This document shows positions 1 to 64,000 of a stretch of DNA of 64,000 nucleotides, in pieces. This DNA is from a virus: positions 126,001 to 190,000 of the IMG/VR virus record IMGVR_UViG_3300033183_000491; one strand, 5' to 3'. Both the position numbers and the translations under genes were made by a program. Every line of letters begins with the position of its first letter. The stretch's first letter is position 1. The notes under the pieces were generated by a model. It had not been told where the DNA came from. It searched no databases and saw only the letters and a program-made list of their open reading frames with translations.

Positions 1-19
1 TATTACTTTTATCTGCCAT
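1..19 (-). CDS. start of an unidentified gene, cut by the window edge
   Basis: On the minus strand an ATG at 19-17 opens a frame reading Met-Ala-Asp-Lys-Ser-Asn before the window ends. A Shine-Dalgarno AAGGAAAT lies in the last codons of the terminase gene, at about 8 bases from the ATG, and the gap to the terminase stop is 3 bases. This is the usual spacing in this genome, so a real downstream gene of the same transcript is likely. Six residues are too few to identify it; in T4-like phages the gene after the large terminase is often a tail sheath or other structural gene, but that is only context. Confidence 0.5.
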
Positions 20-22
20 CTT

Positions 23-1657
23 TTATTTCCTTATTAGCCAACTTAAATCTCCTAAGGGATTTCTTGGTGTTGGACGACCATTTTTATTATTATTAAAACT
101 ACTTTGGGGCATAAAAACAGGAATCATAGGATTAACGCTATTTTGATTATTATTATAAAAAGGAGACATAGCAGTGTTATTAATATTTGTATTATTTATT
201 TCCATACCTTTTAAAATAGCATCTGCTTGCTCAATTTGAGTAATATTATAAGTACTAGAATTATTATCTGCTAACCAGCATCCAATTGCTATTGACATTA
301 TTAAATCGTCATTATAGCCTTTCATAGCAGTTATTTTTTTACCATTCCAAATAAAAGTTTTAAGCTCTTGGTATAACCTTGTAGAATATGTTTTAATTCT
401 ACCATTTCTTAAACTTTCTTCTAGATTGGCTAATATTTTATCTCTACTCTCTTTACTAGTTGTAAATCCTGCTTTACCAATATTGTTCCCTTCACCATAA
501 AGATAAGAGTATTTTTCTTTTTCTTTTGCAAAATAAATGTTTTTATAACCTAGTTCACTTAATTTAACAAGCATAGTATAACCATATGCATTGTTTTCAG
601 GACAAACCATAGCAGTGTTAAATCTCTTTGCAGCGTCATAAACAAGAGAAGCAAATTGATCTGGTGGTATTTTTCCTTTAAATTCGCATGATACTGAAAG
701 TGTTTTGTTATTTATAATATGAAATGTAGAATAGTCTCCACTATCTCCTCTCGCTATATCAGCAGAAAGTGTATAATTTATTCCTTCAATTGGATATTCC
801 CAATACCAAACGTTATTATTTGGACCACTTTTTTCGATCGGATTTTTTGTTAGCATCCTTATATTTTCTAATATATCATTTCCTAAGAAAGTATCACCTG
901 AAGATGAGAAGTCGCAGAGAAGCTCTTGTGCAACCTGCTTTTTAGACATGTTTTTAGTTTCTTTTTCAAACCATTCATCATCTCTTTCAGGGTGAACATC
1001 CCACATAAGTTTTATAGGATTAAACTTATTTTCTTTTCTTTCAGCTTTAGTATATATTTCATGATATTGACCACCAACACCATTTGGTGTAGATAATAAA
1101 ATAGCCCTACCACCTGTTGATAATGTTGGATAAAGACCCATCCATAACTCATCAAAATTTCTTACAAAAGCAGCCTCGTCTACAATTAAAAGAGAAAGTG
1201 CTTCAGAACGTCCTGCATCTTCTGAAGTTGGGACTGCTTTTATTTGTGATCCATTTGAAAATTCTATTTGTTGTTTATTGTTTGAAACAATTACTGGGAC
1301 TAACAACCATTTAGGAATTGAATTTATATAAGTTTTTACTTTTCTTATAAAGTTTTGAGCAACTGCTAATTTTGTTGCAATTACAAGAATATTTTTTTCT
1401 TTATAAAAAACTGCTTGCCAAACAGCATATGCAGCAACTAAAGTTGACAAACCTAATTGTCTAGATTTTAAAACGATATTAAACCTGTGATTATTAAAAT
1501 CTTTAACACATTCATCTTGAAAAGGAAAAGTATTAAATCTAATCAAGCCTTTTAATGGATGTTGTATTTTTAAATACTTGTTCATGAAATAAACAGGGTC
1601 TTTACCACACTTTATTATTTCAGCGACTTGACCATTTTTGGACTTGATATTAGACAT
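23..1657 (-). CDS. terL: terminase large subunit (T4 gp17-like)
   Basis: The 544-residue DNA-packaging motor ATPase and headful nuclease, which docks on the portal and pumps DNA into the prohead. The N-terminal ATPase domain shows a Walker A-type loop KSRQLGLST at about 64-72 (the R-Q-x-G-x-S form typical of terminases), Walker B LLIVDEAAF with Asp160-Glu161, and a coupling motif LLSTPNG at 188-193. The C-terminal RNase H-like nuclease carries its acidic residues in SADIARGD (Asp300), PENNAYG (Glu354) and GYNDDLIMS (Asp450/Asp451). Length is normal for the gp17 family (T4 gp17 is about 610 residues). The last 60 residues are Asn-rich and likely flexible. The start has GAGGT 10 bases upstream. 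The small subunit is not recognisable in the window. Confidence 0.97.
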   Translation of the reverse strand: MSNIKSKNGQVAEIIKCGKDPVYFMNKYLKIQHPLKGLIRFNTFPFQDECVKDFNNHRFNIVLKSRQLGLSTLVAAYAVWQAVFYKEKNILVIATKLAVAQNFIRKVKTYINSIPKWLLVPVIVSNNKQQIEFSNGSQIKAVPTSEDAGRSEALSLLIVDEAAFVRNFDELWMGLYPTLSTGGRAILLSTPNGVGGQYHEIYTKAERKENKFNPIKLMWDVHPERDDEWFEKETKNMSKKQVAQELLCDFSSSGDTFLGNDILENIRMLTKNPIEKSGPNNNVWYWEYPIEGINYTLSADIARGDSGDYSTFHIINNKTLSVSCEFKGKIPPDQFASLVYDAAKRFNTAMVCPENNAYGYTMLVKLSELGYKNIYFAKEKEKYSYLYGEGNNIGKAGFTTSKESRDKILANLEESLRNGRIKTYSTRLYQELKTFIWNGKKITAMKGYNDDLIMSIAIGCWLADNNSSTYNITQIEQADAILKGMEINNTNINNTAMSPFYNNNQNSVNPMIPVFMPQSSFNNNKNGRPTPRNPLGDLSWLIRK

Positions 1658-1660
1658 TTT

Positions 1661-2032
1661 TTACTTAACCTCGTAAGTATATGTACATGTATATTTTAAT
1701 TTTCTATGAGGACTAAAAGGACTAACTGTTAATGTCTCAAAAGAGTCTTTATCTGATAGTTTTAGTGCTTTTAATGTTCTTCCTGAACATTTTTTAAATT
1801 CTTCTTTAATAGTTCTTAATCTAGACTTAATCATCTCGTCAGACTCTTTTTTAAGACCTACGACCTGATAATGGAGATCTGTTTCCCTAGAAGAGTTTAA
1901 AATAGTCATATAACTAATATGTAATTGGTCACCTGCTAATTTTGCTATTGTTTTTCTAGAGCCATCTTCTGATGTATAATTGTAAACATTGTCTATAGAG
2001 CTTCTTAGACCTTCTAAAACATCATATTCCAT
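1661..2032 (-). CDS. hypothetical protein ahead of terminase
   Basis: A protein of 123 residues beginning MEYDVLEGLRSS, mixed alpha/beta in look, with a charged middle (residues about 60-85) and a C-terminal stretch rich in Thr and Tyr. No family is recognised. It ends 3 bases before the terminase start and is preceded by a perfect late promoter octamer at 2052-2059, so it is probably a late gene; a small virion, neck or packaging-associated role would suit the position but is not shown by the sequence. An ATG six bases further upstream (2038) is also in frame, but the AAAAGGA box sits only about 3 bases from it and about 9 bases from the ATG chosen here. Confidence 0.8.
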   Translation of the reverse strand: MEYDVLEGLRSSIDNVYNYTSEDGSRKTIAKLAGDQLHISYMTILNSSRETDLHYQVVGLKKESDEMIKSRLRTIKEEFKKCSGRTLKALKLSDKDSFETLTVSPFSPHRKLKYTCTYTYEVK

Positions 2033-2051
2033 CTTCATTTTCCTTTTAATA

Positions 2052-2059
2052 TATTTATA
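2052..2059 (-). promoter_or_regulatory. T4-type late promoter TATAAATA
   Basis: The minus strand reads TATAAATA, the exact T4 late promoter -10 box recognised by gp55-type sigma. It lies about 20 bases before the ATG of the gene at 1661-2032 and ahead of the terminase. Transcription would begin just before the AAAAGGA ribosome site. Confidence 0.7.
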
Positions 2060-2101
2060 AATAATTATTACTTTGTAATAGTATTTATTAGATCTTCATA
2101 T

Positions 2102-2335
2102 TTAATCTTTATTTTCTTCAAAATCATAGTAATATAGATTATAACAAGATTCACATACATTGTGTTCTTTTATGTATTCAACGTCTTCAACAGAAGATAT
2201 TAAAATTTTACAATTTTTACAGTCTAAAGATAAAGGTTTATCGCCTGCAGGCCTGATGAATTTGATGTCATTTAGAATCAATTCTTCAGTTTCATTATCT
2301 ATTTTTTCCCATTTTTTGTCATGAATAGTAGACAT
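2102..2335 (-). CDS. small zinc-ribbon protein
   Basis: A 77-residue protein (starts MSTIHDKKWEK) with two CxxC knuckles: Cys39/Cys42 (CKNC) and Cys61/Cys64 (CESC), spaced by 18 residues, as in a single treble-clef or ribbon zinc site. Nothing else identifies a function; small zinc proteins of this kind in phages often bind nucleic acid or polymerase, which is inference only. The frame stays open upstream to 2398 inside the preceding gene, but the AAAAGGA box of this gene lies about 9 bases before the ATG at 2335, so the start is placed there. It overlaps the end of the Mre11-Rad50 gene by 17 bases, indicating translational coupling with it. Confidence 0.75.
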   Translation of the reverse strand: MSTIHDKKWEKIDNETEELILNDIKFIRPAGDKPLSLDCKNCKILISSVEDVEYIKEHNVCESCYNLYYYDFEENKD

Positions 2336-5300
2336 AAGAGTCATTTCCTTTTCTTGTAATTTCAATATTTTTATCAACGATATCTTTAATAGAATCAACG
2401 TGTGATATAATCAAAATAGTTTTAAAATATTTCTTAAGACTTGTTAACAGTCTAGAACAAGATTCTATGTTTGAATCATCTAAAGCACCAAAGCCTTCAT
2501 CTATTATAAAGATATTTGATTTTGGTAACGAAGAAAGATTAATCAAAGCTACTCTAATAGCAATTGAAGTAATCATTTTCTCCATTCCACTTGCACATTC
2601 AATTACTCTCTTAGAATCTCCATAATCAATATAAACATTAAGATTATTACCTTCTTCTTCAAGATTTATATTAAATGAAGACACACCTGAAAGTATTTTA
2701 TTTATTTCTTTATTTAATTGAGGAAGACTATTATTAATAATCATTGTTGGAATTCCTTTTTTAGAAACAGAGTATGTAAATAAATCAAAAGTTTTCCATT
2801 CATCGATAATTTTATAATATTCTATTTTTTCTTTTTCAAGAGATTCAATATTAACTTCTGACGAGTAAATATCTTTACCTAAATTGGTTACAAGATTTTC
2901 TTTGTCGTATATGTCAGAAGATATCTCTTTTAATCTCTGTTTTAATTCTTTTTCTTTTATGATTAAATCATTGTTAGAAATGTCTTCTAATTCAGAACAA
3001 ATAATCTCAAGTCTTTTTAGTTTTTCATTGTTAATATTTATTTTTTCTTCATTAATAGATATTTTTTCTTTATTTCTTTCGAGATCAATATTAATCTTAT
3101 ATTCTTTATTTAAAATGTCGTTGAATTTTTTAATTTTTTCTTCTAGATCTTGTTTTTCAATAGACTTAATTGCTGAAGATATTTCTAGTACATTGTTTTC
3201 GATATCTTTAATTTCAGATACTATAGTTTCAATATTATCTTTTGAAGAATATGCATCTTTAATAAATTTGCAACTTGAGTAATTTTCATCACAAGGAACT
3301 TCTTCTAGGATTTTTAGACTATTTTTGTTTCTTTTAAGTTCTTCATCTAAGAATATTTTATTTCTTTTAATATTGTTTAATTTTAACTTTAAACTGTCTA
3401 ATTTTTCTTTGTCTTCTTTTAAGTTTTCAATTGTATAATTTCTTTTAAAATTATCTATCTTTTCTAAGGACTCTGAATCTAATTCTATTTTTCGATTTAA
3501 AGATACTAATTCTTCATTAAAAGATTTTAGTTTTTCCTTTAAATAGTTTTTTTCTTTATTAGCTTGATCTAATGTATATCCTGATGGGTGTTCATTGCTC
3601 TTTTCAATATTGTTTAGTTCTAATTTAATTTCAATCTCTTTTTCTCTTAAAGAAAAAATAATATCTTTTGTCTTTTGTTTTAAATTTTCAAGATCATCAA
3701 TTTTTTCTTTCTGATTTGAAACAAGATCGTCCCAGTTCTTTTTCTCTAAAGATTTTTGTTTATTCTTTAATACAATATAATCTTCTCTAGAGTTTTTATA
3801 TAAAGAATCATATAAGTCTAATTTAAGAAATTTAGATAAAACTGTTTTTCTAGCTGAAGATTTCTCTTGAATGAATGTATTCATTTGTCCTTGTGAAGCG
3901 AAAGTCGTATAAAGAAAATCTTCGGGAGTTCCTATTAGATTCTTTATTATTTTTTCTGTTTCTCTTCTTTGTTCTTCAGTTTGATTTTCTTCTGAAAAGT
4001 TGTCTAGACTAGAAAGATTTAAATTCGTTATAGATGAAATGTTTCCTTTTTTATCTGTTCTTTTCGTAGTACTTCTTTCAATAGTATATCTTGACTGACC
4101 TATTGATATATCAGCAATTGCTTTACAAGATCCTTTTCTAGTATTTACGATATCTTGGTTTTTTAATGATCCTCTATCAGAACTATTAAATAAACAATAC
4201 ATTAAACTACCAGGAATTGAAGATTTACCAGCTCTATTGTTTCCAAATAAACCTACTACACCTTCAAGATTATCAAAATTAATAAAGTTATCTTTTCCAT
4301 ATGAAAATGTATTATCAAACTTTAAACTATGGACAGACCAATGATTTGAGTTAGAGTCGCTTTTTTCAATTGTTACTTCATCTAAGTACTTAGAATATAA
4401 ATTGTTTACTTCATTAATTCTTTCTTCTTCGACTACATCACCAAAAAAGTCATTCAATAAATCTTTTCTTTTAGAAGAATTAGTTATATTAAAGTTTCTA
4501 TTTACAGTGGTATTTAAACTAGAAGTATCTATTTCATTTTTTCCAGTATTTTGATATACGATTTCTTTAGCAAGCTTGTCTTCTTTTAAATAATGATGTA
4601 AAAGTTTAATTTCAACTTGAGTAATACTGCTATTAGATCTAATTCTGAATCTAGATCCTTTTTTAACTGCCATTATATAGGGAAGAGTTTTCTCAACTGA
4701 TCCTTTCCAGTCAATAGTAATAAATGGATGAGGATTATCTACTGAAATGAATTTACTTTTATAATCGTTTGAGTTTTTAATTTCCCATAAAAGAAATCCT
4801 TTTTTAATGTCTTCACCGTAATTTTGTTGTACTGTTGATCCAGGATAAGCTACTCTTTTTTCGTTATCTAAATACTGTAATTTATGTATATCTCCTAGGA
4901 AAGAAAAGTCGTATCCATCAAAAAAACTTAGATTAACTTCGCCTTCTAGTTCCCAGTCAATATCGGTCTTTGATCCCCATACTGCTCCATGAAAGCATGC
5001 TATATTAATATCACCTTTGATAGGTTTAACTTTATCCCAGTTTTCTTCATCAAAACAAGAAAAAACACACCAATTAAAACCATCTATCCCAGTTGGATAG
5101 ACTCCACTATTTTTATAAAGAAAAATATTATCATTTTTTAATGCGCTGATAATTGGAGAAATTGCGTCTTGTCTATCTTTATTTAAGATTAATCCATCAT
5201 GATTTCCAAGAATAACATGCGTTGGTGCAATACTTGCGAGACTATTAAACCACCATGTTAAATTATCAATAATTTCAGGAGATATTCCTTGTGTTTTAGA

Positions 5301-5447
5301 ATGAACAATGTCACCACCAATAAAAATAATATTTGGTTTTTCTTCTTTTAGTTTTTCAAACAATTTTTCAAATACAGATCTATATTCTTCATGTCTTTTA
5401 AGACCTCTCCAATGAATATCTGATATGTGTGCGCATTTAAAAGTCAT
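2319..5447 (-). CDS. fused Mre11-Rad50-type recombination nuclease (T4 gp47-gp46 in one chain)
   Basis: A 1042-residue protein that joins two T4 subunits. Residues 1-about 300 are the calcineurin-like nuclease (gp47/Mre11/SbcD): DIH at 10-12, GGD at 44-46, GNHD at 81-84, His153 and GDIH at 185-188, all metal ligands. From about 370 the SMC-like ATPase (gp46/Rad50/SbcC) begins: Walker A GNNRAGKSS at 402-410, Q-loop region ASQGQMNTF near 517, long coiled coils at about 560-920 with a hook-like pair Cys719/Cys726 at the tip, then the signature ECASGMEKM and Walker B NIFIIDEGFGALDD near the C terminus with a final SHVD. It should resect DNA ends for recombination-dependent replication and host DNA breakdown. 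In T4 these are separate proteins. The start has AAAGGA 8 bases upstream. Confidence 0.95.
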   Translation of the reverse strand: MTFKCAHISDIHWRGLKRHEEYRSVFEKLFEKLKEEKPNIIFIGGDIVHSKTQGISPEIIDNLTWWFNSLASIAPTHVILGNHDGLILNKDRQDAISPIISALKNDNIFLYKNSGVYPTGIDGFNWCVFSCFDEENWDKVKPIKGDINIACFHGAVWGSKTDIDWELEGEVNLSFFDGYDFSFLGDIHKLQYLDNEKRVAYPGSTVQQNYGEDIKKGFLLWEIKNSNDYKSKFISVDNPHPFITIDWKGSVEKTLPYIMAVKKGSRFRIRSNSSITQVEIKLLHHYLKEDKLAKEIVYQNTGKNEIDTSSLNTTVNRNFNITNSSKRKDLLNDFFGDVVEEERINEVNNLYSKYLDEVTIEKSDSNSNHWSVHSLKFDNTFSYGKDNFINFDNLEGVVGLFGNNRAGKSSIPGSLMYCLFNSSDRGSLKNQDIVNTRKGSCKAIADISIGQSRYTIERSTTKRTDKKGNISSITNLNLSSLDNFSEENQTEEQRRETEKIIKNLIGTPEDFLYTTFASQGQMNTFIQEKSSARKTVLSKFLKLDLYDSLYKNSREDYIVLKNKQKSLEKKNWDDLVSNQKEKIDDLENLKQKTKDIIFSLREKEIEIKLELNNIEKSNEHPSGYTLDQANKEKNYLKEKLKSFNEELVSLNRKIELDSESLEKIDNFKRNYTIENLKEDKEKLDSLKLKLNNIKRNKIFLDEELKRNKNSLKILEEVPCDENYSSCKFIKDAYSSKDNIETIVSEIKDIENNVLEISSAIKSIEKQDLEEKIKKFNDILNKEYKINIDLERNKEKISINEEKININNEKLKRLEIICSELEDISNNDLIIKEKELKQRLKEISSDIYDKENLVTNLGKDIYSSEVNIESLEKEKIEYYKIIDEWKTFDLFTYSVSKKGIPTMIINNSLPQLNKEINKILSGVSSFNINLEEEGNNLNVYIDYGDSKRVIECASGMEKMITSIAIRVALINLSSLPKSNIFIIDEGFGALDDSNIESCSRLLTSLKKYFKTILIISHVDSIKDIVDKNIEITRKGNDSYVYYS

Positions 5448-5460
5448 CTTGTTCCTTTTG

Positions 5461-6450
5461 TTATAGCATTGCTATTTTTCTTAATAGTAAATCGTCTTCT
5501 TTATATTCTTTTGCGTTTTCTAAACACTCTTTAAACTGTGAATGTGTCATATCACCAACATCTTCAGCAATCCTTGTATCAAGAATATTAACTTTAATAT
5601 CATATTCTTTTAAGTTTTTAGCTATTTTAAGTGATTTAAAATAAACATCTTTATCTAAAGCTAAATTAACTTCTGTTTTATTTTCAACTATTTTTTTAAA
5701 TAATTTCATGTCATAGGTTAACGAAGAACCGAATAAACATGTAGAATTGTCATTTGTTTTAATTAAATCTAAAGGTCCTTCAACTAAAGTTATTGGTCTA
5801 TTCCAATCAATATTCATTTCGTTAAAAATAATATCTTTTTTTGAAACAGATGCATTTTTATATTTAATCGGATTTGAAGAATCAACGTCGATTTTTCTCG
5901 AAGTATAAAAATTAATGTCACCATTTTCATCAAATGAAGGGATAATAAGACATCTAGAAAAATCAGAATCTAAAGAAAATCCTAATCTTAAAAACCACAT
6001 TTTATGTTTGTTAACACCTCTTTTAAGAGCATATTTAAAAACATCACGTATATCTGGGTGTCTTGAGTTAAAATTGTTAGCTAGAAGTTTAAATCCAGTA
6101 GGAATATCAACTTTTTCAATAGTGTCTTCTTCATAAGAATCTTCAAATAGATTTATGTTTAAATCAAACTTTTTATTTTGATTTTTAGACTTGAAAAGTT
6201 TTTTAGCTTCACTAACTTTGCTTTTATTAATTCTACTTACGATATAAGATACATCTGATCCTTTTTTATCACATAACCAGCAATGCCAGTAATTTTTCTC
6301 AAGATGTATAGCTAGTTTTAATTTGTTTTTATTATCATGTTTACAAAAAGGACACCAGATAGAAATGTTTAAACTGTCTTGAGTTAATCGACTATTAGAA
6401 GTTAAACTTTCAATAAAATGTATTTTGTTATGTATTTGTGAGTCTTTCAT
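5461..6450 (-). CDS. DNA primase (DnaG/T4 gp61-like, zinc finger plus TOPRIM)
   Basis: A 329-residue primase that makes RNA primers at the fork. The N-terminal zinc finger is CPFC (Cys33/Cys36) and CWLC (Cys57/Cys60). The TOPRIM catalytic core follows with TLVEGPLDL (Glu224), LALDKD (Asp266 and Asp268) and EDVGDM near 296-301, which are the metal-binding acids of DnaG-type primases. The length is close to T4 gp61 (342 residues), with no helicase fused, so a separate replicative helicase is expected outside the window. The frame is open further upstream, but the ATG at 6450 (MKDSQIHNK) is chosen because it follows AAGG and places the zinc finger at the normal distance; it overlaps the resolvase gene by 23 bases. 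Confidence 0.93.
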   Translation of the reverse strand: MKDSQIHNKIHFIESLTSNSRLTQDSLNISIWCPFCKHDNKNKLKLAIHLEKNYWHCWLCDKKGSDVSYIVSRINKSKVSEAKKLFKSKNQNKKFDLNINLFEDSYEEDTIEKVDIPTGFKLLANNFNSRHPDIRDVFKYALKRGVNKHKMWFLRLGFSLDSDFSRCLIIPSFDENGDINFYTSRKIDVDSSNPIKYKNASVSKKDIIFNEMNIDWNRPITLVEGPLDLIKTNDNSTCLFGSSLTYDMKLFKKIVENKTEVNLALDKDVYFKSLKIAKNLKEYDIKVNILDTRIAEDVGDMTHSQFKECLENAKEYKEDDLLLRKIAML

Positions 6451-7015
6451 TATAAAGTGCTGCCTTGCAAATGACATAAGCGTCAGACATATCATAACAA
6501 CACTCATCAAATTTTACACTTCCTTTATTTGGTCCCCTACTAATAACCTTTTCAGGCCAATCAAATTCAAAATTATTCTTTTTAAAATCTTCTTTAACCC
6601 ACTGAAATATTTGTTCTTTTGTTGTTGAATTTAATTGTTTATTTATTTTTATTCCTAGATTCTTTCTAGCGCTGTTAACATTTATATATTCTGGGACCAC
6701 AGAATATACTACAGATGAAATATAAGAAACAATACCATTAAACCTATTAAGTTGAGATAAAGTCTTTGCTGATGAAAATCCTTTGCTAAATGATTGAAAA
6801 CTTTCTTCAATACTCAATTTAACATCTTCCTCAAAAGAATATTTTTCTTTATAACTTGTAAATAGTTCTTTTACTTTATTAGATTTATCGAATATACAAG
6901 ATATCTTCTTTAGATTTATATTCTCTAAATTAACTAAATTACCATTTGAATCTAAAAAAGATACTCCAATAATTGATGTTGATATATCTAGTCCAATATA
7001 TTTTATTTTTTCCAT
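6428..7015 (-). CDS. RuvC-like Holliday junction resolvase
   Basis: A 195-residue RNase H-fold nuclease of the RuvC/poxvirus A22 type. Beta-strand 1 carries the first catalytic Asp in YIGLDISTS (Asp10), the second acid is in LSIEES (Glu70/Glu71), and the last pair is in YDMSDAYVI (Asp175 and Asp178). That acidic tetrad is typical of RuvC. T4 itself resolves junctions with the unrelated endonuclease VII (gp49); many other large phages use a RuvC-like enzyme as here. It probably debranches replicated DNA before packaging. Its ATG overlaps the stop of the preceding structural gene (TAATG) and its end overlaps the primase start by 23 bases, so the three are read from one transcript. Confidence 0.88.
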   Translation of the reverse strand: MEKIKYIGLDISTSIIGVSFLDSNGNLVNLENINLKKISCIFDKSNKVKELFTSYKEKYSFEEDVKLSIEESFQSFSKGFSSAKTLSQLNRFNGIVSYISSVVYSVVPEYINVNSARKNLGIKINKQLNSTTKEQIFQWVKEDFKKNNFEFDWPEKVISRGPNKGSVKFDECCYDMSDAYVICKAALYNERLTNT

Positions 7016-10000
7016 TAATAATCCATCTTTAATCTGAAGAGGACGTTATCTGTATCTTTCTTTGGATAAGGCTTAACTATCTTAGCCTTTGCAAGAATAT
7101 TAAGATTTTCGTCATGTAAGTTTATATCAGTAATATAAACAAAATCTTCGTCAGAGTTAAATGCAGACTCATCTAATCTTAAGTCTTCAATTCTAGATTC
7201 ATTATAAGATTTATTTGTTCTTCCAGCGTAAGCAGGTAAATTTAATTCATGAACATGAAGCTTAGATGAAGACTTAAAAGTTAATTTATAATTAAATTCT
7301 CCAAAGTTTTCCAACGACGGATGTAATACTGAAATTATTCCTTCTTTATAAAAGCAATGTCCTACATAGTTCCAGTCTGCATGAGGAGTTTCAGAATCAG
7401 CTCTATACATAACTCCTTTACCATTATCTTTTAATCTAATTTTCTTTGATCCAAAAGTTCCAGCCAGATTAGTATCAAATATCTCTATAGATTCTTTTTC
7501 AATATGTCTTCCTAGTATATTAGAAGATATACAGAAAAACTTAGAATAATTTTCAGATTTAGAATTAAATAAATTGTAAATTGGAAATTCATGTTTATAA
7601 TACTGAATATAATTAGCAGCAGGTACGTTAGAATCTAATCTTTTAATATCGATACTAGGTAAATAAGAAGCTATACTATTCACAAAATCATCGTTAATTT
7701 TTCTACACATAGGATTAGATAAATCTTTAAAATATCTTCCATTTCCTATCTCAATATACGAAATATCTTGATTTAAACGATTCTTATATCTAAGAAAACT
7801 ATTATCTTGATTATCTGAAAGTGTGAAATTTTCTCTAAAATAATTGTCTAAAGAAACATTTTTAAAATTATCATAATTTTCTTTAAAACTAATATTATCA
7901 TTAACTTTAAAATCTAGTCTATTTTCTACTAATTCAAGTTCACCAAGATCTTGAGTATAATCAAACAATTCTCTATTAGAACACTCTGATAATAAATTAT
8001 TTGATTCCAAGATTTGATTGTCGTTAATAGTATTTACTAAACTTACATGACCTAAATCAAAGATATTAATTTCATCTTTATGAATATTTGGTTCTTTATT
8101 TTCTTGATAATAGTTTAAAACATTGTATCTTAATTGATTTTGTAATCCATTATCACATGGAAGAATAAAATTATTTCTGTAAGTAAAATAGTTATCAAAA
8201 AATGTAATCCTATTAGTATTATCAATCAATCTAGTTTGATATGATAATTTCTCATTATATATTTCATTAATACTAGTTCCAGATTTGACATTTGTATTTA
8301 AAAATCCTTGAGGATTTAAAAGATTATCTTCATTAAATGATAACAAATTCATTAAATTAAAAGAAGCTTGATCAGAGTTAATATCACCATTAAAGATAAC
8401 ATTTGGAGAAACTTTATTTACAAATTCATAAACAAAATTTTCAACTATTACTTCATGTCCGCCACATTTATTTGAAAAATAATGATTAACAGGACTATTA
8501 AAAAGAAGATTTCTAGTGTTCAAATCTGATACATTAAAATCATTATTGATCTCGCCATCAATTTCAGTAGATGCATCAACTAAATTATTATTACTAATAC
8601 CATTTAAATTTATTAGTGATTCTCTTTTAACTGGAGTATCATAATAATAAACAGGAATAGAAAAAATTAAATTAGGTGATGCAAAATCTTCTACAGAATT
8701 ATCGCAAATTAAGTACTTAATATCGTTAATGATTTTGTCATATATTCGAATATCGTGAATTTCTGCTGTTAAAGCAAAACTTGTGTCATTTGTAACATAA
8801 TTACTTCCGTCTAGAATTTCTTCTATTTTATTATCTAAAGATAAATCAATTTCAGATATACCTGACTCAAAATATGAATTATTTAAATTGTTACCAAATG
8901 AAATATGTTTTCTTGTATATGGTCCAATAAAATCATTGTTATTATCTTGATTTACTGAAAAGAGTTTTTTGAATATTTCATTTTGATCAATATCTAACGA
9001 GGTAAATTTATTACCAATAGTTAAATAACTTTGACCATTCACTTTCATGTAAGAATCAAAATCATTATTAAAACCATTTACAATTGTTACTGAATTAGTA
9101 TTTTGTATAACATTATCAACGAACAATTCTGTTATTAAAGAATAAGAATTTTGATTATCGTCTCCGGTTTTACTTAGCTTTATACAGACATTATGCCAAT
9201 TATTAAATTTAATAATATTATCTTTGCTTAAATAAAAAGACATTTTATTTTGACCGACTAATAAAATCTCATTAGGATTATCAATATTTTGATTAATAAA
9301 ATCAATTATTTCTGTTTTTTTATTTAAGTCATCACCTAAAACTAATAATATTCTAAATGCATCTGTTAATCCAGATGTATCTACGTTTGAACCTTTTACT
9401 AAATATATACCAATTATACCAGGAATGAATAAAATACATCCAGGATTAAAATGGTAAACTTTTTCTAAACCACCAACATTTACCTTTGAGTTTTTATTAT
9501 TTTGATTAATATAAAACGATATTGTTAGATTGTCTGAATTATTTAAAAAAGTATAAGAATTTTGATTATTTGTATACGGATTTGGATAAGCTAAACAATT
9601 CCTATGAGTCCTATCAGGATTAATACTATTGTTAATATTAAAAAAATTCAAGCAATTATAGTTTGAAAATCCCCAGTTTGGATTTAAAACTTTATGTTGT
9701 AAATTTTCTCTATAATATCTGTAAATATTTTTTATTGATTTTTTTTTATAAAATCCCTCATCGTCTACAAGGAATTTTTGCTTAACCTTTTCGACTCCAA
9801 ATTTATAATCAGTACTATTGTCTAAATAAAGACCTTTGTCTTCAAAGTTATTTATATTAAAAGAATCTTCTGTTTTAATATTATTGATAAATTCTACAAT
9901 AGAATTATTTCCAATTAATTCGTCGAATTTGTCATTAACAATGAAAGTTTTTTTTAGATTAACATCATTTATTGTATAAGAGTTTGAATCTACGAACTTT

Positions 10001-10155
10001 GCATCTAATTGACCATATGTACCTTGACCTTCAACTCCTAATGCATTATAATCATCTTGACTACAAAACTCAGAAGCTGATGTAATAGTAGTTGTAGGTT
10101 GTAATTCGATCGTATTTTTAACGATCATTTTATTATCAATTAGATTTAAAGTCAT
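7015..10155 (-). CDS. large virion structural protein with LamG-like region
   Basis: A 1046-residue, Asn/Asp/Ser-rich protein without catalytic motifs. The region about 205-490 has the jelly-roll pattern of LamG/concanavalin-like domains (a stretch ending NWHNVCIKLS, then an ITELFVDN strand, and AEIHDIRIYDKIIND at the end), suggesting a sugar- or protein-binding module. The last 45 residues, with VYITDINLHDENLNILAKAK followed by a terminal KMDY, match the C-terminal end of the next protein (10172-11395), so both probably attach to the same virion site. It is the last gene of the structural block before the replication genes. A tail or baseplate-periphery role is inferred from context. Confidence 0.85.
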   Translation of the reverse strand: MTLNLIDNKMIVKNTIELQPTTTITSASEFCSQDDYNALGVEGQGTYGQLDAKFVDSNSYTINDVNLKKTFIVNDKFDELIGNNSIVEFINNIKTEDSFNINNFEDKGLYLDNSTDYKFGVEKVKQKFLVDDEGFYKKKSIKNIYRYYRENLQHKVLNPNWGFSNYNCLNFFNINNSINPDRTHRNCLAYPNPYTNNQNSYTFLNNSDNLTISFYINQNNKNSKVNVGGLEKVYHFNPGCILFIPGIIGIYLVKGSNVDTSGLTDAFRILLVLGDDLNKKTEIIDFINQNIDNPNEILLVGQNKMSFYLSKDNIIKFNNWHNVCIKLSKTGDDNQNSYSLITELFVDNVIQNTNSVTIVNGFNNDFDSYMKVNGQSYLTIGNKFTSLDIDQNEIFKKLFSVNQDNNNDFIGPYTRKHISFGNNLNNSYFESGISEIDLSLDNKIEEILDGSNYVTNDTSFALTAEIHDIRIYDKIINDIKYLICDNSVEDFASPNLIFSIPVYYYDTPVKRESLINLNGISNNNLVDASTEIDGEINNDFNVSDLNTRNLLFNSPVNHYFSNKCGGHEVIVENFVYEFVNKVSPNVIFNGDINSDQASFNLMNLLSFNEDNLLNPQGFLNTNVKSGTSINEIYNEKLSYQTRLIDNTNRITFFDNYFTYRNNFILPCDNGLQNQLRYNVLNYYQENKEPNIHKDEINIFDLGHVSLVNTINDNQILESNNLLSECSNRELFDYTQDLGELELVENRLDFKVNDNISFKENYDNFKNVSLDNYFRENFTLSDNQDNSFLRYKNRLNQDISYIEIGNGRYFKDLSNPMCRKINDDFVNSIASYLPSIDIKRLDSNVPAANYIQYYKHEFPIYNLFNSKSENYSKFFCISSNILGRHIEKESIEIFDTNLAGTFGSKKIRLKDNGKGVMYRADSETPHADWNYVGHCFYKEGIISVLHPSLENFGEFNYKLTFKSSSKLHVHELNLPAYAGRTNKSYNESRIEDLRLDESAFNSDEDFVYITDINLHDENLNILAKAKIVKPYPKKDTDNVLFRLKMDY

Positions 10156-10171
10156 ATTGTAACTCTTATGT

Positions 10172-11395
10172 TTAGTAGTCTAGTCTAACACTAATAGATA
10201 AATCAACTTCTGGATTTTTCTCTATAGGCCTTGAAGTTTTTGCTACAGCTAATAATTCACCAGAAGCATCATGAAGACCAATTGTTGTAACATAAGAGAA
10301 AGGATCATCACCTTTATCTTGAATACAACGTATATTACCATCCGCATCATGATAAGTTGGATTAGAAGAGAAATTTAACTCATTTGGTCCAACTCTACAA
10401 AAATAAATTGTAGAATTAATACTAGTTTGATTCATAAATCCAATGGCAGATAAGTTGTCTCTTCCAAATCTAGTATCAGCAATGTGATCTAATACATTAT
10501 CGATAGATCCTTTTGTCCATAAATCTGGAATAAATGATCCTTGAAAGCTAATTAGTCCACTTGCGTCATTTATAGAACTTATTGATCCTTTTACAACGTC
10601 AGTAGGAGTAAAGATTTTTTCTGCATCAAAAACAACAATTCCTTTATTATAGAAAATTAGTCCAACTTTGTTACCTGATGCATCTACTAATGATCCAATA
10701 TGACCAGATATAGTTGAAACATTTAAGTTAGATGTTGCACCTGCATCTGAATAAACAATAAAGTCTTCAGACGTATCTGAAATTTTTGTGTCAATATTAT
10801 CAACAGGATTAGCCGGATCTGCTTGTGCATCTAAACTTTTGTGTATCTTTATTGAGAATTGTAATTTTTCTAATCCATCTCTAACAAACAACCTTTTGAA
10901 ATTAATAAACAATGCATTGTTAATTCTAGTGTCATCTGTATCGTCTTCAAATGGAGTATGAAAAGAAGATTCAGCATTTCCAAGTAAAACTTGCGCATAT
11001 TGCTTATAAATACTTATTTTTTCTCTCATCATTAAAGTATCATTTGGAAATACTAATTTTCCACTGGAATCAGTCGTAGGATTTAAATCTGTAACAGTAG
11101 AACTACCTTCAAATGTTCCAATTGTAAGATCTAACATCTCATTAGAAGTTTGATATGTATGATCTTGATCAAAAACAGTTTGATATAAAGAAGAAACAAC
11201 TTCACCAGGATTTTCTAAGCCTCCAGTTTTAAATACTGAGTATTTTTTTCTAGTATTAATATCTGTTATTACAAGTTCATCATCAACAGTTTCTTCATAT
11301 TTACTAGCAATATCAACTTGTAAAACATCAACTATTTGTCTTATGAGTGACTTTTTATAAACTCTATCTGAATCTTCAAATTCAATAAATGTCAT
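10172..11395 (-). CDS. virion structural protein with conserved C-terminal 'LHDxxxxLLAVAKxxRP' module
   Basis: 407 residues starting MTFIEFEDSDRVYKKSL. The C-terminal part reads like the end of many marine T4-like virion proteins: TTIGLHDASGELLAVAKTSR followed by a hydrophobic strand ending VRLDY. The same ending closes the 1046-residue protein next to it. The middle is rich in Asp, Ser and Gly with no known domain. An AAAGGA box lies 10 bases before the ATG. Probably a tail or baseplate component; the exact T4 counterpart cannot be named from the sequence. Confidence 0.85.
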   Translation of the reverse strand: MTFIEFEDSDRVYKKSLIRQIVDVLQVDIASKYEETVDDELVITDINTRKKYSVFKTGGLENPGEVVSSLYQTVFDQDHTYQTSNEMLDLTIGTFEGSSTVTDLNPTTDSSGKLVFPNDTLMMREKISIYKQYAQVLLGNAESSFHTPFEDDTDDTRINNALFINFKRLFVRDGLEKLQFSIKIHKSLDAQADPANPVDNIDTKISDTSEDFIVYSDAGATSNLNVSTISGHIGSLVDASGNKVGLIFYNKGIVVFDAEKIFTPTDVVKGSISSINDASGLISFQGSFIPDLWTKGSIDNVLDHIADTRFGRDNLSAIGFMNQTSINSTIYFCRVGPNELNFSSNPTYHDADGNIRCIQDKGDDPFSYVTTIGLHDASGELLAVAKTSRPIEKNPEVDLSISVRLDY

Positions 11396-11412
11396 TTTAT
11401 TTTAATCCTTTT

Positions 11413-12168
11413 TTATTCGTAAGTATTACTAGAGATCATTACAGGAACAATCAAAGTTGACTTAGTAGCATTACCAATTATCTCTACATGGGTTTTAATA
11501 AAGTTTCTATTGTCGCCACTTGCTGAAGTTGCATAGTATTTGTATGAGTCAGAAGTAACTTTTCCAATAGCACTAATTGATATCTTGCCAAATTTTTGAT
11601 TTTCAAATTCAAGATCAACACCTGACTCACCAGATTCAGATACCTGATAATAAGCAATATCTCCGTCTACCTCAGGAGTTAAATCATTTACTTTTAATAA
11701 TTTATCAAAAACTTTAACAGTGAAAGTCGTATCAATTAGACCATTTTCTGATAGTGTAAAGTCTGTGTCTTGATTTACAAAAGTTTTAAAAGAAATTGTT
11801 GCATTCTTTTTAAGATTAGAAGCTGAGTTTGATGATAATGTAATAGATGTTTCTTGAAAGTCTCTAAGAGCTAAATATGGAAATGCATAAATACTAGAAG
11901 TATTATTTGACAAAAATGTTCTCAAGGGATATTTTAAAGCAATTTGTTCATCTGTTGAAGCTTCAAAGATTGGAGTGTTTTTTTCAATTTTTTCTTTTCC
12001 TATAATAAGGCCATATTTTTCTAAAATTGAATAATCTACTTCATCGTCTCCTAAAGTAAATTTTGATATACTAAAAGAATTATCATTTCTAGATAGATAC
12101 TCTCTACCTTTTTCTGTCAATACAGCATCAATAATAATATTATTGGTAGCGTGATTAATAAAACCCAT
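11413..12168 (-). CDS. virion structural protein, 'LTEKGREYL' N-terminal family
   Basis: 251 residues with the N-terminus MGFINHATNNIIIDAVLTEK followed by GREYLSRNDNSFSISKFTLG and DDEVDY. This N-terminal module recurs in marine T4-like phage virion proteins and, in weaker form, in the protein at 22017-23018 of this window. The rest is beta-rich with Ser/Thr/Val strands and no enzymatic motif. A clear TAGGAGA lies 8 bases before the ATG, and a perfect late promoter octamer (12192-12199) lies 24 bases upstream, so this gene can be transcribed independently of the giant genes before it and may be needed in more copies. Function unknown beyond being structural. Confidence 0.85.
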   Translation of the reverse strand: MGFINHATNNIIIDAVLTEKGREYLSRNDNSFSISKFTLGDDEVDYSILEKYGLIIGKEKIEKNTPIFEASTDEQIALKYPLRTFLSNNTSSIYAFPYLALRDFQETSITLSSNSASNLKKNATISFKTFVNQDTDFTLSENGLIDTTFTVKVFDKLLKVNDLTPEVDGDIAYYQVSESGESGVDLEFENQKFGKISISAIGKVTSDSYKYYATSASGDNRNFIKTHVEIIGNATKSTLIVPVMISSNTYE

Positions 12169-12191
12169 ACTAAAGTCTCCTAATTATATTT

Positions 12192-12199
12192 TATTTATA
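12192..12199 (-). promoter_or_regulatory. T4-type late promoter TATAAATA
   Basis: Minus-strand TATAAATA in the 38-base gap between two structural genes, 24 bases before the ATG at 12168. It is a perfect match to the T4 late box and would give a leader beginning near 12185 with the TAGGAGA site intact. Confidence 0.7.
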
Positions 12200-12206
12200 A
12201 ATATTA

Positions 12207-13847
12207 TTAAATAAAATTTGTTATCTTAAAATCTTTTTCATACTTCTTTAAGTCATTTAATCTAAATATAGTAAATTTAAATTCTTCATCATTATTAAAA
12301 ACATTTTGTTTATCATCTCCAATATTAACTGATTGATAATCTGGAGTTAAATATAAAGTTATATTTTTAATATTTTTACTAATAGGTAGATTATCGATGA
12401 AATTATCATTATATTTAAAGAACATGCTTTTTGGCAATAAAGTCTCGTTCGGAGTGTTTCTTTTAGCGCCTGTATAAGCAATAAAATCATAAATTAATTT
12501 TTCTTCAAAAGGATCATAAAGAATAGCAACTTGTTCTGAATAGTTTGAAAAATAACCATGAGCATCTATTGTTCTGATTGCATAAATTGTAATTTTTCCT
12601 CTTTCATAGTCACTATCGACAAAACGATAAGGAACTTTCCCGGGAGTTCTTTGTATAATTCCTTCAATCACCCTCTCTTCAGGTTCATATAAGTCATTAT
12701 TACTATGACCTTCCAGTTGAGCAATAACTTCAAAAGGACTATCTAAATTATTTCTTTTTAATATTTGATAACCTCTTGCATCTCTTTGATAGTCTGATGG
12801 TTCATCCCATGATATTTCTAATGAAGTTTTTAACTTGTCTTTGTTTAATACTTTAAATCTTATATTATTTGGTGGAGGAGGAGCTTCGTACTCTTTACAT
12901 ACTATATCTTTTGTTACGTAAGGGTGATCACACAACAAATATTTATTAATAATACATGGATCAATTGGATCTAATTCTGAATACAGATAAACATTATAAA
13001 TTACGTACTTATAAGTTTTTCCATATTTGACTGATATATCTTCAATTTGAGAATTTATATTTAAATAATCTGCATTTTCGTCATTAGTTAAAAATTTTCC
13101 ACATAAAAATTTGTATTTTTCTTCTTCGAAGACATATTTTTCAAGTAAAAGCCCACATCTAATACCGTTATATTTAGAAAAATCGTTAGTATAGTCTTCT
13201 ATTTCATTCACAGATTTATTTAACACTTTAAGATTATTAAAAAGACTCCCGTTTTCATTTATTTGATAATTTTTTATTTCTCTATTGATTTCTATGTTAC
13301 TTGTTATTAAGTCATCATAGAAGTTATCTGATGAAACGAGATCGCTTTCTGGAAAGTCTGATGTGGAATTAATCGTATGTAAATTATTATCATAAATTTC
13401 AGGATTAAGATATGACATTCTATAAGAATATTTTATTTTTTCGTCAAAAGAACTTAGATTGTCTTTGTCATAAAACTTTTTAATTTTATTTTTTTCATTT
13501 TCATCTAATTCATTAACAATGTATTTTCTCTTAGAAGATATTTGATCTAATTTGTTAAAAAACTTTATTTGATTTCCTCGTAAAGAGTCTGAAAGAGATA
13601 ACTGGTATATAGTGTCTACAAAATTATCTCTTCTATAATCAAATTTATCTATTGCTAGATTTAAATTGCTTATTTTAATTTTTATAAATCTATTTTTAAA
13701 CTTAGAATCTGATGTCAATGTAATTTTATTGTCTTCGACGATAGTTTCTTTTTCATCATAATAATTGTAAATAAAACTAGACTCTACTTTAATGTCACTT
13801 TGTCTTCTTGAATTCAAAGAAAAAATTTGATCAATTACTTTTATCAT
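12207..13847 (-). CDS. virion structural protein with a fibronectin type III-like domain
   Basis: 546 residues. After a linker of four prolines (APPPPNN, near residue 325) comes a segment of about 110 residues with the strand order and key residues of an Fn3 domain: LEISWDEPSD, RGYQILKRNN, and ITIYAIRTIDAHGYFSNYS. Fn3 domains in phage tail proteins mediate protein or surface contacts. The N-terminal two thirds are Asn/Asp/Tyr-rich and unrecognised. The ATG lies 2 bases after the stop of the 1826-residue protein, so translation is probably coupled. The ribosome site is weak. Confidence 0.85.
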   Translation of the reverse strand: MIKVIDQIFSLNSRRQSDIKVESSFIYNYYDEKETIVEDNKITLTSDSKFKNRFIKIKISNLNLAIDKFDYRRDNFVDTIYQLSLSDSLRGNQIKFFNKLDQISSKRKYIVNELDENEKNKIKKFYDKDNLSSFDEKIKYSYRMSYLNPEIYDNNLHTINSTSDFPESDLVSSDNFYDDLITSNIEINREIKNYQINENGSLFNNLKVLNKSVNEIEDYTNDFSKYNGIRCGLLLEKYVFEEEKYKFLCGKFLTNDENADYLNINSQIEDISVKYGKTYKYVIYNVYLYSELDPIDPCIINKYLLCDHPYVTKDIVCKEYEAPPPPNNIRFKVLNKDKLKTSLEISWDEPSDYQRDARGYQILKRNNLDSPFEVIAQLEGHSNNDLYEPEERVIEGIIQRTPGKVPYRFVDSDYERGKITIYAIRTIDAHGYFSNYSEQVAILYDPFEEKLIYDFIAYTGAKRNTPNETLLPKSMFFKYNDNFIDNLPISKNIKNITLYLTPDYQSVNIGDDKQNVFNNDEEFKFTIFRLNDLKKYEKDFKITNFI

Positions 13848-13849
13848 AT

Positions 13850-16800
13850 TTAAATTACTTCTGACTCTATAATATAAGAAAAACTGTCAAAGAAATCATT
13901 AAAAAGTATGTTTTCTTCATCACCTATTAGTCTAATTATTTCTTCGTTTTCTTGATAATAATTTTTTATAATATTATAAATATCGTTTCTTCCTATTTGA
14001 ACAGAGAAAATGTCATATAATCTATTATCTTCGAATATCTGAGATACGTTACTTATATTTGAATATTTACTTATATTCTTAAAAAATTCTATAAAATGAG
14101 ATTGGCTTTCTATTGTTTTAATTTTTCCATTAAAGTCATTAATTTCTGATATGACTGTTTGTGACTTTTCATAGTTTTCTAAAAATGTCTGTTCAAAATC
14201 CCTTTCAGGCATAGATTCAAACAAACCAATAGATACATCTTCAATTGTATTTGTGCCTTCATTAAAACTTAGAATGTGATTTTCATCTATATTTACTTGC
14301 GTTTTCTTATTAGAATATTTAACAGCATTTGACATTAAAGAATCTGTAACTATTTTTATACTCATATTATTTTTTTCACTAACACCAAAACTCAAGATGT
14401 CTTTTTCTAATCTAAATAATCTTTCATTATTGACTTTTTCTAGTAATCTTTTTTGTATAAATGAATTTACAAAAGAAAAACTTTCTACGTTATATCTTTC
14501 TTTTAGATCTCTTTTAGAAGTATCATAATAAGCTATAAAATCATCTATAAAAATTCCTTCGTTATAATCTCGACTTCCTTCTAAAAGTTTTACGTGAGAA
14601 GGAGTAATTTCTGTTAAAATTGGGGTATAAAATTTATAAATTGAAGGAATATAAATGTTGGGATATTTGTGATTAATTATATTAAATTTTAACTTCAAAA
14701 TTCTCTTGTCAGACAACACTTCAGCTAAGTCATAATCTATTCCTAATCTTATAATATCATATCTCGTATTTAAGTTGTTTAGTAATAAAGATCCTTGATT
14801 TGAAAGTTTACTGATACATTCTTCGTTTTCAATAAATGTACTAAAATATTCTATTGTATTGTCTTTAAGTAATTCATCAAAGTTTTGCTTTAAGTCTTTT
14901 CTTGGGTCTAGATTTATTTTATCTATAAATTTAGAAAATTCTTTTGTTTGATAATAATAATAGTCATTTAATTTTTTAGATACCAGATTAAGCCTAATAT
15001 CGCTTCTGATTATATTTTTTGTATTTGATGAATCTAAAATATTGTCTAAGTTGTTTGTATTTTCAATAATAGACAAAACACTCGATGGATTATTGTTTAA
15101 TTTTTCTAATTCTACTAGATAACTTGAAATTGAATCGAATGACATAATTTCCACGAGATCTGAATTATTTAAAGATTTTTCTATATTAAGGAAATCTGCA
15201 TGAAATTTCGTAAACATAATATCTAAAAATCTCTCATCAGACTCTGAAAATTTCGAGTCCCATTTGTATTTATAATTTCCAGATGATACTAATTTATCAA
15301 TTCCTAATAGATCAAATATATCTTTATTCCACATATCATTTTTAAGAGATATATTATATTGATTTAAATCATAATCATCTAAGAATTTAGGAATACTTTT
15401 AATTATAGACCCTTCAATAACTAAATCAAATATAGAACTATAAATATTACAAGCTATTTTAATAAGATCAAATATTGCTTTACTTTCTTTAGATGAGTCT
15501 TTTACGTAAGAAAATATTTCTTCAATGGAACTAATATTATTAATATCTTCAATAAAATTAGTCTTAGTATATTTAAGAGACTCTATAATAAAATTATTTA
15601 AAAAAGACTTAAAAGGAGATTGATTGTCTAAATTTTTAAGTGAATAATCTTTTATTTTTTCTTTTCGTGAAGTATAATAACCATCTAAATTATCTTGAAG
15701 ATCATCAATACTTTTAGGATTATCTCCACTGAAAGATTTTCGATTTTCTGTTACTAATTGTAATTTTCCATAATAGTTTGTTTCTTGGTCCATATAAAAA
15801 GATCTAAGACTTTCATCACTATTCACGCCTTTTGATGACCTATATATTAAATCAATTATAGCTTCATTATCATTATAATTGAATGAAGTTTTAGTATTTC
15901 CTAATTCACCTGTAACGTCTATACCGTTGTTCAAGTAAACATCATAATTATAAAACTGTGAATAAACAAATTCATAAAGACCTTCTCCAGAATACCCTCC
16001 ATTAAAATATTTAAATCGATTATAATCAACAATTAAATAACCTAGTTTGTTTTCATTAGACGTATCTCTAATTCTGTAAGAAGAACAACCCATATCCGTT
16101 ACATCAATATAAGTGCAGTATTTAGAAGAAATAAAAGGAAAACTTAAAGTATAAGTACTTCCAGGTAACACACCAAAGTCAAAGTCATGATCTAAAATAT
16201 CAAATCGATAACCAGATTCTCCAAAATAAACATTCTCAGGATTATAATACTCGGAATTCTGTGATGGAAAGTTTTGATTTAAAGTAAAATATGTTGTAGG
16301 AAATTCTACAGTTCTCAAAGTATAACTTTTTTGTCTTTGAATGTTTTCAAATGAATAGACACTCTTAATATATTTTTCGTATGAATTATTAGATAACTCG
16401 TTCAATTCATTAAAGTCTTCTTTGTTAACAAATAAATTTTTGTAAGACATTAAAGCTGATGATATCATAACATCGGACATGTCTTTATTTTGATCATGCA
16501 TAATAGCGTCTGATATGAGTTTATCATAACAAAGATTCATTCTATCTTCCGGCGTAAAAGAAGAATCAAAAGAATCTTTAAAAATATTATGAATGTTTTT
16601 TATTAAATGTTGTATTAAGATAGAAGAAGTTTTAAATTCGCTGTCTGTATAATATAAAGAAATAAAATCTTTTAGTTGATCTTTATTAATAGGAAAAACA
16701 ATGTTTTCATTACCGTCGACAAAATAATCAACAGTATTCTTTATATCACCACCTTCAGAAAAATCAAAGTTTTTATAATTTTCCCCACCAGAAGTTTTAA

Positions 16801-19330
16801 TAAATTCACTGTCTTCAAGAGTGCTTATAGATGTTTTAAACAAGTCTGAATATAGGAGACCTAGATATGGTTTACTGTTTTCTACATTATTTACTTTTTT
16901 TGATTTAGATTTAAATTCTTCAAGATAATCTAAAACACTTGATTGATTAGAATTATTTAATTTTATCTTTTTAAGATTAAAAAGACTGTTTCTAATATCG
17001 AAAGCTATTTTTACCCATCCATCTTTTTTAAACCCTACCTTTTTTAAACTTTCAATTGATAATTCTGTGTCATTTTTATCATCTTGATCAAAAGTTGAAG
17101 ATTGTAATATAACTCTATCACTTAAAAATTCGTTTTCTTTTGTTAAAGAATCGTCGTATTTTATAAATTTATCTTTTATTTTTTTAGAATCAAATTCATT
17201 TAAGGTATTTTCAAATAGAACAAATCCTTTAGACGAATATCCTAAACTAATTTCTTTTCGATCTTTTATAAATCTTGAATCGTCGTTGTATAAAGAAGGA
17301 TGAAAGTAATTAATTTTTGATGAATTGTATGCGGGAGTAAAATTATCTTCTTTGACATTAATCTCAAAAAAGGTAGATACCTTTTGATCTTCAAGAAAAT
17401 TTTCTCTATTATCTTCTATATCAAAAGTTCTTATTACAAAATCTTTATTTTTAAATTTTCCTTCTTTTTTATAATAGTCTCTTAAAGATCTTTGAATAAA
17501 GTCAAACTTAATCGGATTAATAAAATGTCTTTCATACTCGTCATTTACGTCAAAATCAGCTTTATCGCCAAGAGAACTCTCTTTATCCTTACGCAAGAAG
17601 TCATTTCCATCTAAGCAAACCTTTAGTATAGGTAAATTACCAACCAAGTCTATAGAAGAAAAATTATTTATAGGTGAATCATAATTTCTATTTAAAAAAT
17701 ATAAGAATTTTGTTGAATTTAAAATATTTTTACTGTTACTAAATCCTATAATTGTTTTATTTTCATTTATACCATGCTCAAAAAAGTCAAAATCTGTTTC
17801 ATATATTGAACTCTCTTTTTCGTCTCCTATGTTTACGATGAAATCACTTATAAGTCTAATCCTAGGGAACAACATCGGATTATAATATCTTGATTTTACA
17901 GTTTGATTAATAAAACCTGACTCATCTACGACGAATTTTTCTTTTAAAAATAAATCAGGTGAAGCAGATCTTGTAGAAGAATGTTTAAACGATAGTGATT
18001 TTTCACTAAGAATATTAGTTAAGTACAGACTATCTTGAAATACTTCATATGATTTTTGATTTAAAGAAGATATTTTTCCATTTCCATCTTTCTTAAATCT
18101 TTCTAAAGAATTAAACCTAGGATATTTGTTCAAGTTAAAAAAATCTTTATTTGAAATACTTAAAGAATAAGCATCATCATTGTTATAGCTATTTAAAACA
18201 TTATTACTATTAGTCTCGATTGAAATAATACTATTTAATTTTATATAAGGGACTTGATTAAATGATAGACTGTCAACGAATCTTAAAAGATCATTTCCTG
18301 ATGTTGATTCCAAACTCTTATCAGACCAAAAATCATATGATAAAGAATCTTTATAAAATCCATTCAAAGATAAGCTTGTATTTAGTAAAATCTGACCAAT
18401 TAATCTATCAGAATTAATAGGTATTTTATTTTCTGAAGAATTTTTTAAATAACTTTCCTTCGAATCATGTAAAGAAACAAGTAAATCAAATATTTCATGC
18501 GACGAGTGTTCTGATCTAAAAGTAAACTCTTCAGTATTATAAAAAAAACTATCTATATTTCTATTAGATTCTTTTATATTTTGATCACCCCTAAATAAAT
18601 CAATGTTACTATTATCAATCAATTCAAAAGCTAATTTTCCTAACGAGGAAGACGAGTTTCCATTTAGGTAGAAATCAGATATCTTATTACCAAAATTGTA
18701 GTTTGTTCTTATTAAGTCAATCTTTTCTAAAGTATTGTCAACACTAGAATAAACTAAATTTAAATTGTTATTAAGGGACGTTAGATTATTTATATGATCT
18801 TCTCTTAAAAATTCACTATTTTCGCTTTTGATGAAATATCTTTCACTATTAGGTTTTTGAATATTATTCAGATAATCTTTTTTAAGATTAAATATTTCAT
18901 CTGAATATATGCTACATTGATTTGTAAGTCTGCCATTTTCATTAATGATAGATTTAGCTTTTACAATTTCATGACTTAAAACATTAGGTAAACTAATATT
19001 GTTAAAAGAATCTTCGTTTGAAGACAATATTTTTGATAAATTATTTAGTATAAAATTGTAACTATCAATGTCGCTATTTTGAAAATAAAAGTCTCTTTGA
19101 GATTGATTTGATACTAGAAAATTAATTGCATTATTAGATGACTCTGTTTGACCGATTAAATGATCTTTTTCTGTAATATCAAGAACGTCTCGAATCGATC
19201 TTTCTTGAGCCTGTCTCGATGTAGATTCTAATTCTCTTGCATTAGGGATCGAACTAGATATAGTCTCTCTTACAAGATTATAACTTTGAGGTCGTGCTTG
19301 ATTATTTACGCCTGATATGTTAATTGACAT
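13850..19330 (-). CDS. giant virion structural protein (1826 residues), function unknown
   Basis: The largest gene in the window. The protein has 1826 residues, is rich in Asn, Ser, Asp, Lys and Phe, and shows no signal peptide, membrane segment or catalytic motif. Short motifs such as LYSDLFKTSISTLEDSEF recur in style rather than as exact repeats. The N-terminus (MSINISGVNNQARPQSYNLV) resembles virion proteins starting with a short flexible arm. Long helical and beta-rich stretches alternate. It sits in the middle of the block of large structural genes behind the baseplate wedge genes, so a baseplate or tail-fibre network role is the best inference. SD AAAGG lies 11 bases before the start. 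Confidence 0.85.
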   Translation of the reverse strand: MSINISGVNNQARPQSYNLVRETISSSIPNARELESTSRQAQERSIRDVLDITEKDHLIGQTESSNNAINFLVSNQSQRDFYFQNSDIDSYNFILNNLSKILSSNEDSFNNISLPNVLSHEIVKAKSIINENGRLTNQCSIYSDEIFNLKKDYLNNIQKPNSERYFIKSENSEFLREDHINNLTSLNNNLNLVYSSVDNTLEKIDLIRTNYNFGNKISDFYLNGNSSSSLGKLAFELIDNSNIDLFRGDQNIKESNRNIDSFFYNTEEFTFRSEHSSHEIFDLLVSLHDSKESYLKNSSENKIPINSDRLIGQILLNTSLSLNGFYKDSLSYDFWSDKSLESTSGNDLLRFVDSLSFNQVPYIKLNSIISIETNSNNVLNSYNNDDAYSLSISNKDFFNLNKYPRFNSLERFKKDGNGKISSLNQKSYEVFQDSLYLTNILSEKSLSFKHSSTRSASPDLFLKEKFVVDESGFINQTVKSRYYNPMLFPRIRLISDFIVNIGDEKESSIYETDFDFFEHGINENKTIIGFSNSKNILNSTKFLYFLNRNYDSPINNFSSIDLVGNLPILKVCLDGNDFLRKDKESSLGDKADFDVNDEYERHFINPIKFDFIQRSLRDYYKKEGKFKNKDFVIRTFDIEDNRENFLEDQKVSTFFEINVKEDNFTPAYNSSKINYFHPSLYNDDSRFIKDRKEISLGYSSKGFVLFENTLNEFDSKKIKDKFIKYDDSLTKENEFLSDRVILQSSTFDQDDKNDTELSIESLKKVGFKKDGWVKIAFDIRNSLFNLKKIKLNNSNQSSVLDYLEEFKSKSKKVNNVENSKPYLGLLYSDLFKTSISTLEDSEFIKTSGGENYKNFDFSEGGDIKNTVDYFVDGNENIVFPINKDQLKDFISLYYTDSEFKTSSILIQHLIKNIHNIFKDSFDSSFTPEDRMNLCYDKLISDAIMHDQNKDMSDVMISSALMSYKNLFVNKEDFNELNELSNNSYEKYIKSVYSFENIQRQKSYTLRTVEFPTTYFTLNQNFPSQNSEYYNPENVYFGESGYRFDILDHDFDFGVLPGSTYTLSFPFISSKYCTYIDVTDMGCSSYRIRDTSNENKLGYLIVDYNRFKYFNGGYSGEGLYEFVYSQFYNYDVYLNNGIDVTGELGNTKTSFNYNDNEAIIDLIYRSSKGVNSDESLRSFYMDQETNYYGKLQLVTENRKSFSGDNPKSIDDLQDNLDGYYTSRKEKIKDYSLKNLDNQSPFKSFLNNFIIESLKYTKTNFIEDINNISSIEEIFSYVKDSSKESKAIFDLIKIACNIYSSIFDLVIEGSIIKSIPKFLDDYDLNQYNISLKNDMWNKDIFDLLGIDKLVSSGNYKYKWDSKFSESDERFLDIMFTKFHADFLNIEKSLNNSDLVEIMSFDSISSYLVELEKLNNNPSSVLSIIENTNNLDNILDSSNTKNIIRSDIRLNLVSKKLNDYYYYQTKEFSKFIDKINLDPRKDLKQNFDELLKDNTIEYFSTFIENEECISKLSNQGSLLLNNLNTRYDIIRLGIDYDLAEVLSDKRILKLKFNIINHKYPNIYIPSIYKFYTPILTEITPSHVKLLEGSRDYNEGIFIDDFIAYYDTSKRDLKERYNVESFSFVNSFIQKRLLEKVNNERLFRLEKDILSFGVSEKNNMSIKIVTDSLMSNAVKYSNKKTQVNIDENHILSFNEGTNTIEDVSIGLFESMPERDFEQTFLENYEKSQTVISEINDFNGKIKTIESQSHFIEFFKNISKYSNISNVSQIFEDNRLYDIFSVQIGRNDIYNIIKNYYQENEEIIRLIGDEENILFNDFFDSFSYIIESEVI

Positions 19331-19344
19331 TTGATAATTAACCT

Positions 19345-22017
19345 TTATTTATAGTAAAGTTTTAAATTAGATATTTTAGTATTTTCATCTAGTAAATATG
19401 TTTTATTTGAAATGGTCTCTTCTAAACTATAATCTTTTTTAATATAATTGTTTATTAAAATTATATTCGAATTCTTATTATCTTCAATGACAGTAACACA
19501 AAATCTTTCTAATATGTTTTTAAAATATAATCTTTTATTATCACCCCAAATATTATTAAGTCTATCAACAACCCTATCAGACAATGTATGATTCTTGTTA
19601 GTGTGAGGACTATAAATCAAAAGATTATCGTTTTTAATTTTAAAACGTAAGTTATTAAACGAAAAAATACATTCTGGGTCTAAATAAACTGAGTCATTAA
19701 TAACTCTTTCAGAAATCTTTAGATTCGGCTTATTTATTGAATTATGATCAAAAGCTAACGTAACTAAATAAGAAATATTAAATCTCAAATTATCATAATT
19801 TTTATTTTCTAAGTCTTTTAATAGGCCTTTAATATCGAATTTAGCTATTAATTGATCTCTTTTTTTCTTGAAGATTACTATTGTATTGTTTTCTATTTTA
19901 AAATTGTTGAAAAATTCAAAATTTCTTTTGTCGCTAAAATTTTCTTTTGATATATTATTTAATTCCTTATTTGAATTAGAAATTGATAATCTAACACCTT
20001 CGTTTTCAAAGTTATCCTCTATAGGATTTTGTAAATTTTCATTCTCGTTATTTAAGTCTTCATTGAGAATAAAAGATTTTTCAAGCCTTTTAGAACTTAA
20101 TTTAAAAATTTCTTGAAATATTAATGTCTCGGATTTATTATAAGATTTAGAAAACAGGTATTTATTAATAATATTATTAACTTTTCTATATTTTCTCGGG
20201 AAAGATTCATTCAAGAAAACAGCAACACTTTCCTTATCTTCGTCTAACTCTGAATCATTTAATATTTTTTGAAGCATCCCATCAGGAAAAGTAATAGTGT
20301 CTATTTTAAGAACAGCATTCTTGTTATTTCCACTAAAATTAGTGAATTCATACTTAATATCTCCATTAATATCGACTAAATCAGACATTTTTCTATAATG
20401 TATTTCTTCGTAAAACTCATTTTGTGAAGTATTATAATTTACTGAATATTTTATTATTGAATTGCTCATTACATCTTCTAAAAGATAATCATTACTATCT
20501 GTATTATACCCTAAATCTTTTAAATGATTGTTTTTGCTTAATAATTTGCTTTTATTTAATGACATTTTGGGCATGTCAAGTGATAAATTTACTTGACTAA
20601 CTAAATCGTTACTAACAAAGTCAGTATTTCTATTTGTTCTATCTGATAGTAGAAAATTAGAACTAAAAGAGTCATATTTAAATGTTTTACCAAAATTTAA
20701 ATTTGGTCTTATTGAGTTAAAATCATTACGTTGAAAATCGTCTATAGACAAATTATTTTCTATTAAAGGATAAACTTGAATTCCTTTAAATTTAATGATT
20801 ATACCATTTTGATTTAGGTCTTGTTTTTTAACATAAAATATATTACTGTTTTCATTTGGAAAGAAAACATTAAAACTAAATTCTTTATTTGAGTTTGAAA
20901 GAATAACAGAAGATTCATTAAACGATAAAGTCGTATAAACTTTATCAATTTGAGTTCCACTTAACGACAAAACAAATTTTGACTCATCCAATTCAGTTAA
21001 TAAAAAACTTTTGTCTAATACGTTAAACTTTAATCTAATACTATCTAATTGGTTAATTACTTCAATTATATTTCTAAAATAGTACTTAAGAAAATTGTAT
21101 TTGAATTTTTTAAAATAAGACTTATATAAAGATAAAATTTTACTTTTAGAAATAGTTTTTTCTTTAAGGATTAAATCATTCTTGTAAGAAAATTGCAAAG
21201 AAAGAGTTTTATTATCTTCATCTACATCTAGTAGATTTTCATATAGTGAATATATTAAATCTGATCTAAATTCTTCTAATAATCTAGTAGAAAAACCAGA
21301 TATGTCAGGATATGTAAATGTTTTATTTGTTCCGTTTATTGTTATAGACAAAGATAGTCTACTTAAATTAAAATCATTTATATCTTCTAAAATAGGATTA
21401 TAAACAACACGTGGTCCATTTTCATTATTATTAGAATAATCTTCAAAGTTAATATCTAGTGAATTAGTTAAAAAATTAATGACTTCATCGTTAAAATCTT
21501 CTGACAAATAGTCTTTAAATCTTATATTTTTATTTTGTTTAAAGAGATAATTTTCAATAACATTTTTTTTATTATCTAAAAAAAAGACTTTAAAGCTATG
21601 AGCAGCACTTTCTAAAAGATCATTTAGAATATTGTCATTAGGATTTTCGCTTTCTAAATAAGCGTTATATATGTTCTCTGGAACAACTTGATAAATATCT
21701 GATAATTTTTTTGAAAAAGTATATTCTTCATATGTTCTATCGCTATTTATATTCAAGATGATTGAATCATTTTCGTATTTATATAATCTTAATTTTCTTT
21801 TGTCATTCCTAGATACAAGATTCCTATATGAAGAAATAAATCCTTCGCTTGCATCTTTAGAATATTCTAAATCTTTTGTTTTAATAACACAGATTTTAAT
21901 ATACCTTATATTCTTTGTCCTTAAAGAGTTATTATTTAAAACAAAAGTAAAATATAAATTGTTTCCATCTGAATTTATATTTTCTACGCTAAATGATTTT
22001 ATTACTGTATTACTCAT
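19345..22017 (-). CDS. large virion structural protein, function unknown
   Basis: 890 residues starting MSNTVIKSFSVENINSDGNN. The N-terminal 130 residues look like a beta-sandwich (NLYFTFVLNNNSLRTKNIRY), and the rest alternates Lys/Asn/Ser-rich strands and helices. No family is recognised and there are no membrane segments. Its ATG overlaps the stop of the gene before it (TAATG at 22015-22019), which points to coupled, roughly equal synthesis with that 333-residue protein. Structural role is inferred from position and composition. Confidence 0.83.
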   Translation of the reverse strand: MSNTVIKSFSVENINSDGNNLYFTFVLNNNSLRTKNIRYIKICVIKTKDLEYSKDASEGFISSYRNLVSRNDKRKLRLYKYENDSIILNINSDRTYEEYTFSKKLSDIYQVVPENIYNAYLESENPNDNILNDLLESAAHSFKVFFLDNKKNVIENYLFKQNKNIRFKDYLSEDFNDEVINFLTNSLDINFEDYSNNNENGPRVVYNPILEDINDFNLSRLSLSITINGTNKTFTYPDISGFSTRLLEEFRSDLIYSLYENLLDVDEDNKTLSLQFSYKNDLILKEKTISKSKILSLYKSYFKKFKYNFLKYYFRNIIEVINQLDSIRLKFNVLDKSFLLTELDESKFVLSLSGTQIDKVYTTLSFNESSVILSNSNKEFSFNVFFPNENSNIFYVKKQDLNQNGIIIKFKGIQVYPLIENNLSIDDFQRNDFNSIRPNLNFGKTFKYDSFSSNFLLSDRTNRNTDFVSNDLVSQVNLSLDMPKMSLNKSKLLSKNNHLKDLGYNTDSNDYLLEDVMSNSIIKYSVNYNTSQNEFYEEIHYRKMSDLVDINGDIKYEFTNFSGNNKNAVLKIDTITFPDGMLQKILNDSELDEDKESVAVFLNESFPRKYRKVNNIINKYLFSKSYNKSETLIFQEIFKLSSKRLEKSFILNEDLNNENENLQNPIEDNFENEGVRLSISNSNKELNNISKENFSDKRNFEFFNNFKIENNTIVIFKKKRDQLIAKFDIKGLLKDLENKNYDNLRFNISYLVTLAFDHNSINKPNLKISERVINDSVYLDPECIFSFNNLRFKIKNDNLLIYSPHTNKNHTLSDRVVDRLNNIWGDNKRLYFKNILERFCVTVIEDNKNSNIILINNYIKKDYSLEETISNKTYLLDENTKISNLKLYYK

Positions 22018-23018
22018 TATTCAATCACCAATGTAAACATATTGACAAAACTATAGTCATTATTAATTTTGTAAGTATATCTTTTGTTGTTTGAATTAAT
22101 TTCTTCTTTAATACTACTAGACAAATATACTTTTCCTACCAAATAAACATTTTTAAAATTATATTCTTTTTTATCATAAAACTCACCAATATTTATAAAT
22201 GATAATTTTTCTAATTTATTTGTATCACTTTCATTATTAACTAATCGATGTAATTCAAACAAAAATACGTCTTCGTCGATCATTTTGTCTTCGTTGAGAA
22301 TATATTCTAATTTAAATAATTCATCGCTTGATTTTATCATATTTAAAATATTTACAATATAGTCATTCTTATTAGTAAAATCAGGTAAATCCTGATTGAT
22401 ACTTAAACTTTTAAAAATATGATCAATATTACTTGAATTACTTTGATTGTTTTCAATTTTAAAAGAATTTCTAGGAGGTAAAACTTTATTTCTAGTTTTA
22501 TCTATAAATCTTTTATCATTTTTAATATAATCAATATTTGTCAAATTAACTGATGTATATTTGATTGTTGGATAAGAAAAAGAAGATTGGTTAAAATTAA
22601 ATTCTCCATTATTTTCATGTAAATAATCAAAGTTTATTTCTCTATTATCATAATCTGAAGATAGATTTTTATTGTCTATATACTTTAATTCTACCAATGA
22701 ATCAGATAATGTTCTGTTTGTTTGTTTATTTGTGAATAATAAGTTATCATCAATTTGGTCAAAACTTATAATAGAAGACAAACTGTATTCAGGATTTAAT
22801 ATATTATTAACATTTGTATCTACTTCGAAAGGAAGAAAATTATTTAGATTAGAAACCTTGAAGCTTTTTTCTGTATTCAAGTCTTCATTGTAAACAATAC
22901 TACTATCAGAAAAGGTGTAATATTTTAAATCAAATGTTCCTAAAGATAATTTATCCCGACCAAACTCAGTAAGCTTATAATCTATTAGTCTTTTATCTTT
23001 TTCTAGAAATCCCGACAT
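22017..23018 (-). CDS. virion structural protein with 'LTEFGRDKL' N-terminal module
   Basis: 333 residues. The first 45 residues (LIDYKLTEFGRDKLSLGTFD, then a YYTFSD strand and a VYNEDL end) follow the same pattern as the N-terminus of the 251-residue protein at 11413-12168 (IDAVLTEKGREYL, then FTLGDDEVDY). This suggests a shared attachment or assembly module used by two virion proteins. The remainder is Asn/Asp/Ser-rich without known domains. A GAAGGA site lies 9 bases before the ATG. It ends on a TAATG overlap with the 890-residue gene. Confidence 0.83.
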   Translation of the reverse strand: MSGFLEKDKRLIDYKLTEFGRDKLSLGTFDLKYYTFSDSSIVYNEDLNTEKSFKVSNLNNFLPFEVDTNVNNILNPEYSLSSIISFDQIDDNLLFTNKQTNRTLSDSLVELKYIDNKNLSSDYDNREINFDYLHENNGEFNFNQSSFSYPTIKYTSVNLTNIDYIKNDKRFIDKTRNKVLPPRNSFKIENNQSNSSNIDHIFKSLSINQDLPDFTNKNDYIVNILNMIKSSDELFKLEYILNEDKMIDEDVFLFELHRLVNNESDTNKLEKLSFINIGEFYDKKEYNFKNVYLVGKVYLSSSIKEEINSNNKRYTYKINNDYSFVNMFTLVIE

Positions 23019-23044
23019 TTATATAGTCCTTCTAACATAATACA

Positions 23045-26000
23045 TTAAATATCTAAAAATGTTAAGTTGTCTGTACTATAATATGAATTTTTATTTGTAT
23101 TAAAACTTAATAATTCTTCGCCTGATATTATACTAAAGTTTTCATATAATACATTTGGTCCAGATTTTTTCAAGCTTATGTCACAAGATTTAAATTTACC
23201 AGGAACAGTTATATCAAAATTAATTTTATATATTTCTGATGCACTCTCAGAATCATTATAAGAAGATTCAACATTAAAATCAGATATTGAATTTACTGAA
23301 AGAATAATTTGGTCAACGATGTCAAATATTCTTTTTTTAACATCATTGAATTTTGGTGGCAAAGTTGTATCAAAATTTAAATTTTCAAAATCATCAGTTA
23401 TACTTTCAGGAAAATTTAAATAATAGTAATAGTCATCATTCTCATATACTAGACCAGAAGGTAATCCATTTGTATATGCTAATTTGTCATCTGCTATCTG
23501 AAGTATGAACTTTACTTTTTTTGAATCATTGTCAGTAATATCAAATTTTAGCTGATGTATATCTGATGAATAATTTCCACTTATATCTTCCCAAGAAAAA
23601 ACATCTTTTTCTAAGAAAATCTTTTCTAATAAGAAATTCTTTCCAGTAAAACTTTGTATATTAGTAAAATCTAAAGATATACTTCCCGAAACTTTACATG
23701 GATCTTTTTGAAGATAGTATCCCTTCATGAATCTTTTATTAACATTCTTATACTTAGAATCTATGAAGTCATAAATTGTATTATATAACAACTTGTCAGA
23801 TATCATCCCATATTTAGTCTTGTTGAAATAATGTTTAAGAATATAAATAGAATTAAGATTTTCTGCTATTTTATAATAATCGCTTTTAATATCTAACCCA
23901 TTTCTAAAGATTGACTGTAAATTGTAATCTTCATTACTGTAAGATCCATCATTTACATTAGGAAGACTAAATCTATCACCAAGTTTAATTTTATTTTTTG
24001 ATGAATTTATCTTTTTTGTAATAGTAAATCCACTTCTTCCAAAAGAATTCCTGTCATAATAGTTTTGTTCAATTATTGGACTATTACTTCCGAATTTATC
24101 TACAACTTCTAAATTAGAAAATCCTATTCTCTTAGATCTTTTATATTTTTTTATAGATTTATTAGTAATTTTCTTTTTGGAATCATTTTCTAAGTAATGT
24201 CCAATCAAATGAACTTTAAATGGATAATTTTCTGAATTTGATATTTTAACTAAGTCTTCGCCAAATCTTACATTATTTGGTAAATCTTCGTCTTCATGGG
24301 TTTTAAAAGAAGGTGTCAAAGAGACACCAAAAACTAATCTATCTTCAGGAAGAAGAATATAGTTACTTTCTTCATAAGAATTTTCATTAATATTAATTTG
24401 AACACCATTTACATCATTAATTGTCTCTTTTGTTCCAGAATTATCTAAATTTTCTCCTGGTAGAGATCTTTTAGAATCAATATCAATATTAGTACGATTA
24501 CCTTCAGGTTTTTCAGGGTAAATATTAAATTTAGTAAACTTAGATAAATTTTTGTTCTTATAAAAGTGTTTAACAGGAGAAATAACCATTATTTTTTCAT
24601 CTGTATAAATACATTCTGAATTATTGTTTTCGTCTTGAAGAGGTGTCTGAGATTTGTTAATTACTAAATCAACTGTTTCTGTAATTTTGTCTAAATTAAT
24701 AATATGATTATCTGGATTATTCTTCCCAGCAGAATAATTTGCTATTGTAATTGAAGATATTAAGTCTCTTTGTTGAAGACTGTTTGTTTTGTTATCGATT
24801 CCGTCAATCTCGTTTAGATGGATATACTGGCTTTCATGAATACTGTCACCAAGAACTTGTCCATGATAAGACATGTCACTAATTTCAGATTCATTAAAAG
24901 TTCTATTTTCTTCTTTATTGTTTGTAGTAAAAATTGAATCATTACTGTAATCAATTGGACTTATCGTTAATGTATTTTCATCTTGATCATAATACCTTGT
25001 AGTTAAAGAATCCTTTAAAACAGAAGTATTTAGATTACCTTTTTGATTTATTAAAAAGAAATTAACAAAATTTATACTAGGAGTGATATCACTAATACCT
25101 GAAGTTAAAGACCAATTTGACATTGTTAACTCTAAGCATATCTTTTCTATTACAAAAGGTTTTGTAATATATTCTGATGCGTTTATTGTATGTCTATCTT
25201 TAGGACTAAACTTTGATTCATGTGGAAATCCAAAATTATTAATTGGGATAGATCCGTAAGATACTTTTTTAATATTATCTGATTCTTGTGGATTAGAAAC
25301 TATGTCTAAGACAATATTTCTGGGGGTTATCCCGCTAAAACAAATAGGAGATTTTTCTATAAAGGTTCCGATATCTGACTTATAATCTGATGAGATGTTT
25401 CCTAAATAATCATAAGGTCCAAAATTATTCTTTATATACTTTGGGTTGTAAAAATATGCTGTATTACCATTAAAAGAATAATAAGATGTTCCGTCTGGAA
25501 AAGAAATTTGTCTAGTATTTTCATTCTTACTAAAAGACAAATATAAATCAAAATTATTGCTTTTTCTTAAATTGTAATCCAAAGTAATTATATCATTATC
25601 CTCAAGAGAACTAAAGTCCCCTGAAGTAGTAATATTACTTTCATCAATATTTTCAAATCTTCCTTTTAATTGAAGATTTCCAGTTTCTTCATAACAGACA
25701 TAGCTTGAATCTAAATAGTTTTCTTTTAGTAAATGGTTATACACAAAAATTTCAGGACTTTGTGTTGAAATTTCTAAATCTTCGTCGTTAATTGAAATTT
25801 TGTTAGGAGAAGATAAAACTTTGTTTTGTTCTAAAAAATTTATATCATTTAAATATTTTTGTTCAATTCCGAATCTTAGAGATACTTCTTTTTCAATAAA
25901 ATTTATTGTTTTATTATCATCGTAAGGTTTTGAAGAATCATTACTAGTATCACCATGAATTATTTCGTTAGAAAAGAAGTCATGAGACAGATCTTGATTA

Positions 26001-26122
26001 ACTTTTAATTTTCTAGTATCATAAGTCATAACTCCAGATTTAAACATACTGTTAACTAAACCTGAACTTTGGTTGATTTTATTGTAACCAAAACTATTTG
26101 TTTTATGTCTTATTTTTGGCAT
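23045..26122 (-). CDS. large virion structural protein, function unknown
   Basis: 1025 residues starting MPKIRHKTNSFGYNKINQSS. It is beta-rich and full of Asn, Ser, Asp and Ile, with segments such as SFPDGTSYYSFNGNTAYFYN that look like receptor-facing or jelly-roll strands. There is a positively charged patch KSIKKYKRSKRIGF near residue 655. No family is recognised. It starts inside the TAATG overlap with the 307-residue gene at 26120-26124, so the two are coupled. Position within the block implies a tail/baseplate component. Confidence 0.83.
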   Translation of the reverse strand: MPKIRHKTNSFGYNKINQSSGLVNSMFKSGVMTYDTRKLKVNQDLSHDFFSNEIIHGDTSNDSSKPYDDNKTINFIEKEVSLRFGIEQKYLNDINFLEQNKVLSSPNKISINDEDLEISTQSPEIFVYNHLLKENYLDSSYVCYEETGNLQLKGRFENIDESNITTSGDFSSLEDNDIITLDYNLRKSNNFDLYLSFSKNENTRQISFPDGTSYYSFNGNTAYFYNPKYIKNNFGPYDYLGNISSDYKSDIGTFIEKSPICFSGITPRNIVLDIVSNPQESDNIKKVSYGSIPINNFGFPHESKFSPKDRHTINASEYITKPFVIEKICLELTMSNWSLTSGISDITPSINFVNFFLINQKGNLNTSVLKDSLTTRYYDQDENTLTISPIDYSNDSIFTTNNKEENRTFNESEISDMSYHGQVLGDSIHESQYIHLNEIDGIDNKTNSLQQRDLISSITIANYSAGKNNPDNHIINLDKITETVDLVINKSQTPLQDENNNSECIYTDEKIMVISPVKHFYKNKNLSKFTKFNIYPEKPEGNRTNIDIDSKRSLPGENLDNSGTKETINDVNGVQININENSYEESNYILLPEDRLVFGVSLTPSFKTHEDEDLPNNVRFGEDLVKISNSENYPFKVHLIGHYLENDSKKKITNKSIKKYKRSKRIGFSNLEVVDKFGSNSPIIEQNYYDRNSFGRSGFTITKKINSSKNKIKLGDRFSLPNVNDGSYSNEDYNLQSIFRNGLDIKSDYYKIAENLNSIYILKHYFNKTKYGMISDKLLYNTIYDFIDSKYKNVNKRFMKGYYLQKDPCKVSGSISLDFTNIQSFTGKNFLLEKIFLEKDVFSWEDISGNYSSDIHQLKFDITDNDSKKVKFILQIADDKLAYTNGLPSGLVYENDDYYYYLNFPESITDDFENLNFDTTLPPKFNDVKKRIFDIVDQIILSVNSISDFNVESSYNDSESASEIYKINFDITVPGKFKSCDISLKKSGPNVLYENFSIISGEELLSFNTNKNSYYSTDNLTFLDI

Positions 26123-27045
26123 TAATCTATACTTTCGCTAAATAAAAAAGAACTTGTCCCAGAAGACAAAGAGTAATCATAATTTTTTCCTCTTGGAGAA
26201 TATAAAATCGACTCTTCGACTGCTTTGTTTATATCTCTATTTTCCAATATAGTATTGTTTATAACTTCGTCTGTAAATACATATCTATTAAATTTATTCT
26301 CTAAAGATTTTTGATTTTCGTTATAAGATTTATCAATAAATGGACTGATATGTTTTTCTTCATATGCGAAATACCTAACTTCAGGTGATTTAATATTTTT
26401 CTTGACATATGTCACTGTGTTTATAATCACACCATTGATAGGATTAACATTTTGATTAATTTTACTAACAACAATCTCGTCTAATTCGTTAAAGATAAAA
26501 CTGGGATTTACGTTATCTTCATAATGATATACAGTAGGATCAAATTTTGAATAATGACTTTGGATATTTAAATTATTGCCAAAAGCATCAGAAGATTTCC
26601 CTAACATATCTCCTCTAAAACCTTTAAGTTTATCAATATGATCTTCTGACATTTGAATTTTTTTAATGTTACCAAAAACATCGACTCTATTCGTTCTAGT
26701 AAAAAAATTATCGTAATTAAAAGAAAAAGGATATACTGAATCTGGCAAATTATGATTATTTATAATAATTTCAGATGAAAAAGAGTTTCTATCTACAAAT
26801 GGAGATTCCTCATATGGATGGCTTTTAAATCCTATTTTTATACTTGAAAACTTGTTTTTAACCTTAACAAATTTTCTCGTAGGAGTATCTAAAAAAGGCT
26901 CTAAATTAAAACTTTCAGAATAAAGCTCGTTATATTTCTCTTCTGTTATATAAATTTCATTTGTATCTATAGTATTAGACTTTTTAAAATTAAATCTAAT
27001 TCTTTTACTATTTTGATAACTTTGGAATCTTGATAAGTTTCTCAT
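26122..27045 (-). CDS. virion structural protein, function unknown
   Basis: 307 residues, basic N-terminus (MRNLSRFQSYQNSKRIRFNF), then Asn/Phe/Ser-rich sequence without recognised domains. It is the smallest member of the 25-kb structural block. The SD AAGGA is in the gap after the 1163-residue gene, 10 bases from the ATG. It ends in a TAATG overlap with the 1025-residue gene and may be its assembly partner; that is inference from coupling. Confidence 0.8.
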   Translation of the reverse strand: MRNLSRFQSYQNSKRIRFNFKKSNTIDTNEIYITEEKYNELYSESFNLEPFLDTPTRKFVKVKNKFSSIKIGFKSHPYEESPFVDRNSFSSEIIINNHNLPDSVYPFSFNYDNFFTRTNRVDVFGNIKKIQMSEDHIDKLKGFRGDMLGKSSDAFGNNLNIQSHYSKFDPTVYHYEDNVNPSFIFNELDEIVVSKINQNVNPINGVIINTVTYVKKNIKSPEVRYFAYEEKHISPFIDKSYNENQKSLENKFNRYVFTDEVINNTILENRDINKAVEESILYSPRGKNYDYSLSSGTSSFLFSESID

Positions 27046-27054
27046 TCATCATCC

Positions 27055-30000
27055 TTAATTTGAGATTTTTTTCTTAATAACAGATTTTTCTTTTCTATCT
27101 AAGACATCGTCTGTTCTATATTTAATAATACTTCGATTATAATCTTGATATCTAAATTCTTCTGAAGATGAAAAAGGTAATCGACTATCACTATTTTTAT
27201 GAGTAAATTTATTTCTTTCAAGAATATGAGATTCATATACAAAATTAAACCCTAAATAATTTACTCTTGAAGGTATTGCTTCATATAACAAATCTTCTAA
27301 GACGTTATCAAAATATTTATATACTTGATATAACATATTAAAATTTATTTCTTCATCTGATTTTAATCTCTCGAAATATTTATCTCTTAAAGATCTAAAG
27401 TCAAAATAATCTTGTTCATATAAATAAGTTGATTTTGATAAAACATCTGTGAAATATTCGTTGATAGATAGTAATTTAGATATATCTTTATTTAAAAAAT
27501 TAACTGCGGAAAAATCTATGTAAAGTCTTTGATCATCATGATACAAATATTCAGGATGCAATTGTGTAGATTCACTTAAATTATAATTCTTATATTGATC
27601 TTTAAAATAATTTTCATCAAAAGAATTAATGTAAACCTTGTTTGAATTAGATAAAGTATCTATTTCATTGTTCTGTTCTAAAAGAATAAATTTGTCCTTT
27701 GATAACACTCTATCAGAGTTGATACTATTACCAGTATACAAATTATCTCCGATATAAATAAATGGAGATCCATCACTTGATGTAAACAAATTGTCTGTGG
27801 AAAAATTATTTAAATATATAAAATTATTATTAATATTTAACAATTCGTCAAATTTTTCTGTCATGTCAACGTTTAATATTAGTCCTTCTGACGGATTATA
27901 AATATTACCAGAATCTTTTGATGTAATATTACTTCCAATAAAATCAATGTCTTTTGATTTAATTCTTATAATTTCATCTTCAATGTATTTTGAATATATT
28001 CTTTGTTTTGTTATTCTTCCTTCAAAATTACCTTCAATATTATCTGAATCGTAATTATAGTCTCCAATATTAAAACTCATAATCTCACGAGATAAATATG
28101 GATAATTGTCTAATTCAATACTTAATCCAAATGACTTAACATATGATAAACTTCCTGAGGGAGTTATTAATAAATGGTATTCGTATTTATTTCTTGATAT
28201 ATTGAATCTTTTTCTTAGAACTAAATGGTATAAGACTCCATTTAATAAATTTATATTATTTAATGATTCTTCATGCGTTGAAGTTCCATCTGACAATGAT
28301 AACGTTAAAGTACCATTATCGATAAAATTGTTTAGTCTCTCAAATTTAACGTTAATAAAATTAGATTTTATATTATTGTTTTCTAAATCTACTTTTAATA
28401 ATGTTTGGATATTATTGTATTTTTTTATTTTGTTCTTGTCAAATTGTATATAAGATTCATATGTCCAATCAATTCCAACATTGTTTATTTTACGTTGGAT
28501 ATTGTCTGATGATAAAAATATCCGATTATTATAAAAACGATCTTCTTGACTTGTTAAAGTCTTATCTTCAAATATTTTTTCATGTTTATTAAAATCAACA
28601 AACTTTAAGTCTTTTGTCCTGGAAACGAATTGATTTGTTATATTAAATCTATTCTGTCCTGTAATTTCTTTGATAGAAATAAATTTATCTGCTTCTAGTC
28701 CGAAAGAATTAAAAACTGATCTAATACTCCTAGAAGTCCCTTTAGACATTAAATAATCTTTGGAATTTAAAATAAATCTTTTCCATAGAATATTTTGAAT
28801 CTGTCTAATACTAGTGTCTGATAATATTTCTTCGTGAGTTAAATTTTTATTGTTTAACTTTTCTTCAATAGGAAAGTGGTACATCTCTCTAAATTTAAAT
28901 CCCATTTGATTTAAAGTTAAAGGTAATATAATACCATCAATTTTTTTATTCGTATTAACAGAATCATAGCTAAAATCTAACATTTCAGTAAAGCTGTCAA
29001 TATACATCTTAATTTGATCAAAAAATCTTGCCCATATTGATATTAACTTAATAATTTCTTGATTTATAGATTTTTCTGTTCCGAAAACATTTTCTGATTT
29101 TTTAGTTTTAGTACTAACATATATTTCTTCTATATTATCATAATCTGAGCCTTCAAGAAATATATTTTTAGGAAAAAGTTTCCAGAAAGAATTTGGATTT
29201 TCTAAATCATATTCGCTAGCAAGATTTAGCAAATTATTTTTTTGTGTTTGAGACATCGAAGAAAATAAAACAGGATTTAGATTAATATTTTCATATTTTA
29301 AAGGAGTGTCATTGTTGTTATAGTTTCTAGTAAAAGAAGTAAAATCTTCTAAAGTAAAAATTCTATTGTTTTCAACGTCTAAAACTTCATGAATTAACCC
29401 GTGAAGTTTATTACCTGAATAATCAATTATCAGATTATTATTTGGATAATTTCCACCGGGTTCATTAAATTTATAATATAATACTAAATCAGAAGTTGAA
29501 TAAGAGTTTTCATCTTTAAATTTTAAAATATCATTATATTCTCTTTTATCACCTATAAAAATTTTTAAATCATCTAAAAATCCATAAAATCCTGTCTCGA
29601 AATTTTTTTGTTCATTATTAACGGTTACAGAAATATCTTTAGAAGATCCAATATACAAGCCAGATGTCTTAAAATTTTCATTATTAAAATCAAGACTAAA
29701 ATTTCTTATATCACCATTAATATCTTCATTATTAATATAAGAAATCTTTCTCCCATTCAGATAAAAATTATATACTTTTTCTATATCATTATCTACTAAT
29801 AGATTATTAGTTATTTCAAAAAATACATGTTGAAATGTATCTTCTTCGATTTCGTATGACATTTTAAAAAAACTATTATTTTCTTCAAAATAAAAATGTA
29901 ATTTACATGGATTCCTTGTTAATGTAATAAAAAATCCATATGAATCACTGTGTTTTTGAAGAATACATTCTTCATTAGAGATGGTTAAACTGCTAGAATC

Positions 30001-30546
30001 TTTAGGTTTAATCCAAAAATCAAAAGAAATAGATTTACCATTAGGATTAAAATTATCTAATATTTTATTTCCTGTATAATCTTTAAGGATACTTCCACGT
30101 GCATCTTTTATTACAACAGCTGTGTTTCCATTAAATTCTAAATAATTTAAAGATTTTTCTACTTTGTTGTCAAGAATATATTTTGTAAATCCATCTAGTT
30201 TTTTTAGATATTGATCAATTTTATATTTTGAACTATCATATGGAAATTCGTTTATAGATTTATCAAATGCATAGTTGACTTTTTCTACAGCTGAGTCAAA
30301 AAAGACATGATTAGAAAAGTCTTCATAATCAATACTTTCAATCTGTTGAGTACTTATAAAACCATCGTATCCATCAATTCTTTCAAAAAAGTCTGTTTCA
30401 TTACTTAAATACAAATCTAAGAATGATTTAAAGTCTGAGTTTTCAAGAGACTTTTTAGAAGTCACATACTTGTTGTGAGATTTTCTTTTGTTTGTATTTT
30501 GTATAGTATTAGCAAAATCTTTTTTAAGAGAAACTATGTTTGACAT
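27055..30546 (-). CDS. large virion structural protein with two LamG-like domains
   Basis: 1163 residues. A LamG/concanavalin-like domain spans about 135-390: ISFDFWIKPKD at 173-183, then FFITLTRNPCKLHFYF, a VYNFYLNGRKISY strand, and YGFLDDLKIF followed by LVLYYKFNEPGGNYPNN. A second, similar segment lies at about 690-860 (LTLSLSDGTS, YHLVLRKRFNISRNKYEYHL). Between them, near 585-630, is the sequence ILWKRFILNSKDYLMSKGTS followed by RSIRSVFNSFGLEAD, a motif found in large tail proteins of T4-like phages of marine bacteria. The domain set suggests an external baseplate or fibre-attachment protein that binds sugars. It starts in a TAATG overlap with the 614-residue gene at 30546. Confidence 0.87.
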   Translation of the reverse strand: MSNIVSLKKDFANTIQNTNKRKSHNKYVTSKKSLENSDFKSFLDLYLSNETDFFERIDGYDGFISTQQIESIDYEDFSNHVFFDSAVEKVNYAFDKSINEFPYDSSKYKIDQYLKKLDGFTKYILDNKVEKSLNYLEFNGNTAVVIKDARGSILKDYTGNKILDNFNPNGKSISFDFWIKPKDSSSLTISNEECILQKHSDSYGFFITLTRNPCKLHFYFEENNSFFKMSYEIEEDTFQHVFFEITNNLLVDNDIEKVYNFYLNGRKISYINNEDINGDIRNFSLDFNNENFKTSGLYIGSSKDISVTVNNEQKNFETGFYGFLDDLKIFIGDKREYNDILKFKDENSYSTSDLVLYYKFNEPGGNYPNNNLIIDYSGNKLHGLIHEVLDVENNRIFTLEDFTSFTRNYNNNDTPLKYENINLNPVLFSSMSQTQKNNLLNLASEYDLENPNSFWKLFPKNIFLEGSDYDNIEEIYVSTKTKKSENVFGTEKSINQEIIKLISIWARFFDQIKMYIDSFTEMLDFSYDSVNTNKKIDGIILPLTLNQMGFKFREMYHFPIEEKLNNKNLTHEEILSDTSIRQIQNILWKRFILNSKDYLMSKGTSRSIRSVFNSFGLEADKFISIKEITGQNRFNITNQFVSRTKDLKFVDFNKHEKIFEDKTLTSQEDRFYNNRIFLSSDNIQRKINNVGIDWTYESYIQFDKNKIKKYNNIQTLLKVDLENNNIKSNFINVKFERLNNFIDNGTLTLSLSDGTSTHEESLNNINLLNGVLYHLVLRKRFNISRNKYEYHLLITPSGSLSYVKSFGLSIELDNYPYLSREIMSFNIGDYNYDSDNIEGNFEGRITKQRIYSKYIEDEIIRIKSKDIDFIGSNITSKDSGNIYNPSEGLILNVDMTEKFDELLNINNNFIYLNNFSTDNLFTSSDGSPFIYIGDNLYTGNSINSDRVLSKDKFILLEQNNEIDTLSNSNKVYINSFDENYFKDQYKNYNLSESTQLHPEYLYHDDQRLYIDFSAVNFLNKDISKLLSINEYFTDVLSKSTYLYEQDYFDFRSLRDKYFERLKSDEEINFNMLYQVYKYFDNVLEDLLYEAIPSRVNYLGFNFVYESHILERNKFTHKNSDSRLPFSSSEEFRYQDYNRSIIKYRTDDVLDRKEKSVIKKKISN

Positions 30547-32390
30547 TATATAAACCTTAGAATCGTATTGTCATTTAAAACTTTTTTATATAATCCTGTT
30601 AAAGGATCTACAAATTTAAAAATAAAATTAACTCTCTTGTTTTTAAAATTCTCTGAAGAGAATAAATTCATATTATAATGTCGTCCATTAAAGTTTAATT
30701 GTGTAAAGTAACCATCTTCTTTAATAAGAGTTACTCCAGAATCAACATCGTACATTTCATATGTAATATCGCCAAGATCTTCTGAATAAAGCTTGGTAGG
30801 AACATTTACTGACTTGTATTGTTTGTTTATGTCAATAAAACTTATTTTTAAGTTTGTAAAAGTATTATTTGCTTTTAAATCCTTTTGAAGTAAATCTATT
30901 GATACTCTAATATTTCTGTCTCCAAAAGATATTTCTTCTTCACTAGATTCAGGAAGATAAAACTTTTCTTTGTCTTTTTTAATTACAGATTGATTTCCGT
31001 CACCGTCTTCATAAAAATATTCTAGTTCTATATTTGCATAACCGTAATTAGAAATTTGTGAATTAAAAATAGAATCATTACTCAATTGACTAATACTAGT
31101 ATCAGACAAAATAAACTTTCTAATACCAATAATTTCTTCGCCTTTATAATTGTATATTGTACTTCCTGTAATTTCTATGTCTGAAAGGATGTTTGTATCA
31201 TCGTCACCAATAAAATTAAATCTTAGTTTAACATCGCTGTTTTCAATAAAATTAGAAGTTTTATTTCCTTTAATGTTCAAGCAGAAAAAAGTTTCTTCAT
31301 TATCAAAATATCTTTTTTTACCTGTTAAAATATTTTCAATTTCTCTATCATCTATCTTTAATATTAGTTGTGGAACAAACTGTTTATTTTTTAGATTTCT
31401 GCTTCCAAACCTTTTAACAAAGTATGTGTTGCTATCAAAGAGATATTCTAAGGGAAAGTGTATTACAAAGTTATTTTTATCGAAACTAGCTGTTTCTTTA
31501 AAAAACTCATGAATGTAGTTAGTAATATCAAAGTTTAAATCTTCTTTTCCTGTGTCTATATCATTATTAGAAAACTGAGAATTGACATTTTCAAACAAAT
31601 CGCTTCCAGAAACTATTCCGGGATTATTCCAAGAAATATTATTTGTACTATCAAGAACACTAAAGTTTGCATCGTCTATATCTGAAAAGTGGACGACATC
31701 TTTACCAAGGCCTTCTTTAAAATCATTGTTTAAAACACTTAACCCTAAAGAAAAGTTTTTAGGTCTTGTTGAAGATTGGCCAACATCTATTAGTTTAATA
31801 AAAGCAGAAAATTTTGTAGTATTACTAAATACTGAATTTGCTATTTTTGTAATATCAGGTAAATGTGTATTTTTTAATTCATTTAAATCAAAGCTTAATA
31901 ATCCTGCAGAATGTTCAAATCTTATAAAATTGTATTTTCCTAGATTAACCCCAGAAACTGTTATTTCTGTGTCTCCAGATTCACCAGATTTGTCTTGTTT
32001 TAAAAGAATTGAATTATCATATAGTTTACTGGAAGTTATTCCAAAGTTATTAACTGCATTGATTACGTTGATTGTATTTGTAACTGTATCATCAATCGTT
32101 AATCCTATATTTATTAATATATTATCTCCTACAACTAATGCATCATTATCAAATTCAAAAGTCTTAGATGTTCCAGAAGAATCGATTAGACTAAAAGTAT
32201 CTCCGTCATTAGGTTGTAATGAAGATTTAAATTCCAAAAGACCTCTTGCGTTTGTCTTTTTATTTTCTCCTGATATTTTAAATAGATCTATAGTTGAACT
32301 TTGACCAACATTTGAATAAAGTCCATCATTACTATAAGTCTTAATATCAGTAACGTAAGTATCTTTAACTGGATTTTGTATAATTATCAT
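30546..32390 (-). CDS. virion structural protein with DNRLRE-like N-terminal domain
   Basis: 614 residues. The N-terminus has the pattern of DNRLRE-type beta-sandwich domains: NPVKDTYVTD, then NVGQSSTIDLFKISG and RGLLEFKS. These domains occur in tail and surface proteins. A second beta-rich part around residues 60-150 (SGTSKTFEFDNDALVVGDN) resembles modules of phage fibre proteins. No enzymatic motif. The start follows directly after the gp6-like stop (TAAATG), so it is coupled to the baseplate wedge genes, and a wedge-associated or fibre-connector role is likely. Confidence 0.83.
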   Translation of the reverse strand: MIIIQNPVKDTYVTDIKTYSNDGLYSNVGQSSTIDLFKISGENKKTNARGLLEFKSSLQPNDGDTFSLIDSSGTSKTFEFDNDALVVGDNILINIGLTIDDTVTNTINVINAVNNFGITSSKLYDNSILLKQDKSGESGDTEITVSGVNLGKYNFIRFEHSAGLLSFDLNELKNTHLPDITKIANSVFSNTTKFSAFIKLIDVGQSSTRPKNFSLGLSVLNNDFKEGLGKDVVHFSDIDDANFSVLDSTNNISWNNPGIVSGSDLFENVNSQFSNNDIDTGKEDLNFDITNYIHEFFKETASFDKNNFVIHFPLEYLFDSNTYFVKRFGSRNLKNKQFVPQLILKIDDREIENILTGKKRYFDNEETFFCLNIKGNKTSNFIENSDVKLRFNFIGDDDTNILSDIEITGSTIYNYKGEEIIGIRKFILSDTSISQLSNDSIFNSQISNYGYANIELEYFYEDGDGNQSVIKKDKEKFYLPESSEEEISFGDRNIRVSIDLLQKDLKANNTFTNLKISFIDINKQYKSVNVPTKLYSEDLGDITYEMYDVDSGVTLIKEDGYFTQLNFNGRHYNMNLFSSENFKNKRVNFIFKFVDPLTGLYKKVLNDNTILRFI

Positions 32391-34235
32391 TTAACCACTC
32401 ACAATCTCAATGTCACTCGCGTATTTTAATTGAAATATTCCGCCTTTAGGTGGAGTTATAATACCTTCATCATATCGGTCAAATACAGAGAATGAGTTAT
32501 TATTATAGAACCTATTAGTATTATTCAAATTAATTCTACTAAGATTTTCATTTGTTATTGATCTAACAATTGTTTTAAAGTTAGAAGAAATTGTTAAAAC
32601 TCCCGGTGTGTCTAATGCAATTTTAACAATTTTATTTACGTTTATTGGCTCACCAATTTGAAGTTTTTCGAATCTCATTAATGTAAATATTTTTGTCTGA
32701 ACTTCAGAAACGACATCTTTTTGATCGTAATTAGACGATATTTTAATTTTTAAGTAAACAGAAATATTAAATACATCTGCATCAATAATATTATATGTGT
32801 CACCAATTAACCTATATTCATTTAAAAACTTTGATAAATTATATTTTAAAGCATCGTTTGCTTTTACATAATAGCCTTCGTCATTACTACAAACAATATA
32901 TAAATCTTTTGCAGATTTTGAATAAGGATTATCTAAAATTGCTACTTTTTTTACTCTTCCAAAGTCTGAAGGCATGCTGTATATTCTTGCTAACAAATCT
33001 TCGTGTGTAACAATTCGTGATTGGGATTTCATTGAAGAGCTAATATGGTCTTTTAAGTCTTCAAGAGATAAAGCATTTGTTCCACCTACAGCTTCTCTTT
33101 CATTTTCAACAGAAACAGAGTTTATAATAAAGTCTGTGTTGAATCCTTCTTGTTCAAGATTCGGGAAGTTATAGATTAGATTATCAATTGAATTAATACT
33201 TCTAGCTTGAACGTTATGATCTTCTCCACCCCCAAATTTATATTTTACATTTAAAACCTTACCAGCAGGTGAAACACCTAAGCTGCTACTTCCTAAAAGT
33301 TTTTTAGGGTCCAAAGAAAAGTTATTTATATAATCTCGGGAAAGTAATGGTAGAGAAAGTTCCTCTGGGTTTGTTAAAATTCCGTCTTCAATAATCTTGT
33401 TTGATCCACTATTACCAAATCTTAATGAAGTCAAGCCATTTTCGAAGTCTCTTTCAATAGTATACTTGAAAGATGCAGGAACAATATTAATAAAACTTGA
33501 ATCTCCTATTTGCGTTTTTTCGTATATAGTATCTTGTGACAAGAATTCAACTTCTTTGTATTCATTCAAATCCGAGGAATTGTCTACTACTTTTAGAATT
33601 TTTGTAACATTATCGTTGTTTAATGTAAAAGTTAAAAATTCTCCTTCGCTATTTTCATTAAAAGCAAAAGATTCATTTGTTATCTGTCCTGACGTGCATA
33701 TTCCACTTTTTCTAAGCAAAAGATATCTATTTCCTCCAGAATCAACGTCTCTTAAAATCTCTGGATTTTTTGAAAAATCAACGTCTTCTTCTAAAATAAA
33801 AGTTATGTCTCCAATAGAACTTAATTGTGTTTCTCTTTTGAAGACAGGGCAATAACTAATATCAGGATCATCAGTATTATTAACAGCAGGTACTAAAACA
33901 TAGAAATATACTTCAACACTAGATGGTGAAGCGAGACCTGATGTAACATTAGCTTTTCTTAAATGATTTAGAATACTATATTCTGAAGATGCTGTTTCAT
34001 AATCTAATTCATTAATTTGTTGATCAATATAATATGTTAAAGATTCACCAACAATTGCAGCAAAATCTAATAACATTCCTCCGAGAGAAGCCTCAGAAAA
34101 ATCAGAGATCTTGTCAGGAAAGTTGCTCTTAGCATAATCTAAAAGCTCACTTTTAAACTCTTCTTTATTTTTGTTAATTAATCTTTTTCTATTAAAGTAA
34201 TTTTTTTCTTTATTTAAGATACTTACGTTTGCCAA
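32391..34235 (-). CDS. gp6: baseplate wedge protein, gp6-like (baseplate J family)
   Basis: 614 residues, very near T4 gp6 (660). The N-terminus has the family pattern SNFPDKISDFSEASLGGMLL followed by DFAAIVGESLTYYIDQQINE. The middle has the Baseplate_J features (ALSLEDLKDHISSSMKSQSR, then IVTHEDLLARIYS, and FGRVKKVAI). The C-terminal part (VSEVQTKIFTLMRFEKLQIG) is typical too. gp6 forms the continuous inner ring of the contractile baseplate and transmits the contraction signal. The start codon is TTG at 34235-34233, with GAGG 7 bases upstream; the next Met is inside the conserved domain, so TTG is well supported. It lies 4 bases after the gp25 stop. Confidence 0.92.
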   Translation of the reverse strand: MANVSILNKEKNYFNRKRLINKNKEEFKSELLDYAKSNFPDKISDFSEASLGGMLLDFAAIVGESLTYYIDQQINELDYETASSEYSILNHLRKANVTSGLASPSSVEVYFYVLVPAVNNTDDPDISYCPVFKRETQLSSIGDITFILEEDVDFSKNPEILRDVDSGGNRYLLLRKSGICTSGQITNESFAFNENSEGEFLTFTLNNDNVTKILKVVDNSSDLNEYKEVEFLSQDTIYEKTQIGDSSFINIVPASFKYTIERDFENGLTSLRFGNSGSNKIIEDGILTNPEELSLPLLSRDYINNFSLDPKKLLGSSSLGVSPAGKVLNVKYKFGGGEDHNVQARSINSIDNLIYNFPNLEQEGFNTDFIINSVSVENEREAVGGTNALSLEDLKDHISSSMKSQSRIVTHEDLLARIYSMPSDFGRVKKVAILDNPYSKSAKDLYIVCSNDEGYYVKANDALKYNLSKFLNEYRLIGDTYNIIDADVFNISVYLKIKISSNYDQKDVVSEVQTKIFTLMRFEKLQIGEPINVNKIVKIALDTPGVLTISSNFKTIVRSITNENLSRINLNNTNRFYNNNSFSVFDRYDEGIITPPKGGIFQLKYASDIEIVSG

Positions 34236-34239
34236 TTTA

Positions 34240-34728
34240 TTACCTCGACGTTAATAATTTAATTATTAATACATTTTTTTCTTCAATAGAATCAATAGTA
34301 TAATTAATTTTTATTTCATAGTATTTTGGATTGTCGAATGATTCCGGAATTTCAACTGAAGTATAATTTACTAGATTAACAAAAGGCATATATGTACTGA
34401 CAGAATTTTGTATTTCTGACATTGCAATACTCTCAATGTTTTCTAGATCTGTTCTATTATATATGTCAATTAAATTTGTCCCAAAGTTAGGAGAACAGAG
34501 ATATTCTCCTTTTCTTGTCAAAATTAAATTTTTTAAATTATTTTTAACTTGATCTTCAATTGTATATGTCATCTCAAAAAGAGATTCATTACTTAATTTT
34601 TTAGGTGTTAAAGGTAATTTAATTCCTAAAGGTTGTTTGTTAGACTCAAGTATTTTATTTTTATACTTTTCTTTTTTAACAAAATCTTTTCTAAGTTTTC
34701 CTGTATTTTTAAATTTTATCTTTGACAT
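34240..34728 (-). CDS. gp25: baseplate wedge protein, gp25-like
   Basis: 162 residues. Residues about 50-162 carry the gp25/GPW family pattern: NNLKNLILTRKGEYLCSPNF, then GTNLIDIYNRTD and a hydrophobic C-terminal strand pair. gp25 joins gp6 and gp53 in the wedge core and helps trigger sheath assembly. Compared with T4 gp25 (132 residues) there is an N-terminal extension of about 45 Lys-rich residues. The gene order gp25 then gp6 is the same as in T4. SD TAGG upstream. Confidence 0.92.
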   Translation of the reverse strand: MSKIKFKNTGKLRKDFVKKEKYKNKILESNKQPLGIKLPLTPKKLSNESLFEMTYTIEDQVKNNLKNLILTRKGEYLCSPNFGTNLIDIYNRTDLENIESIAMSEIQNSVSTYMPFVNLVNYTSVEIPESFDNPKYYEIKINYTIDSIEEKNVLIIKLLTSR

Positions 34729-34780
34729 TTAAAAACCTAAACTGAATTATCAAAATATAATTATATGTTTTTAAAATAAG

Positions 34781-36613
34781 TCATGATGTTTTAGTAAACT
34801 TACTAAGTATTTTATTAAGATTATTTTCAATATTATTTAGTCTGTTTATAAGGTCTTCTTCGTTACTAGCCTTAAAATTATCAATTTGAGTCTGATATGC
34901 ATCAATTTTAATATTAGACATTTTAGATATAGATGTCGTATAAGTTTGGATTAAACTTGCAGATTGAGCTGAAATTGGAGTACCTGATAAACTTGATCCA
35001 AATGTGTTAATCCCGTTTAATAAATTATCTAATGTGTCTTTAGTAAATTTATCGATCTCTTTTGATTGCTTAAACAAGTCTTTTATTAAGATTAAACTTT
35101 CTTTTTGGATATTTAATATTTCTTTTAAAAATGCCTCTAATTGTTCACCTAAGACTAAACTTTGCATTTCTGATGAATATCCTAAATATAATGAAGCATT
35201 TACTCCATGACTATTTAAACTAGATCTAGAATAATCTCCAATAACAATTTTATCTGCGTTTATATGAATATTTCCACCTTCAGATAAAGATAAATAACTC
35301 GGGTTTTCTCCATTTGGGTTTATAAGAGTAACACTACCAGATGAATTTCTATGTGAACTTATTGTTATATTATCTGAAATTGCACTTATACTTGAAAGTA
35401 ATTCATTATTATGAGAGTTATTTGATGTATAATCTGGGATAAGAGTTATATAATTTTTATTTTTATTTTCGTTGATTGAAAAAGAATTTAATATTTGAGG
35501 TATATTAAACGATATATTCTTTTTAAGACTTACACTCTCTTCGCTTAAATCTGATATTACTAAAGACGATTTATTTTCTTTGATATCGTTAATTTTTTTA
35601 CTACTAAGTTTTTCTCTGATATCGCTCGATAAATTCTCATTGTTTATAAATTGATTTTTTGATTTAACTGTTTCGAAAAATAAACCATTGTTAATTTCTG
35701 GATTACATTCTTTATATAAACTTATAATTGAACCATCTTCATCTATAGAGTTATCTTTATTTATTAATTTTACTTTTCTTGAAGACTCAAAACTATTTTC
35801 TTTGTATTTTTCTTTAACACCTGATATTATTTGTATCTTTCCAGATTTGCTTTCGGTAAAATCAGTATTAGAATTTATATCTTTTTTGTTTTTTATAGTA
35901 TTAGAGCTCAAACTTAATAAAGTATTATATGTTCCTTGGAAAACAACATCTTCAGTATTTACCGAAAGATTACTTGATGGCTTGAGTTTTAGATTTTCAA
36001 GCTCTTTTTTATAGTACTGATTTGTCAATATTTCTTTAGATGTATCCGTAACAGGAAGAATATCTAACGAATATATTGCATCTTCTGTGTTACCAAAATA
36101 TTCATTTTCTAACTCTATTACCTCTAAAATTCCTACATCGCTGTTTTCATAGTCTTCGATATCATCTTCTTCACCTCTAAAAAATACTTTTTCTCTATCT
36201 GAAAAGCAATATGAAGTATCTTCAGTATTTAAAAAGCTGTGAACTCTTCCTAAATAATACCCATCGATGTTATAAGATTTTTCTATCGTGTTGTTTTGAG
36301 AATCAGAATTATATCTATAAAACCAGACTGTTTCTCCTACTTTTACTGGAAAGTTAACATGTGAAGATAAAAAAGGAATTGCAATATTAGTATATTTTCC
36401 TGAGATATTTTTTCCGGCTTTGAAGTTTTCATTTATACAAAAAACAGTCTTTTCTGGTAAAGAAGATATAAAATTTGTAAAAACTTTGTTGTTTAAATCT
36501 GACTTTTGGAAAAAGTAATTATATATGTTTTTTTCAATTAGGTCTTTTATAATACTTTTAGGATCATTAGAATTGTCTTTGATAATATATACAACTTTAG
36601 ATTGAACAAACAT
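34781..36613 (-). CDS. candidate baseplate spike/hub protein (gp5-like OB fold, no lysozyme)
   Basis: 610 residues. Residues about 75-140 look like the OB-fold of gp5/VgrG-like spikes: IPFLSSHVNFPVKVGETVWF followed by YYLGRVHSF and DTSYCFSDRE. The centre is Ser/Asn-rich; residues about 440-500 have short strands (GSVTLINPNGENPSYLSLSE, GGNIHINADKIVIGD) like the shaft of a trimeric spike. The C-terminal 120 residues are helical and end in a coiled coil. No lysozyme domain is present, unlike T4 gp5. It directly precedes gp25/gp6 in the transcript, which fits a hub or spike. What else: another baseplate or wedge-fibre connector. Confidence 0.75.
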   Translation of the reverse strand: MFVQSKVVYIIKDNSNDPKSIIKDLIEKNIYNYFFQKSDLNNKVFTNFISSLPEKTVFCINENFKAGKNISGKYTNIAIPFLSSHVNFPVKVGETVWFYRYNSDSQNNTIEKSYNIDGYYLGRVHSFLNTEDTSYCFSDREKVFFRGEEDDIEDYENSDVGILEVIELENEYFGNTEDAIYSLDILPVTDTSKEILTNQYYKKELENLKLKPSSNLSVNTEDVVFQGTYNTLLSLSSNTIKNKKDINSNTDFTESKSGKIQIISGVKEKYKENSFESSRKVKLINKDNSIDEDGSIISLYKECNPEINNGLFFETVKSKNQFINNENLSSDIREKLSSKKINDIKENKSSLVISDLSEESVSLKKNISFNIPQILNSFSINENKNKNYITLIPDYTSNNSHNNELLSSISAISDNITISSHRNSSGSVTLINPNGENPSYLSLSEGGNIHINADKIVIGDYSRSSLNSHGVNASLYLGYSSEMQSLVLGEQLEAFLKEILNIQKESLILIKDLFKQSKEIDKFTKDTLDNLLNGINTFGSSLSGTPISAQSASLIQTYTTSISKMSNIKIDAYQTQIDNFKASNEEDLINRLNNIENNLNKILSKFTKTS

Positions 36614-36626
36614 ATTAAACCTTTTA

Positions 36627-37004
36627 TTAATTATTTATTTTATCAAATATATCATCAACAGAAATTTCAGCTGATTTTTCTTCTTCTTTTGAAATCAATT
36701 CAGCTAATTTTAATATTTGATCATTTGATTTACTCATTCTTTCAATATACTTCGATAAAATTGAACCAATATTCATATGCTCGTTAGTCCCACCAGACAT
36801 TGAAATATATGCATCATTAAATAATAACTTTGCTTTTTCTCTATCTTCGACAGAGTTTTCATATATTTCTTTCCAAAGCATTTTTTTCTTGTCTTCAAGT
36901 GTATCAAGATTTTCTAAAATATCAGAGAAGTTTTTAATTTTTTCTTCTTTTGATTCCATTTTGTCCATTTTGTTTGATATCGATTCAACTTGTTCTGGTT
37001 TCAT
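36627..37004 (-). CDS. small helical protein downstream of the sigma factor
   Basis: 125 residues, almost all helix, rich in Lys, Glu and Met (MKPEQVESISNKMDKMESKE). The C-terminal part reads YIERMSKSNDQILKLAELIS and ends with VDDIFDKINN. No family is recognised with certainty. It lies between the gp55-like sigma gene (9-base gap) and the spike candidate, with AAAGGA 6 bases before the ATG. A protein coupled to the sigma factor could be a late-transcription cofactor, as gp33 is in T4, or a baseplate assembly factor; the sequence does not decide. Confidence 0.78.
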   Translation of the reverse strand: MKPEQVESISNKMDKMESKEEKIKNFSDILENLDTLEDKKKMLWKEIYENSVEDREKAKLLFNDAYISMSGGTNEHMNIGSILSKYIERMSKSNDQILKLAELISKEEEKSAEISVDDIFDKINN

Positions 37005-37013
37005 GTTATTCCT

Positions 37014-37718
37014 TTAAAATATGTCAAACATCTTATCTGGTCCAGCTACTTTTTTATAGTGCTTTCTTATTGAAGATAAAGAAGAACTTAGTTCTGAACT
37101 ATTTAGGCCAGAAATTTCTCTCAAATATACGAAAATAGCTCTTTTATTTAAATAGTCTAAATTATCTACATTAGTAAATATCTGTTGTATAGCTTTAATA
37201 CACCTTATATCTTTTTCATCTTTTAGTTGATCTTCGATATAAAGAAGCATTTCATCTATTACACTCGGTATATTTTCTTTTCTTTCTTTTTCATCGGGCG
37301 ATAATTCTATACTAGTCTCTGAAAGATATTTCTTGTCTGAAAATGATAAGTTTTCTGGAGCATTTAATGATACACTTCTATTCGCGTTTTTTGCTAATCG
37401 TCTAGAATTAATCGTTAACCAGTTTTTTGCGACAACATTAAAATAAGAAAAAGCTTTCGTACCATTTTCAGGATTCCACTTGTTAATTGTTTCAAATAAA
37501 AAGGTAGAACAATCGTTTTTTAAATGGCCAATATCTTCTATAGAAGCTTTAAATTTATAAACAGACACTAAACTGTGAACTAATTCATTAAAAGCTGGCA
37601 TTATATGATGTTCATATATTTTATCTTTTTCTTTTTTAGAATCAGTCTTTTGATAGAGAACTATTTTTTCTTGTGTCTCCATCGTGAAATATTGTTTTCT
37701 TTTTCTTTTTTTGGCCAA
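37014..37718 (-). CDS. gp55: late-transcription sigma factor, gp55-like
   Basis: 234 residues (T4 gp55: 185). The sigma region 2-like core is visible: DIGHLKNDCSTFLFETINKW at 62-81, then NPENGTKAFSYFNVVAKNWL at 82-101 and SRRLAKNANRSVSL. The sequence FSYFNVVAKNWL corresponds to the YxYFxxxxxN helix of region 2.3/2.4 that recognises the late -10 box. There is no region 4, as in T4, where gp33 supplies that role. It should direct host RNA polymerase to TATAAATA boxes, four of which are found in this window. The start is TTG at 37718-37716 after AAAGGA with 8-base spacing. Confidence 0.9.
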   Translation of the reverse strand: MAKKRKRKQYFTMETQEKIVLYQKTDSKKEKDKIYEHHIMPAFNELVHSLVSVYKFKASIEDIGHLKNDCSTFLFETINKWNPENGTKAFSYFNVVAKNWLTINSRRLAKNANRSVSLNAPENLSFSDKKYLSETSIELSPDEKERKENIPSVIDEMLLYIEDQLKDEKDIRCIKAIQQIFTNVDNLDYLNKRAIFVYLREISGLNSSELSSSLSSIRKHYKKVAGPDKMFDIF

Positions 37719-37730
37719 TTTACTATTCCT

Positions 37731-38030
37731 TTAAATATTTTCTTCTTCTTTTTCTTCTTCATCAATAAATTTATTATTACTTAAATTAGAAGAAATTTCT
37801 AAGACTATATCTTTTACTTCTTTAATTTCTCCTAGAAGTCTTCTAATTTCTGGACTATCAAAAAATAAAGGAATCTCTAAGATTTCACTTATTCTATTGT
37901 ACTTGTCATCTATTTTATCTAAAGAATCTTCAATTACATCTTGCATCCTGATTATGACTAATGCAAATTTAATACAGAAAAAAGCAAAAAATAAAAGTAA
38001 AAAAGATAGTATTGAAATTATTGTTATCAT
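37731..38030 (-). CDS. small single-pass membrane protein
   Basis: 99 residues. Residues 3-28 are a hydrophobic membrane segment (IISILSFLLLFFAFFCIKFA) followed by a soluble, charged coiled tail (IEDSLDKIDDKYNRISEILE, then IPLFFDSPEIRRLLGEIKEV). The conserved-looking part is this FFDSPEIRRLL stretch, also known in uncharacterised small proteins of T4-like marine phages. The Glu-rich C-terminus faces the cytoplasm if the N-terminus is outside. It ends 12 bases before the sigma factor start. Function unknown; not an obvious holin, because it has one segment and a long tail. Confidence 0.78.
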   Translation of the reverse strand: MITIISILSFLLLFFAFFCIKFALVIIRMQDVIEDSLDKIDDKYNRISEILEIPLFFDSPEIRRLLGEIKEVKDIVLEISSNLSNNKFIDEEEKEEENI

Positions 38031-38064
38031 TTTTAAGTTCTCAAAATCTATTATATATTTCTTA

Positions 38065-38096
38065 TTTTATTAAACTTAAAACTTTGTTTAATAAAA
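38065..38096. repeat. 11-bp inverted repeat in an intergenic gap
   Basis: TTTTATTAAAC (38065-38075) and GTTTAATAAAA (38086-38096) are exact reverse complements with a 10-base loop. It lies between the Cas4-like gene and the small membrane protein gene. No T-tract follows on the minus strand, so it is not a standard terminator; it may be a weak transcript-stabilising hairpin or chance in AT-rich DNA. Confidence 0.35.
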
Positions 38097-38112
38097 ATCT
38101 TTAGACGAAAAA

Positions 38113-38946
38113 TTATTTACAATGAATAGTATTTTTAAAATCACAAAACATACAAGAATTTTTATTTTTCAGGAAAAGATTTTTTTCAACAGTTTTAATC
38201 ATACTTCTAACTAGTTTTTGAGATTTTTCTAAGTTTTTTGGCCCGCTAGAAACTTTAATCAATTGACATGATTTTCCAACTGTTTTTACCTTTTTTAATA
38301 AAATAAATCCACATTGAATATCTTTCATTTGAATTTCATTTTTAGTTCCCCAAAAATGCTTATAAAGAATAACTTGTGCTTGCGTGTTAAAGTCTCTTTG
38401 TTTTTCCAAAGACCATCCTCTACCATTTGATGTTTTCCAATCTAATACCCAATATTTATATTTTCCTTTATACGGAACCTTAATGATACAGTCAATATAT
38501 CCTTTAAATTTCGTATCAATAGACTCTATACTTTCATATAACGCCTCTTCGGCAGATTGATATTCCCAATCTGGGAAAGTTTCATCTAAGAAATCAGGAA
38601 CAGATCTTATACTAGTCTCTGCCCATTGTAACCAGTCTTTTAATTTATTATGTTTATATTTCCATCCCTGCAATTCAGCTCTTTGAGTTTGTAATTGAAT
38701 AAAATCTTCTGCGTCAAATCCATGTTCATCCCAAGCTAATTTAATCTTATTTTGAGCTTCTTCGATTTTAAGTTCTTTTGTTTTAAGATAATGTTCGCAT
38801 GCATCATGAATTATTGTTCCATAATGTAAATGTGGGCTTTCTTCAAAAGTTGTTAATTTATCAATATATAATAATTTATGTCTCCAAGAACATTCTTTCC
38901 ATTGTTTAACTTCAGAATAAGATACATGTTCCTTCATTATAGTCAT
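38113..38946 (-). CDS. Cas4/RecB-like PD-(D/E)XK nuclease with four-cysteine Fe-S site
   Basis: 277 residues. The PD-(D/E)XK core shows HYGTIIHDACE (His47), FKGYIDCIIKV (Asp152), VLDWKTSNG (Asp169 and Lys171) and the QxxxY motif in TQAQVILYKHFW (Gln189). One cysteine near the N-terminus (Cys19 in WKECSWR) and three at the C-terminus (Cys265, Cys268, Cys276) match the [4Fe-4S] arrangement of Cas4/AddB-type nucleases. Such phage enzymes act on DNA ends in recombination or replication. No Cas1/Cas2 or CRISPR array is nearby, so a CRISPR role is not suggested. The start has GAGAGG 7 bases upstream; it is transcribed away from the plus-strand fibre gene. Confidence 0.9.
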   Translation of the reverse strand: MTIMKEHVSYSEVKQWKECSWRHKLLYIDKLTTFEESPHLHYGTIIHDACEHYLKTKELKIEEAQNKIKLAWDEHGFDAEDFIQLQTQRAELQGWKYKHNKLKDWLQWAETSIRSVPDFLDETFPDWEYQSAEEALYESIESIDTKFKGYIDCIIKVPYKGKYKYWVLDWKTSNGRGWSLEKQRDFNTQAQVILYKHFWGTKNEIQMKDIQCGFILLKKVKTVGKSCQLIKVSSGPKNLEKSQKLVRSMIKTVEKNLFLKNKNSCMFCDFKNTIHCK

Positions 38947-38992
38947 AACAGACCTCTCTTTCGTTTATATTATATAAAATTTTATTTACATT

Positions 38993-39000
38993 TATAAATC
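38993..39000 (+). promoter_or_regulatory. late promoter-like box TATAAATC
   Basis: Plus-strand TATAAATC, one base off the T4 late octamer, 58 bases before the ATG of the plus-strand fibre gene (39058). It lies in the only intergenic gap that can hold the promoter of this divergent gene. The leader would contain the AGAAAGG ribosome site. Confidence 0.5.
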
Positions 39001-39057
39001 ATTTTAAACTGAATATTTAGATTAGCGATTTATTATTTTTTAGAAAGGCATAATTCT

Positions 39058-40995
39058 ATGGCAAACTACACACTCGGAAACGGTGACGGAATCCAGATTT
39101 GGAATCAAAGTAGTGCATCTACTAAGATTGCTCAAGGAAGTGATTCTGTTGAAATTAACGATATTGTAATTTCAGGTAATTCACCAAAACTTACAGTTCC
39201 TGTCGGGAGTCTATATTTAGGTGCAACGCAGATTACTGTTGAGGCGACAGAACTTAATACACTTGATGGTTTAACAGCTTCTACTACAGAACTTAATTAC
39301 TTAGATATTACTACTTTAGGTACAGCGCAAGCATCAAAAGCAATTACTGTTGATGGTTCATCACAAGTAGATGCTAGTGCAATCACATTTACAGATTTAG
39401 GTACAGTTACTACTGTTGATATTAATGGTGGTACTCTTGACGGAGTAACTATTGGAGGAGCTTCTGCAGGTGCAGGTACATTTACATCTTTAGATTGTAA
39501 TGACGGAGCATTTGCGATTGCAAATCTAGACATTGATGGCGGGACTGATATTGGTGCTGCTTTAGTCGATAGTGACTTATTTATTGTTGACGATGGAGCA
39601 GGTGGAACAAATAGAAAATCTGAATTATCACGTCTTAAAACTTATTTAGAGACATCATCACTTTCATTTTCTGGAGCAAATACATTTGAAAACGCTACAG
39701 GACAAACTTTCCAAGGTGATGAAGGAAACGCAGCTTCAATTTATCTTAAGGCAGATCAAGGTGATGATGCAGGTGACTCTTGGGAAATCTCTGTTGCTGA
39801 TGGTGGCGTATTAACATTCGGAAATGACTCAGCAGTTCAAGGAACTTATGCAGCTCACGTTACTCTTACACCAAATGCAGTCGCTGGTTCATCTTCAGCA
39901 TTATTTGCTGGAAATCTTACAGTTAATGGTGACCTTACTGTTAATGGTGATACAACTACACTTAGTACTTCTACTTTAACTGTCGAAGACATCAATATCG
40001 TAGTTGCAAATGGAGCAGCAGACGCAGCAGCAGCTGATGGTGCTGGTTTAACTATTGACGGTGCAGATGCTACTTTAACTTGGGTTAATGCTAGTTCTCA
40101 TCTCGCTTTTAATAAAGATGTTAACTTCATTACAGACGGTATCAAGATTAATGGAACAGCAGTTACTGCTACTGCAGCAGAACTTAATACATTAGATGGA
40201 ATCACAGCTAATGTTGGTGAACTTAATGTTCTTGACGGAATTACAGCTTCAACTTCAGAACTTAATCTTCTCGATGCAACAGCAGGATCAACATTAGCTT
40301 TAGCAGCTGGTGACGGTCTTATTATCAATGATGCATCTGATGGTAATGCAACAAAGAAAGTGCTTGTTAGCGATCTTACAAGTTTCTTTGCTACAAGTGG
40401 TTCTACAACAGCTGATAATATTACATCAGGATCAAGTGCAGTAGAAATTACTACGACTTCTGGTGACGTTGTAGTAGATGCCCCTACAGGACAAAGCGTT
40501 AATCTTCAAGTTAATGGCTCTGACGTTATTGAAGTTGCTGGTGGACGCGTTGACGTTTCACAACCTCTTATTCTTACAAATGCAGGTCTTAGCTTACAAC
40601 CAGCTGCAACACACCCAGCATTCTCTGTTGGACACGTTCTTGCTTTTGAAAGTAATGCTGCAAATGGTGGTTTAGAACTTGCAGATTGTGACGATACAGC
40701 AACTAGTTATCTAAATGCTCCTTTAGGTATTGCTTTAGAAACTTCTGCAGAAAACAGCACAAGTGCTATTATGGTTCATACTCTTCATGGTGCACGTGTT
40801 AATGTACAAATTTCTTCAAGTACAACAGCACAAGGACAATGGATTTACCTAAGCGACACACCCGGTGTTGCTACAACAACAGCACCGACAAGCGGTATGG
40901 TTTGGAGACTAGGTCTTTGTGTAGAACATAATGGAACTGCTGTAACTGATACTGATATTATTTGGATGCCACAATTCTTAGTAGATCTAGGATAA
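39058..40995 (+). CDS. tail fibre/adhesin-like protein with ELNxLD repeats
   Basis: 645 residues, rich in Ala, Thr, Gly and Asp, unlike the Asn/Lys-rich structural block. Repeats of the form (A/S)ELNxLDG(I/L)TA occur at about 60-90 and 370-410, a hallmark of long phage tail-fibre or virion adhesin shafts. Residues about 155-200 contain the module DSDLFIVDDGAGGTNRKSEL, also found in the minus-strand fibres of the region. The C-terminal 120 residues (from PAFSVGHVLAFES) form a beta-rich head domain likely to contact the host. The gene stands on the plus strand, divergent from the Cas4-like gene, with AGAAAGG about 9 bases before the ATG. Confidence 0.87.
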   Translation: MANYTLGNGDGIQIWNQSSASTKIAQGSDSVEINDIVISGNSPKLTVPVGSLYLGATQITVEATELNTLDGLTASTTELNYLDITTLGTAQASKAITVDGSSQVDASAITFTDLGTVTTVDINGGTLDGVTIGGASAGAGTFTSLDCNDGAFAIANLDIDGGTDIGAALVDSDLFIVDDGAGGTNRKSELSRLKTYLETSSLSFSGANTFENATGQTFQGDEGNAASIYLKADQGDDAGDSWEISVADGGVLTFGNDSAVQGTYAAHVTLTPNAVAGSSSALFAGNLTVNGDLTVNGDTTTLSTSTLTVEDINIVVANGAADAAAADGAGLTIDGADATLTWVNASSHLAFNKDVNFITDGIKINGTAVTATAAELNTLDGITANVGELNVLDGITASTSELNLLDATAGSTLALAAGDGLIINDASDGNATKKVLVSDLTSFFATSGSTTADNITSGSSAVEITTTSGDVVVDAPTGQSVNLQVNGSDVIEVAGGRVDVSQPLILTNAGLSLQPAATHPAFSVGHVLAFESNAANGGLELADCDDTATSYLNAPLGIALETSAENSTSAIMVHTLHGARVNVQISSSTTAQGQWIYLSDTPGVATTTAPTSGMVWRLGLCVEHNGTAVTDTDIIWMPQFLVDLG

Positions 40996-41011
40996 AATAG
41001 GTATAATTAAT

Positions 41012-41070
41012 ATCTCCAGTAATATATTTATTAACATCAATCCTAATTAAAATAATATATTACTGGAGAT
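41012..41070 (+). promoter_or_regulatory. 17-bp perfect hairpin that hides the ribosome site of the next gene
   Basis: ATCTCCAGTAATATATT at 41012-41028 and its exact reverse complement AATATATTACTGGAGAT at 41054-41070 are separated by 25 bases. The right arm holds the Shine-Dalgarno GGAG (41065-41068), 6 bases before the ATG at 41075. In RNA read through from the fibre gene, this stem would block ribosome binding. There is no T-tract after the stem, so it is not an intrinsic terminator. T4 gene e is a known case of an early transcript with its ribosome site closed by a hairpin. Confidence 0.8.
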
Positions 41071-41074
41071 TTAA

Positions 41075-41455
41075 ATGTCAAGTAAAGAAAAAATTCTAAG
41101 AATAGGTTTAGGCGAAGCAATTTCAAGATTAATGAAACTTGAAAGTATGAGATCAAATAGACTTCACCCAATGCCAAGTCAAGCAATTGCTGAAAGAGAA
41201 ATGCTTTATTTAGCTCTAAATGAGATTAAAATTGATCTTGGTTTCGATTGTGATGATGATGGTCTTCCTGATTCTGTTGAAATTTTTGAACAAAGTGCTC
41301 GATCTTCTTGTTGCCGACTAGTTCAGTCTGAAGATAGTGGTCCGAAAAAGTCTAGAATTAATAGAGCAAAAGTTCAAAGAGGACAAGTTACAAAACAAGA
41401 AAAACCTAAAGAAGAAATCAAAAAGGCAAGAAAATCTCGCTCTAGAAAGAAATAA
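41075..41455 (+). CDS. hypothetical protein with basic tail, translation probably hairpin-controlled
   Basis: 126 residues. Residues 1-75 are helical (ILRIGLGEAISRLMKLESMR, then QAIAEREMLYLALNEIKIDL), followed by an acidic, calcium-site-like stretch CDDDGLPDSVEIFEQ near 67-81, a pair Cys-Cys near 87, and a strongly basic C-terminal tail of Lys/Arg repeats ending KKARKSRSRKK. The tail would bind nucleic acid or acidic surfaces. No family is recognised. It lies between two fibre genes, read from the plus strand, and its ribosome site is buried in the 41012-41070 hairpin, implying control of when it is made. Confidence 0.78.
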   Translation: MSSKEKILRIGLGEAISRLMKLESMRSNRLHPMPSQAIAEREMLYLALNEIKIDLGFDCDDDGLPDSVEIFEQSARSSCCRLVQSEDSGPKKSRINRAKVQRGQVTKQEKPKEEIKKARKSRSRKK

Positions 41456-41482
41456 ATATAATACTTGAAAGGAGTCACAGAT

Positions 41483-41746
41483 TTGTCTCTGTTTGAACTT
41501 TTATTTTGCTATGGATTAACATTTGGAATGATGAATAAAACATCATGGATTCAAAACAGAATTCAAATTTTAGATGATATGTTAGCTTGCTCATATTGCA
41601 CTGGGTTTCATGCAGGCTGGATTAGTCTTTTGCTTTTACATCCTACATTATTTAAAGACCCACAAACTATTTTGTTTTGGGCCTTTGTTTCTTCGTCATT
41701 TAGTTATATTATAGACACTTTTGTTGCCTATTTAGAAGATAATTAA
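41483..41746 (+). CDS. small membrane protein with 'CxYCxGFHAGW' motif (DUF1360-like)
   Basis: 87 residues from a TTG start. Hydrophobic segments at about 3-16, 40-54 and 63-82 suggest two or three membrane passes. The motif CSYCTGFHAGW (Cys36, Cys39, Gly41) is the mark of the DUF1360-type small membrane proteins seen in phages and bacteria, function unknown. The AAAGGAG site at 41468-41474 fits only the TTG at 41483 (8-base spacing), because the frame's earlier TTG at 41465 lies in front of it. The stop TAA shares its TTAA with the stop of the facing fibre gene. Confidence 0.78.
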   Translation: MSLFELLFCYGLTFGMMNKTSWIQNRIQILDDMLACSYCTGFHAGWISLLLLHPTLFKDPQTILFWAFVSSSFSYIIDTFVAYLEDN

Positions 41747-43944
41747 ATGATAAACCAGTTTGATCCATCACAAATAGCAGTAATGCTTGAATATTGACTT
41801 GATAGGGCGAATGTTGCAGCACCATCAATAGTTTCTGAACCACTTGGATCAACAGTAATTGTATTTGCTGACAGGTTCTTTATTTGATATTTGTAACCGC
41901 TTCCTGCTGTTGCAGCTGCTGGTAAATTAACTGTAATATCAACTGAAGGTGTCAACAAGAATACTTCTTCGATTCCTGATGTTGTTGAAATAGTGTATGT
42001 TGAGCTTGGTGATGCTGAAGTAATTGTCGGAACTGATCCTCCACCACCTCCACCTGCAGCAGCTGCCCAATGTAAACCATTTGCAGTTGTATATGTTAAC
42101 ACATCATTGTCAGCAGGAGATTCTACAGAAACATCAAGTGCATTTAATTCTGTTGCAGATGAAGTAACAATATCTCCATCTAAGAAAAGTCCTGAATCGA
42201 CACCATTATGAGCAAGAATATTAACTTTCGATTTAAATGAGTCTCCAGAGATACCATCAATTTGAAGACCCGCGTTAAATCCTGGTATTGCATAAAGATG
42301 AAGACGACCAACATCTAAATTGCTTCCTGCAGCTGGGTCTAAAATTCTACAATTGATATTGGCATATATATTGTTTGCACCTGATGCGCCGGTAACATTT
42401 CCTTTGAAAGTAACACTACCAATAATATCATTTGCTGCAGGACTTGCCGAGTCAGCTTTAAAAGTAATATTTGCAGAAGATGAACCAGTATAATCACTAA
42501 GTAATGTAAAACTTGGATCATTGATACTAGCACCACTCATCTTTAAAATCAAGCCATCATCAGCGTCATGTTCAAGTCTAATTTCTTGATCATTACCAAA
42601 ATATAAAATTGAACCATCACCAAGGTATAGGTCTGACCAAGTATTAGATGCACTCCCTAAAGTTCTTCCGTTATTTGTTCCAGGGTACAAGTTTCCTGAA
42701 ATTTCTGTGTTAGTTCCTCCTAAAATATTTGTACCTGTTTGGCCAACACAAGTTGTAATAGGCGCGTAAAATTCTGCACGACCGTTTTGATTTCTATTAA
42801 AATTTAAAACGTCGATTGGTGAAGACCCTGTATTTGTGTGTTTAAGAGTAAATGCTCCTGAACCTGAATTGTTTATTATAAGGCTTCCAGAAGATGTTTC
42901 AATATTAACATTTGTACTTGCTGTTGTAATATCACTAGCAGCAACACTACCGCCTCCTGCGACTGTAAACGTACCTGTGTCTGTTGCAGAAGCATCTCCA
43001 CTTACAGATGAGAAAATATATTTCTTAAGTCTTGTAAGAGCAGACTTTCTGTTTGTTCCTGCTGCACCATCATCAACAATAAATAAATCACTGTCAACAA
43101 GATCAGCACCAATATCTGTACCACCATCTAAATCAAGTGATGTTAAAGAAACTTTATTTGCATCTGAGATTGTGTTTAACTTTGCATTTTCAATCGAACC
43201 TGCTAACATTGCATTAGTAATGCCGCTTGCAGAAACGTCGAGTGTATTTCCTGTTTTAGTTAATCCATCTCCTGCGATAATTTCTCCTGCTCCACTAAAT
43301 TGTGAGAAATCAAGAGAATCAGTCCCTACAACATCGCTTCCTGTGTTTGACGTACAAACAAATCCTTTATCTGCATTAACTGTTCCTTCTTCAACAAAGA
43401 CGAAAATACCAGCAGCTGCATCTGAAGCTGATAGGTCATCTGCTCTTGTCGGTGCGCCAGAAGCTGCAACAATATAGATACCATTTTCAGAAGCTGTAGA
43501 CTGATCTTTAACAAGTATTCTGTCACCAGTTGCCAGTGTAACTGAGGTGTCTAATGTGTCACCATTTTCTAGATCTGTAGCTAGTGTAACTGGACCAGTT
43601 GTAGCTGCTCTTACAGAAGATTTTACGTCTAATCCTTGTAATACAGAATCAACATAAGCTTTAGTTGCAGCATCACTTGAAGCTGAAGGCGCGCCAACAT
43701 TAACAATTCTTTGTGAACTTAAAGAAAGTTGTCCTGTAAGAGTAGCATTAGCAAGTGATGAAGACCCTGCAACAGTAAGTCCTTGTTCAATTGTCAAAGG
43801 TGCATCTTTTACTTTAAGAACATTACTCTCTTCAGTGATAGATGATGTTCCATAAACTGATTTTGTTTGGTGAACTTCGTTCCATAATTTTGAGCTGCTT
43901 CCTAGCGTGCCAACATTATTGACTTTAGGTACTAAATTAGCCAT
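41743..43944 (-). CDS. tail fibre-like protein (733 residues)
   Basis: The N-terminus MANLVPKVNNVGTLGSSSKL resembles that of the 1456-residue fibre (NLVPRQDSEGKLGLPTRRW), so both probably attach to the same virion site. Residues about 105-230 hold the module TGDRILVKDQSTASENGIYI followed by ADDLSASDAAAGIFVFVEEG; next comes DSDLFIVDDGAAGTNRKSAL; then a beta-shaft section LYLGDGSILYFGNDQEIRLE shared with the 955-residue fibre; SATELNALDV; a Gly-rich linker; and a C-terminal head ending SSITAICDGSNWFII. Ala/Thr/Ser-rich. A late promoter lies 19 bases before the ATG, with AAAGGA. It converges on the plus-strand membrane protein gene. Confidence 0.87.
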   Translation of the reverse strand: MANLVPKVNNVGTLGSSSKLWNEVHQTKSVYGTSSITEESNVLKVKDAPLTIEQGLTVAGSSSLANATLTGQLSLSSQRIVNVGAPSASSDAATKAYVDSVLQGLDVKSSVRAATTGPVTLATDLENGDTLDTSVTLATGDRILVKDQSTASENGIYIVAASGAPTRADDLSASDAAAGIFVFVEEGTVNADKGFVCTSNTGSDVVGTDSLDFSQFSGAGEIIAGDGLTKTGNTLDVSASGITNAMLAGSIENAKLNTISDANKVSLTSLDLDGGTDIGADLVDSDLFIVDDGAAGTNRKSALTRLKKYIFSSVSGDASATDTGTFTVAGGGSVAASDITTASTNVNIETSSGSLIINNSGSGAFTLKHTNTGSSPIDVLNFNRNQNGRAEFYAPITTCVGQTGTNILGGTNTEISGNLYPGTNNGRTLGSASNTWSDLYLGDGSILYFGNDQEIRLEHDADDGLILKMSGASINDPSFTLLSDYTGSSSANITFKADSASPAANDIIGSVTFKGNVTGASGANNIYANINCRILDPAAGSNLDVGRLHLYAIPGFNAGLQIDGISGDSFKSKVNILAHNGVDSGLFLDGDIVTSSATELNALDVSVESPADNDVLTYTTANGLHWAAAAGGGGGGSVPTITSASPSSTYTISTTSGIEEVFLLTPSVDITVNLPAAATAGSGYKYQIKNLSANTITVDPSGSETIDGAATFALSSQYSSITAICDGSNWFII

Positions 43945-43962
43945 TATCTTTCCTTTTCGATT

Positions 43963-43970
43963 TATTTATA
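43963..43970 (-). promoter_or_regulatory. T4-type late promoter TATAAATA
   Basis: Minus-strand TATAAATA, 19 bases before the ATG of the 733-residue fibre gene, in the 48-base gap after the 91-residue gene. The plus strand also reads TATAAATA at 43967-43974 because the site is a palindrome (TATTTATAAATA), but there is no plus-strand gene to serve. Confidence 0.7.
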
Positions 43971-43992
43971 AATATAAAGTAATTTTTCTTAA

Positions 43993-44268
43993 TTAAGTTT
44001 TTGGCGTAATATCGCCATTTTCGTCTAATTCAAAGTTATCATCTGTATTTTGAAGTATATCATCAGGTAAATTTACTGTAAGCGTTCCTGAATTGTTTGT
44101 TTCATCGATATCAACAAGAAACAAGCCAGTACCGTTTGTTAAGTCGTCTTGAATAGTATAATCAGATCCGTTAGCTATAAAAAGACTACCGTCTCCAACG
44201 ACTTTTGTGCTTAAAGCAAATCCGTTATTGTTTTCATCGACGTTTATTTTTTTAATTCCGTAAGACAT
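43993..44268 (-). CDS. small fibre-associated protein
   Basis: 91 residues, acidic and Asn/Asp-rich. The C-terminal half (TGLFLVDIDETNNSGTLTVN, then DDNFELDENGDITPKT) has the same layout as the end of the 174-residue protein at 55715-56239 (GLFALDLNTFNDEGTLEHIQ, FEFDSEGNVMPIDE), so the two are probably paralogues. It lies between two fibre genes, 19 bases after one and 48 before the other, with TAAGGAT 8 bases before the ATG. It may be a small cap or connector of the fibre assembly; this is inference. Confidence 0.78.
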   Translation of the reverse strand: MSYGIKKINVDENNNGFALSTKVVGDGSLFIANGSDYTIQDDLTNGTGLFLVDIDETNNSGTLTVNLPDDILQNTDDNFELDENGDITPKT

Positions 44269-44287
44269 TTTTAATCCTTATAAAATA

Positions 44288-47200
44288 TTAAATTATTTCC
44301 CAAGAGTCTACACCATCGCTAATCAAATCTAAACTTTGTCCTGGTGTTTGTGAATCTGTCATAACAAAAGAAGCTAATCCTTCAATATTATCGCCACTAT
44401 AAGGTATGACGGTTAGAAGGTTTGTTCCAGCTTTGAATTTGATCCTTAGTTGCTGGCCAGCTACTGTACTACTTACTTGGGGTAATGTAATGTTAATAGC
44501 TGAATTTGTTGTATTTACGCTATAGTGGTAATTTATTTGTGCATTAAATGATGTTGTCTTTGCTGAATATGTATAATGCATATTCGTTAATTGTGAACCA
44601 TCGACAGCAGGAAGTTTAGCATTAGCATCTAATTGTACAATATTATTAGCAGCAGTTCCTACGTCTAAGGCAGCAGCAGTTCCTAATGTTGGTAAGTCTG
44701 TCCAGCTTAAGACTCCGTTTCCATCTGTTCTAAGAACTTGATTTAAGTTTCCGCTAGATGTAGGAAGTGTCAGAGTATAATTTGCTGCAGCAGAGTGTGC
44801 TGGTCCTTGAATAGCTACCCAGTGTGTATTTTGTTCACACTTAAATCTAATTAGACCACTACCTCTTGTTGAGTTACCTTGAAGTGTAACATACCCTGCA
44901 CCGTTTGGATCAAGGTTGATGTGATATCCTAAACTTGTTGTTCTAATATCATATCCCCCAAGATCTAGATGTCCTCCTAGTACAGGCGAAGAATCTTCTG
45001 ATAGTGATTCAATGCCTCCTGTAGAATCAGACCATACAACATGTCCATTTGCATTATCCCAAGTTAAAACTTGTCCATCAGTAGGTGTATCATGACCAAT
45101 CTGAGTAACTTGACCATCTTGATTTGCTTTTAAGAACGTGTTGTGTGTAAAGTTACCCCAGTTTGACCCTAGATATGCACCAAAAACTCCTTTTGTTGAA
45201 TTAAATTCAATATCAAAGTCTGTATTAAGATCTGTATCAGCACCTTTAACTTTTTCAATATGGAAGAATGGATAAGGACCAGATAAGTCAATTCTTCTAG
45301 ATGAATCTGTAAATATAAACTTTCTACTTGCAGATTGAAGTACTAAATTAGAGTCTGAATTGTTTCCATAAGAATCAGCGATCAGTGCTTGTTGTGTACC
45401 TAAAACAAGAGACTTAGCTTGCGCAGTAACTGCTGATTCACCTGTAATCAAGATTTCAGATCCAGGATAGCCTGTTCCTCCAGCTCCTTCTGATGTTAAA
45501 GTCGTAAGAGTTCTTAAATTCATTCCGTCTTTAAATCTAATTTGTCGAGTATAATCTCCATTACTTAAAGATGAACTTATGACAAGAGAATCTGCAACAC
45601 CATTTAGATTAAAATCAATGTCTGCACTTGCAGAAGCGTTTGTTATTTCTATATTACCTGTACTACCAAGAGTCAATGTTCCGTTAGATGTTTCAAAAGC
45701 AATATTTCCACTGCCTTGAGTAATATCATCAGCAGAAGTTGATGTAGCTAATCCACTAACAAAATTAGCTTTGGTCATTTTCTTAAGATTGTTATTATCT
45801 TCAGAATCTGCTAATAAAATAATGTCATTGTCGTTAATTGCAAGTTTTTCAGTTTGACCTGTTAATGCTAAAGATTCTAAACTAAGTGTACCTGTACTTG
45901 TAATAGAAGCATCGCCAGAAACTTTTCCAAAGTTATAAGCAGCAATACTAGATGCTTCTACTTGATAGTTTATTCCTGAAGCTTCGTTATCTACTATAAA
46001 TAGATCTGAGTCTGTAATAGAAGCTAAATTATTTCCTCCATCAATATCAATAGAACTTAAAGCGACTTTGTTAGCAACTGTGAGAGTATTAAGCTTAGAG
46101 TTAGCAATACTCCCTGCAAGCATTGCACTTGTAATTCCGCCGCTTTTAACTTTAATGTTGTCATTAACATCTATTTCGATAGAAGCGTTATCCACATTAG
46201 CATCAATAACATTGCCATTCTTTGTTAAGCCAGCACCAGCGTCAACTTGGCCAGCTGAAGAGAATTGATAAACTGAAACGTCATCTGTTCCAACTACAAA
46301 TGTTGATGGATCTGAGACAACTTGAACCCATCCTGTACCTTCATTTGTCGTACCACTAGCAACAAATACGTATGCACCAGGAATTTCGTTAGATTCGTCA
46401 CAATATCCACATCGTGTCAAAATCCAGTCAGTAGCAGCGTCACCTATTTGTGATACATAATATCGACCATTTTGAAATGCTGATGTTTGGTCTTTTAATA
46501 AGACGCCGTCATATTGTGCCCAAGTAGTTACACCATCAATGTCTAATGTAGCACTTGCTCCTAGATTAAGAGTTGCACCTACACCATCATCTGCAATTCC
46601 ATTATCATATGTTCCTACTAAGTTTTGTGTTGTTGCAGCAAGAACTGAAGGTTTTGCAATGATTCCTTGTGCTACTTCGTCAACGTAAGCTTTATTAGCA
46701 GCATCACCATTTTCAGTTGGATTTGCAAGATTTGTAATCTTATTAGAGTTAAGATTTAAATCAACACTTTGTCCTGTTAAATCAACCGATGCTATTTCTG
46801 TATTGGAAGAGATCACCAGATTACCTGAGTTAACACTTATTTCAACGTTTGATGTATTGTTTGAATCTAACGTCCCCTTATCAACACGATCAATCTGGAG
46901 ATATTTTGGAGCTGTGACTGCATATGGATTGACTCTTGTATTAATCTTAAGACTGTTCTTTGATGCCATTAAGATTTCGCCGTCTGTTTGTGTACCATCA
47001 CCTGCTACTAAATGTAATCCGTGTGCAGATTGAGTCACAACATCCATTCCAATGTTACCACCAGTTATAAATCTTGTATTACGAGTTCCTGCGTGTGATG
47101 ACTGATTATACGCGTCATTTGTAAAAATACCTGCATAACTCTGCACATTACCTTCAGGGTCAGCCTCACCTACATCGTTTGTATGCGCTGCACCTTTAAC

Positions 47201-47746
47201 TCTTAATGCAGTTGCATTATCTTTTTGACCAATAATAACACCACTTGCTGTTAAGTCTTGACCTATTTGGACGTGTGACGAAGAGTTACCAATTAAAATA
47301 TCACTACTACTACCTATTTCAGATGAAATCCTTAGTTCTCCTGAAGTGTTGTTTATTAAGGAGTTGGTTCCATCGTGAGTTATAACTAAATCACTATCAG
47401 AACCCCATTTTAATTGAAAAGTATCTGGAATAATTGACGAAGAATTTTGGTCAAATGTTAATACTTTTGAATTCTCTGCTTGTCCTAATACAGATAAATC
47501 ATTATAATTCAACTCTAAAGAAGATGCAGTTATTCCTAATGACAAGATCGAATTATCAGGATTCTTGTTTATCCAAAATCCTTGTGTAGAGTCGTATATT
47601 AAAAAATGATTATCTTGAATATTATTTATATTGACATTGTTTAGATTATTAATATTACCGAGTGATAACAATTCTTCTACTTCGATTACTTCTGATGACA
47701 GTAGACTTGGATTGTCAATGTCACTATTAATAAAAATCGTATTCAT
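44288..47746 (-). CDS. tail fibre-like protein (1152 residues)
   Basis: Modules in order: an N-terminal Asn-rich arm; SSLELNYNDLSVLGQAENSK near residues 90-110 (ELNxxD type); a TALRVKGAAHTNDVGEAD stretch; NLNSNKITNLANPTENGDAA followed by NKAYVDEVAQG, a motif common to shaft proteins; the module YDGVLLKDQTSAFQNGRYYV with a Cys-containing GYCDESNEIPGAYVF; AGLTKNGNVIDANVDN; DSDLFIVDNEASGINYQVEA; and a C-terminal head beginning NQVLRTDGNGVLSWTDL and ending DSWEII. Ser/Thr/Ala/Asn-rich with no enzyme motif. AAAGGTA lies upstream of the ATG. It belongs to the adhesin cluster read from the minus strand. Confidence 0.87.
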   Translation of the reverse strand: MNTIFINSDIDNPSLLSSEVIEVEELLSLGNINNLNNVNINNIQDNHFLIYDSTQGFWINKNPDNSILSLGITASSLELNYNDLSVLGQAENSKVLTFDQNSSSIIPDTFQLKWGSDSDLVITHDGTNSLINNTSGELRISSEIGSSSDILIGNSSSHVQIGQDLTASGVIIGQKDNATALRVKGAAHTNDVGEADPEGNVQSYAGIFTNDAYNQSSHAGTRNTRFITGGNIGMDVVTQSAHGLHLVAGDGTQTDGEILMASKNSLKINTRVNPYAVTAPKYLQIDRVDKGTLDSNNTSNVEISVNSGNLVISSNTEIASVDLTGQSVDLNLNSNKITNLANPTENGDAANKAYVDEVAQGIIAKPSVLAATTQNLVGTYDNGIADDGVGATLNLGASATLDIDGVTTWAQYDGVLLKDQTSAFQNGRYYVSQIGDAATDWILTRCGYCDESNEIPGAYVFVASGTTNEGTGWVQVVSDPSTFVVGTDDVSVYQFSSAGQVDAGAGLTKNGNVIDANVDNASIEIDVNDNIKVKSGGITSAMLAGSIANSKLNTLTVANKVALSSIDIDGGNNLASITDSDLFIVDNEASGINYQVEASSIAAYNFGKVSGDASITSTGTLSLESLALTGQTEKLAINDNDIILLADSEDNNNLKKMTKANFVSGLATSTSADDITQGSGNIAFETSNGTLTLGSTGNIEITNASASADIDFNLNGVADSLVISSSLSNGDYTRQIRFKDGMNLRTLTTLTSEGAGGTGYPGSEILITGESAVTAQAKSLVLGTQQALIADSYGNNSDSNLVLQSASRKFIFTDSSRRIDLSGPYPFFHIEKVKGADTDLNTDFDIEFNSTKGVFGAYLGSNWGNFTHNTFLKANQDGQVTQIGHDTPTDGQVLTWDNANGHVVWSDSTGGIESLSEDSSPVLGGHLDLGGYDIRTTSLGYHINLDPNGAGYVTLQGNSTRGSGLIRFKCEQNTHWVAIQGPAHSAAANYTLTLPTSSGNLNQVLRTDGNGVLSWTDLPTLGTAAALDVGTAANNIVQLDANAKLPAVDGSQLTNMHYTYSAKTTSFNAQINYHYSVNTTNSAINITLPQVSSTVAGQQLRIKFKAGTNLLTVIPYSGDNIEGLASFVMTDSQTPGQSLDLISDGVDSWEII

Positions 47747-47790
47747 TTAATTTACCTTTATATTTTAATATTTTTATCTTGTTATGCTAT

Positions 47791-50700
47791 TTATCTTGAC
47801 GAACCAATAAATTGCCAAACGTAAGCATCAACTTCATCGATTATGTCACCCGGTGCAGTAGTTGTCCAGTTATCATTACCATGAACTTTAGTTATGTTTC
47901 CAAAACTATTTCTTGTCAATTCGAAAGTCAGTAATAAAGAACTAGAAGCTCGTAGGGAAAGAGACGTGTTTTTATAAAAATTAAGTCTATCATATGATGC
48001 ATAGGCACCGTGGCTCAACTTTCCAATAAACGTACATTGAGGAAATGAATTTTCTTTTGTTATAGCTCCCGGATTACCGTATTTATTGTCATCTGGATGC
48101 GGATAGACTCCAAAAGGAACCCAAATAGAGCCGTTAAAATTTGGCCCTCTGTCAACTTTTATAGTTATACGTGATCCAAATCCATAAGACGTTCTAACGC
48201 TTTCAGCAGATGGTAAATATATTTTTCTAGTTATATTATCTACATTATAAAAATTACCTAAAATAGCTAATCTATAAAAATCAAAACCGCTTTTAATTGA
48301 CATATAATATTCCTCGATAGTCCTTGAAGAAGCTTCAAAAGAAACATTTGCGATTGAATTAGTATCTTCTAAATCTAGTTGGACTGTGAGATTATCGTCA
48401 TTTATATTATAAGAGTTTAAATCACCTCCAGACAAGCTAGAGACGCTAAGAGATCCTACTGAAGCTGATATGTGTTGCTTTATAGCTTCTGCTGTTGCTA
48501 AATTTGAGTGTTTATCTGGTATATCATCTGATAAGTTATCTAAGACATTGACTTCACTAACATTTTGTGGGTTTGTTAAAGTTCCTACGTATCCTAGAAC
48601 TTTATTAGGATTAACTTTTTCAAGTTTTGATTTTGTGACTGCATTCTCATTTATCTTGGATGTTATAATTGCATTGTCACTAATATTTACAGATTGAATT
48701 GTTCCTTTTATAAGGGATGTACCTGATGAGTCGAACTTTAATACTTTATTAGAATCTTCAGAAGAACCTGTTAACGCTGATGGGAGTGTTACATCTTCGA
48801 CTTCATCAATATAATTTTCAATTAACCAACAATATTTGTTATTATATTCTTCTATAAAAGTAATTACTACTTTTTTAATTCCTTCTCCAGAAAATTTAAT
48901 TGTTTTTTGATTCGTAAAACCAAATTCCAAGTAATTACTATTATTAGTTGCATCTGATCTTTGCCATATATCATTTTGAGAAGAATTAATAATTAATTTT
49001 TGTAAGGCAATATCTGTAAAGTAAAAAGTCTTTTTGTCGCCGTTTATAAATCCATTTTCATAAGCTTCCAGTGCAGATGGTATATTCACAGACCTTGTAG
49101 TAGTCGCTCCAGTATCTCCTAAAGTTACTGAGTTTTTTTGTCGCCAAAGTGAAATATTGCTAAACTCTATAGGAGCTTGTGTTCCAGTTAGTTCATAATA
49201 AGAGTTATCATGAAAATCTTTTTTATCTAAAATACTAGCAAACCACCTTGTCCCATCGTATAAAAATTCTTTCGGGGAATGAAAATCTGTTCCATTATAA
49301 TAGATAACTAAATCATTTCCTAAATCTACTTTTACATTTAATTTTAAACTTGAAAATCTTCCTCTATTATTATGACTCTCTTCATAATAAGAATTCGGTG
49401 AATCGGGATAAGACATTGATATTTTTACAATGTCACCTTCTGATATGTCATTGAAACTTGTTAAGTTAAAAGTAAATAAAGATCCATCACTAACATTATC
49501 TTTAATATGATAGTGTTTGTTAGCTTTATATATATCACCTGGGTTAACAGTCGGAGTGATTAAACCAGCATTTGTAACAGGAATATATTCTAAATCATTA
49601 GGGATGTTTAAGCCTGACTTAAATTCAGAAATTGTAACTTTTTTATGTGTAGTAGATTCACTATCTTTTAAAACAATTAAGTCGTTATCTGTTACACTAT
49701 CATTTATTGAAAGCGGATTAAAATTCTCAATATCAAAACTATTTGCTGATTTTATATCAGAAAATGCAACTTTTTTAAGTAATGTAGATGAATCATCATA
49801 TACCAAGAAAGTATCGTCATCAGATAAAGGGCCATCACTGTTTGGATCGTTTGGATCTGAGTTGTAAAGAGTTTGTTCACTTATTGATTTTGAAGTTAAC
49901 GAAGAAGATAATTTTTGTACGCCATTGTCATCAACTACGCTAAATCCAACTTGACCTATCGAATCAGTAATATCTGCTCTTATATAATTTTTTAATACAG
50001 ATGCAGTGGATTTTGTTGTTAAACCATTTGGTGAATTAGCGCTAACATCTCTTACAATAAATAAATCATCATCAGCAATTGAATTTAAAACTGTATCGAT
50101 ATCATCCGGGTTAATTGCATTTTCGTTCACTGAAGAAGCTATAATATCTCCTGATATTTTACTAACAGGAATATCGGGAAGTCTAGCTACGTCAATTGTA
50201 CCAGTAAGAAGAGTAGAATCTACATTTTTTATTTTTAGATAATTATTATCAGGATCAACTTCGATTGATGTACCATCTGTTTTAACATCAAATACATTAC
50301 CTGTTTTTGATAAAGCAGCCCCAGCTTCGGTTTGGCCTGCCGCAGAGAATTTTGCAAATAAGATATCGTCATTTCCAACTGTATCAGCTGTTTCAGGCGA
50401 AGTACATATAAACCCAGATTGAGCATAAGTGTCACCTTCTTCGACAAATACAAACTTGGCTGAGACTTCATCGTTTAATTCAAAATCACTAGACCTTACA
50501 GCAGCACCTGATGCTTGAACTATATAAATACCATTATCGCGAGGGTCATTTTGATCTCTAACTAAAATTCTATCACCTGTTGAAACATTAACACCATCAA
50601 TCAAATCATTATTTTCAAGTTGGTCTGCAAGATTTATATTTGTTGTAGTTGCAAGCCTTACAGGTTGTAATACCTCTCTAAGACCTTGTACAACAAGATC

Positions 50701-52161
50701 AACATATTGTTTGTTTGCAGCGTCAGCATCATTTTGCGGTTGCTCTACAAGCGTTAAAGAGTTTAAAGATGCATCACCATTTGATTGAATATAATTTGTT
50801 AAATCAGGTAAATCAGCTGCTGTGATAAAGTCTGTAATTTCATCGTCTGTAACATAGTTGTCTAAACTAGATGAAGTTAAGAATCCCTGGTCTGAAACCC
50901 AGCCTTGAGTTGCAAAATATGCTGTTCTAGTGTCAATCTCTGATTGTGTTGGATCGTTAAACTTATATGTAAAAGTGAGTGGAATATTGTTGTTTGTAAA
51001 GAAAGTATCGTCAACATTTTCTATTCTTAAACTTTTTCCTCCTTGTGTTTCAAGACTTAGTTTTGTGTCTCCATTTGTGTTAGATGTAACTACTAAAACA
51101 TTACCACTGTCAGTACTTTGCAATTTTAATTTTGCATTGTCTGCTGCAGAGTCAGATTTTGCAATCATTCTTAATTCATCTGCTGATGTTTTAATAGAGT
51201 GAGTACCAACTGAAAGATCTCCTCCTAGAACTGGTGCAGGATCATCTTCGACTGCTTCTAATCCACCACTTCCTAGTTTAACCCATTTCATATTTGAAGT
51301 AGCAGTTCTAGAACTTCCATCTGTATGTGGAACTGTAAAGAATATCTTTTGAGTATTACTATCACCTTTTAATACAGCAACTCTTACTCCAGAAAAGTCA
51401 CTCGTAGCAATTAAGTCATTTGCTCTAACTGCAGGACCTTCTGCTGCAGAAACGATGTAAATACCATTTTCAGAAGGTGTGGCCTGATCTTTGACTAGGA
51501 CTCTGTCACCTGTTGTTAGAATCTGTCCATCAATCTCAATCCCGTTTACAAGTGCCGTTGTTAAATCAATCGGTTCTGTTGTTGCAAACTTAACATCTTC
51601 TAATGACGTAGTTACATTTTCATAGACCAAGCTCTCATTGACTAAAGTACCAATTTGTAAATTTTTAGATGCATTATCAATTCTTAAGTTTGAACTACCA
51701 AGATTTAAACCATCGTTAAGGAGATAAAGATCACGAATTGGTAAACTAGAAAGACCAAGATCAAAATCGCTTACTCTAGGAACAAAGTGACCTTGATCAT
51801 TTATGTACCACTTTTCATCACCTGATATTGAAAAAGATATTTTGTTCTCTAATGGGTCTGATGTCTTAATCGCTTCAACACTTGTCTGAGCACCTTCTTC
51901 ACCTTCGAAAATTTTATCGACCTGAGATGATCCTGCTGAAGAAGAACTTATTTTATAATGAATTCCTGATCCATCTTCAAAATTTTCTATGGTAATATTA
52001 TCTCCAGAAACTAATAAAGGTGCACCAGATGTGTTATTCAGGGTATCAGTTTTCATTTCTTGGATTAATCCAAGAGTTGCATTAATTCCTGCCCATCTTC
52101 TTGTTGGAAGGCCTAATTTTCCTTCACTATCTTGTCTAGGTACTAAATTCTTAGTTGCCAT
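47791..52161 (-). CDS. giant tail fibre-like protein (1456 residues)
   Basis: Starts MATKNLVPRQDSEGKLGLPT, the attachment motif shared with the 733-residue fibre. Two copies of the shaft module are visible: TGDRVLVKDQATPSENGIYI near residue 215 and TGDRILVRDQNDPRDNGIYI near 535. Other shared parts are LNSLTLVEQPQNDADAANKQ with YVDLVVQGLRE, and AGQTEAGAALSKTGNVFDVK. The C-terminal 200 residues (from FEASSRTIEEYYMSIKSGFD) have aromatic, strand-rich sequence and end in DEVDAYVWQFIGSSR, likely the receptor-facing head. TAGGAGA lies 9 bases before the ATG. Probably the main long fibre subunit or a distal part of it. Confidence 0.87.
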   Translation of the reverse strand: MATKNLVPRQDSEGKLGLPTRRWAGINATLGLIQEMKTDTLNNTSGAPLLVSGDNITIENFEDGSGIHYKISSSSAGSSQVDKIFEGEEGAQTSVEAIKTSDPLENKISFSISGDEKWYINDQGHFVPRVSDFDLGLSSLPIRDLYLLNDGLNLGSSNLRIDNASKNLQIGTLVNESLVYENVTTSLEDVKFATTEPIDLTTALVNGIEIDGQILTTGDRVLVKDQATPSENGIYIVSAAEGPAVRANDLIATSDFSGVRVAVLKGDSNTQKIFFTVPHTDGSSRTATSNMKWVKLGSGGLEAVEDDPAPVLGGDLSVGTHSIKTSADELRMIAKSDSAADNAKLKLQSTDSGNVLVVTSNTNGDTKLSLETQGGKSLRIENVDDTFFTNNNIPLTFTYKFNDPTQSEIDTRTAYFATQGWVSDQGFLTSSSLDNYVTDDEITDFITAADLPDLTNYIQSNGDASLNSLTLVEQPQNDADAANKQYVDLVVQGLREVLQPVRLATTTNINLADQLENNDLIDGVNVSTGDRILVRDQNDPRDNGIYIVQASGAAVRSSDFELNDEVSAKFVFVEEGDTYAQSGFICTSPETADTVGNDDILFAKFSAAGQTEAGAALSKTGNVFDVKTDGTSIEVDPDNNYLKIKNVDSTLLTGTIDVARLPDIPVSKISGDIIASSVNENAINPDDIDTVLNSIADDDLFIVRDVSANSPNGLTTKSTASVLKNYIRADITDSIGQVGFSVVDDNGVQKLSSSLTSKSISEQTLYNSDPNDPNSDGPLSDDDTFLVYDDSSTLLKKVAFSDIKSANSFDIENFNPLSINDSVTDNDLIVLKDSESTTHKKVTISEFKSGLNIPNDLEYIPVTNAGLITPTVNPGDIYKANKHYHIKDNVSDGSLFTFNLTSFNDISEGDIVKISMSYPDSPNSYYEESHNNRGRFSSLKLNVKVDLGNDLVIYYNGTDFHSPKEFLYDGTRWFASILDKKDFHDNSYYELTGTQAPIEFSNISLWRQKNSVTLGDTGATTTRSVNIPSALEAYENGFINGDKKTFYFTDIALQKLIINSSQNDIWQRSDATNNSNYLEFGFTNQKTIKFSGEGIKKVVITFIEEYNNKYCWLIENYIDEVEDVTLPSALTGSSEDSNKVLKFDSSGTSLIKGTIQSVNISDNAIITSKINENAVTKSKLEKVNPNKVLGYVGTLTNPQNVSEVNVLDNLSDDIPDKHSNLATAEAIKQHISASVGSLSVSSLSGGDLNSYNINDDNLTVQLDLEDTNSIANVSFEASSRTIEEYYMSIKSGFDFYRLAILGNFYNVDNITRKIYLPSAESVRTSYGFGSRITIKVDRGPNFNGSIWVPFGVYPHPDDNKYGNPGAITKENSFPQCTFIGKLSHGAYASYDRLNFYKNTSLSLRASSSLLLTFELTRNSFGNITKVHGNDNWTTTAPGDIIDEVDAYVWQFIGSSR

Positions 52162-52243
52162 ATTCTACAATCTCCTAGATATTTCTTTTAATACTAATTA
52201 TGTATTAATGTTTGTTTAACTTAGATAATATCAAATAAATTTT

Positions 52244-52825
52244 TTAACTGTTTAAATTGTATCCATTAGGTGCGAATGGATTATAAAAATAAAATCCTGT
52301 GCCGTCTCTTCCTGTAGTGCCTAAAGCTGCACTTTGAGACGATCCTGTAGGTCCGCTAAAGTCGATTCTAAATGCATCTCCTCCACCTCGGTCACCTACC
52401 ATTGCTTTAATAGGATAATAAACACCAGCACTTAAGCTAATCGATCCATCACCATTGATTTCACCGTGTGCTCCTCCTGCATCACAAAGAGCATTATTTT
52501 TATTTAGGTCCCACTCTAGGCTTTTTGCATCATCACCAATCCATAAGTATCCAGCATCGTCACATCTAATTCTAAATTCCCAAGTCCCTGTAACATCTGG
52601 TTTAAAAAGGCCGCAAACTACGTGTGTATCTAAGTCTGCTATAACAGACGATCTGTTGATCTGAGTTAAAGCTCCTTCACCTGACCAAGAAGAGTCCAGG
52701 TTTCCTTCTAACCTGCTTGGATCATCATTTGTCCCGGGATGATCACCTGAAGTGTCTGCATTTATGTATGCATCAAACTTTCTAATATAAAGTCCACTTT
52801 TAAGTTGTTTTCTAAATATAAACAT
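52244..52825 (-). CDS. PA14/GLEYA-like adhesin domain protein
   Basis: 193 residues. The pattern FKPDVTGTWEFRIRCDDAGY followed by LWIGDDAKSLEWD, then SLSAGVYYPIKAMVGDRGGG and DAFRIDFSGPTGSS is that of PA14/GLEYA carbohydrate-binding domains, in which a beta-barrel with adjacent Asp-Asp (here CDDAG) binds calcium and sugar. So a stand-alone sugar-binding tip of a fibre is likely. The ATG overlaps the stop of the 955-residue fibre gene (TAATG at 52823-52827), indicating joint synthesis and probably physical association with that fibre. Several Cys (RCDDAG, ALCDAG) are unusual for the virion proteins here. Confidence 0.85.
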   Translation of the reverse strand: MFIFRKQLKSGLYIRKFDAYINADTSGDHPGTNDDPSRLEGNLDSSWSGEGALTQINRSSVIADLDTHVVCGLFKPDVTGTWEFRIRCDDAGYLWIGDDAKSLEWDLNKNNALCDAGGAHGEINGDGSISLSAGVYYPIKAMVGDRGGGDAFRIDFSGPTGSSQSAALGTTGRDGTGFYFYNPFAPNGYNLNS

Positions 52826-55692
52826 TAGTTCCTCGTAAAGAATAAGTTAGCTCTTAACCCTTGCGCATTTGCAGGTGTAGCTGTTATAGCTAAAGTTAAT
52901 GCATCACCTGCGTCACAAGAAGAATTAGAAACAGTTGTTGTTGAGCCAGACGTTGTTGTTGTTCCTAAAGTTAAAGTAATCATAGACAAACTATCAGTTG
53001 TGTTTGTTAAAGTTACTGTTACATCACCAGAAGTTGTATGTTGGTCTAGATATAATTCTAATTTAGAAACTGTAAGACCAAACGGACAATTAAATCTGAA
53101 TGCATTCGTATCTGTTTGTAGATCAACCCCTGGAATACTCAATTCTGCAACAATAACTTCTTCGGGTTTGTCCCAAGTTAAAGAAGAACCATTATACATT
53201 AAAAAGTCATTTGTTGAAGGAGCTTCGACAGAAGTATCTAATTTGTTTAGTTCATCTGCAGTAGATGTTACTAATGTACTTCCAAGAGTTAAGCCTTCGT
53301 CCACGCCGTTATGACGAGGTATAATCGTTATACAACCGTCAGCAGTTCCATCAATTCTAAACCCTTCGTATCCACCACCATTTCCTCCACCTTGAACGTA
53401 TATATTGAGTCGGCCTTCTTCAGCACCAACTGTAGTGTCAATCATTTGAGTTCTAATCTTTGAAAACTCATGAATTCCGCCACCGGCATTTTCTCCATAA
53501 AACTCTATAGTCCCTGCATATCCTGCGCCAGTTGAATAATTTTGAATTCTTAAAGTAGGACCTAAAGAGTTTGTATCACCATTTTCAGTCGATATAGTAA
53601 ATCTAGGCTCAAAAGTCCCTGAGGCAGAAGATGGCATCGACATAGTTAATCCTTCATCAGGACTATGTCTAAGATAAACGTCGCTGTCATTTCCAAATTT
53701 AATATAAGAACCGTCTCCTAAGTATAAATATTTCCACTCAGCATTGACAGCACCTAAATTATACGTATTAACTGCTGAAGGTAGTAGATGTCCTGTGATT
53801 CCAAACCCATTAGGATCTAAGTTGCCACCTAATTGAGGTGTTGTATCATCAACTAAGTCTGAGCTACCTGAAGAAGCTGTTGCAAAAGTTAGCTGGCCAC
53901 TTCCATTTGTTTGTAAAACTTGTCCAGAAGTTCCATCGGACGTTGGAAATGAATATGCATTATTAAATGTAATAATACCAGTTTCATCAATTTTGAGTCT
54001 GTTAGAAGTTGTACCGCCTGTTCCTGTATTAAATTCTAACGTACCACCATAAGTTGAACCGCTTACTGTTGCACTTGATTTAATTACTGCACTTTCTAGA
54101 AAAGACGTTCCATTGTGGCCATACATTACAAATTTACCAAGCTCGTCTGCAGCAGAAACTGCAGTTGGTGTCGAAACTGTTCCCCTTGCTTTTTGTAATA
54201 AAACATCAGGACCATCTGCAGATGTATGATACTGGTCTATTCTCATTGAACCTTCATATTGTACGTCTCCCACTAAGTGTAATGTTCTTGCGGGAGAACT
54301 AGTTCCAATACCTATACGATCATTTGTTGTATCTATCGTTAATAAATCTGTAGACAATACACTAGAACCATCACTATTAGCAACCAATATAGCATTATTA
54401 GTTAAAGTAGAAGGCATTGAGTAACCATCACCAACCAAAAAAGTTCCTGATAAGTCTGGTAAAGTTAAAGTTCTGTTTGATGAAAGAGAGCTTTGGCCTT
54501 GAATTTGTATGTAGTTTGTTCCGTGTTTTTCGCCTGTTCCATCTTCATATATTCTTAAGGGATTATCATAATGAAAACCAACAGAGTTAACGTCAATCCA
54601 CATACGTGCATTTTCTGGGTGTGCTCCAGTTCCACCAGATGCATCTGATGCACCTTTGTCTGGGAGTTCGAGATAAAAACCAACTCTTCTATTTGCAGCA
54701 CCTGCTTGATCATCAATTGCCCCAAACCATTGTTCATACCATAATTGGCCTTGTCCGTATTGTCTTGTGTTAGAAGAGTACCAATTTGCAAACTTTACCT
54801 TTACAGTATCTTCATTGTAAGCAAAAAATTGCGACCCTGATCCTCCGAGAGATAGCCTATTAGATACTGTGATATTCTGTGATGTCAATAAACCATTACT
54901 ATCAGCACCTCCAGTATTGTTCCAAGTTAGATTTGAACTTAAAGACACGCTAGAACTGTCACTATTAGATGTCAAGACAGCGTTATTAGTAAGTGTTGAA
55001 GGCAATTGATAGCTACTCTGTGTAGACTGATTCGATGCATTACCAATAAAGAATTTACCTTCATTTAAGTTAGGTGTAGCATTTGTTCTTCCCGCACCTC
55101 CAACCAAAACCTCACCATTATTCACATGAGCTTTTACAATTTTACCAATGTTTTGAATTAAGTTAGATCCTGTTGGTGCTGATGTTTGGAATCCTCCTGC
55201 AGTTGTAGAGCTTACATAAAGTGTGTCACCCTCACTATTCGCACCGTCTGTATCGATACCTTTAAATAAACCGCTGTAAACAACATATCCTTCAGCTTCA
55301 GCTGCAATATCGTTTTGAACAAAACCAAAAGCAGGCATTGTTGCAGAAGAATTTGACTGCGCTAAAGAAACTTCTGGTTTATTACCACTATGTCCTGATA
55401 TGTAAACTAATTGTCCTTTAGTTAAAGCAGTTGTAGTAGAAGGGTTTTTTACCGGGAATGATAACGCTTTTGGCAAAGAGTCACCTTGTAAAAGAGCAAT
55501 ATCTCCATCTTCGTCAGGAAAGTTAATTGTTCTATCATCAGTAGGATCAGTAACTGTTAATTGTAATTCAAAATCGTTACTAGTTTCTCCTTCAAATGCT
55601 AGCCCACCTGAACCAATAACTATTCTATCAGTTGGTTTTAAGACCTTTTTTGATCCATTTTCATAATATACAAACTTATCAATATCTGCCAT
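52825..55692 (-). CDS. tail fibre-like protein (955 residues)
   Basis: The N-terminus reads MADIDKFVYYENGSKKVLKP, then TDDRTINFPDEDGDIALLQG. Residues about 80-200 hold the module TALTKGQLVYISGHSGNKPE with a later VGGAGRTNATPNLNEGKFFI. The shaft includes IGIGTSSPARTLHLVGDVQY, LYLGDGSYIKFGNDSDVYLR and STADELNKLDTSVEAPSTND, closely parallel to the 733-residue fibre (LYLGDGSILYFGNDQEIRLE and SATELNALDVSVESPADND). The head, from VDLQTDTNAFRFNCPFGL, ends ATPANAQGLRANLFFTRN. The PA14-like gene follows on a TAATG overlap, so the pair probably forms one fibre with a lectin tip. Confidence 0.87.
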   Translation of the reverse strand: MADIDKFVYYENGSKKVLKPTDRIVIGSGGLAFEGETSNDFELQLTVTDPTDDRTINFPDEDGDIALLQGDSLPKALSFPVKNPSTTTALTKGQLVYISGHSGNKPEVSLAQSNSSATMPAFGFVQNDIAAEAEGYVVYSGLFKGIDTDGANSEGDTLYVSSTTAGGFQTSAPTGSNLIQNIGKIVKAHVNNGEVLVGGAGRTNATPNLNEGKFFIGNASNQSTQSSYQLPSTLTNNAVLTSNSDSSSVSLSSNLTWNNTGGADSNGLLTSQNITVSNRLSLGGSGSQFFAYNEDTVKVKFANWYSSNTRQYGQGQLWYEQWFGAIDDQAGAANRRVGFYLELPDKGASDASGGTGAHPENARMWIDVNSVGFHYDNPLRIYEDGTGEKHGTNYIQIQGQSSLSSNRTLTLPDLSGTFLVGDGYSMPSTLTNNAILVANSDGSSVLSTDLLTIDTTNDRIGIGTSSPARTLHLVGDVQYEGSMRIDQYHTSADGPDVLLQKARGTVSTPTAVSAADELGKFVMYGHNGTSFLESAVIKSSATVSGSTYGGTLEFNTGTGGTTSNRLKIDETGIITFNNAYSFPTSDGTSGQVLQTNGSGQLTFATASSGSSDLVDDTTPQLGGNLDPNGFGITGHLLPSAVNTYNLGAVNAEWKYLYLGDGSYIKFGNDSDVYLRHSPDEGLTMSMPSSASGTFEPRFTISTENGDTNSLGPTLRIQNYSTGAGYAGTIEFYGENAGGGIHEFSKIRTQMIDTTVGAEEGRLNIYVQGGGNGGGYEGFRIDGTADGCITIIPRHNGVDEGLTLGSTLVTSTADELNKLDTSVEAPSTNDFLMYNGSSLTWDKPEEVIVAELSIPGVDLQTDTNAFRFNCPFGLTVSKLELYLDQHTTSGDVTVTLTNTTDSLSMITLTLGTTTTSGSTTTVSNSSCDAGDALTLAITATPANAQGLRANLFFTRN

Positions 55693-55714
55693 TTTAATTT
55701 ATTCTTTCTATTTT

Positions 55715-56239
55715 CTATTCTGTTTGACAAGCGTTGACATACATGTCTTCATCGATAGGCATAACGTTGCCTTCACTGTCAAATTCAAAATATCTGTCTG
55801 ATGCTGTTTCTCTTATCGTCATAGTATATTGTATGTGTTCTAAAGTTCCTTCGTCATTAAAAGTATTAAGGTCTAAAGCAAACAATCCTGTTGTTCCATC
55901 TAGTATGTTTGTTGGAATAAGATTATTTTCATCTAAAGGATCAATTTGCCACAAAGAATCTTCAGACCTATCGTTATAAAGATGTCCTCTTATGATAACA
56001 TCTCCTCCAAATTCTACGACAGAATCTGGTAAGTTATTTTTCTTTCCACAGATTTTTCCGCTTACATAAAGATAAGTTGATTCGTCAACATTTTGAAGCA
56101 TGCTTTCTGGAATAGATCCACGATCATCTAATGCTAATTCTGGAGTATTAGGATAGACAATTAATTTTGGCCCTGTTTCACCAGAACCAATTATCTTTGA
56201 GGTTTTAATTTGATTAGCTAAAAAGTCTCTTGCTGCCAT
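55715..56239 (-). CDS. fibre-associated protein (174 residues)
   Basis: The N-terminus, FLANQIKTSKIIGSGETGPK followed by LIVYP, is of a kind seen at the start of fibre-type proteins in marine phages. The central part (STYLYVSGKICGKKNNLPDS, VIIRGHLYNDRSED) is strand-rich. The C-terminal half resembles the 91-residue protein at 43993-44268. No enzyme motif. It lies 22 bases before the 955-residue fibre gene. Probably a small structural part of the fibre complex. Confidence 0.8.
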   Translation of the reverse strand: MAARDFLANQIKTSKIIGSGETGPKLIVYPNTPELALDDRGSIPESMLQNVDESTYLYVSGKICGKKNNLPDSVVEFGGDVIIRGHLYNDRSEDSLWQIDPLDENNLIPTNILDGTTGLFALDLNTFNDEGTLEHIQYTMTIRETASDRYFEFDSEGNVMPIDEDMYVNACQTE

Positions 56240-56244
56240 AATAT

Positions 56245-56463
56245 TTACCTTGATATAACTATATAATGAACATTTATTTCACTATTACTGGATTTGTTTA
56301 TTTTAAAATTATTTGTAGAAGTTTCTGATATGAAAATGTTTTCGCATGAATCAGAAGTTATTTTTATTACTGGGATTTGATTATAATTACTAGTAAGATT
56401 TACTATTTTTTCACTTTCATTAGAAAGAATTGTAACTTTTCCAGTCTCAAATTCAACTGCCAT
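56245..56463 (-). CDS. small beta-sandwich protein, H-lectin-like pattern
   Basis: 72 residues. It follows the pattern of the next gene's product (108 residues): NYNQIPVIKITSDSCENIFI here and NYNSLPVIALTPEDENVNVF there, each followed by strands ending in INVHYIVISR and VHIHVYEGE. The order of strands resembles H-type lectin or gp53-like domains of fibres, though the match is by eye. Ends 5 bases before the 174-residue gene, AAGGAGA 8 bases before the ATG. Confidence 0.72.
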   Translation of the reverse strand: MAVEFETGKVTILSNESEKIVNLTSNYNQIPVIKITSDSCENIFISETSTNNFKINKSSNSEINVHYIVISR

Positions 56464-56465
56464 AA

Positions 56466-56792
56466 TTATTCTCCTTCATAAACATGGATATGAACTTTTC
56501 CCGTAAAGTTATTTGAACTTTCAACAGTAATACTAGAAGTAGTTAGAGAAGTAATAAACACGTTGACATTTTCATCTTCAGGTGTTAAAGCAATAACAGG
56601 AAGAGAATTATAATTTTCTGTAAAGAAATAATCCTCACTATAAGAGTTTACAAAGTCTATCGTAGCAACTTCAACTTTGATACCTCCTGCATCTATAACT
56701 TCTTGAGTTGTTAGATATTGTTTATAAATTGGCTTGACACGAATAAGCGGATAATTTTTTCTTAATCTATTTGCATCGAATAATTTAGACAT
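56466..56792 (-). CDS. small beta-sandwich protein, H-lectin-like pattern
   Basis: 108 residues. Residues about 40-108 carry NSYSEDYFFTENYNSLPVIA followed by LTPEDENVNVFITSLTTSSI and a terminal VHIHVYEGE; this is the layout of H-type lectin-like domains (target strand, PxV, central D/N loop, T-x-T turn). A basic N-terminal arm (NRLRKNYPLIRVKPIYKQYL) may attach it to the virion. It is a paralogue of the 72-residue protein 2 bases downstream; both lie just after the PhoH gene on the minus strand and just before the fibre genes. Confidence 0.75.
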   Translation of the reverse strand: MSKLFDANRLRKNYPLIRVKPIYKQYLTTQEVIDAGGIKVEVATIDFVNSYSEDYFFTENYNSLPVIALTPEDENVNVFITSLTTSSITVESSNNFTGKVHIHVYEGE

Positions 56793-56801
56793 TTTTATTC
56801 C

Positions 56802-58130
56802 TTAAAGTTTTGCTGCAACTATATTTGCAAGATCTGATCTATATCCCTTAGTGAAATTAATATGACCTGTTAAAGATTCTTCTTTTAATTTTTCAACTGT
56901 AAGAGTTAATCCATTCGATAATTTATTAATATAAGGTAAATCAACTTGTTCTATATCACCTAACAAAATTATTTTTGAATTTTTGCCTGTTCTAGTAATT
57001 ACAGTTTTTAATTCATGGACAGTTGCATTTTGAGCTTCGTCAACAATCATTACAGAGTCATTAAAACTTCTTCCTCTGATATGTGATAAAGGTGCTACGT
57101 CAATCTGACCTTTTTCCATCATCATTTCGAAATAAGAAAGATCTCCAAATTGATTTCTAAAGTTATCTACAATTGGTGATAACCAAGGAGACATCTTTTC
57201 ATTTAAGTCTCCGGGCAAGAAGCCAATATCTTTCCCTACTGTCTGAATAGGTCTTGTAAATATGATTCTTTTCTTTGAACCTTTTTCTATAAACTTTAAT
57301 GCAGTCATTAAAGCTAAGTATGTCTTACCACTACCAGGAACGCCTGTTAGAGAAACTAAAGGTATATTTTCATCTAATAAAAGACTTAAAGCAAATATTT
57401 GTTCTTTATTTTTAGGTTCAATACCAGAATTTTTATATAACTCTTTTTTTCCGTCCAAAACAATCAAACGATCATCTTTTCTTATTAGAAGACATGATTG
57501 ATTACTTCCGTTGTTAGATTTAAGAATTAAAAATTCATTTTCAGAAATGTCTATATTATAGTTTTCTTCAACAAGGTCTTCTTTTATCTTCAAATGATTA
57601 CCAGAATAGGCTCTGTTTATAACATCTGGGTCAACTAATAGTTCAACATACCCTTGGAATAAATTGTCTTTCTGCACAAATTCGTAATCTGCATAATAAT
57701 CATCTGCTTCTATTCCTACAGAATCACATTTTACTCTTAGATTAATGTCTTTAGTAATTAAAACAACTTTATTACTTAAATTTTTAAAATAGTTTGCATT
57801 AGAAATTATTTTATTATCATTTTGGTTTTGATCTAATCCTTGTAAACCTGACCAATCACATTCAGCATTTACTGTTATTGATATATCTTTATCTTCAACA
57901 TATATTCCTGAATGTAGGCTTCCTAATTTTCTTAAATCGTCTAGATATCTATTAAAAAATCTAGCATGTTCTCCTAAAATACCCTCTCTTGTTTTAAATT
58001 TATCTAGTTCTTCTAAAACAACTAAAGGTATTACTATATCATTTCCTTTCATATTAAACAAAGAAAATTTGTCATAAAGTAAAACGCTAGTGTCAACAAT
58101 AAAAGTTTTTCTAATATGTTTTTTACTCAT
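56802..58130 (-). CDS. phoH: PIN-PhoH fusion protein (PhoH2-like)
   Basis: 442 residues. An N-terminal PIN-type nuclease domain (about 8-145) has FIVDTSVLL (Asp13), LEELDKFK (Glu40/Glu41) and ITKDINLRVK (Asp128). The PhoH ATPase follows: Walker A TGVPGSGKT at 262-270, GRSFNDSVMIVDEAQN with Walker B at 361-368, and the sensor LLGDIEQVDLP. A conserved IRGRSF loop and the final GYRSDLANIVAAKL are also typical. PIN-PhoH proteins unwind and cut RNA in related systems; phage phoH genes are widespread in marine phages, but their role in infection is not settled. The gene faces away from the plus-strand mini-protein gene; the ribosome site is weak. Confidence 0.93.
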   Translation of the reverse strand: MSKKHIRKTFIVDTSVLLYDKFSLFNMKGNDIVIPLVVLEELDKFKTREGILGEHARFFNRYLDDLRKLGSLHSGIYVEDKDISITVNAECDWSGLQGLDQNQNDNKIISNANYFKNLSNKVVLITKDINLRVKCDSVGIEADDYYADYEFVQKDNLFQGYVELLVDPDVINRAYSGNHLKIKEDLVEENYNIDISENEFLILKSNNGSNQSCLLIRKDDRLIVLDGKKELYKNSGIEPKNKEQIFALSLLLDENIPLVSLTGVPGSGKTYLALMTALKFIEKGSKKRIIFTRPIQTVGKDIGFLPGDLNEKMSPWLSPIVDNFRNQFGDLSYFEMMMEKGQIDVAPLSHIRGRSFNDSVMIVDEAQNATVHELKTVITRTGKNSKIILLGDIEQVDLPYINKLSNGLTLTVEKLKEESLTGHINFTKGYRSDLANIVAAKL

Positions 58131-58202
58131 TATCTAGTAAAATCTTTCTTTTAAATCTATAATAAAATAAATATCAAATTTATTAGAAAGGTTTATTAAA
58201 TA

Positions 58203-58466
58203 ATGAGTAATAATACAGATAGTTTAAATAATGTAACATGCTATAATGCACATAAACTAAAAAACAAAAGCTGTAAAAATAAAAAATGCAGATACTGGCA
58301 TGATCTAAACGATGATGACAATAACTGCATTTTAAACAAGGTAAATTCTGATAAGGATTTTACTTTGCAAGAAATAGGCGATTTATTTGGTATTACTAGA
58401 ATGAGAGTATGTCAAATCGAGAAAGGAATTCTCGATAAAATTAAAAAGAACTTAACTCTTGCCTAG
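58203..58466 (+). CDS. zinc-finger plus sigma region 4-like mini-protein
   Basis: 87 residues on the plus strand. The N-terminal part has four Cys (Cys13, Cys24, Cys29, Cys42) with Trp32-His33 between, consistent with one zinc site. Residues 53-83 read FTLQEIGDLFGITRMRVCQI followed by EKGILDKIKKN, which is the helix-turn-helix of sigma-70 region 4.2 (TLxEIGxxFGxTRxRxxQIE). Region 4.2 binds the -35 box or contacts the polymerase flap. No region 2 is present, so it is not a full sigma factor. With the gp55-like protein, which lacks region 4, it could act as a detached sigma-4 or coactivator, or as an anti-host factor. SD AGAAAGG is 11 bases upstream. Ends overlap the facing histone-like gene by 15 bases. 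Confidence 0.85.
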   Translation: MSNNTDSLNNVTCYNAHKLKNKSCKNKKCRYWHDLNDDDNNCILNKVNSDKDFTLQEIGDLFGITRMRVCQIEKGILDKIKKNLTLA

Positions 58467-58676
58467 AGTAAATTTAACAAAATCTCCAGTGAATCCTTTT
58501 AGGTGTCGGAGGCTTTTTCTAAGTCTAACTCCTGCAGCTTTGTTTCCTTTATTAGCTTTCAAAGAATCTGATTCAATACTTTCTACTAAAAGTTTTAGAT
58601 GATCAAAGTGATCACTAATAGACTCAAGAGTAATTTCTTCTGTTGTAACTTCATTTTCTGTAGTCTCTGTTGACAT
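58452..58676 (-). CDS. histone H1-like (Hc1-type) protein
   Basis: 74 residues. Residues about 20-70 match the Hc1-type histone H1-like pattern of bacteria: HFDHLKLLVESIESDSLKAN then KGNKAAGVRLRKSLRHLK (an amphipathic helix, KGNKAAGVRxRKxL, then a basic helix). In bacteria such proteins condense DNA. The N-terminal tail is acidic (TETTENEVTTEEITLE). In a phage it may compact the phage genome or act on the host nucleoid; both are inference. AAGGAGA lies 6 bases before the ATG. It is convergent with the sigma-4-like gene, with a 15-base overlap of the two 3' ends. Confidence 0.82.
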   Translation of the reverse strand: MSTETTENEVTTEEITLESISDHFDHLKLLVESIESDSLKANKGNKAAGVRLRKSLRHLKGFTGDFVKFTLGKS

Positions 58677-58685
58677 GTTTTCTCC

Positions 58686-58907
58686 TTAAATAATTAGATT
58701 TTCTTTTTTAATTTCAACGTTTTCTTCAGTAGGTCTTACTATCTTGTGGATAGATCTCATCATTTCTGTGTTTTCTAACTCATATGATAGTATCTCAATA
58801 ATTTTAATAATTTCTTTATCATTAACACCAAAATTAACAATTTCAGATGTAATATTTCTACATTTTTCGATTGATTTAATATCTTCAATTTTACTTGCAT
58901 CTAACAT
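58686..58907 (-). CDS. hypothetical helical protein
   Basis: 73 residues, helical, beginning MLDASKIEDIKSIEKCRNIT. The core IIKIIEILSYELENTEMMRS resembles short conserved phage proteins of unknown role. No motif is recognised. Its ATG overlaps the stop of the 155-residue gene (TAATG at 58905-58909), and its end is 9 bases before the histone-like gene, so it belongs to the same transcript. Confidence 0.75.
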   Translation of the reverse strand: MLDASKIEDIKSIEKCRNITSEIVNFGVNDKEIIKIIEILSYELENTEMMRSIHKIVRPTEENVEIKKENLII

Positions 58908-59374
58908 TACAAATACCTTTGTGTAACTTCTTTTTTAAGTTTAAATTTTCCATCATTAAATTCTATGAGATTAATTACTATATTATTATCAATTTCATTT
59001 TTGTTTAATACTAAAATGCCACTTTCACCACTTTCGATCAAATATTCTGTTAATTCCCAGTCTGAAATGTGGCATTGATTTTTTTCTAAAAGACTAACTA
59101 AAGTATCTAAGTTATTAGACAATAAATTAAATTTTATATCTTCTTTTGTGTTTATAAGAGATACTAAACTCTCGTTTCCCCATTTAATTTCACTTTTACA
59201 AACTTCGGTAACAAAGTGAATAATGTTACAATTTTCACACATAACATATTTTTCTTCAACATTGTTATCATTCATTTTAGAAAAAACTGGGAATTTGTGA
59301 TAAACTGGTTTTGTTTTATTTTTAAATAAAGAAAGTGTACATTGACACTCTATAAGATGTTTTATGTAATTCAT
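58907..59374 (-). CDS. conserved phage protein with zinc ribbon
   Basis: 155 residues. It begins MNYIKHLIECQCTLSLFKNK, with Cys10-x-Cys12, then MCENCNIIHFVTEVCKSEIK with Cys46/Cys49, which together can make one zinc site. The pattern (KHxxECxC, HKFxVFS, CxNCxxxHxVTE) occurs in uncharacterised proteins of T4-like marine phages. The C-terminal half (ISDWELTEYLIESGESGILV) is alpha/beta and has no motif. ATGA overlap with the chaperonin-like gene upstream and TAATG with the 73-residue gene downstream place it in a tight operon. Confidence 0.8.
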   Translation of the reverse strand: MNYIKHLIECQCTLSLFKNKTKPVYHKFPVFSKMNDNNVEEKYVMCENCNIIHFVTEVCKSEIKWGNESLVSLINTKEDIKFNLLSNNLDTLVSLLEKNQCHISDWELTEYLIESGESGILVLNKNEIDNNIVINLIEFNDGKFKLKKEVTQRYL

Positions 59375-60576
59375 AAATTTTCTCTTTTATTTTGTATGAC
59401 AATATAACCAATAGAATCTAAAGTATTTTTTAATTTATTTCCTAATATTTTAGTAGACTCTATACATTTTTTAGAATATAAATTTTCTTTGTACTCTTTA
59501 AGACCATAGATAGCTAAATTGTTATAGCAGACGATTAAATATTTGATCTCTGTTAACATTTCTATGTTAGACCTAGGAATTAATATTTCAACTATGTTTG
59601 TGTTAATCCTAGACTTTCTCTTGAACAAATATTCTTTTAAGTCAGAATCATTACAATTATTGATTTTTTTATTTATTTCTTCGTTTAATTCTTTGTTTGG
59701 ATTAAATATTTCAATAGAATCTTGCTTAATCTTTAATAAACCTGAAGATGATTTTTTAACTGAGTCTTTATAAATTCCGTCACCTGACTCTGCATTAATC
59801 ATACTACAACCTAAAACTTTTGACAAGTCTTCTAGTTTAAAAGGATCTTCGTTTTCAAATTTTACAATATATGGTAAAACATATATGTTATTTCTTAAAA
59901 TAATACTTTTAATTGCATTTGAAGCGTTATCTGACAAACCCCTGCAAAAAACTATCAAAGATAAATTGTTATCTTTTGCTTTATCCATTAAAGGAATCAA
60001 TTCAGATTCTCTTTCAATATATGCATCCATTACAGATATTAAAAAAGTTTGAGTTTTAGTTTTATTTTTACTAAAATATATTGAACTAAAATCCTTATGT
60101 ATAGAAATGTCAAACACTGGATTTTTATTTTTTTTAACTGTAATATTGTTATTATCTGAAGGATTGCAGATCAATGTTGCATTTGGTCCAGAAAATTCTA
60201 AAACATTTTTAAGTAACTCAAAACTTCTTTTTGATGTAGTTTGAGAAAAATATTTGTAAACATTTTCTAAATTTTTTTCTACATCTTTAAAACCTTGAAA
60301 TATATTTTCTTTCTTTAAGAACAAACCAACAATATAATTTGAAAGATAATACGATCCTCCAGGATATAATCTTTCTGATTTGATAAAATAGTTTAGTAAA
60401 ATATCACAATATGGAAGATTTTTAAAATCTTTATTTGAAGAAATATATCTAAAGTAGCTGAATTTTGATTTATGAATTCTATTACTAGAAAGAATCCTCA
60501 ACTTGTCATTAGAAAATTTATTATTTAAATTGTTAAGAAAAACAATAGTTTTTATCAAATTTTTATTTTCAATCAT
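59371..60576 (-). CDS. chaperonin (GroEL) apical-domain-like protein
   Basis: 401 residues. Residues about 110-265 align by eye with the apical domain of group I chaperonins: SRSFELLKNVLEF-like segment, FLISVMDAYIERESELIPLM (compare GroEL LLADKKISNIREMLPVLE), DKAKDNNLSLIVFCRGLSDN (compare KAGKPLLIIAEDVEGE), YVLPYIVKFENEDPFKLEDL (compare the APGFGDRRKAMLQDI region) and SKVLGCSMINAESGDG (compare ATLTGGTVISEE). The flanking parts are helical, but the GroEL nucleotide-binding residues (GDGTTT) are not obvious, so ATP use is doubtful. Possibilities are a phage-own chaperonin, a partner of host GroEL, or a scaffold. Certain family assignment needs profile comparison. Confidence 0.7.
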   Translation of the reverse strand: MIENKNLIKTIVFLNNLNNKFSNDKLRILSSNRIHKSKFSYFRYISSNKDFKNLPYCDILLNYFIKSERLYPGGSYYLSNYIVGLFLKKENIFQGFKDVEKNLENVYKYFSQTTSKRSFELLKNVLEFSGPNATLICNPSDNNNITVKKNKNPVFDISIHKDFSSIYFSKNKTKTQTFLISVMDAYIERESELIPLMDKAKDNNLSLIVFCRGLSDNASNAIKSIILRNNIYVLPYIVKFENEDPFKLEDLSKVLGCSMINAESGDGIYKDSVKKSSSGLLKIKQDSIEIFNPNKELNEEINKKINNCNDSDLKEYLFKRKSRINTNIVEILIPRSNIEMLTEIKYLIVCYNNLAIYGLKEYKENLYSKKCIESTKILGNKLKNTLDSIGYIVIQNKRENL

Positions 60577-60596
60577 AGAAATATTATAATATTATA

Positions 60597-61070
60597 TTAT
60601 TTGATGTTTAATAAAGCCCAATCTAAAACTTCACTTAAATAATCAGGTAACTTATTTTTTATAGTCAAAGAATTAGATTCCCAAATAAATCCTTTATGTT
60701 CTTTAAATAAAGTTTTTTCATTCGGCAATATTTTAATATTTTTATTTAAATCAGGAATTCCTTGAATATCTTCAACATCTAGGATGTATTCTCCTATATA
60801 CATAACTAATCCATCACTGAATGTTTTATTTATATTATCTAGACAAACGTAATTTTTATTTATCTTTAATGAAGATTCTTCTTCAGTCTCTCTTATCGCA
60901 CATGAGTATGAGTCTTCATAAGGATCAATTGCTCCTTTTGGAAAATCATACATATCATTATTGTCGATTAACAATAAAAACAATATATCGTTAGGTTTAT
61001 CTAAAATAATATTTTTTCTATTATCAAAATAAATTACAAAACCTGCTCCAGTAATCTCTTTGTTTAACAT
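60597..61070 (-). CDS. NUDIX hydrolase
   Basis: 157 residues. The Nudix box is visible at about 46-68: GAIDPYEDSYSCAIRETEEE followed by SSL, which is G-x5-E-x7-R-E-x-x-E-E, with Ser in place of the usual Gly at the last position. The sequence DFPKGAIDP before it is typical of Ap4A/diadenosine pyrophosphatase and related hydrolases. It may clear nucleotide alarmones, dinucleotide polyphosphates or RNA caps during infection; the substrate cannot be read. It lies 7 bases after the helicase gene. Confidence 0.92.
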   Translation of the reverse strand: MLNKEITGAGFVIYFDNRKNIILDKPNDILFLLLIDNNDMYDFPKGAIDPYEDSYSCAIRETEEESSLKINKNYVCLDNINKTFSDGLVMYIGEYILDVEDIQGIPDLNKNIKILPNEKTLFKEHKGFIWESNSLTIKNKLPDYLSEVLDWALLNIK

Positions 61071-61077
61071 AATTTTC

Positions 61078-62712
61078 TCACGCTATTATATAACTTTCAA
61101 TAAAATTCTTTGGGAGATAGTGTTTATTTTTAGAATAAACTCTTTCCCAGTCTTTATCAAGTATATATGTTATTGCTTCGTCATCTTCAGATCTTATACT
61201 TCTACCGACACTTTGAATAACAGTCCTTATAGTCTGAAGGTCATACCACCATTTCCATTTTTTGATTTTTTTGCCAACAACTTTATCGCCTAAATATGGA
61301 AATGGTATCTTGCATAATATTTGAAATTTTGATAAATCGCCTTTTAAATTAACGCCTTCAGCCATAGAAGGTGATAATAATATAGTAGGTTCTTTTGAGT
61401 TAATATGCCTTTCTAATATTTTATCTCTATTTTCACCAAAAGCAATTAAAATCCTTCTAGACTTTATTTTTTTCTTAAGAAACTCTGCGATTTTTATATT
61501 GTGAGTATGAATTATACCTTTATCTTTAGGGTGATTTTTTATTATTTCTTTTATCATAGAAACCATTACAGGTAAAGTTTTATCAATGTTTTTCATAGAC
61601 ATACTTCCTGATGGTGAATATATTATTGGACTTTTGTTCGGTTCAAAAGGAGATTCTTCTCTAACGAAAACTGTCTTTTCAGTAGGAAGCCCTAACGTTA
61701 GTGAGAAACCTTCGTGAGACAAAATAGTAGCTGACATGAAGATTACATAGTCTGCATATTTCATCAAATAGTCATGAGCATATTCAGCAACTTCAATAGG
61801 TTTAAAAATAAATTTTCTATAACTTCCGTTACTATTGTCTATATCAAAAACCCAATTATCTTTATCATATAAATTAATAAAGTTTAATATTTTTTTCTCG
61901 TGTGAAACGAGCATATCATATCTTTTTGTTATTTTTGTAAACTCTTCTAATTTTTGAGTAGACAATCCAAATTTTTCCATTTGAGAAGATATAAACTTAA
62001 TCTTTTTACTAACTTCAGGATAATAAACATTTTTAATCCAAAGAAAAGTTTGAAACTGTGTCTTTAAACTTTTGTCTATTTTCATTTTCAAGATCTTTTC
62101 TGCAAAATATTCCGAGATTGATATTTCAACAAATCTTGAAAGTTCATTTTCTAAATTATGAGCCTCGTCAACAATTAAGACTCTTTTGTTAGGGATTTTT
62201 TGACTATAAGATTTTTCTGTTAAAAAATAACTAAAGTTTGTTATTCCTAGATTCTTTTCCATAAAATCTTTTTTTTGCTTTTTATAACAACAGTCATATC
62301 CACAACTATTAAACTTTTTAGGTATACTTTTAGATCTTAATCCTGTCTGGATTTCTTTACAAGAAGTATTTCTATCGACATTACATTTATAATTTGTCGA
62401 AGAATATAAAGAAACTAAACCTGTAGATTTTGAAAAATCGTCTTCATATTGTTTTTGGAGTATTTTCTGAGTAGTTAAAAAATAAGCACCGTTTTCATAT
62501 TCTTTTTCATATTCAGAATTATTTATTAATGATTGCGCAATTGTTAATCCAATTGCAGATTTACCTACGCCTGTCCCACAATCAACTATTGCATATTTTT
62601 TTCCATTTTTAAAATCTTCTAAGACTTTATTGATTACATTAGTTTGCTGTTGTCTAGGCTCTTTATAAGGAAAATATTTTTTCCAATCATTTATATTAAT
62701 AGAATTATTCAA
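61078..62712 (-). CDS. DinG/XPD-type superfamily 2 helicase with Fe-S cysteines
   Basis: 544 residues. Walker A DCGTGVGKS at 44-52; four or five cysteines at 110, 118, 137 and 141/142 between motifs I and II, the place of the [4Fe-4S] cluster of DinG/XPD; DEAH box IVDEAHNLENELSRF at 180-194; and motif VI QSVGRSIRSEDD at 500-511, with the two arginines used in ATP hydrolysis. A 5'-3' DNA helicase of this class unwinds D-loops, R-loops or flaps; in a phage it would help recombination-dependent replication. Start is TTG at 62712-62710, with TAGGAAT 6 bases upstream. The helicase is read just after the 151-residue gene. Confidence 0.92.
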   Translation of the reverse strand: MNNSININDWKKYFPYKEPRQQQTNVINKVLEDFKNGKKYAIVDCGTGVGKSAIGLTIAQSLINNSEYEKEYENGAYFLTTQKILQKQYEDDFSKSTGLVSLYSSTNYKCNVDRNTSCKEIQTGLRSKSIPKKFNSCGYDCCYKKQKKDFMEKNLGITNFSYFLTEKSYSQKIPNKRVLIVDEAHNLENELSRFVEISISEYFAEKILKMKIDKSLKTQFQTFLWIKNVYYPEVSKKIKFISSQMEKFGLSTQKLEEFTKITKRYDMLVSHEKKILNFINLYDKDNWVFDIDNSNGSYRKFIFKPIEVAEYAHDYLMKYADYVIFMSATILSHEGFSLTLGLPTEKTVFVREESPFEPNKSPIIYSPSGSMSMKNIDKTLPVMVSMIKEIIKNHPKDKGIIHTHNIKIAEFLKKKIKSRRILIAFGENRDKILERHINSKEPTILLSPSMAEGVNLKGDLSKFQILCKIPFPYLGDKVVGKKIKKWKWWYDLQTIRTVIQSVGRSIRSEDDEAITYILDKDWERVYSKNKHYLPKNFIESYIIA

Positions 62713-62784
62713 TTATATTCCTATACTTTATACTTATATATTAAAACATTTTACATAACAAATTATAGGAAATTAATATTAAAT

Positions 62785-63240
62785 TTACATATTTTTAGTC
62801 AAAATTTGATTTATTATTATTCGACCATGTTCGGGAGAATCACAATATATTGTTTCTGTAGTATTATTATCAAAATATAAAGTAACAATGTCAGATCCAG
62901 AAGATGTACACGTTCCTATTTCAGTATTAACAATATCATTAAAAGATAATACTTCAGATGGAGTTATGACTCCTGAGTTATCTCCTGATAGTTTGCTTGT
63001 TTTAGCAGTCTGTAAGTTTCTTCCTAAATTAGACTCTGATAATAGTAGATCTTGATATAAATTAATAGATATTTCTTTAATATGTTTTTCTCTAAAGTAT
63101 CTCTTATTTGAATTATAATATAAGTTCTCGACTATATTTTTTACATCTTTATATGAAGAATTTTTGTCCAAATTATTTTTTAAATAATTTGATTCTGATA
63201 TTGACAAATGTATCTTGCAGTTGTTATACTCTAAAAACAT
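62785..63240 (-). CDS. hypothetical protein
   Basis: 151 residues starting MFLEYNNCKIHLSISESNYL. Mixed alpha/beta, Asn/Ser/Tyr-rich, with an N-terminal half rich in Lys/Tyr and a C-terminal half of short strands (GTCTSSGSDIVTLYFDNNTT, then ETIYCDSPEHGRIIINQIL). No motif or membrane segment. Its start overlaps the stop of the membrane protein gene (TAATG) and it is followed by a 72-base gap that could hold a promoter for the helicase, but no clear box is seen there. Confidence 0.75.
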   Translation of the reverse strand: MFLEYNNCKIHLSISESNYLKNNLDKNSSYKDVKNIVENLYYNSNKRYFREKHIKEISINLYQDLLLSESNLGRNLQTAKTSKLSGDNSGVITPSEVLSFNDIVNTEIGTCTSSGSDIVTLYFDNNTTETIYCDSPEHGRIIINQILTKNM

Positions 63241-63503
63241 TATAATTTCTCTTCTTTATTATCATCTTTATCGAAAATATCTACAGCAGCATTAATATAT
63301 TTATCTAACGCAGCTTGACCAAGAATATATCCTATTTGAATAATACCACTAGTTATAACAACTGTTAATAAAAATGTAAGTTCTTCGGGATCTAGTTTAC
63401 TTTGGAGATGCATTAGCATATATAAAATAATTGCTTTCCAACCTAAATCAGCTATAATATATGCAATAAACTTTTTACTTTTTAAAGGAGTTTTATCTAA
63501 CAT
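63240..63503 (-). CDS. small two-pass membrane protein, possible holin
   Basis: 87 residues with two hydrophobic segments, about 12-33 (FIAYIIADLGWKAIILYMLM) and 43-66 (TFLLTVVITSGIIQIGYILG), a short charged loop between (HLQSKLDPEE) and an acidic/basic tail (DIFDKDDNKEEKL). Two close membrane spans and small size are those of class II holins, but no endolysin gene is seen nearby, and the call rests on topology only. A TATAAATA box lies 25 bases before its ATG. Confidence 0.75.
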   Translation of the reverse strand: MLDKTPLKSKKFIAYIIADLGWKAIILYMLMHLQSKLDPEELTFLLTVVITSGIIQIGYILGQAALDKYINAAVDIFDKDDNKEEKL

Positions 63504-63527
63504 AGGAATATTTCTTTCTTTATCTTG

Positions 63528-63539
63528 TATTTATAAATA
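63528..63539. promoter_or_regulatory. bidirectional late promoter, palindrome TATTTATAAATA
   Basis: TATTTATAAATA contains TATAAATA on the plus strand (63532-63539) and on the minus strand (63528-63535). It lies in the 68-base gap between the divergent genes at 63503 (minus) and 63572 (plus), the only space in which either promoter can sit. It may drive both, with mutual exclusion because the boxes overlap. Confidence 0.65.
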
Positions 63540-63571
63540 TTTATTACATATAGGATAATTAGCGTGATAAA

Positions 63572-63826
63572 ATGAAAACTAAAATACCAAAACTTTTCTT
63601 TGATAGTGATGAAACAATCGAATTTTCTCCTGAAGACATTGATTGGAATGATGAGACAGTCTGTATTCTCTGTATGAGAAAAGTTTGTATTTGTACGATT
63701 CAAAAATGTCCGTGTGGAATATCTTCTGATCAATGTAATTGGCCAAGTGATTTTTGCCCTTGTCAAAAATGTGACAATTTGCTTATAAATTGTCAATGTA
63801 AAATTTATATTAAGAAAGAAGATTAA
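63572..63826 (+). CDS. cysteine-rich protein (12 Cys in 84 residues)
   Basis: 84 residues. Cys at 31, 34, 39, 41, 46, 48, 55, 62, 64, 67, 74 and 76 form several CxC and CxxC pairs (CILCMRKVCICTIQKCPC, FCPCQKC, NCQC). That is enough for three zinc sites or several metal/thiolate sites, as in metallothionein-like or multi-zinc proteins. The N-terminal 28 residues are acidic and Phe-rich, so it is not a simple metallothionein. No family is recognised. It lies 2 bases before the cyclase start, so they are co-translated; the neighbour suggests a partner or regulator of the cyclase, by position only. Confidence 0.75.
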   Translation: MKTKIPKLFFDSDETIEFSPEDIDWNDETVCILCMRKVCICTIQKCPCGISSDQCNWPSDFCPCQKCDNLLINCQCKIYIKKED

Positions 63827-63828
63827 TA

Positions 63829-64000
63829 ATGTCTATAAATAATGATAAAAATAATATAGAAGACAATTTTTCAATTTCTAATAGACTTGATAAAAATACT
63901 GTTGAAGCATATATTGCAATTGTATTAACTGATATTATTGGTAGTACAAAGTTTGTTCAAAAGAATGGTGCAAGGGTCGCAGCAAAGTGGTTTGGAGCAC
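63829..64000 (+). CDS. class III nucleotide cyclase, N-terminal part, cut by window edge
   Basis: ATG at 63829-63831 opens 57 complete codons that run off the window. After a 26-residue flexible start comes YIAIVLTDIIGSTKFVQKNG followed by ARVAAKWFGA. The motif VLTDIIGST is the first metal-binding strand of class III adenylate/guanylate cyclases (FxDIxGxT), with Asp35 as the first metal ligand. The helix that follows and the final Ala-x-x-x-W-F fit the family. The other catalytic residues lie beyond the window, so activity and nucleotide preference cannot be judged. It follows the Cys-rich gene by 2 bases and starts with the same late promoter. Confidence 0.72.
   Translation, partial: MSINNDKNNIEDNFSISNRLDKNTVEAYIAIVLTDIIGSTKFVQKNGARVAAKWFGA

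Follow-up and report, generated by a model that had tools for sequence, protein, structure and literature searches.

Coordinated arm changes point to a translation-blocking RNA hairpin behind a fibre-like gene in AT-rich uncultured phages

The window, the 64-kb stretch of DNA analysed here from a 239,550-base virus record, carries a long inverted repeat in the gap between a fibre-like gene and a gene for a small protein. The upstream, fibre-like gene (39058-40995, plus strand; 645 aa) gave a single weak PHROG match, with no function assigned to it, and its stop codon lies 16 nt ahead of the left arm of the repeat. The product of the downstream gene (41075-41455, plus strand) is 126 aa long and combines an EF-hand-like DxDxDGxxDxxE stretch with an invariant CCR (Cys-Cys-Arg) and a basic tail. 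Behind this gene lies another plus-strand open reading frame for a small protein (41483-41746, probable start TTG at 41483), which is kept in this place in relatives. Alignment of the 126-aa protein gave a 25-member family (A11) of small proteins from uncultured phages, encoded next to a fibre-like gene. Neither the protein nor its family had a match in Pfam, PHROG or PDB, and the predicted structure (mean pLDDT 66, pTM 0.40) was too poor for a structure search. No relative was present in the genome collection; the relatives came from uncultured virus contigs. In L001, L006, L007 and L009 a fibre-like gene precedes the orthologous open reading frame, and the small protein follows where neighbours were examined.

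The left arm of the repeat (41012-41028) and its right arm (41054-41070) match exactly as reverse complements and enclose a 25-nt loop (41029-41053) on the plus strand. The right arm holds the Shine-Dalgarno (SD) sequence GGAG (41065-41068), separated from the ATG at 41075 by 6 nt. All of these features, the 17-bp complementarity, the loop and the position of GGAG, had been described in an earlier sequence-only reading and were confirmed. The repeat ranks top among the inverted repeats of the window and is its only perfect one of at least 17 nt with a loop of 3-60 nt. None of this kind arose in 150 dinucleotide shuffles of the window, in which arms of at least 14 nt appeared 0.17 times per shuffle. 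No second copy of the arm sequence was found in the rest of the virus record.

A 126-nt RNA with the hairpin folds to -23.6 kcal/mol (z -2.9), and the 100-nt leader of the 126-aa gene to -20.8 kcal/mol (z -5.3). In the folding model GGAG is paired with a probability of 1.00, and opening the SD window of this start costs 18.3 kcal/mol, rank 2 among the 171 gene starts examined in the record. A search of Rfam 15 returned no family above its gathering score; the best match, mir-559 (23.9 bits against a gathering score of 95), was set aside as chance. This fold, and masking in seven other orthologous starts, support the proposal that the ribosome site of the 41075 gene is masked by the hairpin.

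These seven starts come from distinct AT-rich relatives (L001, L004, L009, L006, L007, L046 and L048), giving eight with the window. In 8/8, RNA folding places a hairpin over the SD sequence, the AUG or both, the arms differing widely in sequence. The stem of L046 is, like that of the window, a perfect one of 17 bp, but unrelated to it in sequence. In L006 (clearly) and L048 masking falls more on the AUG than on the SD sequence, and L001 and L048 are weak when taken singly. The mean opening cost of the SD window is 12.1 kcal/mol in the eight starts vs. 4.46 in 190 control starts (Mann-Whitney p 1.3e-6), whose genes were called mechanically and have gaps of 45 nt or more ahead of them.

Coordination between the arms was assessed by an alignment-free half-swapping test, in which each leader was cut in the loop and every 5′ half was joined to every 3′ half. 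Swapping destroyed the masking: native combinations average 12.1 kcal/mol and swapped ones 4.5. The native combination of halves is the best among all 40,320 permutations of the eight starts. L004 and L009 resemble the window, so that these three are not independent, and with L004 and L009 left out the native combination is still the best of 720 permutations. The native excess of 7.6 compares with 0.64 ± 0.99 (maximum 4.05) in 150 control sets treated alike, the loop cut being placed from the native fold in the controls as well as in the eight starts.

Compensatory changes in related phages, named as a check in the sequence-only reading, were found. In a hand alignment of the window and L009 anchored on CC/GG, four pairs are compensated on both sides and the stem is lengthened on both arms; three pairs at the outer end of the stem and one internal pair are lost. 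MAFFT/RNAalifold applied to the window, L004 and L009 misplaced the arms through an indel and reported one compensatory pair, vs. the four found by hand, and was rejected; the case for co-evolution is carried chiefly by the half-swapping test. Loss of pairing without compensation, named in the sequence-only reading as a refuting outcome, was looked for and was not found. These comparisons give strong evidence that selection acts on the pairing and not on the letters. There is good support for a conserved RNA hairpin that masks the ribosome site on transcripts reading through from the fibre-like gene and, because related phages keep the fold with quite different letters, this hairpin is very probably genuine as a translation lock of the type already known from phage T4.

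The fibre-like gene lies on the same strand as the masked gene and is positioned, as in the T4-type arrangement, so that its transcript could run into it; scans found no terminator between the two. We propose that the inverted repeat works as RNA, with transcripts leaving the fibre-like gene folding into the 17-bp hairpin, which would hold the SD sequence of the 126-aa gene and keep ribosomes from starting on read-through RNA. Ribosomes that terminate at the fibre stop, 16 nt ahead of the stem, should leave it closed. Synthesis of the 126-aa protein would use a shorter RNA without the left arm, which most likely starts inside the hairpin or else is cut there. A start inside the hairpin would free the gene because RNA beginning at or after 41029 loses the hairpin in the folding model and folds only to -4.4 kcal/mol. 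The purpose of such a device would be to insulate the 126-aa gene from the fibre transcript. We regard this explanation as a whole, with masking hairpin, shorter RNA for expression and insulation, as probable. Structure, masking of the start region and arm co-evolution across the eight orthologous starts are computed properties of the sequences; translational silence of the read-through RNA, an internal start and the insulating purpose are what we infer from them.

A promoter inside the hairpin is plausible, and in the window itself the candidate is weak. The candidate element, TATATTTA, spans the end of the left arm (41023-41030, plus strand; PWM score 5.9), and a start some 6-7 nt past it would give RNA without the left arm. 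A second element, TATAATTA, lies just ahead of the left arm (41002-41009, plus strand; PWM score 7.1); RNA initiated from this element would retain most of the stem, which complicates the reading of an internal promoter. Octamers of the TATAATTA type are enriched upstream of genes in the AT-rich lineage and occur in the loop or at the end of the left arm in L001, L007, L009, L046 and the hairpin of a sheath-like gene described below (P 0.012, modest support). Looked at as candidates for the late promoter of T4-type hairpins, they are present in 5 of 8 hairpins. Plain TATAAT gave P 0.07 in the same test. A promoter search by PWM learnt only a TATAAT-like motif and was not decisive. The motif TATTAAC(AT) is found repeatedly, on the loop side or in the left arm, in the window (41029-41037), L004, L009, L007 and the leader of the sheath-like gene in L138; it was rejected as a promoter because its copies in gaps favour neither strand (9 forward, 12 reverse).

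Other motifs were observed in this lineage. In the AT-rich relatives, the gaps ahead of genes are strongly enriched in CATAAGGT and AAGTGTAATT. Plus- and minus-strand copies of TTTATAAATA lie two bases apart at 2052-2063, 12192-12203, 43963-43974 and 63528-63539 of the window, with the minus-strand copies 21-32 nt ahead of gene starts, a pattern that would fit overlapping late-type promoters of opposite orientation.

A stricter version of the lock would follow the timing of T4 gene e, with the hairpin closed on early or middle read-through RNA and a late promoter inside it giving an open late transcript. Genes e, soc, 49 and I-TevI of T4 operate in such a manner, according to PMC3014915 and PMC2988022, and the enrichment of TATAATTA-type octamers upstream of genes and at the loop or left-arm ends of hairpins is consistent with it. 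However, the octamer carries little information in a genome of 28% G+C, the same test with plain TATAAT gave P 0.07, and no TATAAATA was found in the window hairpin. The fibre-like gene is itself probably late, the genes ahead of it lie on the opposite strand, and no early plus-strand transcript upstream of the 41075 gene is evident from the gene layout. We consider strict T4 timing, with early silence and late activity, rather unlikely. A late sigma factor was suspected at 37014-37718 and was dropped, with no Pfam, PHROG or PDB match.

The same gap holds other structures in more distant orthologues. Among 18 distinct ones it often contains a strong hairpin, and in at least 8 of the 18 a hairpin followed by a T-run, that is, a terminator (L014, L016, L063, L069, L076, L110, L111 and L113; L014 and some others were read by eye, both home-made scans missing some plain terminators such as that of L014). 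These structures are what favours a reading in which the hairpin terminates or protects the fibre mRNA, as a terminator or a barrier at its 3′ end, and overlaps the next ribosome site merely through genome compactness. Against it, no hairpin with an immediate T-run, the G+C-rich stem of an intrinsic terminator, was found in the window gap by the standard scan or in the eight members of the AT-rich clade by either scan. Moreover, the start region lies within the stem in 8/8, which a terminator does not need. On the scans, termination was rejected for the AT-rich clade, and the reading as a whole is improbable.

For the translation lock, the terminators of the distant orthologues suggest insulation from the fibre transcript, and lock and terminator would both separate the small gene from that transcript. 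It is possible, though we lean somewhat against it, that the AT-rich lineage uses a lock with an internal start where distant relatives use a terminator at the same place, that the two devices interchange in evolution, and that the lock is also used at other borders of structural genes, such as that between tail tube and sheath-like genes.

Expression from a shorter RNA could also come about by cleavage. A perfect 17-bp stem is a possible substrate of a double-strand-specific RNase such as RNase III, and removal of the left arm would open the ribosome site, as RNA without that arm is open in the folding model. Mismatches and stem lengths differ among the orthologues, however, and the sequence shows no sign of a cleavage site; as a cutting site the stem is very improbable.

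A closed ribosome site needs some means of opening, and the stem could instead be a switch that temperature, a protein or a small RNA would open; the unexplained TATTAAC on the loop side of the window, L004 and L009, and in L007, could be taken in its favour. Yet the loop is not conserved across the clade, no Rfam family was matched, and when folding was modelled at several temperatures the SD sequence of the window stayed paired with a probability of 1.00 from 5 to 60 °C. An RNA thermometer was rejected on this result, and a switch is highly doubtful. The sequence-only reading is partly supported: masking of the ribosome site is supported, a promoter in the loop is a candidate, and opening by temperature is disfavoured.

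The least probable reading is that the inverted repeat matters as DNA, whether as an antisense promoter, as a site bound by a protein or as what is left of facing gene starts: a sigma-70-like TTGACA-N16-TATATT (11 of 12) does lie on the minus strand at 41081-41054, and divergent phoH-type pairs in the clade carry inverted repeats from twin SD sites, but no divergent gene starts meet at the window hairpin, the minus-strand TTGACA is absent in L001, L004, L006 and L009, and conserved pairing with arm sequences that are not conserved fits RNA better than a protein site.

Start-site hairpins were also seen elsewhere in the record. The highest opening cost among the 171 gene starts examined, 20.5 kcal/mol, belongs to a gene for a sheath-like protein of 1,079 aa (G000:C1:93407-96646, minus strand, equal to L138:7407-10646), where near-perfect hairpin arms lie over the SD sequence. 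This gene comes after a gp19-like tail tube gene and has TATAATAA in the hairpin loop. A third strong hairpin covers the start of a 248-aa gene (G000:C1:204615-205361, minus strand, equal to L140:14615-15361; opening cost 15.5 kcal/mol). Divergent phoH-type pairs are also high in opening cost, and their repeat derives from two facing starts. In four phages (window 56802-58466, L134, L127 and L117) a PhoH-like gene and a divergent gene for a small Cys/His-rich protein have facing starts that form an inverted repeat, and in L117 this repeat extends into both coding starts, so that both proteins begin MAIKNS.

Hairpins over ribosome sites with internal promoters are already known from a few T4 genes and from homing endonucleases. 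Here such a hairpin masks a resident gene without assigned function, in the gap where more distant relatives often put a terminator, and co-evolving arms have preserved it across divergent uncultured phages. The locus offers a testable case of the separation of neighbouring genes in compact phage genomes, and it hints that the 126-aa protein must not reach the level of the fibre gene. The alignment-free half-swapping test could reveal further locks.

The closest parallels are in T4. According to PMC3014915, the SD sequence and/or AUG of e, soc, 49 and I-TevI lie in an intramolecular RNA helix on upstream transcripts, and in gene e of T4-type phages the 5′ strand of the structure contains the promoter. 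For T4 e, soc, 49 and I-TevI and for Aeh1 mobE, late promoters are described within the 5′ arm or next to it (PMC3014915 and PMC2988022). The window hairpin resembles these in holding its SD sequence in an RNA helix. Unlike them, it lies behind a fibre-like gene and not an early one, contains no TATAAATA, has an internal start only as a candidate, and masks a gene without assigned function.

For the homing endonuclease genes I-TevI to III, segB and Aeh1 mobE, PMC2988022 describes a stable hairpin that sequesters the ribosome-binding site (RBS) in a longer transcript, as the window hairpin is predicted to do; the window gene differs in having no endonuclease match and in keeping its place beside the fibre gene in many phages. 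The same source places a strong hairpin directly before seg43(25) of Aeromonas phage 25, with the SD sequence outside it. That gene and the distant orthologues with terminators share with the window a strong hairpin in the gap immediately before the gene, but their hairpins do not hold the SD sequence, and several of those in the orthologues are followed by a T-run. The window hairpin has the structural features of the T4-type RBS-sequestering hairpins and, on present evidence, would work like them.
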